Positions 1 through 32,921 of a DNA stretch of 32,921 bases are shown here, in pieces. Position numbers and translations under genes: made by a program. The DNA lies in the IMG/VR virus record IMGVR_UViG_3300025131_000230, positions 1 through 32,921 of that record. One strand, given 5' to 3'. Source of the stretch: a virus. Each line of letters starts with the position of its first letter. Within the stretch, counting starts at the first letter, position 1. The notes beneath the pieces are model-generated. The model was not told where the DNA came from and ran no database searches. It worked only from the letters and a program-made list of their open reading frames with translations.

Positions 1-58
1 GAAAACAATGTCTAAAATTATAAGTAGAATCGAAGATGTGGTAGAGTATTTAAGCTAA
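1..58 (+). CDS. 3' end of a gene, or a 16-codon ORF, cut by the window edge
   Basis: The frame is open from base 2, contains an ATG at 8 and stops with TAA at 56-58. From the ATG it encodes only 16 residues (MSKIISRIEDVVEYLS). It may be the tail of a longer upstream protein or a very short ORF. No function can be assigned. Confidence 0.3.
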   Translation, partial: KTMSKIISRIEDVVEYLS

Positions 59-158
59 GTCATACGTGCACCAAGATCATGATGATGCCTAACGGTACAA
101 AGTGGGGTTAGTGATCGAAACACGGTGGTTCGGCAGGGTGGGGACTAACATTAATAAT
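59..158 (+). other. gene-free leader of the HNH gene with alternative pairings
   Basis: This 100-base stretch has more G than its surroundings. GTTAG (107-111) can pair with CTAAC upstream (89-93) or CTAAC downstream (145-149), so two exclusive folds are possible. A CGAA/TTCG hairpin (116-119/129-132) lies inside the downstream option. No promoter or SD site is evident. A GTG at 102 would extend the HNH protein by 19 residues but has no ribosome site. Confidence 0.25.
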
Positions 159-773
159 ATGAAGAAGAAGCCTTGTAAAATTTGTGGGAAAGGACGATTC
201 AAAGAAACATATTGTTATGATTGTTTTAAAATAGAAAAGGCTAAGAGAGATAAGAGGTATAGAGAAAAACACTGGAAAAGATTAGCCAAAAAAAAGAAGG
301 AGTGGTTTAATTCAGGAAGAGAGTGGAAATGCAAACACTGTAAGAAAAAGTTTCTATTCCAAAGACCAAGATTGTTTTGTACAAAAAATTGTCAATACCA
401 ATACTGGAAAGAGTATAATGTAAGAAAGGGGAAGAATAACCCCGCCTACAGAACAGGTTTTTATGCTGGGAAGAGAAGGATAACGACATTTAAACACGGC
501 AAAGCGTGTAAATCATATAAATTAAAACAGGTGGATAAAGTGGGTTACTTAAAGTGTGAATTATGTAATGTGTCTAATTCTATAAGATATGAAACACATC
601 ATATAATTTATGCGTCTGAAGCACCAAAACATAAAGAATTACACAATCATAAAAACTTAATTTTGCTCTGTATAAAATGTCATAACTGGTTACACCAAAA
701 ACCAAGCAGAAGAAACAGTTTAGTGGAAGAGCGAGATTTAAACAGTTTATTTAATATGGTATGTACACGCTAA
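159..773 (+). CDS. HNH endonuclease with three zinc-binding knuckle regions
   Basis: This 204-residue basic protein probably nicks or cuts DNA. Residues 6/9 and 19/22 form two CxxC pairs. A second cluster lies at 58/61 and 74/78. The C-terminal third is a treble-clef HNH module: CELC at 133-136, HH at 147-148, N166, CIKCHNW at 171-177 and H179. The middle is rich in Lys and Arg, which suits DNA binding. I chose the ATG at 159 because it sits in the AT-ATG context typical of this genome; an in-frame GTG at 102 is the alternative. The end overlaps the resolvase gene by 13 bases. Free-standing HNH genes are common in phages as homing nucleases or packaging helpers. No intron boundary is visible, so a homing role is only a guess. 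Confidence 0.8.
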   Translation: MKKKPCKICGKGRFKETYCYDCFKIEKAKRDKRYREKHWKRLAKKKKEWFNSGREWKCKHCKKKFLFQRPRLFCTKNCQYQYWKEYNVRKGKNNPAYRTGFYAGKRRITTFKHGKACKSYKLKQVDKVGYLKCELCNVSNSIRYETHHIIYASEAPKHKELHNHKNLILLCIKCHNWLHQKPSRRNSLVEERDLNSLFNMVCTR

Positions 774-1117
774 CTGGTCAACCAAAATCTACTCAACATA
801 TTTATAGGTATGCTTGTAGGGGAAACTACCCAACAATGTATATGACTAAAGAGGGGAAAGATTTAAAAGAACAATATAAGTGGGAACTACTATCACAAAA
901 GCCTAAATTGTTAACTGGGGAATTAGAAGTTAACATGAAGCTATATTTTAAAGATAAGCGGAAAAGAGATATAGATAACTTTAATAAACTTATACTAGAC
1001 GCTGGTACTGGAATATTATGGGAAGATGATAGCCAGATACAAAAGCTAGTAATTGAAAAATTTATTGATAAGAATAATCCACGAATAGAATTAACAGTAA
1101 GTAGAATCAGGAGGTGA
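761..1117 (+). CDS. rusA: RusA-family Holliday junction resolvase
   Basis: RusA enzymes resolve branched DNA as dimers and in phages act on recombination or replication intermediates before packaging. This protein has 118 residues, normal for the family. The signature is clear: RKRDIDNFNKLILDA at 68-81 carries D70 and D72, and the downstream WEDDSQI supplies D89/D90. These match the acidic residues that bind the metal in RusA. A basic N-terminal region and a final beta strand rich in I, L and V also fit. The start overlaps the end of the HNH gene, so the two are probably cotranscribed. There is no SD site. The end of the gene carries the strong AGGAGG that serves the next gene. Confidence 0.85.
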   Translation: MYTLTGQPKSTQHIYRYACRGNYPTMYMTKEGKDLKEQYKWELLSQKPKLLTGELEVNMKLYFKDKRKRDIDNFNKLILDAGTGILWEDDSQIQKLVIEKFIDKNNPRIELTVSRIRR

Positions 1118-1120
1118 TAA

Positions 1121-1282
1121 ATGAAAGACAAAGGAAGGTACTCTTGTACCATATTCACAAGGTGCTTACGATGTGGTAAGTTCGGTGAACACGACCTGTA
1201 TATCAAACCAAAAAAACAAGAGGATGACATCAGGTTAAACGCCGAATGTAAACTATGCAACAAAGTGTGGAGGTACGCATGA
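1121..1282 (+). CDS. tiny zinc-ribbon protein (CxxC-x5-H family, member 1)
   Basis: The protein has 53 residues and was found by reading downstream of AGGAGGTGATAA. The first knuckle is CLRCGKFGEH (C-x2-C-x5-H); the second is ECKLCNKVW. That makes four Cys and one conserved His, as expected for a small zinc ribbon. The same spacing recurs in four other tiny genes in this window. The start is fixed by a perfect SD site 6-8 bases upstream. The stop overlaps the next start as ATGA, so translation is coupled. Function is unknown. Zinc ribbons of this size often bind nucleic acid or RNA polymerase, but nothing here proves that. Confidence 0.75.
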   Translation: MKDKGRYSCTIFTRCLRCGKFGEHDLYIKPKKQEDDIRLNAECKLCNKVWRYA

Positions 1283-1416
1283 AAACTTACTTTAAGTTCA
1301 ATGACTATTGTGAGGAGTGCCATTCCTATGCTGACCACATTGTGTACGCTAAAGATAACTATCTTTGCTGCCAATGTACGAAGTGCTGGCATACCCAAAG
1401 AAAAAAGATAGATTAA
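1279..1416 (+). CDS. tiny zinc-ribbon protein (CxxC-x5-H family, member 2)
   Basis: The protein has 45 residues. It carries CEECHSYADH (C-x2-C-x5-H) near residue 11, followed by CCQCTKCW, which gives a second C-x2-C pair with extra cysteines. The SD site GGAGGT sits 6 bases before the ATG and lies inside the previous gene. The ATGA overlap couples the two genes. It is a likely paralogue of the preceding gene from a shared pattern of ligands, although the rest of the sequence has diverged. Confidence 0.75.
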   Translation: MKTYFKFNDYCEECHSYADHIVYAKDNYLCCQCTKCWHTQRKKID

Positions 1417-1426
1417 GAATAGAGTC

Positions 1427-1449
1427 GGGGGTGCTCTATAAATAGCCCC
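1427..1449 (+). other. junction hairpin (G-run/C-run)
   Basis: GGG plus GCT (with a bulged T at 1432) can pair with AGCCCC at 1444-1449 across an 8-base AT loop. It follows the stop at 1416 and lies 16 bases before the ATG at 1466. No T-tract follows, so it is not a typical terminator. Confidence 0.4.
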
Positions 1450-1465
1450 ACCAATTATTAAATGT

Positions 1466-1510
1466 ATGAAAAAATATCAAATCATATACGCTGACCCACC
1501 CTGGAGCTAA
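1466..1510 (+). pseudogene. remnant of an MT-A70-type adenine methyltransferase N-terminus
   Basis: The frame reads MKKYQIIYADPPWS and then stops at TAA. DPPW is the catalytic motif of MT-A70-like N6-adenine methyltransferases, and in these enzymes it commonly lies close to the N-terminus after a K-Y-x-I-I-Y-A-type strand. Everything after the motif is missing, and the downstream bases lead straight into the tandem promoters. The most likely reading is a gene truncated when the promoter-phosphoesterase module arrived. It could also be a tiny peptide ORF resembling the motif by chance, but agreement over about ten residues makes that less likely. Confidence 0.6.
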
Positions 1511-1532
1511 TGAGGTAAAAAGCGATCTCAAA

Positions 1533-1561
1533 TTGACAATCACCTAAAAAACTGATATAAT
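1533..1561 (+). promoter_or_regulatory. consensus sigma-70 promoter P1
   Basis: TTGACA (1533-1538), a 17-base spacer and TATAAT (1556-1561) form an exact consensus match. TG one base before the -10 also makes it an extended -10. The expected start is near 1568. Confidence 0.9.
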
Positions 1562-1562
1562 A

Positions 1563-1591
1563 TTGACAATAGCGTGGGGCTATAGTACAAT
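1563..1591 (+). promoter_or_regulatory. second sigma-70 promoter P2, 30 bases downstream
   Basis: TTGACA (1563-1568), a 17-base spacer and TACAAT (1586-1591). The P1 start site falls on the P2 -35 box. A P2 transcript would start near 1598 and would lack the 5' strand CGTGGGGC that P1 RNA carries. Confidence 0.7.
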
Positions 1592-1657
1592 AAACCAAGA
1601 CTCTTCACGGAGTCCGCCGAAAGAGCCGTAATTTGCCCCACGAATTGCGGTTTTTTA
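1568..1657 (+). ncRNA. structured leader RNA or small RNA with attenuator
   Basis: The predicted P1 RNA is about 90 bases and ends at the T-tract. CGTGGGGC (1573-1580) is fully complementary to GCCCCACG (1635-1642). Inside lies a hairpin GACTC-TTCACG-GAGTC (1599-1614). GCCCCACG is also the loop of the terminator hairpin, and eight pairs cannot fit in its nine-base loop, so the long-range stem and the terminator should compete. This is the layout of a riboswitch or other attenuator controlling the phosphoesterase gene, whose SD site starts 4 bases after the T-tract. If the terminator always wins, the product is a small RNA. I do not recognise a known riboswitch class. Confidence 0.6.
1626..1656 (+). 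terminator. intrinsic terminator in the leader of the phosphoesterase gene
   Basis: CCGTAATT (1626-1633) pairs with AATTGCGG (1643-1650). The eight pairs include one G·U that is valid only on the plus strand. Six T follow (1651-1656). It ends 13 bases before the start codon, so it should act as an attenuator. Confidence 0.75.
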
Positions 1658-1669
1658 TTGGAGGAAAAG

Positions 1670-2434
1670 ATGAGACGAACAAGGTTGGTTGATGTGCGTC
1701 TCAACCCAAACAAGGGTTCGAGAGCACAAGTATGTGCCTGGGGTGATATACACCTTGGAGCAAAAACCTGTGATTATGAAGCCGCTCAAGCGACTATCGA
1801 CATGTGCATCAAGAAAGGTATCTACGTCCTCGGAATGGGAGATTACTTGGAATGTGCAACGAGATATTCGGTTGGGGCTGGCATCTACGAGCAGACAATG
1901 TCAATCCAAGACCAGATGGAGATGTTGGTGGAAACGCTCCGCCCCGTCAAAGAAGCTGGTCTGCTGCTGGGAATTCATAGCGGGAATCATTGCGGTCGGA
2001 TAACCAAGGAAACAGGACTCAACATTGTGACCATTATGTGTCAGCAGTTGGGAACTCGTTACCTGAATCACGCCGCCTACCACCTGTGGAAGGTTGGCAA
2101 ACAGTCGTATACTGGGCACAGTACTCATGGGTCTGCGGGATCTAGACTACCCTATACTCGCATTAAAGCTGCTCTTGATGTGTTCCGTTACTGTGATACT
2201 GAACTCGTGCTTTATGGACATCTCCATGGGCTCGACCACATGACCTCGCTTTATTCCGCAGTCAACAAGGCTCGGAAGAAAGTGGAGAGTCGTGCCCGCC
2301 ACGCCATCTTGACTGGTTCTTACCTGCGTTATAGCGGAAGCTATGCAGAAAAGAAAAATCTCTGTCCCGTTACGATGGGTTCGCCCATTATTAGCCTGTA
2401 CGGAGACAACCATGATATTCGTGTCTCACTGTAG
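1670..2434 (+). CDS. calcineurin-like metallophosphoesterase
   Basis: This 254-residue enzyme should hydrolyse phosphoesters with two metal ions. The family motifs appear in order: WGDIHLG (D26, H28), GMGDYLE (D58), HSGNHCG (N106, H107), a histidine near 150-153 in TGHSTHG, and YGHLHG (H184, H186). No motif is missing. The substrate is unknown; phage members have been linked to DNA ends or cyclic nucleotides. The ATG at 1670 is fixed by GGAGG six to ten bases upstream. The gene is GC-richer than the resolvase before it and the methyltransferase after it. It stands alone behind two strong promoters and an attenuator, so it probably arrived as a self-regulated unit. A nucleotide-type ligand would make sense but is speculation. 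Confidence 0.85.
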   Translation: MRRTRLVDVRLNPNKGSRAQVCAWGDIHLGAKTCDYEAAQATIDMCIKKGIYVLGMGDYLECATRYSVGAGIYEQTMSIQDQMEMLVETLRPVKEAGLLLGIHSGNHCGRITKETGLNIVTIMCQQLGTRYLNHAAYHLWKVGKQSYTGHSTHGSAGSRLPYTRIKAALDVFRYCDTELVLYGHLHGLDHMTSLYSAVNKARKKVESRARHAILTGSYLRYSGSYAEKKNLCPVTMGSPIISLYGDNHDIRVSL

Positions 2435-2452
2435 TTTACCTACAAACAGTTC

Positions 2453-2478
2453 TGAGGAATCTGTTCTAAAATTCCTCA
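2453..2478 (+). other. junction hairpin before the methyltransferase
   Basis: TGAGGAAT (2453-2460) and ATTCCTCA (2471-2478) form a perfect 8-bp stem with a 10-base loop, 18 bases before the ATG at 2497. No T-tract follows. Confidence 0.6.
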
Positions 2479-2496
2479 TCTTATATCTATAAAATT

Positions 2497-3801
2497 ATGA
2501 TTATACAAGGTGACTGTTTAAAAAAACTAAAAGAGTTAGAAGAAAATTCTATTGATTCAATAGTTACCGACCCACCCTACGGGCTTTCTTTTATGGGAAA
2601 GAAGTGGGATTATGATGTACCTAAAGTAGAGATTTGGAAAGAGTGCCTTAGGGTATTAAAACCTGGTGGGTACTTACTAGCTTTTGCTGGTACTCGTACT
2701 CAACATAGAATGGCAGTAAATATAGAAGATGCAGGATTTGAGATAAGAGATATGATTGCTTGGGTGTATGGTAGTGGCTTTCCTAAAAGTCATAACATAG
2801 GTAAAGCAGTTGATAAGATGTTAGGAGCAGAAAGAAAAGTTGTCGGAATGCGTAACCCAAATCGTGATAATTCAATAAGAAAACTTAGAGTCTATGAAGG
2901 TATTGGAGGAGAAGGTAAACAGGGATTAGCAGAAAAGAAGTGCGGTGGCTTAGTAGAAATTACCGAACCCTCAACCCAAGAAGCTAAAAAATGGGAAGGG
3001 TGGGGTACTGCATTAAAACCTGCACTAGAACCTATTACAGTAGCTCGTAAACCTTTCAGAGGAACAGTAGCAAGTAATGTATTAAAATACGGTACGGGTG
3101 GAATAAATATAGATGGGTGTAGGATAAAACATAATGAACCTGTAAAAACAACAAACAGAAAGCAAAGAAAAGAAGGTTGGAACCCTGATAACTGTGGTTT
3201 CGATAGTACAAAAAACAATACTGCAAGTGCTTCTCCTCAAGGCAGATTTCCAGCTAATTTAATACTAGATGAAGAAGCAGGGAAGATATTAGATAAACAG
3301 AGCGGAGAGAGCAAATCGGGTAAGAATAAATTGAAAAAAGGAACTGGCGGAATTTGGCAAAAGTCATCTGGGTTGCCTTGTGGTCAGGAATATGGTGACA
3401 AAGGCGGTGCGTCTCGCTTTTTCTATTGTGCTAAAGCAAGTAAGAGTGATAGGAACGAGGGATTAGATGGTTTTGAGGAGAAGAACAATAAATTTGGTAA
3501 TCAAAAAAATGGAGAAGATTTGGGCAATGGTTCTGTGAATGATAAATTTACAACACAACCATCTGCTAACAACCACCCAACAGTCAAACCTACTAAGCTA
3601 ATGCAATACCTAGTAAGGCTTGTAACTCCAAAAGACGGAACAGTATTAGACCCTTTTATGGGGTCAGGTTCAACTGGCAAGGCTTGTGTATTAGAAGACT
3701 TTAAATTCATAGGAATAGAAATGGATGAAGAATATTGTAAAATAGCAGAAGCTAGAATTAAACACGTTAAAGATAAACCTAAACAAAAAGAGTTGATATA
3801 A
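2497..3801 (+). CDS. beta-class DNA methyltransferase (N6-adenine or N4-cytosine)
   Basis: The 434-residue protein methylates an exocyclic amine in DNA. Catalytic motif IV is TDPPYG at 24-29. The S-adenosylmethionine motif I, DPFMGSGSTG, is at 385-394, followed by IGIEMDEEYC. This IV-before-I order defines the beta class. Residues 110-350 form the variable region expected to recognise the target. DPPY is commoner in adenine enzymes, but N4-cytosine methylation is possible. No restriction gene lies beside it, so it is likely an orphan used to protect phage DNA or mimic host marks. The gene is AT-rich and lacks an SD site. It follows a perfect hairpin, and an MT-A70 remnant lies 1 kb upstream. 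Confidence 0.9.
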   Translation: MIIQGDCLKKLKELEENSIDSIVTDPPYGLSFMGKKWDYDVPKVEIWKECLRVLKPGGYLLAFAGTRTQHRMAVNIEDAGFEIRDMIAWVYGSGFPKSHNIGKAVDKMLGAERKVVGMRNPNRDNSIRKLRVYEGIGGEGKQGLAEKKCGGLVEITEPSTQEAKKWEGWGTALKPALEPITVARKPFRGTVASNVLKYGTGGINIDGCRIKHNEPVKTTNRKQRKEGWNPDNCGFDSTKNNTASASPQGRFPANLILDEEAGKILDKQSGESKSGKNKLKKGTGGIWQKSSGLPCGQEYGDKGGASRFFYCAKASKSDRNEGLDGFEEKNNKFGNQKNGEDLGNGSVNDKFTTQPSANNHPTVKPTKLMQYLVRLVTPKDGTVLDPFMGSGSTGKACVLEDFKFIGIEMDEEYCKIAEARIKHVKDKPKQKELI

Positions 3802-3816
3802 TTCCTCTCTTTCTTT

Positions 3817-3892
3817 AACCATACAGTGAGGGCTACGGCACTCCTTTCGGCCAAGGTATACCTGTAAGAAGCTGATGACTGTATGGTTTAAG
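3817..3892 (+). ncRNA. candidate structured RNA closed by an 11-bp stem
   Basis: AACCATACAGT (3817-3827) pairs exactly with ACTGTATGGTT (3878-3888). With T3889 bulged, two A-U pairs and one U·G pair extend it on the plus strand. The 50-base interior is GC-richer than the flanks and holds the palindrome AGGTATACCT (3854-3863) and CCTT/AAGG pairing. The element fills the gap between the methyltransferase and the next gene. No known RNA class is recognised. Confidence 0.45.
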
Positions 3893-3910
3893 AAGGAGAA
3901 TAATAAATAT

Positions 3911-4135
3911 ATGGAAAAATACGTACAAATACAAAATTTTAGAACAAAAGAATGGATTAAGATAAACACAAAAACTGGTAAAATACTAAAAACAAATAAA
4001 AAAAAATTTAATAATATAATGGTGTATAGTAAGCCAAAAAATAATAATTTTTTAGGAAAAAACTCTGTAGACTATAAGAGCAAGCTGGGAAATATGAAAA
4101 ATTATTTGTTAAATAAATTGTTAAATAGGAGGTAG
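3911..4135 (+). CDS. small basic protein, unknown
   Basis: The protein has 74 residues and is very AT-rich and Lys/Asn-rich. I chose the ATG at 3911, in the TATATG context, over an in-frame ATG at 3875 because the latter lies inside the stem of the upstream RNA element. AAGGAG occurs about 14 bases upstream, which is rather far. No domain is recognised. The end carries the AGGAGG of the next gene. Confidence 0.5.
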   Translation: MEKYVQIQNFRTKEWIKINTKTGKILKTNKKKFNNIMVYSKPKNNNFLGKNSVDYKSKLGNMKNYLLNKLLNRR

Positions 4136-4137
4136 AA

Positions 4138-4263
4138 ATGGTAGGGTTTATCATTGAACATTTGGCAATCATATCACTTGGTATTTGCATCTATGCTACC
4201 ATCCATATCTGTTGGGATGTGGTCAAGGTAGTGAGGTGGATTACTAAAAGCTGGAGGGAATAA
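4138..4263 (+). CDS. small single-pass membrane protein
   Basis: The protein has 41 residues and starts two bases after the previous stop, behind AGGAGG. Residues 3-24 (FIIEHLAIISLGICIYATIH) are hydrophobic enough for one membrane span. A basic tail (WITKSWRE) should stay in the cytoplasm. The stop overlaps the next start as TAATG. Function is unknown; small phage membrane peptides often act in lysis control or exclusion. Confidence 0.65.
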   Translation: MVGFIIEHLAIISLGICIYATIHICWDVVKVVRWITKSWRE

Positions 4264-4466
4264 TGTCAAAGCTCTATATCAGAGAGAAGAACCAAGACTT
4301 CCATCCCTGTAAGCCCTGTGGCGTACAGAGGTGGCATCGGGTCTTCCAATACGTGAAGAAGATGACTTACGGAAAGTATGCTACCGAGCAAACTATCAAA
4401 CGTGAGTACATCTGTGAGAAGTGTGGCAACACCTACACCTGGAGGAAAAATGGAAAGAAACGTTAA
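4263..4466 (+). CDS. small zinc-ribbon protein (CxxC-x5-H family, member 3)
   Basis: The protein has 67 residues. CKPCGVQRWH gives C-x2-C-x5-H and CEKCGNTYTW gives the second C-x2-C, with about 30 residues between them. This is a classic zinc-ribbon arrangement. GGAGG lies just upstream of the ATG. The 3' end overlaps the next gene by 17 bases, so this is a coupled unit with the genes on both sides. Confidence 0.8.
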   Translation: MSKLYIREKNQDFHPCKPCGVQRWHRVFQYVKKMTYGKYATEQTIKREYICEKCGNTYTWRKNGKKR

Positions 4467-4788
4467 GAGGTGGGTGAAGAAAGCCCAGAAGGAGATGCTA
4501 CTCACTCACTGGGACATTAAAATCAAGTTCGTCAAAGAGCTTGAGGATAATGAGATTGCCCACGTGAGGTGCAACTCGGACTACAACGAGGCTTATATCT
4601 ACTTCTCCGACGAAGTCCTTGAGCTGGGGAAGAAAGAAGTTAAGCGTGCTTGCTACCACGAGGTGGCACACATCATTATCTGGCATCTGTCGGAGCTGGC
4701 TGCAAATCGGTTCATCGGCAAGCGTGAGCTGCTGAGGGCTGTGGAGATGGCTACCGAACACATCGCCAAGATGATGGTCAGGAGGTAA
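4450..4788 (+). CDS. small HExxH zinc metallopeptidase-like protein
   Basis: The protein has 112 residues. CYHEVAHIIIWHL at 68-80 holds the zinc motif HEVAH (H70, E71, H74) inside a helix. A possible third ligand is E103 or H104 in the C-terminal helix. Size and layout resemble the compact metallopeptidase-like proteins found in phage early regions (SprT/ImmA-like architecture). The likely action is proteolysis of a host or phage protein, but no substrate is suggested by the sequence. GGAGG fixes the ATG at 4450; an in-frame ATG at 4378 would lie inside the previous gene without a ribosome site. Codon use is GC-richer than in the AT-type genes. Confidence 0.7.
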   Translation: MERNVKRWVKKAQKEMLLTHWDIKIKFVKELEDNEIAHVRCNSDYNEAYIYFSDEVLELGKKEVKRACYHEVAHIIIWHLSELAANRFIGKRELLRAVEMATEHIAKMMVRR

Positions 4789-4790
4789 TA

Positions 4791-4817
4791 ATGGTTAATA
4801 AGGGCTGGCATCCCTAA
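4791..4817 (+). CDS. 8-residue ORF with a perfect SD site
   Basis: AGGAGGTAATA precedes an ATG that encodes MVNKGWHP and then TAA. It lies at the boundary between an SD-type and an AT-type gene block. It may be the stub of a truncated gene, a short leader peptide, or a ribosome site left without its gene. Confidence 0.35.
   Translation: MVNKGWHP
4801..4815 (+). other. short junction hairpin
   Basis: AGGG/CCCT with a 7-base loop, 23 bases before the ATG at 4839. It is weak on its own and listed because other AT-type genes have a hairpin in the same place. Confidence 0.25.
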
Positions 4818-4838
4818 CTGCCTAACTATTTTAAATAT

Positions 4839-5210
4839 ATGAAACAAAATATCAATAAAGAACAGTGGGATGAATTAAACAAAAAGCAAAAAATACGACT
4901 AGCCCACTTAACGCCGTACATAGACATAGGAACAGTAATGGAATGGGATAAGTTAACGGAAAATGAAGATGAAGCATTTATTGATATGAGATGTGGCGTT
5001 GGTGTAAAAATTAACATAGGACAAATGATAGAGTTTTTAGGAGATGATTTTACAATACAAAAACATACAATAGGGTATTCAAAATGGTTTATAGAAGGAT
5101 TAAACATGAAAGAAAAAAGAGGTTCAGAGCTATGTAATTTACTCTGGGAAGCTGTTAAAGAAAAACTAAATAACCAAAAAGGAGGAGATAGTGAAACTGA
5201 GAAGAACTGA
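4839..5210 (+). CDS. acidic protein of unknown function
   Basis: The protein has 123 residues, is mainly acidic and has no membrane segment. Its first 30 residues are predicted helical and charged. A central stretch (INIGQMIEFLGDDF) recalls the 'MTIGQMIEFL' phrase seen in other small phage early proteins, but I cannot name a family. It starts in the TATATG context with no SD site. Its 3' end contains the GGAGG for the GTG-start gene that follows, and the two overlap by 20 bases. Confidence 0.55.
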   Translation: MKQNINKEQWDELNKKQKIRLAHLTPYIDIGTVMEWDKLTENEDEAFIDMRCGVGVKINIGQMIEFLGDDFTIQKHTIGYSKWFIEGLNMKEKRGSELCNLLWEAVKEKLNNQKGGDSETEKN

Positions 5211-5367
5211 AATAGAACTGTATGACCGTCATTGCGAAAGCTGTGACACCATCACTGAGCATCAGAGCTTTTACCTTTATCGTGTATACGTGGGGTTCGA
5301 GTTCTGTATCGGTCGTGAGGTGGAGTGTTGTCGCTGTGGTCTAATCGAGGAAGAAGATGAAGATTAA
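5191..5367 (+). CDS. tiny zinc-ribbon protein (CxxC-x5-H family, member 4), GTG start
   Basis: The protein has 58 residues. CESCDTITEH gives C-x2-C-x5-H; ECCRCG supplies the second Cys pair. The tail is acidic (IEEEDED). GTG at 5191 is chosen because AGGAGG lies just upstream and no ATG is available. It overlaps the preceding AT-type gene by 20 bases and the following membrane peptide by 11 bases. Confidence 0.7.
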   Translation: MKLRRTEIELYDRHCESCDTITEHQSFYLYRVYVGFEFCIGREVECCRCGLIEEEDED

Positions 5368-5458
5368 CCTGTTCAAGGTACTCCTGTGGGTAGCCCTGGC
5401 GGTTGCCCTCTGGGTATTACTTGGAGGTGTAAGTGTCCTGGATTACCTGGAGGTGTAA
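5357..5458 (+). CDS. 33-residue single-span membrane peptide
   Basis: The sequence runs from a Lys-containing start through LFKVLLWVALAVALWVLLGG, a long hydrophobic segment, to a short acidic tail. It is packed between two zinc-ribbon genes by overlaps on both sides (ATG inside the previous gene; TAATG with the next). The purine-rich GAGGAAGAAG upstream is only a weak SD site. Function is unknown. Confidence 0.55.
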   Translation: MKINLFKVLLWVALAVALWVLLGGVSVLDYLEV

Positions 5459-5670
5459 TGCAGTATCAGTGCAGTAAATGCGGACAATGGAGTAGATACA
5501 CCATAATCAAGAACTCTAAAATTATCCTTGAGAAGCCAGTGATTTCATCACAGTTCTGTCATATCCCCACCAAGTTCCACAGATGTGGACATATCGGATA
5601 TTTCAGATGGTCTTTCAAGGAGTATAAGGGGTTCTGCAAACGTCTGGGATGGGAGGTAAACTATGTGTGA
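5458..5670 (+). CDS. small Cys/His-rich protein, zinc-ribbon-like
   Basis: The protein has 70 residues. It opens with CSKCGQWSRY, the same knuckle as the CxxC-x5-H family but with Tyr in place of His. Later Cys and His (FCHI, HRCGHIG) could complete a zinc site. GGAGGTGTA before the ATG at 5458 fixes the start. It may be a divergent paralogue. It overlaps the next gene by 8 bases. Confidence 0.6.
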   Translation: MQYQCSKCGQWSRYTIIKNSKIILEKPVISSQFCHIPTKFHRCGHIGYFRWSFKEYKGFCKRLGWEVNYV

Positions 5671-5869
5671 TTGTAACGCTAAGATGTATCTCCTGTTGCT
5701 CTTGGCTAAACAAAATAAGCCCAAGACGCAGTGGTTGATACCATTGAGGTGTGTTGCTTGCGATGTGAAGTTGAGCTTCCTTGTAAGCAACAAAGAATAC
5801 AAAGACCTTGTAGCAAACTACCGTTCTGGTCAGGTCTGCTACGTGTCTTTTCCAAAGGAGGTGAGTTAA
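5663..5869 (+). CDS. small Cys-containing protein, unknown
   Basis: The protein has 68 residues, with GGAGGTAAACT before the ATG. Cys pairs are MCDC at the N-terminus and CVAC near residue 30. A hydrophobic LLLLLA run follows the first pair. Zinc binding is possible but the pattern is not the C-x5-H type. The 3' end carries AAAGGAGGTGA, the strongest SD site in the window, for the next gene. Confidence 0.55.
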   Translation: MCDCNAKMYLLLLLAKQNKPKTQWLIPLRCVACDVKLSFLVSNKEYKDLVANYRSGQVCYVSFPKEVS

Positions 5870-5870
5870 A

Positions 5871-6044
5871 TTGAGCTATGTAAAGACCGAGAAGAAAGTC
5901 GCTGGAACACATTCGTTCTGGTGCAGGAAATGTCAGCATCGCACTTGGCACAAGCTGGTGAACACCTATGAACTGGTGACACATCAGTTGGTGGAACAGA
6001 AGTGGATATGCCAAATCTGTAACAAGGATAAAGATGATGAGTAG
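5871..6044 (+). CDS. tiny zinc-ribbon protein (CxxC-x5-H family, member 5), TTG start
   Basis: The protein has 57 residues. CRKCQHRTWH gives C-x2-C-x5-H and ICQICNKDKDDE gives the second pair, so it is a full zinc ribbon. TTG at 5871 is chosen because AAGGAGGTGA is ideally placed and no ATG lies nearby. It ends the last SD-type block before the AT-type genes. Confidence 0.7.
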   Translation: MSYVKTEKKVAGTHSFWCRKCQHRTWHKLVNTYELVTHQLVEQKWICQICNKDKDDE

Positions 6045-6052
6045 TTTAGTCT

Positions 6053-6075
6053 TGGGGGAGACTATAAACCCCCCA
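6053..6075 (+). other. junction hairpin (TGGGGG/CCCCCA)
   Basis: Six GC-rich pairs (6053-6058 with 6070-6075) and an AT-rich loop, placed between a stop at 6044 and the ATG at 6093. No T-tract follows. Confidence 0.5.
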
Positions 6076-6092
6076 TCTAATATGCTTGTCTT

Positions 6093-6350
6093 ATGTCGCT
6101 TTCAATAAAAACTAGAAGAAGAATGATCAACGCTCTCTTTGCAGAGTTAAAAGAAGAAAGAGAAAAGATGCTTGACCTCTTTTATGAGTTTGGTATGGAT
6201 AAAACGTATGATGAGGATTCATACATAGCTATGAAAGCAACTGAAGCAGACAAAGAATATAACCAAATCTTTTTTAAAATAGAGATGCATACCAAAGCCA
6301 TTTTGGATGCTGAAATAAAAGAAGACGGGAGTTCCGTCTTCAAATTATAA
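6093..6350 (+). CDS. small helical protein, unknown
   Basis: The protein has 85 charged residues and is predicted largely helical (ELKEEREKMLDLFYEF). The N-terminus is basic. There is no Cys and no membrane segment. It has no SD site and follows a hairpin by 17 bases. It is one of the last genes before the convergent late operon. Confidence 0.55.
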   Translation: MSLSIKTRRRMINALFAELKEEREKMLDLFYEFGMDKTYDEDSYIAMKATEADKEYNQIFFKIEMHTKAILDAEIKEDGSSVFKL

Positions 6351-6353
6351 ATT

Positions 6354-6437
6354 ATGGATATTAACCAAATAGGAGAAGCTACAACTTATGTCATTATAGG
6401 AATTGCCGTAGGTCTAATCCTAAGTAAATTTTTATAG
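6354..6437 (+). CDS. 27-residue membrane peptide
   Basis: This short ORF starts three bases after the previous stop. It encodes a polar N-terminus and one hydrophobic span (YVIIGIAVGLILSKFL). Its stop overlaps the end of the minus-strand internal virion gene by six bases in a tail-to-tail arrangement. No intrinsic terminator is visible between the converging units. Confidence 0.45.
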   Translation: MDINQIGEATTYVIIGIAVGLILSKFL

Positions 6438-9400
6438 ATTCTTTTGTATTTGTCTTCGTATGATGTCTAGCGCAGGTCCAGTCCCAGGTGGAGCCCCAGG
6501 TATCGTTTGCGCTGCAGGCAACACTCTTAACCCAGCCTTAACAGCTGGTTTTGTTTTACCTTCAAAAACTAGATCAAACATAGCTCCTACTACTTCTGCG
6601 ATTTGAGAACCTGTAGGTCCAACTAAGAACTCGGTAGCCGCGTCTTTGGAGTTCCACCTAGAGTCCATTTGTTGTAACAAGCCACCATATAAACCTATAC
6701 CACCCACACCCAATTGATTGTCAATCATTCTTTCAAGTACATCTTCTGGTCTTTCTCTACTACTAAGAAGAGCTTTGACATCTTCTAATGGTTCACCTAT
6801 AACTTGTGATGCTACTAAGTATGTTATTAAAGGAGTTGCATTGCCTTGCCGTAATTCATCTATTATTTCTCTCTTAATAAAATCCCCTTGTTGGAAGGCA
6901 AAAGATTTAAACTGTGTAAAAACCTTGCCATGTGGTGAAGTCCAGAACAATGGTATATCTAACACACCACCTCTAAACTGAGTAGATTTAACTGCCTTCT
7001 GCCCTATTATGTTTAATTTTTCCTGTGAGAATTTCCCATTAGCTATAGCTGTTTTTAATTGGCTTTCATTAATACCAAGTCTGTTGAAGTGCCTTCTGAG
7101 TGTGGCTTGTTTAGGGTTTCTTATTAAAGATTTTAAACTACTTTCTACCCACCCCTGAACCGCCGCAACAGTAGACCGTCTATTAAACCTTTCTATTGAA
7201 GAGAATCCAAACTTTTGTAATGCCGTTTCTGCTATCTTTCCTTCTGCACCAGCTAACTGTTCTATTCTTCTAACCACATCATCAGTAACGCCAGCTAACA
7301 TGGCTTTCTCCTGGATAGTTTCTCTCCCTTCTTTAGTAACGAAATTTTTTAATCCTTTAATGAAGTTTAATGCCCCAAATTCAGTAACTGGATTAACAGT
7401 TTGTCCCAAGTTAGTTATGGCTCCTAATGCTAATTTACCCACTATTTGTGCTGTCCTGAGTGCTAATGATAACTGCTTTCCTGCTACTGCCAACTCTTTA
7501 TTTCCACGATAACGATTCCATATCTCTTGAGCCATACCACTATCGCGTCCCTCGAGCTTAATTCTATTTACCACTTCACTCATTATCTCATTATTTTTAC
7601 CAAACACTTTCGCTTCTTCTAGCCTCTTGCTGATACCGCCAATGAAACTCTTCAATGCTGTAACAGGGTTGGTTTCAAACCCATACTTCTCTAGGTTATC
7701 GAACCCTTCTATTTGAAATGTCCTAGCATTCTCAATACCAGCATAAGATTCTTTGCCAAAGTTTTTCACAAAGTTGTTTAATACACTATTGGCCTGCTTT
7801 GGTGTTAACTGATTCTTGTCCACCATCAAGTTAACCAAGTCTTCTCTATTCTTTAGAAACTTGTTTTTATCTTTTAAGATATGAGGGAAGTGGACCAACG
7901 CCTCACCAATGTCTTTTTCTTTGCCATTAGCTTTATTCTTAATCTTTAGACCCTGATTCCTAGCTTTATCAATTAGTGGTTTAGTAATACTAAAGAACAG
8001 CTTCGTAAATCCTTTCTCTCTATCATTCATGTTGGCGTATCCAGGCAATCGTTTTGGGTTGTTCACTCTCAACCTAAGGCCAGAGTCTAATGCAGACACA
8101 ATATTTTTTAATTCTGATTGATCTAAATTCTTACCCTTATTATCTAGCCCAAGGGATTTTAACCCTCTTAGCATAGCAACTTCTCCTCTACCTATCGCCC
8201 TGTCTGTATTTTCTACCACAGTATCTATCATTTTAGACATCTTCTTACCACCATCTCCTAGTTTGCCCAACTGTGTTCTGACACTATTGGTCCATCCTCT
8301 TAGCCCTTGTATAATCTTTTCCTTTTTAGATGGGTCGGCTGCGAACCTAGGGGCATTCGGTAAGTCTAAAAATTCTCTTACTTGTTGCTGCGGTTTAATG
8401 AGTTTTTTCATACCCTGCAAATCGTCAGCAGACAATGAAAGTATCCTTCCATTAACATCTTTTCCAAGCACATTAAACTCACCTGTTGAGTCTAATAAGA
8501 ATGACTTGACTTTAAATCTACCTTTGTCTTTGCTAAATATTTCATCACCGATATTGACACCCTTAATAGCTGTCTTTATTCTTTCCTTTCTAATCTTTTC
8601 TAACTTTAATAATTTAGACTCCTGCTTTTTAGCTTCTTTTTCTATTAGCCTTTTTTGTTTTCCAAACCCAGTTACATTAGACAATAATTTTTTTGATTTT
8701 CTAAACTGTTCTTGCGAGAAAATATCTTCTATCCTGTTCTCTGTTTTTCTAATATTGCCGTTCAACATCACAAGTTTTTTTCTTAACTTAGATTGTCTTT
8801 CATTTATTTCTTTGGTTGTTTTTCTTTCAAATGCTGCAAGTTTTTTATCAATTTCCTTTTGTTGTTTTGCAAATGTAATTTTATTCTTTCTTAGTTTATT
8901 TACACTAATGAGGTTTCCACTAGGGCTAAAGAGTTTTAATCTAGCCCTACTACCCGCTAATAGTTTTTGTTCTAATTTAACTAAGTCATTTAATTGTTTA
9001 TCAAAGATACTCTTGGTTTCCAGTTTTTTCATTATACCACTTTTTTCTTTAGCAAATTTACCGAGCGTTTTTTCCAAATTACTTATGCGTTTGGTTACAA
9101 GTTGTGGTGTTTTAGGAAGAGATAAATTTGTTTGTGGAGTAGACAATATTTTATTTTCACTATCCACAGTTTTTTTCATTTGCTCATTTATTCTTTTTTC
9201 TAATCCTTCCATTCTTAGTTTAACTGCTGGCTTGGTTTTTGCCTTTGCGGTTGGTTTTGCGATGTCTCTAACAATGGGGAGTACTGTTTCTCCTGTTGGT
9301 TTCTTTATTTTCCCTATTAGTTTCAGTGGCTGTTTTAAAACAAACCCCAACCCCTTACCAACCAACGGGAACCCAGCCCCTAGAATGCCACCACCTACAC

Positions 9401-9941
9401 CACCAATCAATCCTCCAATTCCTATATCTGCTGCTATCTCACCTAATGATTTATTTTCTTGCGCGGCTCTTCCGCCCATAGAAGCACTACCTACCACAAG
9501 ACCAGTCTTTGTTCCAGTCTTTAGCCCTTGTTTTGCTAATCCCTTTAGGGATTGTTTTATAACCTGTGCTCCTCCTCCGCCCCCAGCTAAGGTCGAACCA
9601 ATATCAGAACCAAATCCTAATATTTTCTTTGCTGCTTCCCCAGTTCTTTCTTTGCCTGTAAAAGCTGGCCTTGTTTTACCTAAAAATGGCAGGTCTCTAG
9701 GCTGCGCAATGTCTTCTTCCCCTCCGCTTCTAAGTGTTTTAAACAAGTTAAATGTAGATACACCTGTTCTTGCAAATGGCTTAGCAATGTCTTTCAAAAT
9801 CTCTTCAACTACTGATGAATCACGTGTGGGAACAATGATTTGTGGTGATGTTCCTCCTTGCCCATTAGAGTCTCTCACCACCAAGCCACCCCTTTTTCGT
9901 GTAGCCTGTTTTTTTTCTTGGGCTGTTACTCTTAATGGCAT
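6432..9941 (-). CDS. large internal virion (ejection-type) protein
   Basis: The protein has 1169 residues, the largest in the window. The N-terminal 120 residues are basic and low in structure. A Gly/Ile/Leu-rich stretch at 172-200 (GIGGLIGGVGGGILGAG) could insert in membranes. Residues from about 240 to 460 are Lys/Glu-rich and look like long coiled coils. The last 270 residues are a globular region resembling C-terminal domains of large phage internal proteins. Position at the 3' end of the late operon, size and makeup fit a podovirus protein carried in the capsid and ejected with DNA. A tape-measure role is less likely because no tail-tube genes are present. The start is in the ATATG context. 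No lysozyme or transglycosylase motif was seen. Confidence 0.6.
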   Translation of the reverse strand: MPLRVTAQEKKQATRKRGGLVVRDSNGQGGTSPQIIVPTRDSSVVEEILKDIAKPFARTGVSTFNLFKTLRSGGEEDIAQPRDLPFLGKTRPAFTGKERTGEAAKKILGFGSDIGSTLAGGGGGAQVIKQSLKGLAKQGLKTGTKTGLVVGSASMGGRAAQENKSLGEIAADIGIGGLIGGVGGGILGAGFPLVGKGLGFVLKQPLKLIGKIKKPTGETVLPIVRDIAKPTAKAKTKPAVKLRMEGLEKRINEQMKKTVDSENKILSTPQTNLSLPKTPQLVTKRISNLEKTLGKFAKEKSGIMKKLETKSIFDKQLNDLVKLEQKLLAGSRARLKLFSPSGNLISVNKLRKNKITFAKQQKEIDKKLAAFERKTTKEINERQSKLRKKLVMLNGNIRKTENRIEDIFSQEQFRKSKKLLSNVTGFGKQKRLIEKEAKKQESKLLKLEKIRKERIKTAIKGVNIGDEIFSKDKGRFKVKSFLLDSTGEFNVLGKDVNGRILSLSADDLQGMKKLIKPQQQVREFLDLPNAPRFAADPSKKEKIIQGLRGWTNSVRTQLGKLGDGGKKMSKMIDTVVENTDRAIGRGEVAMLRGLKSLGLDNKGKNLDQSELKNIVSALDSGLRLRVNNPKRLPGYANMNDREKGFTKLFFSITKPLIDKARNQGLKIKNKANGKEKDIGEALVHFPHILKDKNKFLKNREDLVNLMVDKNQLTPKQANSVLNNFVKNFGKESYAGIENARTFQIEGFDNLEKYGFETNPVTALKSFIGGISKRLEEAKVFGKNNEIMSEVVNRIKLEGRDSGMAQEIWNRYRGNKELAVAGKQLSLALRTAQIVGKLALGAITNLGQTVNPVTEFGALNFIKGLKNFVTKEGRETIQEKAMLAGVTDDVVRRIEQLAGAEGKIAETALQKFGFSSIERFNRRSTVAAVQGWVESSLKSLIRNPKQATLRRHFNRLGINESQLKTAIANGKFSQEKLNIIGQKAVKSTQFRGGVLDIPLFWTSPHGKVFTQFKSFAFQQGDFIKREIIDELRQGNATPLITYLVASQVIGEPLEDVKALLSSRERPEDVLERMIDNQLGVGGIGLYGGLLQQMDSRWNSKDAATEFLVGPTGSQIAEVVGAMFDLVFEGKTKPAVKAGLRVLPAAQTIPGAPPGTGPALDIIRRQIQKNL

Positions 9942-9942
9942 A

Positions 9943-11304
9943 TTATTTTGTTATATCACCAGTTTTTTTATCTATCTTTCCTAATGATTTGTTAAACCCT
10001 CTTGTATCAATAACTTCTAATACGGTGTCGCCAATCTCTTTAAATATGAAGTCGCCTGTAGCACCTAAGGCATTCCTAAACTCTTGTACGTCAGCCCCCA
10101 ATCTACCCGCTTCGTCTATTAAAGTTTTCAGGTTTGGATTTTGTTCTGATACTATTTTTCCAACAGTGCTCTTTTCATCAACTATAGCATCTGTAAACGT
10201 TACATCTGTTGGTATTGTTATACCACGTGCATCAGACACTGGCTTGCCAACTAGTGTTAGGTCTCCTAACTTGATTGCCTGGTCTATTGTAATTACCTTT
10301 GGCTTATCAGGTGTTGGGGCTCGCAGTGCTTTTGCTATTTCAGCTTGTAATTTACGTAATTTAAACGGAGCTAAGTCTGCTATCTGTTGTGTTTCTGCTT
10401 GTGCCTTTCCTGTTAATGCTTTTGTTTTTTGCTCCTCTACAAAGGCTTTACGATTTGCAGCTTGTTGTTCTTCAAGTTCATCAATTTTAGTACGTACAGC
10501 AGCAGACAAAATGTTGGGGTCAATGCCAAGGTCAGCAGCAGCTTTAGAGATAAACTCTTGTGTTGGTGGGTTTATAGTTCCATCTTCATCTACCCCAACC
10601 AAATTAATAGCTGTAGCTTCTATCAATGGTGCTGCCTGTTCAAGTTCAAACTTTTCTTGTGCTCTTTTGTTTTGTTCTGCAGTAATTAGATTGTTAAAGT
10701 ATTGTTGAAGTGCTTTATCACTCCTAGCAGCTAGTTGGTCAGCCAACTGTATGGAACTTATGTTTTGGGTTATACGCCCCTGTTCTCGTGCTGATGCTTC
10801 AGCCATTTGTAGTCCATGCAATTCATTAAGTCTGTCTTGAGCTTCTTGTTTAACGTTACCTAAACCAGTTGCTTCTCTTTCGCCAGCACCAAAAGTACCA
10901 CCTGCTCTTTGTGCAGCCCTTGCTTTAAATAGTTCTTGTTGTGATTCATTAATTAGTTGTTGTCTTCTTACTCTTGGAGCAAATAATGCTTCTACATTAG
11001 CTTGTATTTTAGCTCTCTCGTCTGAAGACAATTGAGCCTCTTGTCTAATTGTTGATAGCTCGTCTTGTCTAGTTGTTCTTTTGGGCGCACCTCTTAGGAG
11101 GTCGGCAATAGCTTCACTACCAACTGTCCTAGAGCCTGAACTTTGTGTTGGGTCGGCACCGACACGCTCAAACTGTCCACCACCTAGTGGGCTGAAGCCA
11201 CGCCTTCCTATTTCAGCTAGGAACTGTGGGTTACTAGACTGTGCAGGATTAGATGACATTGCACTCAACTCTCGTGTCGACAGATTTGTAAATTGATTAG
11301 CCAT
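9943..11304 (-). CDS. internal virion protein, coiled-coil rich
   Basis: The protein has 453 residues. The first 70 are Ser/Gly/Pro/Gln-rich and probably disordered. Long Gln/Ala/Glu-rich helices fill about 75-340, and a mixed C-terminal domain follows. It lies one base upstream of the large ejection-type protein, so the two are translated together and probably act together in the virion. I chose the ATG in ATATG at 11304 rather than a GTG at 11337, because the GTG lies within the stem of a junction hairpin. No enzyme motif is seen. Confidence 0.55.
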   Translation of the reverse strand: MANQFTNLSTRELSAMSSNPAQSSNPQFLAEIGRRGFSPLGGGQFERVGADPTQSSGSRTVGSEAIADLLRGAPKRTTRQDELSTIRQEAQLSSDERAKIQANVEALFAPRVRRQQLINESQQELFKARAAQRAGGTFGAGEREATGLGNVKQEAQDRLNELHGLQMAEASAREQGRITQNISSIQLADQLAARSDKALQQYFNNLITAEQNKRAQEKFELEQAAPLIEATAINLVGVDEDGTINPPTQEFISKAAADLGIDPNILSAAVRTKIDELEEQQAANRKAFVEEQKTKALTGKAQAETQQIADLAPFKLRKLQAEIAKALRAPTPDKPKVITIDQAIKLGDLTLVGKPVSDARGITIPTDVTFTDAIVDEKSTVGKIVSEQNPNLKTLIDEAGRLGADVQEFRNALGATGDFIFKEIGDTVLEVIDTRGFNKSLGKIDKKTGDITK

Positions 11305-11330
11305 ATGTATATTAGTTAAATATTCTATAT

Positions 11331-11352
11331 CCCCCACCTGTGTAGATGGGGG
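11331..11352 (-). other. minus-strand junction hairpin, 9 bp with a four-base loop
   Basis: In minus-strand RNA, CCCCCAUCU and AGGUGGGGG pair over nine positions around the loop ACAC. One pair is U·G; on the plus strand the same position is an A×C mismatch. This suggests that the structure works in the late transcript. It lies between the adhesin stop and the next ATG. Confidence 0.6.
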
Positions 11353-11362
11353 TTAAGAATTT

Positions 11363-13120
11363 TTAAGTTGTTTCTGGATCTACGAAAGGTAGTACTGAAT
11401 ACCATCCTGAAGCTCCGCCACCGCCTCCACCACCAGCTGCATCACCAGAACCAGCAGCTCCACCAGAGCCACCAATGCTTGCCGCTGTACCGCTTGAAGC
11501 TGGACCAGATGCAGCAGCACCACCAGCGCCGCCAGAACTTACATCACTACCTGCACCACCACCACCTGAACCACCACTATTAACATTTGACCCACTTCCT
11601 CCAGCACCACCATTCCCGCCTGTAATCGTTATCGTGCCACTTTTTGAAGTTAAAGTGTTGTATAGAACTAAGACGTTCCCCCCAGCACCTCCGCCGCCGC
11701 CTCCGCCACCGTTGCTGCCAGCTGTACCAGCGCTTCCAGTGACACCATCTGCTGTTATAGTACCTGTAAAATTAAGTGCGCCACCACATTCTATTAACAA
11801 TGCTCCGCCGCCAGCACCGCCAGCACCGCCAGCAGTAGCACTACCACCACCACCGCCGCCGCCACCAGAGCCAGGCTTTAGTGCAACTGAAATATTATGG
11901 ATATATGGAGAAAATTGTTTGACACCGCCTGCTCCACCTGCGCCATTATTCACACCATTCTGACCTTCTATTTCTAATCCGTCTTGTGTTATCACTTCCC
12001 AATTGGATATAGGTGTCCCATCACTACCGCTAGCACCACCAGCACCGCCAGCTCCACCAGCACTACCATCGCCATCCAAATTAATTGTATCGGAAATAGT
12101 ACAATTACCCTGTGATTTTATTATAAATATTGTTCCATTGGCATGTGTATTACTAAATGTAAGTGCGTTACTTGCTACTGTTATTGTAGTATAGTTTCTT
12201 ACAACATATCTAGCACCACCTGCATCAATATCAACTGTACCACCAGAAGTGTCTAAAGCTCCATCGCTACCATCTCCACCAAATGGCATACTGTTTGAAA
12301 TCCATCCATCTAGTTTTCCACTTGCATCAGAAATAGGTATCTTTGTTGCTGTGGGTGTAGCTGTTGCACTGGCTGGGTTCTCTACCACTAAACTAGAGCC
12401 ATCTAATGTTGCTAGTGTACTAGCACTACCACCCCAATCAGATCCTATCTTACCACCACTATCGCCTACTGGAATCTTAGTCGCTGCGGCTGTTTCATTA
12501 CAACTTGAAGCTGCTACTACTAAATTGGCACCAGTTCCACCAGTAGCTGTACCAGCTGAAGCCTCTGCATCTGTGGCTAATTCAGCTATGCCCTTAACTG
12601 TTAATGTCATATCAGGTGAACCAGCTATGGCTATATCGTCTATATATTTCTTGTTGGCTATTTCTGCATCTGCCACAGGAGCTGCACTTGTAGTAAGTGT
12701 TGAGTTGTCTGCTAATGTCGCTATCCCTGTGAATGTTTTTGCACCTGCTATTGTCTGTGCATCTTCAGTTCTTACTACATTGTTAAATACATGATGATTA
12801 GTAGAAATTATTACTGTTGTACCAGCTGGGAAAGCCCTGCCAGTTTGAGCTGTATCATTTCCTTCTAGCTCTAGGTTACGTGTTAAAGTTCCTATTGTGA
12901 TAATAGAACTAGAGACACTCCAACTTTCAAACCTTACAACCTCATAGTTGTCGGTCTTACCAGTCGGATTAATTGTTAAATATCCATATGTCCCAAAGTC
13001 TGCCATCGCCACGCTTGTGAGAGCACGGTTACTGTCTGTACTTTGGAAGGATATAGTAGAAGAACCTGCAGCTACAGCCGAGGTCAATCTACCTTTCGCT
13101 TTTGTTATCGGTCTAGACAT
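11363..13120 (-). CDS. tail fibre or adhesin with polyglycine-rich C-terminal half
   Basis: The protein has 585 residues. The N-terminal half resembles phage fibre shafts, with repeated short beta motifs and the phrase 'AQTIAGAKTFTGI', common in tail fibres. From about residue 335 to the end, blocks such as GGAGGAGG and GGGGGGGG alternate with short variable segments. Glycine-rich repeats separated by loops are known from the T-even S16 adhesin, where polyglycine helices pack into a rigid tip and loops bind the host. A similar receptor-binding tip is a reasonable inference. The gene follows the nozzle gene directly and has no SD site. The high GC of the repeat comes from GGN codons. Confidence 0.65.
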   Translation of the reverse strand: MSRPITKAKGRLTSAVAAGSSTISFQSTDSNRALTSVAMADFGTYGYLTINPTGKTDNYEVVRFESWSVSSSIITIGTLTRNLELEGNDTAQTGRAFPAGTTVIISTNHHVFNNVVRTEDAQTIAGAKTFTGIATLADNSTLTTSAAPVADAEIANKKYIDDIAIAGSPDMTLTVKGIAELATDAEASAGTATGGTGANLVVAASSCNETAAATKIPVGDSGGKIGSDWGGSASTLATLDGSSLVVENPASATATPTATKIPISDASGKLDGWISNSMPFGGDGSDGALDTSGGTVDIDAGGARYVVRNYTTITVASNALTFSNTHANGTIFIIKSQGNCTISDTINLDGDGSAGGAGGAGGASGSDGTPISNWEVITQDGLEIEGQNGVNNGAGGAGGVKQFSPYIHNISVALKPGSGGGGGGGGSATAGGAGGAGGGALLIECGGALNFTGTITADGVTGSAGTAGSNGGGGGGGGAGGNVLVLYNTLTSKSGTITITGGNGGAGGSGSNVNSGGSGGGGAGSDVSSGGAGGAAASGPASSGTAASIGGSGGAAGSGDAAGGGGGGGASGWYSVLPFVDPETT

Positions 13121-13121
13121 A

Positions 13122-14891
13122 TTAGTTTGTTAATACGTCATCTTGTGGTTCTGTGTACATCACAAGACGAGTTTGTTTATAATTTTCATCTTTAGTTTGG
13201 CCACTTATCTTTACCTGTTGGTTATAGAAATCAATCGTACCCCAGTTCTCTACATAAGTGAATGGGAAGAAACCATTAAATTTATCTTCTCCCGCTCCTT
13301 CTTCACCTACCACTTCTTCACCCAACGCAGCTGCTGCTGTAGAGAATACCCAATCTTCATCATCTCCATCTAATACTAATTCCTGTGAACTCTCAGTACC
13401 ATAATCATAATCTGCTAAGTAAGTTACTTCTGCTTCTTGGGATATAAAACCTCTACTAAGAAATTTAAGTGATCTGAATCTTTTATGTGGTTGACCGAAG
13501 TCAAACTGTGGAGTCTTATAATACCAGCTTATAGCAGCACCGTCATCATTAGTAATATCATCACCATTAGCATCCTTAAACAGTAGATAAGTGTTAGGGT
13601 CAGCAGAGCTACCAAAATGGAGCTTGCTGTTATAAACAAAGAAGTTATTGACATATAGATTGAATTTAGTCCAAGCTTCTCCTGAAGCATTACGTCTAGC
13701 AAATTTCAAATCATATACTAATACTGTATCATTAATATCACTTTGATCTGAACGTACAGCAAAGTACAGTTTATTCTCAAAGAAGATTGAAGCTGCGCTA
13801 GTTAATGTGTAGTCTTTTAAAGTTTTTAAAATGTTTTCTGATATAGAGCCAGTGTCTAGTAAAGTAGATACTGAACTACGCACCAATCTACGTATTACAT
13901 TATCATTACCTACATAAAATATCTCACCATCTGCCGATGTAACCCCAGTAAATACCTTAGCACCATAGTTGGGTGTATCTTCTATATCCTGTACTCTTAT
14001 CTGGTTACCAGTTAAGTCAGATGTATATTCATAAGTAACTGCGTGTACTGAGTCTTGGGTGAATGCTAATAAAGCATTGTCTTTACTTCTTAATGCTGTG
14101 ACCTTACCATTCTTAAAACCTATGTCATCTGCACTACCACCAGTCCAAGTAGTAAAGTCGTCTATGTCAGATATTCTTACAAACTGTTTCTCAGCTACTG
14201 CTAGTTGTCTGTTCCAAGTCCACATAACATTACCTTTTGGTTTGGTGCCCGCAGCCGCAGCAAAAGCATCAGCTACTTGACTGACAGAAGCATCATCTGA
14301 GGCTGCAGGAGTGCCAGTACAACCTGTAAAAGTAGTAGCTGTTTTACCAGTATACGTCACTGAGGTTGTGCCTATATAAATTGAACCAGTTGTAGTAAAT
14401 CCTGTTGTGCTGTCTACAGTAACTGTTCCTTCTCCGCCAGATAAAGCTCCGTCTAATATAGTATGTCCACCATTCCATCTTTGTAAGTCAACCACCCCAT
14501 CGCAGAAATACATAAAATCTACTGTATCAGTAGTTCCTGTGTAAGTAGCAAAACCAAATGTCGCTGTTGATGTGCCTGTAAATTTAAGTGTCTCCCATTG
14601 TGATGTCCCTGTATGGTAATATTCTAGAGCCGCATCATTCTGTCTAATAGGTATCTCGTCATCTATGATAGCTCTTCTAAATTTGTATGTTGTTTTTATA
14701 GATCCGTCTGTTGCAGTGCGATTACCAAAGAGCTCATAGCCTTTCCTTATCTGAAAAGCACCGCGGCCATCAAAGTCTACGTTTTGTAAATCTGGACTTT
14801 CATTCACGTCTAAATCATCAGCTTCACGTGTGGTTACTAGACCTCCAGAAAAGTCTTTTAATATAATTGGTTCAAAGGTACCTTCTGCCAT
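13122..14891 (-). CDS. tail nozzle/stabilisation protein, beta-propeller type
   Basis: The protein has 589 residues, mostly beta, with recurrent units such as 'DNALLAFTQDSVHAVTYEY' and 'DGEIFYVGNDNVIRRL' that look like propeller blades. The opening (FSGGLVTTREADDLDVNESPDL) is typical of podovirus tail proteins that close the portal channel, comparable to P22 gp10 or T7 gp12 nozzles. It lies directly after the adaptor gene, the expected order of a short tail. An insertion around 155-215 is Thr/Gly-rich and may be an added Ig-like or carbohydrate-binding domain. The start is in the ATATG context. Confidence 0.7.
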   Translation of the reverse strand: MAEGTFEPIILKDFSGGLVTTREADDLDVNESPDLQNVDFDGRGAFQIRKGYELFGNRTATDGSIKTTYKFRRAIIDDEIPIRQNDAALEYYHTGTSQWETLKFTGTSTATFGFATYTGTTDTVDFMYFCDGVVDLQRWNGGHTILDGALSGGEGTVTVDSTTGFTTTGSIYIGTTSVTYTGKTATTFTGCTGTPAASDDASVSQVADAFAAAAGTKPKGNVMWTWNRQLAVAEKQFVRISDIDDFTTWTGGSADDIGFKNGKVTALRSKDNALLAFTQDSVHAVTYEYTSDLTGNQIRVQDIEDTPNYGAKVFTGVTSADGEIFYVGNDNVIRRLVRSSVSTLLDTGSISENILKTLKDYTLTSAASIFFENKLYFAVRSDQSDINDTVLVYDLKFARRNASGEAWTKFNLYVNNFFVYNSKLHFGSSADPNTYLLFKDANGDDITNDDGAAISWYYKTPQFDFGQPHKRFRSLKFLSRGFISQEAEVTYLADYDYGTESSQELVLDGDDEDWVFSTAAAALGEEVVGEEGAGEDKFNGFFPFTYVENWGTIDFYNQQVKISGQTKDENYKQTRLVMYTEPQDDVLTN

Positions 14892-14896
14892 ATAGT

Positions 14897-15535
14897 TTAT
14901 GAATAATCGTAAGGAAATGGATTAATTGATACTTCTACCCTTTCTATTCTTGACGGATTCTCCTTAACAATCTCATTAAAAATAGACCTGGCTTCACCTT
15001 GAGATATCTTATAGTCATCAAACTTTCTTTCTTTGCGGTGAAGTAACGCTGCCACATCTTCCACAAAATAATCATGGAATCTAGGTTGCAATAGTGGTTC
15101 GTCTGTCGCCACTGACAATGCTTTTTGAGGTGTGCCCCCTGTAGACTTAGCATCATTGGTAGAGTAGTAAGTCAGTGTAAGGGTCACTGCACTAGTAGTG
15201 CTTTCTATTTCTACGTTGCTTCCATCTATTGCATAAGCGTTAATACCATCATCTTCTATTTCCCTTAGTTCAGCTAGACTAACCCTCTTGTATTTTTGAT
15301 TGTTGCTCCTATCATAAAGTTCTATCGGGTCTCTAAAGTCCGATGGAAGAGCAACTGTACTTGTACCTGTGTAAGATAATGTTGTCTCTGTAATGGTAGG
15401 TACTAAGTCTATTTTACTGCTTAACCTATCCAGAGACCTATTCAATTCTGCTGTTATTTCTGCAGCAGTAATGAAGTTACGAGAAGACGTACGTATTCTG
15501 TAACCTATCTCGGTTTCTAGTGTTGTTTTATCCAT
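14897..15535 (-). CDS. head-tail adaptor-like protein
   Basis: The protein has 212 residues. The helical N-terminus (ITAAEITAELNRSLDRLSSKI), a central beta sandwich and helical C-terminus resemble podovirus adaptor or tail-tubular proteins such as P22 gp4 and T7 gp11. The neighbouring nozzle-like gene supports this. The ATG at 15535 follows ATAATATT; an in-frame start at 15583 would lie within the structured intergenic RNA. Confidence 0.6.
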   Translation of the reverse strand: MDKTTLETEIGYRIRTSSRNFITAAEITAELNRSLDRLSSKIDLVPTITETTLSYTGTSTVALPSDFRDPIELYDRSNNQKYKRVSLAELREIEDDGINAYAIDGSNVEIESTTSAVTLTLTYYSTNDAKSTGGTPQKALSVATDEPLLQPRFHDYFVEDVAALLHRKERKFDDYKISQGEARSIFNEIVKENPSRIERVEVSINPFPYDYS

Positions 15536-15670
15536 AATATTATAGTTATACTGATAACCTAATGGGCGAGCGCATCGACCCACTAGGTATCGGTATTACC
15601 GAGTTAACCTTCACTGACGGTCTAACTCTAGACTACCCCTAACGCCTATTGATGTTCCGTGTAGGAGAGC
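15536..15670 (-). other. structured intergenic region in the late operon
   Basis: This 135-base gap has no ORF. It holds a 12-bp hairpin with one bulge (15558-15569 with 15575-15587), whose single non-Watson-Crick position is U·G in minus RNA and A×C in plus. It also has TCGGT-ATT-ACCGA (15590-15602) and GTCTA-ACTC-TAGAC (15620-15633). No T-tract follows, so it is not a terminator. It may be an RNA processing site, a small RNA or a packaging element. Confidence 0.5.
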
Positions 15671-15847
15671 TTACTTTTTTACACCAGCCCGTAAAGAAGC
15701 CAAACCTCCTGCTCCTAATAAGCCTAACAACGTAGCCTGTGCTTCTGGTGAAAGATAGCCTAAATGTCCTAAGACAGCTACTACACCAACTAAAACCGCC
15801 ACTAAATAAGTACGTTTTCCTTTAAGTTTTTTTAATACTTTACTCAT
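15671..15847 (-). CDS. small membrane protein, holin candidate
   Basis: The protein has 58 residues. A basic N-terminus (KVLKKLKGKR) precedes one clear membrane span at 13-30 (YLVAVLVGVVAVLGHLGYL). A second amphipathic, Ala/Gly/Leu-rich helix follows (AQATLLGLLGAGGLASLRAG). It follows the M23 peptidase gene by four bases, the usual place for a holin, so export or release of the endolysin is a likely role. The start at 15847 is chosen because upstream in-frame codons overlap the peptidase gene. Confidence 0.6.
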   Translation of the reverse strand: MSKVLKKLKGKRTYLVAVLVGVVAVLGHLGYLSPEAQATLLGLLGAGGLASLRAGVKK

Positions 15848-15851
15848 AGAT

Positions 15852-16571
15852 TTAATGATTATATAGACGCATGTACTCTTTAGCCTGATTCCAGCTTTTG
15901 AGTTTAACGCCATTAAAATAAAAGTTTGGATTGGCTTCGTGAACATTAGCATCGTAAAAGTATTGTTGTGGGTCAACTGCTCCGTGATAGCCATTACCCC
16001 AGTCTTTTTGATACTTTCCATTTTCTTGTTTCCAATAAACATATAGCCCGAAGTGTAAGTGTGGACCAGTTGTATATTTCCCACTGTTTCCACATAAACC
16101 AATCATCTGCCCTTGTTTAACATAGTTGTTATTCTTTTTGAACCATCTGTCCCACCACTTATCTGCTCCCTTTAAGTTGCTAGACACCCAAGCCTCGCTT
16201 AGGTGAAAGTATACCGTTTTTATCTTTGCTTTCCTACCATTAATAACCAACTCGTCTGATTCTATTTCTACAAAGATACCTTTTGTGTAGGATTGTTTAG
16301 ACTTGTCTGATACTACCCAGCCATCGTGAGAAGCATAACAAGGCATCTTATCATTACCATCATTATGACCAGATGATGTTCCATAATCTATTCCATTGTG
16401 ACCTTTCATCCCCATATCTTTATAAAAAGATACTGCGTTTTCACCAAACTCCTGTGTTATATAATAACGATAACTATTTATGGTGTGGTCATAAGTACCT
16501 TTAATGGGAGAGCCTAACTTAAAATCTTTTGGTTTCAAATAGCTTTTAGGAATTGTAGTTAAATCTGGCAT
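15852..16571 (-). CDS. M23-family peptidase, probable endolysin
   Basis: The protein has 239 residues and should cut the peptide cross-links of peptidoglycan. The LytM/lysostaphin-type zinc site is complete: H58 and D62 in KGHNGIDYG, H123 in YFHL, and HLHFG at 171-175. The last 35 residues after the catalytic domain may be a small wall-binding tail. No signal peptide is seen, so it needs a holin or other route. It sits between two small membrane-protein genes. A virion-borne wall peptidase is possible, but this position fits lysis better. Confidence 0.85.
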   Translation of the reverse strand: MPDLTTIPKSYLKPKDFKLGSPIKGTYDHTINSYRYYITQEFGENAVSFYKDMGMKGHNGIDYGTSSGHNDGNDKMPCYASHDGWVVSDKSKQSYTKGIFVEIESDELVINGRKAKIKTVYFHLSEAWVSSNLKGADKWWDRWFKKNNNYVKQGQMIGLCGNSGKYTTGPHLHFGLYVYWKQENGKYQKDWGNGYHGAVDPQQYFYDANVHEANPNFYFNGVKLKSWNQAKEYMRLYNH

Positions 16572-16573
16572 AT

Positions 16574-16804
16574 TTATGCGTTATAAGGACATCCTGTTAT
16601 TTTTTTTTTAACCTCTTCCATAGTATGTGAAGCGGCTGTCATTGCTCTTGTGTCCTCCTTGACTACGTCCATCATTTCTTTAAAAGCCATTTCACTATGG
16701 GCAAAGTGATTTTGTATTGTCTTGTTCATTATCTTGTCCCTCCATACCATATAGCCAACAAGAATAACGGCTATACCATATTGTGCTAAATCTGCAGGGT
16801 TCAT
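16574..16804 (-). CDS. small membrane protein with cytoplasmic helix, holin or spanin-like candidate
   Basis: The protein has 76 residues. One N-terminal span (LAQYGIAVILVGYMVWRDKI) is followed by a long charged helix. This is the layout of BhlA/UviB-type holin-like proteins. It lies two bases upstream of the M23 gene and overlaps the previous gene by four bases. Confidence 0.55.
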   Translation of the reverse strand: MNPADLAQYGIAVILVGYMVWRDKIMNKTIQNHFAHSEMAFKEMMDVVKEDTRAMTAASHTMEEVKKKITGCPYNA

Positions 16805-17043
16805 ACGACTTTGGGTTTAACCTTCTTAGACTTCCTAAGATTAGTTATCTGTGTTTTAGTTTTCTTAATCATCTTAACTAATTTACCCTTTGAATCCACC
16901 ATATCAATACTACCTGGTAAGCTCTTTGAATGCTTGAAGTCTGGCTTGGCCTGGAACGGTAGCTTATATTTAACACCTTTTGCTTTAAGCTTATCAATGA
17001 AACCAGACATGTCTTTTGTTGAGATGTTACTTATTTTAGTCAT
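16801..17043 (-). CDS. small basic protein, unknown
   Basis: The protein has 80 very Lys-rich residues (about one in four), with no Cys and no membrane segment. The ATGA overlap with the next gene indicates coupled translation. It may bind nucleic acid or be a minor virion component. No family is recognised. Confidence 0.5.
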   Translation of the reverse strand: MTKISNISTKDMSGFIDKLKAKGVKYKLPFQAKPDFKHSKSLPGSIDMVDSKGKLVKMIKKTKTQITNLRKSKKVKPKVV

Positions 17044-17047
17044 ATAA

Positions 17048-17554
17048 TTACCCTATACGTTCAATTAATATTTGTGCTGCTACTGGAGTATCTAGGTTAC
17101 CTTCACCCTTCCATTGGGAAGTGTTACTATCTGTTCTTCCTTGTAGTGTGATGTAGTCATTAGCTGCTAGATCTGCGATGATAGTCACTGAAATTGAGAA
17201 AGCATAACTAGTGTGAGTTGATTCGGGGGCACCACTACCGACCAACTCAGTAGTGCCATTTTTTATCAGTCTTGTGTAGGTAGTATGAATACTGTTGTCA
17301 CAGAATCCATTCACCATATAAGATATTTTGTATTTACCTGCTAAGTCTACTGCTACTCTTTCAGGGTTAGTTCCTGTGTCGTGAGTAACATTAACTTTAA
17401 CCACACTACCACCAGTAAACTCGGTGTCAGTCCACCCAGTACTTTCGATACCAGATAGGTCAGCTGTCCTGTAAATGAACCCGTAAACAGACTCTTGTAC
17501 AGAACTTTGCCCATTGATGATTAAATCATCATTTTCTATTCCTGTTTTTGCCAT
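17048..17554 (-). CDS. jelly-roll (C1q/TNF-like) fibre or decoration protein
   Basis: The protein has 168 residues and is all beta. The phrases 'AGKYKISYMVNGF' and 'TTYTRLIKNGTTELVGSG' followed by 'ADLAANDYITLQGR' are typical of C1q-like jelly-roll domains at fibre tips and on capsid decorations. Such domains usually trimerise and bind surfaces. It is the third of three fibre-like genes in a row. Confidence 0.6.
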   Translation of the reverse strand: MAKTGIENDDLIINGQSSVQESVYGFIYRTADLSGIESTGWTDTEFTGGSVVKVNVTHDTGTNPERVAVDLAGKYKISYMVNGFCDNSIHTTYTRLIKNGTTELVGSGAPESTHTSYAFSISVTIIADLAANDYITLQGRTDSNTSQWKGEGNLDTPVAAQILIERIG

Positions 17555-17566
17555 ATATTTTTTTTA

Positions 17567-18181
17567 TTAACCTAAAGCTGTATATTTAATAGTTGCTACC
17601 CAGTTAATAGTCGTAGCAGCGACGCCAGTTACATTCAAATCAATTTGCTGGTTTTCAGTATCAGCAACTAAATCAGCATCCCAGTCAGTATCACTTTCAA
17701 TAGTACTAATTGAGGCTGTACTTCCTTGTTGTGTAACATCACCAGCTGTATTCCTATAAAATAGCCCAGCTAATTTATATTGAGCCCTATTGCTTCCATC
17801 ACTTTCTCTAGCAACAACATCTACTTCTACACTATATGCAGTATCAACAGCAACTGGGATACCAGCTAACTGTGTAACTGTCTCATCGGTGGTTTCAACA
17901 ATAGCTGTATAAACAGCGTGATTAGCATCACCATCTGAATTGGCAACTGCCGATACACCAACAACAGCAGTTAAACCACCACCTTTTGGTTCTAATAAAA
18001 TATCTATATCAGAGTCAGTACCATCTGCTCCGATAATAACCCCTTCTCCAGTAGCTGTTGATGTAAATGTTAAATAATTTACAGCATTGTCATCAGCCAA
18101 ACACTGAAACACTTTTTTTGCTCCAGTAGTTGCACTTTCAGCTGAACCTTCAGAGTCAGGAATGTTTGTTAAGTAAGTCAT
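17567..18181 (-). CDS. tail fibre-like protein
   Basis: The protein has 204 residues. The N-terminal half holds the shaft phrase 'DIDILLEPKGGG', common in phage fibres. The C-terminal half is all beta, Thr/Asp/Ala-rich and likely a binding or trimerisation domain. It lies in a row of fibre-like genes with 12-base gaps and the same TATATG start context. Confidence 0.6.
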   Translation of the reverse strand: MTYLTNIPDSEGSAESATTGAKKVFQCLADDNAVNYLTFTSTATGEGVIIGADGTDSDIDILLEPKGGGLTAVVGVSAVANSDGDANHAVYTAIVETTDETVTQLAGIPVAVDTAYSVEVDVVARESDGSNRAQYKLAGLFYRNTAGDVTQQGSTASISTIESDTDWDADLVADTENQQIDLNVTGVAATTINWVATIKYTALG

Positions 18182-18193
18182 ATATTTATTTTA

Positions 18194-19225
18194 TTAATAA
18201 GACATCCAAGCTGTACCAGTACAGTAGATGGTATAGCCATTATAATTAGCATTAATAGGTTTTGTGCTAGCCCCATCAATAAGTTCAGCCCCATCAGGGT
18301 CAATAGTAATATTATTAGTTCCAGCAGAACCGTGCTCATCTTTAATCACATAAATTTTACCTGCTCCTGCAGTTGCAGCTGCTGGTAAATTTAATGTTCT
18401 GCCAGTTGTAAGTGAGGTAAAACCAATTATATAATCACCAACTAAGGCTGTGTAATCTGCATCACTTACAGTTGTGCGTTTCATTTGCAAACCACCTTGG
18501 AAGTTCATTAAACCACCATCTGAGATTTGATAAATTATGCTTCCATTATCACGAGCTACAAATATGTCTGAAGTTTGTGAGCCATTATCACACATCAAAG
18601 CTGATGAAGTATAAGTTGGTTCTGAACTCTCTAGTCCAAAGTAACCACCAATCTGTACAGAACTACCTGAGGCATTTAAAGCAAAACCACCTACACCAAT
18701 GTTTGTAGCACTGGCTTTATTAGCTGTTGCCCTTCCTAATATTCCAAGATTTTTCAAACCTAGTGAACCACTTCCGTAAACACCTACATTAGAACCAGAG
18801 GTATTACCACCTGAAGATGTGAACAGTGCATAGTTTGCTTGTCCACCACCTATGTAGTTTGTTCCCGCTCCAGCTGTACTATTAACAAACCTACCAGCTG
18901 AATAAACTAGGTTACCTGTACCACCAGCTTTCATATCCATGTTAAACGCATACTGGTTTTGTGTGTTACCTGATGTAACTTCTACGTTTACGATTCTTTT
19001 AAACCCAGCTGCAGCAACAGTTGTGTTGAATACACCTACAATGTCTAAAGCTGCAGGGTCTCCTGTGAATGTACCAGGGTTACAATCTATTACACCAGTA
19101 ACTGTAAGAGTGTCGGTTATTGCATCACCGAAATCTAAATCACCAGTAACGGTTAGGTTTTCAAAGGTCCCAGAGGAACCTGATTTTATAACGACAACTT
19201 GGTCGCCACTTGCATTTACACCCAT
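18194..19225 (-). CDS. tail fibre-like protein
   Basis: The protein has 343 residues. It opens with short beta repeats ('FENLTVTGDLDFGD'), continues with a Gly/Ser/Asn-rich beta stretch and ends with 'YTALVGDYIIGFTSLTTGR', 'ITIDPDGAELIDG' and a closing aromatic strand. The ending is a widespread phage fibre C-terminal domain. It likely assembles as a trimer and contacts the host. No chaperone is evident nearby. Confidence 0.7.
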   Translation of the reverse strand: MGVNASGDQVVVIKSGSSGTFENLTVTGDLDFGDAITDTLTVTGVIDCNPGTFTGDPAALDIVGVFNTTVAAAGFKRIVNVEVTSGNTQNQYAFNMDMKAGGTGNLVYSAGRFVNSTAGAGTNYIGGGQANYALFTSSGGNTSGSNVGVYGSGSLGLKNLGILGRATANKASATNIGVGGFALNASGSSVQIGGYFGLESSEPTYTSSALMCDNGSQTSDIFVARDNGSIIYQISDGGLMNFQGGLQMKRTTVSDADYTALVGDYIIGFTSLTTGRTLNLPAAATAGAGKIYVIKDEHGSAGTNNITIDPDGAELIDGASTKPINANYNGYTIYCTGTAWMSY

Positions 19226-19230
19226 ATATT

Positions 19231-19347
19231 TTAAGATTCTTTAATTAATATTTGTTCATCATGTCCTGAGCCATCATCGTCTACGGCTAGAACAATTATG
19301 TCACCATCTTCATCTACAGAAGAGGGTATTATTATTTTTGTTCCCAT
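19231..19347 (-). CDS. 38-residue acidic protein
   Basis: A short ORF in the ATATG start context lies between GT2 (one base away) and the first fibre gene. The sequence is highly acidic (VDEDGDIIVLAVDDDGSG). The Asp-rich DEDGD and DDDGSGHD could bind calcium, but this is a guess from composition. Confidence 0.45.
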   Translation of the reverse strand: MGTKIIIPSSVDEDGDIIVLAVDDDGSGHDEQILIKES

Positions 19348-19348
19348 A

Positions 19349-19990
19349 TTATAAATAGTTAACTTTTAATCCGTGTGATATATCTTGTAGTCTTTCGTTA
19401 TGAAAGATTGAGTCTCTTAATCCTTGGTAAGGATGTTCCATCATCTCATTATGAGATAAAGCAATAGCCTCATTACCATTAAGACACTTAACTTTATAAC
19501 CAGCATTTACTGCTCTCATACCTACGTTGACATTATCAAACCCCCACTGTCTATCTAGCTCTTCATCGAAACCCCCTATTTCGAACATAGCTTTTCTTGG
19601 GGCGCTCCCCCAATCTATTTCCCATTCCATAAAATTACAGTCATCCATTGGTGTTCGGTATAATCTCCAGTCCCAGTGTATATCTTTGTTATTCAGAGTT
19701 TGTCCTACTGGAGCTGTCCAAAACATCTGTGGATAATCTGTGTATGCTTCCCAAAATTTTTCTAAACCTCTTGTATCTATTGAAATAAAGTCTTGTAAAA
19801 ACACCAGTAATTCTCCTTTAGATTCTTTTATCATTCTATTCATTGCTTGATTGAAATCTGGTGGTTCACTTGGATCGTGTTCTTCTACCAACCATTCAAA
19901 ATCTTTCAAGGTTTGCTTGGCAAGACTTTCTTTGGGTCTCTTCAACCCTTCTTCCCCCCTAATTGTTGGTGTTAAAACACTTATCTTCAT
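19349..19990 (-). CDS. GT2-type (GT-A fold) glycosyltransferase
   Basis: The protein has 213 residues. The opening MKISVLTPTIRGEEGLKRP and 'SLAKQTLKDFEWLVEEHD' match the nucleotide-sugar half of GT2 enzymes. 'LLVFLQDFISID' occupies the place of the DXD metal motif, with QDF instead of DxD, so metal binding may be altered. 'GGFDEELDRQWGFDNVNVGMR' matches the acceptor and catalytic base region. The donor is probably a nucleotide sugar; the acceptor is unknown. It is the last gene of the glycan cassette. Confidence 0.75.
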   Translation of the reverse strand: MKISVLTPTIRGEEGLKRPKESLAKQTLKDFEWLVEEHDPSEPPDFNQAMNRMIKESKGELLVFLQDFISIDTRGLEKFWEAYTDYPQMFWTAPVGQTLNNKDIHWDWRLYRTPMDDCNFMEWEIDWGSAPRKAMFEIGGFDEELDRQWGFDNVNVGMRAVNAGYKVKCLNGNEAIALSHNEMMEHPYQGLRDSIFHNERLQDISHGLKVNYL

Positions 19991-19996
19991 ATTCTT

Positions 19997-20932
19997 CTAA
20001 CATATAGATAATATTCCTTCTTTAAGTTGATTTGCGTATACTCTCTCAGAGTAATGCTTCTTCACCCAATCTCTGCTATTGATTTCTTTATCTTTCCACT
20101 TATCCACAGCCTTACGGATGTCCACTGCTCTTGGTGGGACAATCTCTCCAGTACCACCTTTCTCAAGAAACTCTGAAGTCTTATCTGAATCTCTCATAGT
20201 TATTACTGGGACGTTACAGGATAGTGCTTCTAGTACTGTTCTTTGGCTACCACCTTGTCCTGTTGATGTTATGACACAGGTCTTACCCATGTTATATATC
20301 AATGCCGTTGATTCTGCCCATTGATGATGTAACATCGCTACACCATACTTCTGACATTCTGTTACTGGGTTAGTTTCTGTTGGGTGCCAATACCCACAAG
20401 CTAATCCTTTTGGACCCATCGCCTCACCAAACAGTTCGTGTCTTTTCCATCCTGCCATAGTAGCTGGGAAGACTGCGTCAAAGATCTTTGGTTGTGGCAT
20501 TGGTCTAAAAAGTTCTGTGTTGGTTCCAAATGCTAGTCTGGTGTTTAAACCTCTTTCTCTAAATGCATTCAGGTAACATTCTGACTCTACAAAGACTATA
20601 TCTGCTACATCTTCATAGTCTCTAAAGTCTCCACCTGAGTATGCTTGTCCCATAGGGATACCACATCCCTTGAACTGTCCTAATATAGGTCTACTAAAAT
20701 CTGCAAAGAATAGTATCGCATCTGGTTTCCATCTCATTACTGCTCCGTGTGGGTCTGGGCTGAAGTTCAACTCAACACACGGGTGTTCAAATTGAAACGT
20801 ACTATCATGCTTTTTAAAAAACTTTACTTCCCATTCTTCTCCTAAAACTTGGAGAGCTTTTAAAAATCCATCTTGGTTGTAGAAGACTGCTGACTTCTTG
20901 TCAAACCAGTCATTGGCTATTGCTAACTTCAT
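19997..20932 (-). CDS. GT4-like (GT-B fold) glycosyltransferase
   Basis: The protein has 311 residues. Two Rossmann-like halves are suggested. The donor site region reads 'STGQGGSQRTVLEALSCN' followed by 'VPVITMRDSDKTSEFLEKGG', as in GT4 enzymes, with E in VLEAL at the usual glutamate position. The protein is shorter than most GT4 members (about 350-400), mainly in the N-terminal half. The gene overlaps the preceding 73-residue gene by four bases. Confidence 0.7.
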   Translation of the reverse strand: MKLAIANDWFDKKSAVFYNQDGFLKALQVLGEEWEVKFFKKHDSTFQFEHPCVELNFSPDPHGAVMRWKPDAILFFADFSRPILGQFKGCGIPMGQAYSGGDFRDYEDVADIVFVESECYLNAFRERGLNTRLAFGTNTELFRPMPQPKIFDAVFPATMAGWKRHELFGEAMGPKGLACGYWHPTETNPVTECQKYGVAMLHHQWAESTALIYNMGKTCVITSTGQGGSQRTVLEALSCNVPVITMRDSDKTSEFLEKGGTGEIVPPRAVDIRKAVDKWKDKEINSRDWVKKHYSERVYANQLKEGILSIC

Positions 20933-21150
20933 ATGTCGTTTTTAAACCAATCTCCTAAATTATTTAATGCTTGATTGAAACCATCTCTCCATTCATCTAT
21001 CTCGTGTATGTCATGCAAAACTATTTTTAGATTTCTAAAGTGGATAGTCACTTCGTCATTCGGAGAACGATATACTCGTACTCGGTTAGCGTTTCTATCG
21101 GGGCTATCCGATATTAACGTGTCGTGATATGTTTCTGATACTTTACCCAT
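20929..21150 (-). CDS. small protein of the glycan cassette, unknown
   Basis: The protein has 73 residues with a beta-rich start and a C-terminal amphipathic helix (EWRDGFNQALNNLGDWF). No Cys, membrane span or known motif. Its overlap with the GT4 gene suggests that the two products are made together. A small partner or regulator of the enzyme is possible. Confidence 0.5.
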   Translation of the reverse strand: MGKVSETYHDTLISDSPDRNANRVRVYRSPNDEVTIHFRNLKIVLHDIHEIDEWRDGFNQALNNLGDWFKNDI

Positions 21151-21151
21151 A

Positions 21152-21721
21152 TTACTTTATGCTTTTAACAGCTTCCGCTAACTTTATAAAGTCTTCTCTT
21201 CCTAATGTTAATCTGTACTTACCACATGTCCCCCAGTGAACATGGATAGTTTCAGCTACTTCTATTCTTAAACCATCTCCGTTTGGACTCTTGAATAAAA
21301 ACTTGGTGTCTTCATATTCTTTCTCTCCTTCATCACCTTCATATAATTTAAAATCTTCTTTGGGTTGTCCGCCCTTCCAGCATCTCATCTTAGAATCTTG
21401 GAAATCGTATAGACGTTGTTCAACCATCTCCTCTTGTGTACACACAAAGGCTTCTATCACGTCGTATTTGAGCTCTGAGTGTGCCATACAGCGTTTAAAA
21501 CCATCTAGACGTGTATAACCCCCACTTCCGTCTTCAGCGACTAATACGGGCAATATCTTCATTCCTTTTTTTAAAATCTCTTTGATGTGTCCGATGCCTT
21601 CAACATGCTCTTCGGTGGACTTTCCATCTCTGGCTTCATCCACTTCCCAACCATTCTCAGTCTCATAGTGCATCTCATCAAATATCTTTATTTTTTTAAT
21701 TGGTATCCATCTGCGCTTCAT
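21152..21721 (-). CDS. ParB/sulfiredoxin-fold-like protein
   Basis: The protein has 189 residues. The N-terminal 110 ('WIPIKKIKIFDEMHYETENG', then 'HIKEILKKGMKILPVLVAED' and 'GYTRLDGFKRCMAHSELKYD') follow the ParB/Srx pattern: a strand, a helix that searches for a set of positions, and a G-x-x-R/K-x-x-A motif. ParB-like domains bind or hydrolyse nucleotides, and some modify sugars or amino acids. The C-terminal half is beta-rich with no match. Set among glycosyltransferases and not beside partition genes, it is more likely an enzyme than a segregation protein. It overlaps the next gene by four bases. Confidence 0.5.
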   Translation of the reverse strand: MKRRWIPIKKIKIFDEMHYETENGWEVDEARDGKSTEEHVEGIGHIKEILKKGMKILPVLVAEDGSGGYTRLDGFKRCMAHSELKYDVIEAFVCTQEEMVEQRLYDFQDSKMRCWKGGQPKEDFKLYEGDEGEKEYEDTKFLFKSPNGDGLRIEVAETIHVHWGTCGKYRLTLGREDFIKLAEAVKSIK

Positions 21722-22476
21722 AGTTTTACTTTACCATCTACGACTACGTAGTTTTGACTAAAATTAAATGTGTGTGTTCCTATTAACCCTGGTTTCCAAA
21801 TACTTATCTCTCCCACTATTCTTTCTTTGTAATCCTTAGAAAGGTCTAGCTCTTTAAACAATACTCCTGAGCCGTAACCATCATTGTTGTTTTGGACTGG
21901 TCTGATCAGGCAACCATCTTGTATGAATGGTTTACCAGCAGAGCGAGAGTTCTTTAGAATCATTTGTCTGTGCATCTCCCAGCCTTCTAATAAGTGGTTA
22001 GACTTCATTATAAACAGATTATCATCTCCGTTTATAGTGGTGAACAACCACCATTTACCTGCATATTTTATTATTGACGTATCTCCACAACTACCACCTT
22101 TGTGTAGAACAGTTACTAGTTCCCACTTATCTGGAAACTGGGTACACTTATAGACTTCTATTGTGCCATTGATACCTGTCTCTGGTACTATGTAGAGTTC
22201 TCCTTCATCTTCTATTAAGTGTGGAAATGACATATGATAGTCTCGCTCTATAATAGTCCTAGGTGTTGGGTCATCTAATGTCATGTAGGCTATCTTGCCT
22301 TTGTTGTAATCGTAATCCTCAAAAAAGATATATGTTTTATCATCCCTTTCATAAATGAATGGGTCAGCGTGATATGTATCTTTGGGTGGTTCAATTATCG
22401 TAAGACCATCCGTACTAAATAAGTCTGTTCCCTTCTTCTTGTATGCTATGAACCACTTGTTATTTTTAGGCTTCAT
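21718..22476 (-). CDS. GINT1-N-like beta-propeller protein (sugar transfer associated)
   Basis: The protein has 252 residues. It carries the family series 'YHADPFIYERDDKTYIFFED', 'KGKIAY', 'HMSFPHLIEDEGELYIVPE', 'GDTSIIKYAGKWWLFTT', 'EGWEMH' and 'SAGKPFIQDGCLIRPVQ', ending with YGSGV. This is the five-bladed propeller seen at the N-terminus of glucosamine inositolphosphorylceramide transferases and in bacterial formyltransferase-linked proteins of surface polysaccharide loci. Here it stands alone, so it may bind or process a glycan. Asp in HADPF and Glu in IVPE sit at positions like the active residues of GH43/GH68 propellers. Confidence 0.65.
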   Translation of the reverse strand: MKPKNNKWFIAYKKKGTDLFSTDGLTIIEPPKDTYHADPFIYERDDKTYIFFEDYDYNKGKIAYMTLDDPTPRTIIERDYHMSFPHLIEDEGELYIVPETGINGTIEVYKCTQFPDKWELVTVLHKGGSCGDTSIIKYAGKWWLFTTINGDDNLFIMKSNHLLEGWEMHRQMILKNSRSAGKPFIQDGCLIRPVQNNNDGYGSGVLFKELDLSKDYKERIVGEISIWKPGLIGTHTFNFSQNYVVVDGKVKL

Positions 22477-23077
22477 ATAATCTTTTGTATACCCCTTTTT
22501 CTACCAGTAAATCTGGTTCTTTATCGGGGTTGTTCTTAACCTCTTCAGGAACATACATCCACTTATACTTTGTGATTGGGTGTTCCTTCCTAGACTTAAC
22601 GAGTTCTCTCCAAGTTCCTCTATCTCCTCCACCTAAGTCGAGAAAATCTATGTTACCTTCTATAGCAGTTTGTATCAGATTAAACCACATATATTTTCCC
22701 ATGTACCTTTTACTGTACATCTGCTTGTCGTACATAGGGGGGTGGCATTCCACATAAGTTCCGTATTGCTCTACGAAGTGCAACGCTATGTAGCCAATAT
22801 TGTCTGCGGCTACGAAACATCTCAGCACATTTCTTTCGTCTAGCTCATCTAGATAACCTATGCCAAACCCCCACTTCCTTTTTTTACCTCTTATTAATTG
22901 TTCTTCCCACATATCCATGTAGGCTTTTACTAAATTCCTGTCATATGGTACCTCTATGTATTCCAAATCTTTATTAACTTTTTTTACATACTTATAGTTC
23001 TTCTTGGCAGCTTTGCCTAGACTAGATATGTACTCTTCAAAGCTCTTTAGATTTGTTTCTACTAATAGAGGTGTCAT
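22466..23077 (-). CDS. GNAT/FemAB-like acyltransferase
   Basis: The protein has 203 residues. 'SLGKAAKKNYKYVKKVNKDL' is the basic helix found near the N-terminus of CelD/FemAB-like GNAT proteins. 'VLRCFVAADNIGYIALHFVE' and 'YMWFNLIQTAIEGNIDFLDL' followed by GGGDRG resemble the second GNAT half, where the acyl donor binds. These enzymes usually acylate amino sugars or add amino acids. ATG at 23077 overlaps the upstream stop as ATGA. The preceding in-frame codons are basic and within the neighbouring gene. Confidence 0.65.
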   Translation of the reverse strand: MTPLLVETNLKSFEEYISSLGKAAKKNYKYVKKVNKDLEYIEVPYDRNLVKAYMDMWEEQLIRGKKRKWGFGIGYLDELDERNVLRCFVAADNIGYIALHFVEQYGTYVECHPPMYDKQMYSKRYMGKYMWFNLIQTAIEGNIDFLDLGGGDRGTWRELVKSRKEHPITKYKWMYVPEEVKNNPDKEPDLLVEKGVYKRLYEA

Positions 23078-23481
23078 ACATAATATCCTACGCCTTCGTC
23101 TACACATCTTACTGGAGGTTGCCAGTCAAGAAATGCTTTTTTAAGTTCATCGCTATATATACCGCCCTTATGAACAACATCGTGGTAGTACAGTGAAAGA
23201 AAGTATGCTTGTCTTGATGGGATTTTAAACCCATTAAACTCTCTCTTGTCCTGTAATAGCATTGAGTTGATTTCATCTGGGTAGTACCTATCTGTTGCAG
23301 AGCGTACATCTACTAAGTCGTAACCTTTGCAGATTATCTCTACCTCATCCCTATCTTCCTCAGAACAAAATAGATCTACGTCTTCATGTCCTGGAACCAA
23401 ACCTTCTGGATAACTCTGCCAATTCCTCTGAACTACATAATCAAATGGTTCTAATTCTTTAGCGAGTTGTTTTAAATCCAT
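23074..23481 (-). CDS. nucleotidyltransferase-fold-like protein
   Basis: The protein has 135 residues. 'GLVPGHEDVDLFCSEEDRDE' resembles the G-[ST]-x-D-x-D core of minimal nucleotidyltransferases, and 'ATDRYYP' could supply the later strand. 'YFLSLYYHDVVHKGG' is a conserved-looking helix also found in proteins of polysaccharide loci. The protein may activate or move a sugar phosphate. The absence of the usual Ser after Gly makes the assignment tentative. Confidence 0.4.
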   Translation of the reverse strand: MDLKQLAKELEPFDYVVQRNWQSYPEGLVPGHEDVDLFCSEEDRDEVEIICKGYDLVDVRSATDRYYPDEINSMLLQDKREFNGFKIPSRQAYFLSLYYHDVVHKGGIYSDELKKAFLDWQPPVRCVDEGVGYYV

Positions 23482-23482
23482 A

Positions 23483-23641
23483 CTATTTCTTTTTTGCTTT
23501 CTTCTTTGGTGCTTTCTTTACTTCTTCTAATTCACCTTTTTCTAAACGAACTGTGACTGACTCGCTGTCCATTTCTACAACGTCTCCTTTTTGGTGACCT
23601 TCTCCCCACTCGCCACCTAATACTTTATACATTGGACTCAT
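23483..23641 (-). CDS. small protein with Lys-rich tail
   Basis: The protein has 52 residues. The first 40 form a short beta domain (KVLGGEWGEGHQKGDVVEMD) that recalls small SH3-like or KOW-like folds. The tail is KKAPKKKAKKK. It starts one base after the stop of the GT2-TPR-GT4 gene region and has no SD site. Function is unknown. Confidence 0.5.
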   Translation of the reverse strand: MSPMYKVLGGEWGEGHQKGDVVEMDSESVTVRLEKGELEEVKKAPKKKAKKK

Positions 23642-23642
23642 A

Positions 23643-25910
23643 TTATTTGAACATTATATCCCACTGGTCTGCTACTCTTGCCCAGGTACACTCTGTCAGT
23701 GCATAGGTTGTCATCTCAGACCTGTCGTCTAGTGGGTTTGTTAATTTATTAACGACTTCTTTTATGTATTCTTTTTGAACTTTTTTGTTTGTATATATAT
23801 CATTTATGCTATAAACCTTACCGTGCTTAACCCTTTCCTCTAATGCAGCTACGTTAGTAGTTACTGGATATGCTCCACCTGCTTGAGCCTTATCTGCTGT
23901 GATGCAGTAAATCTCTGTAAACTCGGTAGGGTATGTCCATAGGTTGGCTTCCTGGTATTTCTTTGCGATAGTTAAATGATCTACTCTTCCTTCATCGTAC
24001 ACTCCATCTTGGTCTAACAATCCACAGATATATTTCTTCCAATCTCTTTTGGCTTGGTTGCCATCGTGTAGCTTATCAAAAGTCTGCCAGCCATAGAACC
24101 AGTGTAGTTCTGCTTTAGGAGCTTTCTTCTTAATCTCTGGCCACATCTTTAGTAGACACTCAAGACCCCTATCAGGAGCAGAAGTAAAAATACAATAATT
24201 AGGATTCTTCTTAACATCTGATTTGAAATGTTTAGGATTAATACCGTTACCACTCAAGATGAATTTATCATCTGGAATACTTGGGTATAGTGAACGGTGA
24301 TAGTCTGAAAGAACGATAACTTTATCTATCTTATCAATATATTGTTTAACTGAATCTTCTGGGTGTGTATCGTGTAGCCATAGGTATTTAGTTTTAACAT
24401 CGAAGTCTATACTAAATATTGATGGCATTCTCCAGCTAATCAAGATATTGAATTTATCTCTTGGGTTAAAATCTGTGTAGTGTTTGTAATGAACTCCGTC
24501 ATACTCTCCAGCTTCAATAGGTCTTCCATAAACTGTTATGTTCCAACCTTTCTTAGCTAGTAGTCTTGAAATATTTATGATGGCTTCTTCACTGCCACCT
24601 ACTCCACCTTTCTCTTCGCTTGTGGGGTCCCATCTAGTTACAGACTTCCCACAGTAGATTGCTATGTCTTTGTCTGTGCAATCTTTCTTTGTACTGAATT
24701 TGTTTTTATCTTTTAATAACTCTGGATACTCTAAGTATTTCTTAGGTATCAGTTTATAAAACTCTTTTGTGTCTAACTCTTTACCTACTTTAATCAGTGC
24801 ATCAACCATATCTGCCTGTTCAATAGCCAGGTTACAGATGTCTATAATCTCTTTGACATCACTGTTTGGCATTGCCTTTTGGTATTCTACGAAATACGGT
24901 TTAGCATCTTTCAAGTTATCTAGGTTAACCAATGTGTGACCGATTAACCAGAATAGGTTAGTGCTATATTCCAATGGGTTAACCACTGGTAGGTTCTCTG
25001 GGTATTCTTTCTTTAGTGCGTCCTTGAAATAGAATAGTGCATCTTTGTATTCACCTTCTTCGTAACTTGCTTTACCTAGGTCTATGTAAGCATCTGGATA
25101 AGATGGTTTCTCTTTGATGGCTAGTAAAGATTGTTCTTTAGCTGCGTCATATTCTCCTAATGCGATTAAAGACATAGCAGAACGATGTCTAGCTAAATAG
25201 ATTTCCTCTGCCCAACCTGATATAGGTATGTACTTCTGATAACAAGCTAATGCTTTCTGATAATTGTCTACTGTGAAGTAAGCATTCCCTAAGTTAAAAA
25301 TAGTTCTAGGGTCTACCTTATCACTGGCTATCTCTTCTTCGGCTGCTCTCTCTAGGATTTCTAGGTTGCGCTGTTTGCTGTCCTCGGCTCTTTCTGGAGA
25401 AGCAAGGTGCACCCAATGCACATTACCCATCCTAATAGCTTTAGCGTCTGCACCAACTGGCAATAAAGCTTCGTGTAGTTTACCAATCCATCTGTAGGTA
25501 TCGTTATTTTTAATGAGCCTTTCTCTGCTTTGTAATACCGTTGTATTACCAAACTTATCTACAGAGTAATGATAAGGGAACATTACTGCGTTCACCTTCT
25601 GCTCATCACACTTTTTCATTAAATCAGCTAGGTTCTCTGCGCCTTCTATCTTATCGTCTGCGTCTGCCCAGAGTAACCAGTCTCCACTGGCTTGTTCAAA
25701 ATTAAATTTCCTTGCTGCTGAGAAATCGTGGCACCATTCAAAGGTACTCCACTTGAGTTTGTCTCCACAGTATTTCTCACAAACTTCTTTTGTTTTGTCT
25801 GTTGAACCAGTATCAGTTATACAAACTTCATCTACATGGTTCACTATGGTTTTGAAAAGAGTGGGGAGGGTTTTCTCCTCATTCTTTGTAATCATACAAA
25901 GTGATAACAT
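23643..25910 (-). CDS. GT2-TPR-GT4 fusion glycosyltransferase
   Basis: The protein has 755 residues and holds two glycosyltransferases in one chain. Residues 1-190 are a GT2 domain: 'MLSLCMITKNEEKTLPTLF', 'ITDTGSTDKT', and WADADD at 81-86 with the metal-binding DxDD. Residues about 200-360 are TPR-like helices (for example 'TIFNLGNAYFTVDNYQKALA' and 'AYIDLGKASYEEGEYKDALF'). Residues about 415-755 are a GT-B domain with 'GGVGGSEEAI' near its start and 'YPTEFTEIYCITADKAQAGG' at the donor site, where D replaces the usual second Glu. The TPR part may hold a protein or the two active sites together. It is the first and largest gene of the cassette. Confidence 0.85.
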   Translation of the reverse strand: MLSLCMITKNEEKTLPTLFKTIVNHVDEVCITDTGSTDKTKEVCEKYCGDKLKWSTFEWCHDFSAARKFNFEQASGDWLLWADADDKIEGAENLADLMKKCDEQKVNAVMFPYHYSVDKFGNTTVLQSRERLIKNNDTYRWIGKLHEALLPVGADAKAIRMGNVHWVHLASPERAEDSKQRNLEILERAAEEEIASDKVDPRTIFNLGNAYFTVDNYQKALACYQKYIPISGWAEEIYLARHRSAMSLIALGEYDAAKEQSLLAIKEKPSYPDAYIDLGKASYEEGEYKDALFYFKDALKKEYPENLPVVNPLEYSTNLFWLIGHTLVNLDNLKDAKPYFVEYQKAMPNSDVKEIIDICNLAIEQADMVDALIKVGKELDTKEFYKLIPKKYLEYPELLKDKNKFSTKKDCTDKDIAIYCGKSVTRWDPTSEEKGGVGGSEEAIINISRLLAKKGWNITVYGRPIEAGEYDGVHYKHYTDFNPRDKFNILISWRMPSIFSIDFDVKTKYLWLHDTHPEDSVKQYIDKIDKVIVLSDYHRSLYPSIPDDKFILSGNGINPKHFKSDVKKNPNYCIFTSAPDRGLECLLKMWPEIKKKAPKAELHWFYGWQTFDKLHDGNQAKRDWKKYICGLLDQDGVYDEGRVDHLTIAKKYQEANLWTYPTEFTEIYCITADKAQAGGAYPVTTNVAALEERVKHGKVYSINDIYTNKKVQKEYIKEVVNKLTNPLDDRSEMTTYALTECTWARVADQWDIMFK

Positions 25911-25919
25911 ATGCGCTGC

Positions 25920-26318
25920 TTAAAGTTTTTTACACATTCGAAAGGCAGGAAACTTTTTGACGAAAGTTTTAATCCTTTTTAACCTGGCTTTCTGAGTTAA
26001 TTCTCTTGCTCCTAAAAAATTAGGGGATAGGACTGATAATAGGCGGTAAAGCCCTTGGGGTAAATCCATTAAGTGTCTAACTGACTTACTCTTACTTGCG
26101 CCAGTATCATTCGCGTTATTTTTGAGGGTGTCTTTTTTGTGCTGCATAAACTCAGCCATATCGTAAGGATTCAGTTGGGTCCATTGTTCGATGTGCTTCC
26201 TTAGCAATTCGTAATCAGGCTCGTTGTCTTTCTCTGCACTCTCGTAAAAAACTTTGAATTTTTCGTTGTCACTGGCTTCCTCCATATGAGCCAGTAATAG
26301 TTTGTTTTCATAATCCAT
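25920..26318 (-). CDS. small protein after the capsid gene, unknown
   Basis: The protein has 132 residues, with an acidic N-terminal half and a strongly basic C-terminal half (KARLKRIKTFVKKFPAFRMCKKL). It is encoded between the major capsid and the glycan cassette. The position suits a head-completion or minor head protein. The start follows a hairpin, and no SD site is present. Confidence 0.5.
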   Translation of the reverse strand: MDYENKLLLAHMEEASDNEKFKVFYESAEKDNEPDYELLRKHIEQWTQLNPYDMAEFMQHKKDTLKNNANDTGASKSKSVRHLMDLPQGLYRLLSVLSPNFLGARELTQKARLKRIKTFVKKFPAFRMCKKL

Positions 26319-26327
26319 AGTATGAGA

Positions 26328-26347
26328 GGGGCGAGTTTCCTCACCCC
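26328..26347 (-). other. GAAA-tetraloop hairpin just after the capsid gene
   Basis: In minus RNA, GGGGUGAG pairs with CUCGCCCC around a GAAA loop. The U·G position would be an A×C mismatch on the plus strand. A GNRA tetraloop is an especially stable type. No T-tract follows, so it probably protects or delimits the capsid mRNA and does not end it. Confidence 0.65.
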
Positions 26348-26361
26348 CGCTTAACTAGTGA

Positions 26362-27273
26362 TTATATTGCTTTTAAGTATCCATCAGCAAAAAATCCAGT
26401 CTTTTCATTTCTGTGTTCGCAGGTTAGGTAACCATTGATAACTGCATCACGAGATGTAGAACGTACACCTTGTTCAGTCATTTTAGCTCCTTCACCATTC
26501 AATTGAGCAACATAAACTTTTTCCATGTTCACACCTAAGATGCGAGCAGTGGCGTCTGTAGATACTTGGATGTATCTGTGTAAGTTTACATTAACTGCAC
26601 CGAAGTCAGATTCGAAAACCTGTACAACTTTACCAGCCATTTTAGCACCTGCATCAATGTTCTTGGTGATTCCAGCTGTGAAAGCAGAAATCTTAGCTTT
26701 TAAGATAGAACCTACTAATAGATCAGTAGGGATTTCACCGTTAGAAGCTTCCCAAGTAAGTTGCAATAGACCTACCAAGATTGATTCACTAAACACTGTA
26801 CCAGAAGTTTGGCTTGTAGAGTTAGTTGAAGTCAATTGGATAAGACCATTCATTCTAGGAACTGTTCCAGATGCACCTGAAATCAAACTACCACGAACTA
26901 AGTCATACTCAGCTGCGTTAGCCCAAGATTTCATTTTCTTAGCAACCTGTCTAGCCCATTCGTTCTCACCACTTTCGTGAGTAACCATTGTTTGTACTTC
27001 AGTTAATGAAGCTGCTTTGTAAACGTGTTGTACCAAGTTTGTACGTAGAGTTGGTACACTCAATGTATCTGGAGTGAAAGCTTTGTACTCGGTAGCAGCA
27101 GCACTTCCAGCAGTATCAAGAGTATCATCTTGCCAACTGTGAATTGTGTTGCGAGCTACAGATTTACGAGAGCCGTTAAGTACCATGTTTTCAACTGGAC
27201 TTAACAATTCAATCTCAGATTGTACGTCACGAACGACACTTGTATCGCCGTAACTTCGTAATTCTGATGCCAT
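26362..27273 (-). CDS. major capsid protein, SU10-like
   Basis: The protein has 303 residues. The N-terminal region ('VRDVQSEIELLSPVENMVL' and 'NTIHSWQDDTLDTAGSAAAT'), the Glu/Gly-rich extension and the spine-like segment 'ANAAEYDLVRGS' match the SU10-type HK97-fold capsid family. Position after the scaffold gene confirms it. Length is normal for the family. The 5' end lacks an SD site (ACAATATG), which is unusual for the most abundant virion protein. A stable hairpin follows the stop. Confidence 0.85.
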   Translation of the reverse strand: MASELRSYGDTSVVRDVQSEIELLSPVENMVLNGSRKSVARNTIHSWQDDTLDTAGSAAATEYKAFTPDTLSVPTLRTNLVQHVYKAASLTEVQTMVTHESGENEWARQVAKKMKSWANAAEYDLVRGSLISGASGTVPRMNGLIQLTSTNSTSQTSGTVFSESILVGLLQLTWEASNGEIPTDLLVGSILKAKISAFTAGITKNIDAGAKMAGKVVQVFESDFGAVNVNLHRYIQVSTDATARILGVNMEKVYVAQLNGEGAKMTEQGVRSTSRDAVINGYLTCEHRNEKTGFFADGYLKAI

Positions 27274-27283
27274 ATTGTTTTAG

Positions 27284-27994
27284 TTACTTTTTCCCGAACA
27301 GCTTCGCTGCGATATAATCTCCTGCATCATCAATATGTCTTGTATCTTGATAACGTTTCAATAAATCTTTTGACTTGTCTGTTTCGGGCACCGCTTGATT
27401 AGTTAAATTAAGAGCGGCCTTTTCTTTTACACTCTGCGTTTGTTCAGTGGATTTCTGTAGTTGGTCCATAAGAGGTTTGATTGATTGGTTATAAATTTCT
27501 TCTGGGGACTTAGAAGGGTCAAGGGCATGTTGTTGCTCAATATGTTGTTTCAAACCTTTAGCATCTGGGTTTTCATCATAAAAATCCCTAGCTGCGAGTT
27601 TCCATTCCATATTGGCTACGCGTGCGTCTACCACTTTAGTTCCCATTTCTTCAGCAGGAGCTTGTTGTTTGCCTGTGTCTTGGAACTGAATCATTGCTTT
27701 CACAATGTCATCAGCCTTATAACCAGCTTGAACAAGTTGTTCCTCTGTATAACCAGTCGCCTCAAGAACTTTGTCTCCTAACTCTTTAGAGTAAGTTTTA
27801 CTCCCGAGTTTAGATTCAAGTTCCTTATAGGACTTTTCTAAATCTTCTGCTGACTTAAATTTGCCAGCATACACTTTCTCCTCCACCTCAGTTGCCTCAG
27901 GTGAAGTACCACCTAGAGTCTCAACTTGGGTCTCTGCCTTTGAGGGTGTCTCCGTAGAGGCCTCTGGCGCAAGATTATCCTTGTCTTCGCTCAT
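27284..27994 (-). CDS. scaffolding protein
   Basis: The protein has 236 residues, is acidic and mostly helical, with a Ser/Thr/Glu-rich disordered N-terminus ('PEASTETPSKAETQ'). Two helical stretches (60-125; 150-215) look like coiled coils. Composition and position directly before the capsid gene are typical of phage scaffolds, which guide procapsid assembly and leave. No protease motif is seen. ATG at 27994 is preferred to an in-frame TTG six bases earlier. Confidence 0.7.
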   Translation of the reverse strand: MSEDKDNLAPEASTETPSKAETQVETLGGTSPEATEVEEKVYAGKFKSAEDLEKSYKELESKLGSKTYSKELGDKVLEATGYTEEQLVQAGYKADDIVKAMIQFQDTGKQQAPAEEMGTKVVDARVANMEWKLAARDFYDENPDAKGLKQHIEQQHALDPSKSPEEIYNQSIKPLMDQLQKSTEQTQSVKEKAALNLTNQAVPETDKSKDLLKRYQDTRHIDDAGDYIAAKLFGKK

Positions 27995-28016
27995 ACACAA
28001 ATTGTTACTTATTTAT

Positions 28017-28031
28017 CCCTAATGTATAGGG
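28017..28031 (-). other. short junction hairpin
   Basis: CCCTA/TAGGG with a five-base loop, just after the stop of the 83-residue gene and before the scaffold start. Confidence 0.35.
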
Positions 28032-28035
28032 GGGT

Positions 28036-28287
28036 TTAATAATCATTATCTATTTCTATCATTCTCTCTATCTGTTTGATTTTGAATTCTTCATCTGCCT
28101 TTCCGTCAATCCAATTAAGTATTTCCTCAATATATTTAATTTTCCCTCTGACTTCTGGACTCTCGTGAGCTACTAGTTCATTTCGGTATTTCTTCCAGTC
28201 TTCTTTGAGTTTGGTTTCTAATGCTCCGAAATACTCGCTCATCTTGAAGTCTTGCATTAGTTTAGAAAATTGTATATTTGGTTCCAT
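28036..28287 (-). CDS. small helical protein between portal and scaffold
   Basis: The protein has 83 residues, is charged and predicted helical throughout. The portal stop and this start are separated by one base, so translation is probably coupled. Proteins of this size here are sometimes head-assembly helpers, but no family is recognised. Confidence 0.5.
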   Translation of the reverse strand: MEPNIQFSKLMQDFKMSEYFGALETKLKEDWKKYRNELVAHESPEVRGKIKYIEEILNWIDGKADEEFKIKQIERMIEIDNDY

Positions 28288-28288
28288 A

Positions 28289-30103
28289 TTATTGATTTGC
28301 TTGATTGAACTGTTGTAGTTCAGTTAATGGTTCTTCTTGTTGTAATCCCTGTAACGCACCTTGTTCAGCTTCTTGAGCTTGTAGTTGTTGGTCTACGTTT
28401 ACTGGGAGGTCTTGTTCGGTTTTAAATCTCAATCCTGTTAATCCGATATGATCTAGATAAGCGTCGAACATCTTATCATAATCTCTTTTCAGACCTAGCT
28501 GTACACCTGTCTGTATCCCTGTGAGGATTCTTTGGGCGTTCTCAGCCTTGTTTAGGGGTTGAGAGTTATCTATGTCCACTTCGAGGTCAAAGTCGCCTCT
28601 AAGCGTTTCTGGTGAGACATCTATAAATCTGAATGGACTTTCGTCTCTCAGCTCTTCTGGGATTTCTTTTATCTCATCAATCTTTTTCATTAACATTTCA
28701 TCGCCTGTAACTCTTAAGATGAATTTCTTTGTGATGAATTGTCTATCAACAGACAACCATTGTTTAAAGAATCTAACCAAGAAATCATTTATGTTGCCTC
28801 TTACCACAGCGAATCGTGTATCTGCATTTCTATCTTTAATAATTGAGGTAGTTGCACTTCTATCAGCTGCACTACCAGTGGCTATTTGGTTAGCACCGTT
28901 AATCTTTTCTACAAATTCAAATATTCTTTGAATAGCGGGTGTTGCTAATTGTGCAACATCTCTTACTTGGAGTTGTTCTAGGTCTGTCATGTTGTCTACT
29001 TCCACTACTCCACCAGGAGAACTGACAATAGAACGAGCTGATAAACCAGAACCTCTCTTAATCTTCCATAATCCTGAGTGTAGAGTGTCTTCATTCTTGA
29101 TTGCTCTATTCACAGTCTTATTAAGATACTTCTGCATGTTCATTAATTTTAAACCAGGACCTACTCCATACCATTTACCTTTTGTTTTTTGGAACCAAGT
29201 TTCTTCGAAAGGTTTCATTCCGTGATCAAATGGATTCTTATCTACTCTTAAAAGGGTAGGTTTGTCCTCTATGTCTGCAATCTCTACTACACCATCAATC
29301 ATTATCTCTTTATCTTTTTTCTTTCGTGTTAACCAACTAAGAGGTATTTTACCCCAGCGTTGATAAACTTCTGTCATTGGGTATTCATAGTCGATTGTGC
29401 TCTTACCAATCTCATCTGGTCTAACTGAGGTTGCATCATAGGTGTCAAACTTACTTGTTGTGAATCCTGTTATGTCTTTGGTGTTTTTCCATAAACGGTT
29501 AGCTTTAGCGTCTGCTACGCTCATTACTGTTTTCACACCAATAGACGGTGCATCTTGGATGGAATCTGCTGTTGGGTCTATGTATACATTCAAGATGTCT
29601 ATTTGTTGGAACCCAATCATGTCTTTTAAAACATTTACCTTTGGCTTGGGTCCTTTGCCAAAGAATTTCTTAACCTTGTTCATTAATCCTTTTTCTTTGA
29701 ATACTTCACGTTGGAAGTTCCAGAATACTCCCCAGACAGTTGTACCGTCTCTTGAGAGGTCAAATAAAGAATTTCTGAAATGGGTAGGGAAACGGGTTTC
29801 TTTGATTTGTTTTTTAAGAACCTGTTCTCCAATCAATGCAGAAGGTACACTTTTTTCATTCTCTGGTAAGACAGTTATTGCTTTATCGTTAACAAATGTC
29901 TTACTAGCGAGTGTATCTACCTCCCACTGTGTCAAAGGGACAAAAACTTTCTCAGCACCACTTACGTCCTTAGGGCTTTCAAATTTATTAGCATAATACT
30001 GACGTGCTTTTTTGATGTCAGTTCTAATAACTTGAGAAGCATCTTCGTACTTCTTACGTTCTGATTGTATTTGACCTATTATCTCTTTTGTAAAATCAGC
30101 CAT
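28289..30103 (-). CDS. portal protein
   Basis: The protein has 604 residues and forms the 12-subunit ring through which DNA enters and leaves the head. Recognisable parts are the N-terminal helical region, a central stem-like region ('LKLMNMQKYLNKTVNRAIKN' and 'GSGLSARSIVSSPGGVVEVD') and a Gln-rich C-terminus (LQAQEAEQGALQGLQQEEPL). Its length matches podovirus portals. It follows the large terminase by four bases, the standard order. ATG at 30103 (AATATG) is chosen over an ATG at 30118 that lies inside the terminase end. Confidence 0.8.
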   Translation of the reverse strand: MADFTKEIIGQIQSERKKYEDASQVIRTDIKKARQYYANKFESPKDVSGAEKVFVPLTQWEVDTLASKTFVNDKAITVLPENEKSVPSALIGEQVLKKQIKETRFPTHFRNSLFDLSRDGTTVWGVFWNFQREVFKEKGLMNKVKKFFGKGPKPKVNVLKDMIGFQQIDILNVYIDPTADSIQDAPSIGVKTVMSVADAKANRLWKNTKDITGFTTSKFDTYDATSVRPDEIGKSTIDYEYPMTEVYQRWGKIPLSWLTRKKKDKEIMIDGVVEIADIEDKPTLLRVDKNPFDHGMKPFEETWFQKTKGKWYGVGPGLKLMNMQKYLNKTVNRAIKNEDTLHSGLWKIKRGSGLSARSIVSSPGGVVEVDNMTDLEQLQVRDVAQLATPAIQRIFEFVEKINGANQIATGSAADRSATTSIIKDRNADTRFAVVRGNINDFLVRFFKQWLSVDRQFITKKFILRVTGDEMLMKKIDEIKEIPEELRDESPFRFIDVSPETLRGDFDLEVDIDNSQPLNKAENAQRILTGIQTGVQLGLKRDYDKMFDAYLDHIGLTGLRFKTEQDLPVNVDQQLQAQEAEQGALQGLQQEEPLTELQQFNQANQ

Positions 30104-30107
30104 ATTT

Positions 30108-31424
30108 TTACCAGTCATTATCTATAAGAACAGATGTGGGTGTTTGATATTCATTTACCCGTTGATTCGAATAAGGTTCCGTTAAATCTTTACAAGCAAG
30201 AGCCAGAGACATAACCATATCATCATGGTAACCAGTAGGAGCATTATAAGTAATGTTTCCTGATGGGGTTACTTCATATGAGTATGCTTCTAGTTCACTT
30301 ACTAGTTTAGGTATGTTGGGTATTTGAATCTTTTTTTGTTCTATTAAGATAGCTAAATTATTTATTATATCTTTTTTAGTTGTGTTAGTTGTTGTGAAAG
30401 GTTCATAGTTTGGGGGGAGGTCTCCTATTACTGCATCACCTATAGAATTCCTTTCAGCATTTATAGGAGGATTGCGATACTTCTCTGACATCAATGACAG
30501 CCTAGGTTTCTGAAGCTTCCAATCAAGTTCATTAAAACGGTCAATACCTATAATTCTAAAGGTGTCGGTCTTTTTAACGAATGTTTGGACTGTAAAGTCA
30601 GTTAACCTGGCTAGGTCAAGTCCACCCTGGTATACGTCGTTCTCATTGTACTCTTGATCGTACCAAGGAAAGGAACGGAACTGGGTATCAAATAAACAAT
30701 CTTTAATACCTCTAAAAACAGAACCTGCACCTTCAATGAATTCAGCTTCGTATTCTTGCATATAATCATTTGCTGGTAACTCAAGCTTGGCTTTCTCTAC
30801 TTCGTCTTCTACATTGGGGATATAAGGGTTGTCTTTGGTTGCCATGTGAAAGTAAGAGTAGTCTTCAAAAGTATTATCTGTATCGGTACCTTTAAGCATT
30901 AAGTCATAAAACCAATTCTTCCCAAAAGGAGTTGAGATAAATACAGCTTTACCAGCTCTATCGGTTAGAGTAGGTCTAAGATGGGTTCTCCATACTTCTT
31001 CATTTACACGTGCAGCTTCATCTACTATTAATAGATCTAACCCACTACCAAGTAATGAACTAGGGTTATCAGTAGATTTGAGTTCTAATTTAGAACCTGA
31101 ATAACATTCCATTGAATATTGAGACTTATTAACTTTAATCATCTGTCCAAACTTTCGATTAACAATCGTTGCAAACTGTAAAAGGTAATCCCATGAACGT
31201 CTAGCTAAATCATAGGTAGGAGCTGCTATCCAGATATTATGACCCTTTCCTTCTTTCTGAGTAATCAAATAAATGAGAGCTATGTATGCTGCTAACAAAG
31301 TCTTACCAGAACGTCTCCCCCAACAAAGGGTGGTGAAACGTGTCATTTGTGAAAGAACCTCTGATTGTTTTGCGTGGGGTTTAAAATCTATCGCCTCTTT
31401 AAGTTTTGTTAAATCTAGCTCCAT
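30108..31424 (-). CDS. terL: terminase large subunit
   Basis: The protein has 438 residues, the usual length. The ATPase half has Walker A GRRSGKT (36-42), Walker B LLIVDEAA (131-138, with D135 and catalytic E136) and coupling motif FISTPFGKN (162-170). The nuclease half has GLDLARLTDF (D270), an acidic second site near E324/D330, and YHDDMVMSLALA (D401, D402). It packages phage DNA into the head and cuts it with two-metal chemistry. No residue is missing. It is set between the small ORF at 31426 and the portal. Confidence 0.95.
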   Translation of the reverse strand: MELDLTKLKEAIDFKPHAKQSEVLSQMTRFTTLCWGRRSGKTLLAAYIALIYLITQKEGKGHNIWIAAPTYDLARRSWDYLLQFATIVNRKFGQMIKVNKSQYSMECYSGSKLELKSTDNPSSLLGSGLDLLIVDEAARVNEEVWRTHLRPTLTDRAGKAVFISTPFGKNWFYDLMLKGTDTDNTFEDYSYFHMATKDNPYIPNVEDEVEKAKLELPANDYMQEYEAEFIEGAGSVFRGIKDCLFDTQFRSFPWYDQEYNENDVYQGGLDLARLTDFTVQTFVKKTDTFRIIGIDRFNELDWKLQKPRLSLMSEKYRNPPINAERNSIGDAVIGDLPPNYEPFTTTNTTKKDIINNLAILIEQKKIQIPNIPKLVSELEAYSYEVTPSGNITYNAPTGYHDDMVMSLALACKDLTEPYSNQRVNEYQTPTSVLIDNDW

Positions 31425-31425
31425 G

Positions 31426-31578
31426 TTATTTTATAGACTTTAATTCCTCATAATCTTGTTTTAACTTTTTTGCAAGCTCTTTAGCTCTTACTTCATATTT
31501 CTCACTTAGTACCATCGACTCTATTAACTCCATCCAATCATCCGCCAACTTTTCATCTCCTTTAAATCTTTTTGTCAT
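31426..31578 (-). CDS. 50-residue charged helical protein
   Basis: The sequence is nearly all charged helix (ADDWMELIESMVLSEKYEVR). It overlaps the upstream gene as ATGA and ends one base before the terminase start. Translational coupling into the terminase is likely. Function is unknown. Confidence 0.55.
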   Translation of the reverse strand: MTKRFKGDEKLADDWMELIESMVLSEKYEVRAKELAKKLKQDYEELKSIK

Positions 31579-31916
31579 ACTTTTCTTATTTTCTTTAAAT
31601 CAAATACGTTACCTCCTAACATTAATCTTGAATCACCTGCCACTCTCGCAACATCTCGAACGATCTGGGCTAATGCTTCGTTCTTGGATTTATATCCTGC
31701 TCTTTTCCAATTAGGAGTAAATACAGGAGTGTCACTAGTGTCATCTTTAGTGTCATCTTTAGTGTCATTTGACACCACTTTAGTGTCATTTTTGACACTA
31801 GGTGTCACTTTAGTACCATTTAGTGTCATTTCTCCACGCTTGTATTTACGAAATGCTGTAGATCTACTACACTTATTTGCCTTCATATAGGCATTTATTA
31901 GCTTATTTACATTCAT
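31575..31916 (-). CDS. HTH-type DNA-binding protein with repeated D-T-K linker
   Basis: The protein has 113 residues. Residues 5-28 (INAYMKANKCSRSTAFRKYK) resemble a helix-turn-helix. A linker at 35-65 is made of repeated DTK/DDT units encoded by the GTGTCA array. The C-terminal 45 residues are helical and basic. It stands between the two terminase genes and may bind DNA in packaging or regulate late transcription. It could also act on its own internal repeats. It is not itself the small terminase, since a better match lies upstream. Confidence 0.55.
   Translation of the reverse strand: MNVNKLINAYMKANKCSRSTAFRKYKRGEMTLNGTKVTPSVKNDTKVVSNDTKDDTKDDTSDTPVFTPNWKRAGYKSKNEALAQIVRDVARVAGDSRLMLGGNVFDLKKIRKV
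31729..31828. repeat. GTGTCA repeat array within the HTH gene
   Basis: Nine exact copies of GTGTCA or its reverse TGACAC lie in 100 bases: forward at 31729, 31738, 31750, 31762, 31783, 31802, 31823; reverse at 31770 and 31793. A degenerate copy sits near 31812. Several are embedded in the longer TTTAGTGTCAT and spaced 12 bases apart. It resembles a multi-site protein-binding array (pac, cos or operator). It also encodes the DT-rich linker. Confidence 0.65.
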
Positions 31917-31973
31917 AGGATTGTTATTTGATAAAATTTATTGGTACTAATATATATATATTTTAGTTATGCT

Positions 31974-31988
31974 ATGGGGGTCTCCCAC
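31974..31988 (-). other. junction hairpin downstream of the small terminase
   Basis: GUGGG-AGACC-CCCAU in minus RNA; the outer pair is G·U and is lost on the plus strand. It sits in a 122-base AT-rich gap (31917-32038) with no ORF. Confidence 0.4.
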
Positions 31989-32038
31989 CTCTCTTTCTTT
32001 TATCTAATATTAGCTAATAATTGTCTTTATATTGTGTA

Positions 32039-32554
32039 TTATCTTATATCTTTAGGTATTTGTAGTCCTATTATGTTAATGTTTTGTTGTTTATCTTCCA
32101 TTAAACCAGTTATTTTAGCTAATAATTCCCATGCTTTTAGTCTATCTCTGCTATGTTTAGTACTTGTTTCTTTTCTTATACCACTCTTAATAGTATACTT
32201 ATCAGTCATAGCATCAACTTGTTGCTTAATTGTTTCCTTAATAATAGGCTCTTTAAACTTATTACTTGCTATTACCCATAAACTATTACGCTTTAATTCT
32301 TTACTATGCTTTTTACCGTATACTGCTTTATAACATTCAGACATATTACCTAATAATCCCTTACCACCTCTTAAATATAACTCTATTAGTTTTATTTCTT
32401 TAGGTGTTAAATCTCTATTTTGTTTAATAACTTCTTTAGGAATTGTTTTAATTACTTTACCTTGAATAGCCTTGCCTTTCTTTACTGCTTTAGTATAATC
32501 TTTTAAATGTTTATTATTGGGATCTTTTGGTTTTAGTTTAACTTTTTTAATCAT
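32039..32554 (-). CDS. terS: terminase small subunit
   Basis: The protein has 171 residues. The phrases 'LTPKEIKLIELYLRGGKGLL', 'MSECYKAVYGKK', 'WVIASNKFKEPIIKETIKQQ' and 'RDRLKAWELLAKITGLME' match small terminase subunits: HTH-like start, central oligomer helices and a closing LLAKITGL helix. The protein recognises packaging start sites. It is the first gene of the late operon, 5' of the large subunit. ATG at 32554 is preferred; a GTG at 32605 would add 17 residues, and neither has a clear SD site. Confidence 0.8.
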   Translation of the reverse strand: MIKKVKLKPKDPNNKHLKDYTKAVKKGKAIQGKVIKTIPKEVIKQNRDLTPKEIKLIELYLRGGKGLLGNMSECYKAVYGKKHSKELKRNSLWVIASNKFKEPIIKETIKQQVDAMTDKYTIKSGIRKETSTKHSRDRLKAWELLAKITGLMEDKQQNINIIGLQIPKDIR

Positions 32555-32615
32555 ACTGATATGCTTTTTATTGGCTTGTTTTAGTTCTGTATTATAGTTA
32601 TACACAGGTAGTTAC

Positions 32616-32644
32616 TTGACAATATATCTATACTATGATATACT
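32616..32644 (+). promoter_or_regulatory. sigma-70 promoter for the rightward gene at 32672
   Basis: TTGACA (32616-32621), a 17-base spacer and TATACT (32639-32644). It points away from the terminase operon. It overlaps a predicted minus-strand promoter. Confidence 0.65.
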
Positions 32645-32649
32645 TACAA
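32621..32649 (-). promoter_or_regulatory. possible late promoter for the minus-strand operon
   Basis: TTGTAA (32649-32644), a 17-base spacer and TATATT (32626-32621) on the minus strand. The match is weaker than the opposing promoter, and the AT-richness makes chance likely, but it lies just where a terminase promoter is expected. Confidence 0.35.
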
Positions 32650-32671
32650 TATAATTAAATAACCTATATAT

Positions 32672-32921
32672 ATGAATTACTATTTATTAAAGAATAACCA
32701 CAATATAAACCTTTTACTTGATAATCCTTTCCGTAATAATAACGTTGTTACTACTTTTAGAAAAATGCTTGACGCTGATGTTTTTAAAAGCAAGATCAAG
32801 CAAGGCTATGTATATCTACTAATTAAACAAAATGGAAATGCACTAGCTTGCAAAAAAGACTTATTCAACGCTATCAAGTTTAAGGAAAAGCGTGGTAGAA
32901 AAAAGGGTAACTATTGCAATC
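32672..32921 (+). CDS. 5' part of a gene cut by the window end
   Basis: The ORF opens at TATATATG and stays open for 83 codons to the window end. The N-terminus is Asn/Leu-rich. Later residues run LDADVFKSKIKQGYVYLLIK and end with KEKRGRKKGNYCN, a basic stretch of AT-hook type (RGRKK). It is likely a DNA-binding protein, driven by the promoter at 32616. Confidence 0.6.
   Translation, partial: MNYYLLKNNHNINLLLDNPFRNNNVVTTFRKMLDADVFKSKIKQGYVYLLIKQNGNALACKKDLFNAIKFKEKRGRKKGNYCN

Follow-up and report, generated by a model that had tools for sequence, protein, structure and literature searches.

A GT2-TPR-GT4 glycosyltransferase gene beside the capsid gene of related phages and its possible role in virion glycosylation

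Virus-encoded glycosylation

To our knowledge, experimental evidence on virion glycosylation in phages comes mainly from mycobacteriophages, where the modification affects immune recognition. In Che8-type mycobacteriophages, glycans are experimentally known on capsid and tail-tube subunits, according to passages of two articles (Freeman et al. 2023, via PMC12619734 and PMC11256854), and one of these sources places putative glycosyltransferase genes close to the 3′ end in the genome of Maravista, a relative of the Che8-type phages (PMC11256854). Other systems are found in giant viruses. In chlorovirus PBCV-1, A111/114R is a multidomain glycosyltransferase, the chlorovirus acceptor being the major capsid protein (PMC7826918), and the Megavirinae carry fibril glycosylation clusters (PMC10117803). 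In Listeria, the flagellin O-GlcNAc transferase GmaR is also an anti-repressor, the anti-repressor domain being its C-terminal part (PMC3150276). Virus-encoded virion glycosylation is already known, and the capsid-linked cassette considered here would be a variant of it. In the literature searched, no description of a capsid-linked cassette of this kind was found; the original prediction likewise knew of no described phage system with this gene set.

Organization of the late-strand run

The window is the whole stretch of DNA analysed, 32,921 nucleotides of the IMG/VR virus record IMGVR_UViG_3300025131_000230. A single uninterrupted run on the - strand extends from TerS to a 1169-aa virion protein, and all the genes of interest lie inside it (Table 1). 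The original prediction placed a cassette of nine genes between the head genes and the fibres. Positions 19349-25910 indeed hold eight ORFs of at least 60 aa and one of 52 aa, flanked by the capsid region on one side and a fibre-like gene on the other, the 52-aa ORF occupying the only apparent gap. From orf132 to the fibre-like gene, the order of the larger ORFs is GT2-TPR-GT4 (the core enzyme), nucleotidyltransferase-like (NT-like), GNAT, GINT-like, ParB-like, 73-aa ORF, GT4 and GT2-like. The common strand, tight spacing and start style were also correctly noticed: neighbouring genes either overlap slightly or lie 0-9 bp apart, and almost all of them start with T-ATG, as do the head genes. 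The GC content is unchanged across the cassette borders. The start of the GNAT gene is better placed at 23077, with an ATGA overlap, than at 23107 (213 aa).

Table 1. Features of the window, in the direction of the late-strand run
Feature	Position	Strand	Remarks
TerS	32039..32605	-	start of the run
Major capsid protein (MCP)	26362..27273	-	phrog_1328 1.6e-32; 54 related loci in viral contigs; anchor of conserved neighbourhood
Hairpin just 3′ of the MCP stop codon	26327..26348	-	9-bp stem, GAAA loop, no T run
orf132, small protein of no assigned function, between MCP and core enzyme	25920..26318	-	relatives in same place
GT2-TPR-GT4 core enzyme, 755 aa	23643..25910	-	GT-A ~1-170, TPR/helical ~172-404, GT-B ~413-755
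52-aa lysine-rich ORF between core enzyme and NT-like gene	23483..23641	-	ATG just after core-enzyme stop, open frame
NT-like domain protein, 135 aa	23074..23481	-	no Pfam match
GNAT/FemAB-like acyltransferase, 203 aa from 23077	22466..23077	-	Pfam Acetyltransf_6 9.9e-5, above cut-off
GINT1_N-type beta-propeller-family protein	21718..22476	-	PF24793 7.1e-27
ParB/sulfiredoxin-like in the original prediction	21152..21721	-	PHROG ParB E 0.16 only
73-aa ORF	20929..21150	-	no family match
GT4-type glycosyltransferase	19997..20932	-	Glycos_transf_1 8.4e-7, 29.1 vs 26.4 bits cut-off
GT2-type glycosyltransferase, 213 aa	19349..19990	-	weak Pfam 0.039, 14.3 bits, below cut-off
38-aa ORF that fills the space preceding the fibre-like gene; cassette end	19231..19347	-
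1169-aa virion protein	6432..9941	-	end of the run
DNA methyltransferase	2497..3801

The hairpin that separates the capsid gene from the cassette reaches -19.9 kcal/mol in its best window (z -5.0). A hairpin with z <= -4 occurs in 12 of the 26 sequences tested, and several of these are followed by a T run; close to half of the relatives share the strong hairpin at this place. Such a structure may be an attenuator or a processing site. Hence, expression of the cassette together with the virion genes, as originally proposed, is plausible but may be attenuated and, because the hairpin follows the MCP gene, co-expression at the level of the MCP is not assured.

The proposed GT2, TPR, GT4, GNAT and GINT domains are supported. 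The NT-like protein aligns, at 9.3e-7, with an NT-like domain of proteins from bacterial polysaccharide loci and keeps putative acidic residues (motif HEDVDL and the aspartate of a later VDVRS). The ParB/sulfiredoxin assignment is not established, given the PHROG value of 0.16 and an AlphaFold model that, derived from one sequence, is unusable (pLDDT 33). Searches of phage records, of viral contigs and of 380 Patescibacteria genomes found no relatives of this protein. PDB searches with the ParB-like, NT-like and GNAT proteins gave nothing meaningful. Neither the NT-like nor the GNAT protein has relatives detectable by tblastn in phage records, the former having none in viral contigs either. 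The GINT-like protein, with no relatives in a single-protein scan of viral contigs, has a match in a single phage record, unannotated and 9.6 kb long. For NT and GINT, the nearest bacterial relatives found lie in surface-glycan loci: those of the NT-like gene beside polysaccharide glycosyltransferase and ABC-transporter genes, and that of the GINT-like gene in a nonulosonate-type locus of Patescibacteria that includes a flippase. Because of these neighbourhoods, the accessory chemistry alone does not separate the virion from the cell surface.

A conserved core enzyme and an exchangeable module

Relatives of the window were sampled with the capsid gene as anchor, blind to sugar genes. Wherever the sequence of a close capsid relative extended far enough (about 23 non-redundant viral records, one circular complete genome and one prophage), the core enzyme is encoded 496-1809 bp downstream of the MCP gene, and the complete phage ctKR88 has it at this same place. 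It is absent beside the MCP gene in all the more distant capsid relatives sampled. Thus, the neighbourhood, found throughout the related phages, is not due to chance. Furthermore, the tree of the core enzyme parallels that of the MCP (Mantel r 0.80, p 1e-4). By its constant position and matching tree, this glycosyltransferase gene is co-inherited with virion genes. In the window, the portal matches PHROG portal families only, and SU10_portal is found in nine upstream proteins of the relatives. The co-occurrence with SU10-type capsid genes, which the original prediction proposed as a check, is strong for the core enzyme and, as a class, for the sugar genes behind it, but the exact NT/GNAT/GINT/ParB combination is no conserved system and, in the loci sampled, is confined to the window.

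One prophage of the group lies beside chromosomal genes in a Patescibacteria contig, with the core enzyme in the same place, and links these phages to Patescibacteria hosts. Patescibacteria are ultra-small cells. An exact 16-base search found no direct-repeat ends for this prophage. No integrase was found in 27 related viral records, and lysogenic conversion is thus not a general role.

In the core enzyme, a GT-A domain is directly followed by a TPR/helical region, as judged from Pfam (GT2, PF00535, 1.2e-19, 71.3 bits against a cut-off of 23.3; TPR, 2.4e-12), secondary structure and Foldseek, an architecture resembling that of GmaR and SunS. Sequence evidence for the C-terminal GT4 domain is weak (6.6e-4), but the predicted fold is clear: in VIA-align, this half matches sucrose-phosphate synthase tll1590 and MshA with a Z of 30, indicating a GT-B fold of GT4 type. 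The VIA-align rows concern GT-B only and are uninformative on the GT2-TPR half. The AlphaFold model has a pLDDT of 86.7, the pTM of 0.54 leaving the domain arrangement uncertain, and the top Foldseek matches of the whole model are SPINDLY, SunS, ThuS and OGT. All four are protein or peptide glycosyltransferases linked to TPR or helical repeats, and TPR regions are also found in enzymes without protein substrates. The superposition on SunS (7msp) covers 293 columns at 3.1 Å, with a TM of 0.71 of the target. By sequence, the PDB entries nearest to the GT2 domain are GmaR (3.4e-27), then SunS (3.8e-8) and ThuS. The GT2 domain and the predicted fold match protein glycosyltransferases best, although the score against the NCBIfam SunS family (TIGR04195), 34.6 bits, is far below the equivalog cut-off of 350.

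Active-site loss in most members, which the original prediction named as evidence against itself, is not seen in the core enzyme. The acidic motif D83/D85/D86 of the GT2 domain and the GT-B residue E666 are invariant among members. The EX7E motif of the GT4 domain is incomplete, the second Glu being replaced by Lys in most members and retained in member L025, and this replacement makes the activity of that domain less certain. The close full-length relatives in Patescibacteria lie in phage DNA and not in bacterial capsule loci, whereas the bacterial relatives of NT and GINT described above do come from surface-glycan loci. Larger bacterial fusions related to the core enzyme occur in Granulicella, KSB1 and an unclassified bacterium, with no capsid match there, and the cyanobacterial relatives match the GT4 half only. 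The core enzyme also matches small "Listeria phage" records, but these matches probably correspond to GmaR-type genes of Listeria and were not retained.

Downstream of the core enzyme, gene content varies. Among the sampled loci, the NT, GNAT, GINT and ParB-like genes occur in the window only, and 43 of the 69 protein clusters are singletons. In conservation, the separate GT4 comes second among the cassette genes (17 loci, the window included). The separate GT2 has a cluster in 8 loci, again counting the window, and is related to the cassette GT2 genes of other phages (up to 6e-22) and to a gene of the G163 prophage (8e-23). Hence, the conserved element is one enzyme and not the gene set of the window, and the genes other than those of the core enzyme and the second GT4 are swapped between phages. 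Nevertheless, the block is strongly enriched in sugar-handling families: 115 sampled downstream proteins include 13 GT2, further GT-B, 7 epimerases/dehydratases, several methyltransferases, 3 cytidylyltransferases, 2 DegT and 2 PIG-L, whereas 90 upstream proteins of the relatives contain no family of glycan enzymes. Of the downstream genes that could be assigned to a family, the majority are co-directional and sugar-related.

Possible roles of the cassette

Considering these data, the cassette probably specifies a cytoplasmic, phage-encoded system that glycosylates a virion protein, the exchangeable module setting the glycan. The core enzyme would bind the virion protein through its TPR region, the GT2 domain would attach the first sugar and the GT4 domain would probably add a second one. 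The downstream GT4 and GT2 would then lengthen the chain, and interchangeable genes would make or modify the terminal sugars, here the NT-like, GNAT, GINT-like and other genes, elsewhere methyltransferases, epimerases, aminotransferases, deacetylases and cytidylyltransferases. The acceptor would most likely be the MCP or the small protein encoded between the MCP and the enzyme, and a fibre may also be envisaged. In this respect, orf132 is a candidate decoration or head protein. The window copy matches three sampled loci (L059, L061 and L063) and the G163 prophage, and capsid-linked loci contain 17 matches to the L063 copy. The end product would be a particle coated with strain-specific glycans.

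The original prediction left a choice between decorating the virion and rebuilding the host surface. The first is supported by the linkage to the capsid gene and the co-inheritance with it, by the resemblance to protein glycosyltransferases and by the almost complete lack of membrane proteins. The second, remodelling of lipid-linked or surface glycans late in infection, leading to superinfection exclusion or avoiding re-adsorption to debris, is less likely and appears improbable to us. It would agree with the bacterial neighbourhoods of the NT and GINT relatives, with the fibre-like gene that follows the cassette and with the interpretation given to nucleotide-sugar genes of groundwater Patescibacteriota phages in passages of one study (PMC12911398). 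However, in a rough hydropathy screen, 167 of 173 downstream proteins lack any predicted TM segment, with a maximum of three in one protein, and this screen and the Pfam families listed gave no sign of a flippase or exporter, a polymerase or an initiating phosphoglycosyl transferase among the sampled downstream proteins. Thus, these loci do not resemble a Wzx/Wzy or ABC-exported cell-surface polysaccharide locus. The capsid-linked, protein-glycosyltransferase-like character of the conserved enzyme and the lack of integrase in the related viral records also argue against this possibility. Glycosylation of a host protein during infection, for instance in defence, a pilus or an S-layer, is a still weaker candidate: GT2-TPR enzymes such as GmaR do modify cellular proteins, but the tight capsid linkage and the large variable sugar-building module would be left unexplained, and the data hold no pointer to a host target.

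Two further ideas have very little in their favour. Hypermodification of phage DNA as a nuclease shield would recall the DNA-modifying phage glycosyltransferases cited in a passage of PMC12619734, and the window does carry a DNA methyltransferase; yet the window has no recognised hydroxymethylase, thymidylate-synthase-like or other base-modifying enzyme, the resemblance of the core enzyme is to protein and not to DNA glycosyltransferases, and the genes belong to the late structural run and not to an early region. Mere transit of mobile glycan genes through a permissive site between head and tail genes, suggested by the window-specific genes and singleton clusters, seems just as far-fetched in view of a core enzyme that keeps its place and tracks the capsid tree, and of co-directional downstream genes that, where a family is recognised, are mostly sugar-related and include a GT4 gene recurring in 17 loci.

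Returning to virion glycosylation, a broader picture may tentatively be drawn, for which the chances are slightly less than even. A phage lineage, at least some members of which infect Patescibacteria, would have a dedicated virion-protein glycosylation fixed beside the capsid gene. The TPR-guided bifunctional GT2-GT4 enzyme would prime the shell and the fast-exchanging module, comparable to the glycosylation clusters of giant viruses, would act as a locus for particle serotype. If so, with a protein-glycosyltransferase-like enzyme conserved as strictly as the capsid gene itself, glycosylation would become a core property of the phage particle, and sugar genes of Patescibacteria phages would serve particle decoration instead of an "auxiliary metabolism" of the host surface. 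The core enzyme would also offer a compact, soluble GT2-TPR-GT4 for study.

Among described systems, the groundwater phages are also Patescibacteria-linked and carry sugar genes, but the passages retrieved from that study favour the host surface and contain no capsid linkage or protein glycosyltransferase (PMC12911398). GmaR shares the N-terminal GT2 followed by TPRs, but the C-terminus of the window enzyme is a GT4 glycosyltransferase. SunS and ThuS, which act on peptides, likewise combine a GT2 with a helical or TPR region; they differ in their glycocin substrates and have no GT4 half. As in mycobacteriophages, a tailed phage carries its own glycosyltransferases, here predicted ones; unlike in mycobacteriophages, one fused enzyme holds a constant place next to the capsid gene and precedes a long exchangeable module. 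Finally, giant viruses have eukaryotic hosts, unrelated capsids and different enzymes, but their sets share with the present one a virus-encoded, organelle-independent glycosylation, multidomain fused glycosyltransferases and clade-specific clusters with nucleotide-sugar genes.

Conserved core enzyme and late-strand layout

Loci were sampled through the capsid gene, not through the sugar genes. An alignment search of viral contigs with the major capsid protein (MCP) yielded 54 loci. The near-identical contigs L002, L003, L005, L009 and L010 count as one; viral records of relatives are fragments, and profile seeds were taken from a few of the loci. The GT2-TPR-GT4 profile matched in 25 of the 46 records searched. 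In every close MCP relative with enough downstream sequence, the core enzyme lies 496-1809 bp downstream of the MCP gene, on the same strand, and it was not found in any distant MCP relative with several kb of sequence downstream. Over 24 taxa, the enzyme tree is congruent with that of MCP (Mantel r 0.80, permutation p 1e-4). In one subgroup, the core gene is split, its C-terminal GT4 part forming a separate ORF. MW202524, a Manatee Spring podovirus with a circular, complete genome, has the gene order of the window lineage; in MW202497, a second Manatee Spring phage, a GT2-TPR gene, a chaperonin and a glycosyltransferase lie between TerL and portal instead.

The window is a virus record of 32.9 kb. 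Its late block (minus strand) reads TerS, TerL, portal, scaffold-like, MCP, orf132, cassette, then fibre-like and tail genes. Cassette genes are packed without real gaps, their GC resembles that of the head genes and, as originally predicted, both share a start context (T-ATG). Just 3′ of the MCP stop codon stands a stable GAAA-capped hairpin (z -5.0); 12 of 26 sequences tested, the window included, have a strong hairpin there (z <= -4), followed in several by a T run. Thus, transcription past the hairpin may be only partial and leave the cassette less expressed than the capsid gene, which would be fitting for enzymes.

Features of the window and of related loci
Feature	Coordinates	Strand	Remark
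52-aa ORF	23483-23641	-	fills space within cassette
38-aa ORF			fills space between cassette end and fibre-like gene
Hairpin	26327-26348
168-aa protein	17048-17554		BclA C-terminal domain match (PF18573, 3.7e-4, under the cut-off); the fold is that of a trimeric surface protein
DNA cytosine methylase (PF00145)	L004:13226-14842		inserted in sugar cassette
Chaperonin (Cpn60/TCP-1 family)	L061:2885-4453		Manatee Spring phage; adjoins GT2-TPR enzyme
Chaperonin (Cpn60/TCP-1 family)	L062:3-1487		short Taylorbacteria-binned contig; adjoins GT2-TPR enzyme
Far longer bacterial fusions (1303-1915 aa), relatives of the GT2-TPR-GT4 enzyme	L064:3362-7273; L065:9761-13687; L082:4679-10426		Granulicella and an unclassified bacterium
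Apparent prophage of the lineage (L085 + L086)	G163:C1:1-40000		Patescibacteria contig
XerC-like tyrosine recombinase	L086:14088-14975		beside chromosomal-looking genes

Exchangeable module and host link

Pfam was run on 115 proteins encoded beyond the enzyme gene in related loci and identified 13 GT2, other GT-B transferases, 7 epimerase/dehydratases, several methyltransferases, 3 cytidylyltransferases, 2 aminotransferases and 2 PIG-L deacetylases; the cassette of L003, a related locus, also carries TOD1, DUF6625, more GT2 and methyltransferases. DNA cytosine methylases occur in other cassettes too (3/115 proteins scanned). Glycan enzyme families were absent from the 90 upstream proteins of relatives, 9 of which matched SU10_portal.

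For the window, Pfam backs the GT2, TPR, GNAT, GINT1_N and GT4 assignments, and the nucleotidyltransferase-like (NT) one has the support of relatives from bacterial polysaccharide loci that keep the same acidic residues; the ParB-like call was not established. The particular gene set listed in the original prediction does not hold as a conserved unit. The system is a fixed core with an exchangeable module, because the GT4 and GT2 clusters recur (17 and 8 loci, window counted) and NT, GNAT, GINT, ParB-like and orf73 are window-only among clustered loci.

Two matches were found among 380 Patescibacteria genomes. One is a 67.8-kb contig where a phage block (TerL-sized gene, portal, MCP, orf132-like, GT2-TPR-GT4, GT4, DegT-like, two GT2-like) is followed by a XerC-like tyrosine recombinase and about 30 kb of chromosomal-looking genes, read as gltX-like, peptide-deformylase-like and fmt-like; its portal matches that of the window (3e-40). 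The second match, also a phage contig, was assigned to the bin of a Moraniibacteriota genome. These two contigs link the phage group, rather than the window itself, to Patescibacteria. A 16-base exact search found no attachment-site repeats at the apparent G163 prophage.

Particle or cell surface

The favoured reading is that of a cytoplasmic system which modifies proteins of the particle, because of the capsid linkage, the scarcity of membrane proteins (167 of 173 downstream proteins lack a TM segment in a rough hydropathy screen), the absence of any flippase- or polymerase-like protein among these 173, and the absence of integrase profile matches in 27 related viral records. The enzymes may nonetheless modify lipid-linked precursors of the host, since relatives of two accessory genes lie in bacterial loci for surface glycans, one of these being a Patescibacteria locus with a flippase, and a published survey of Patescibacteriota phages takes such genes as surface genes (PMC12911398).

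Resemblance to known glycosyltransferases

In the AlphaFold model of the core enzyme (pLDDT 86.7, pTM 0.54), a helical TPR region lies between GT-A and GT-B. The model's top Foldseek matches are SPINDLY, SunS, ThuS and OGT. Over the full length, OGT and SPINDLY reach a TM-score of only about 0.3, and these matches may stem from the TPR and GT-B parts that they share with the enzyme; the SunS match is cleaner (293 columns, 3.1 A). SunS and OGT act on peptide or protein acceptors. The GT-B half aligns with GT4 enzymes (Z 30). D83, D85, D86 and E666 are invariant in alignments, and Lys usually takes the second position of EX7E. In sequence, the GT2 domain is closest to GmaR (3.4e-27), then to SunS and ThuS; GmaR itself combines a glycosyltransferase with TPR (PMC3150276).
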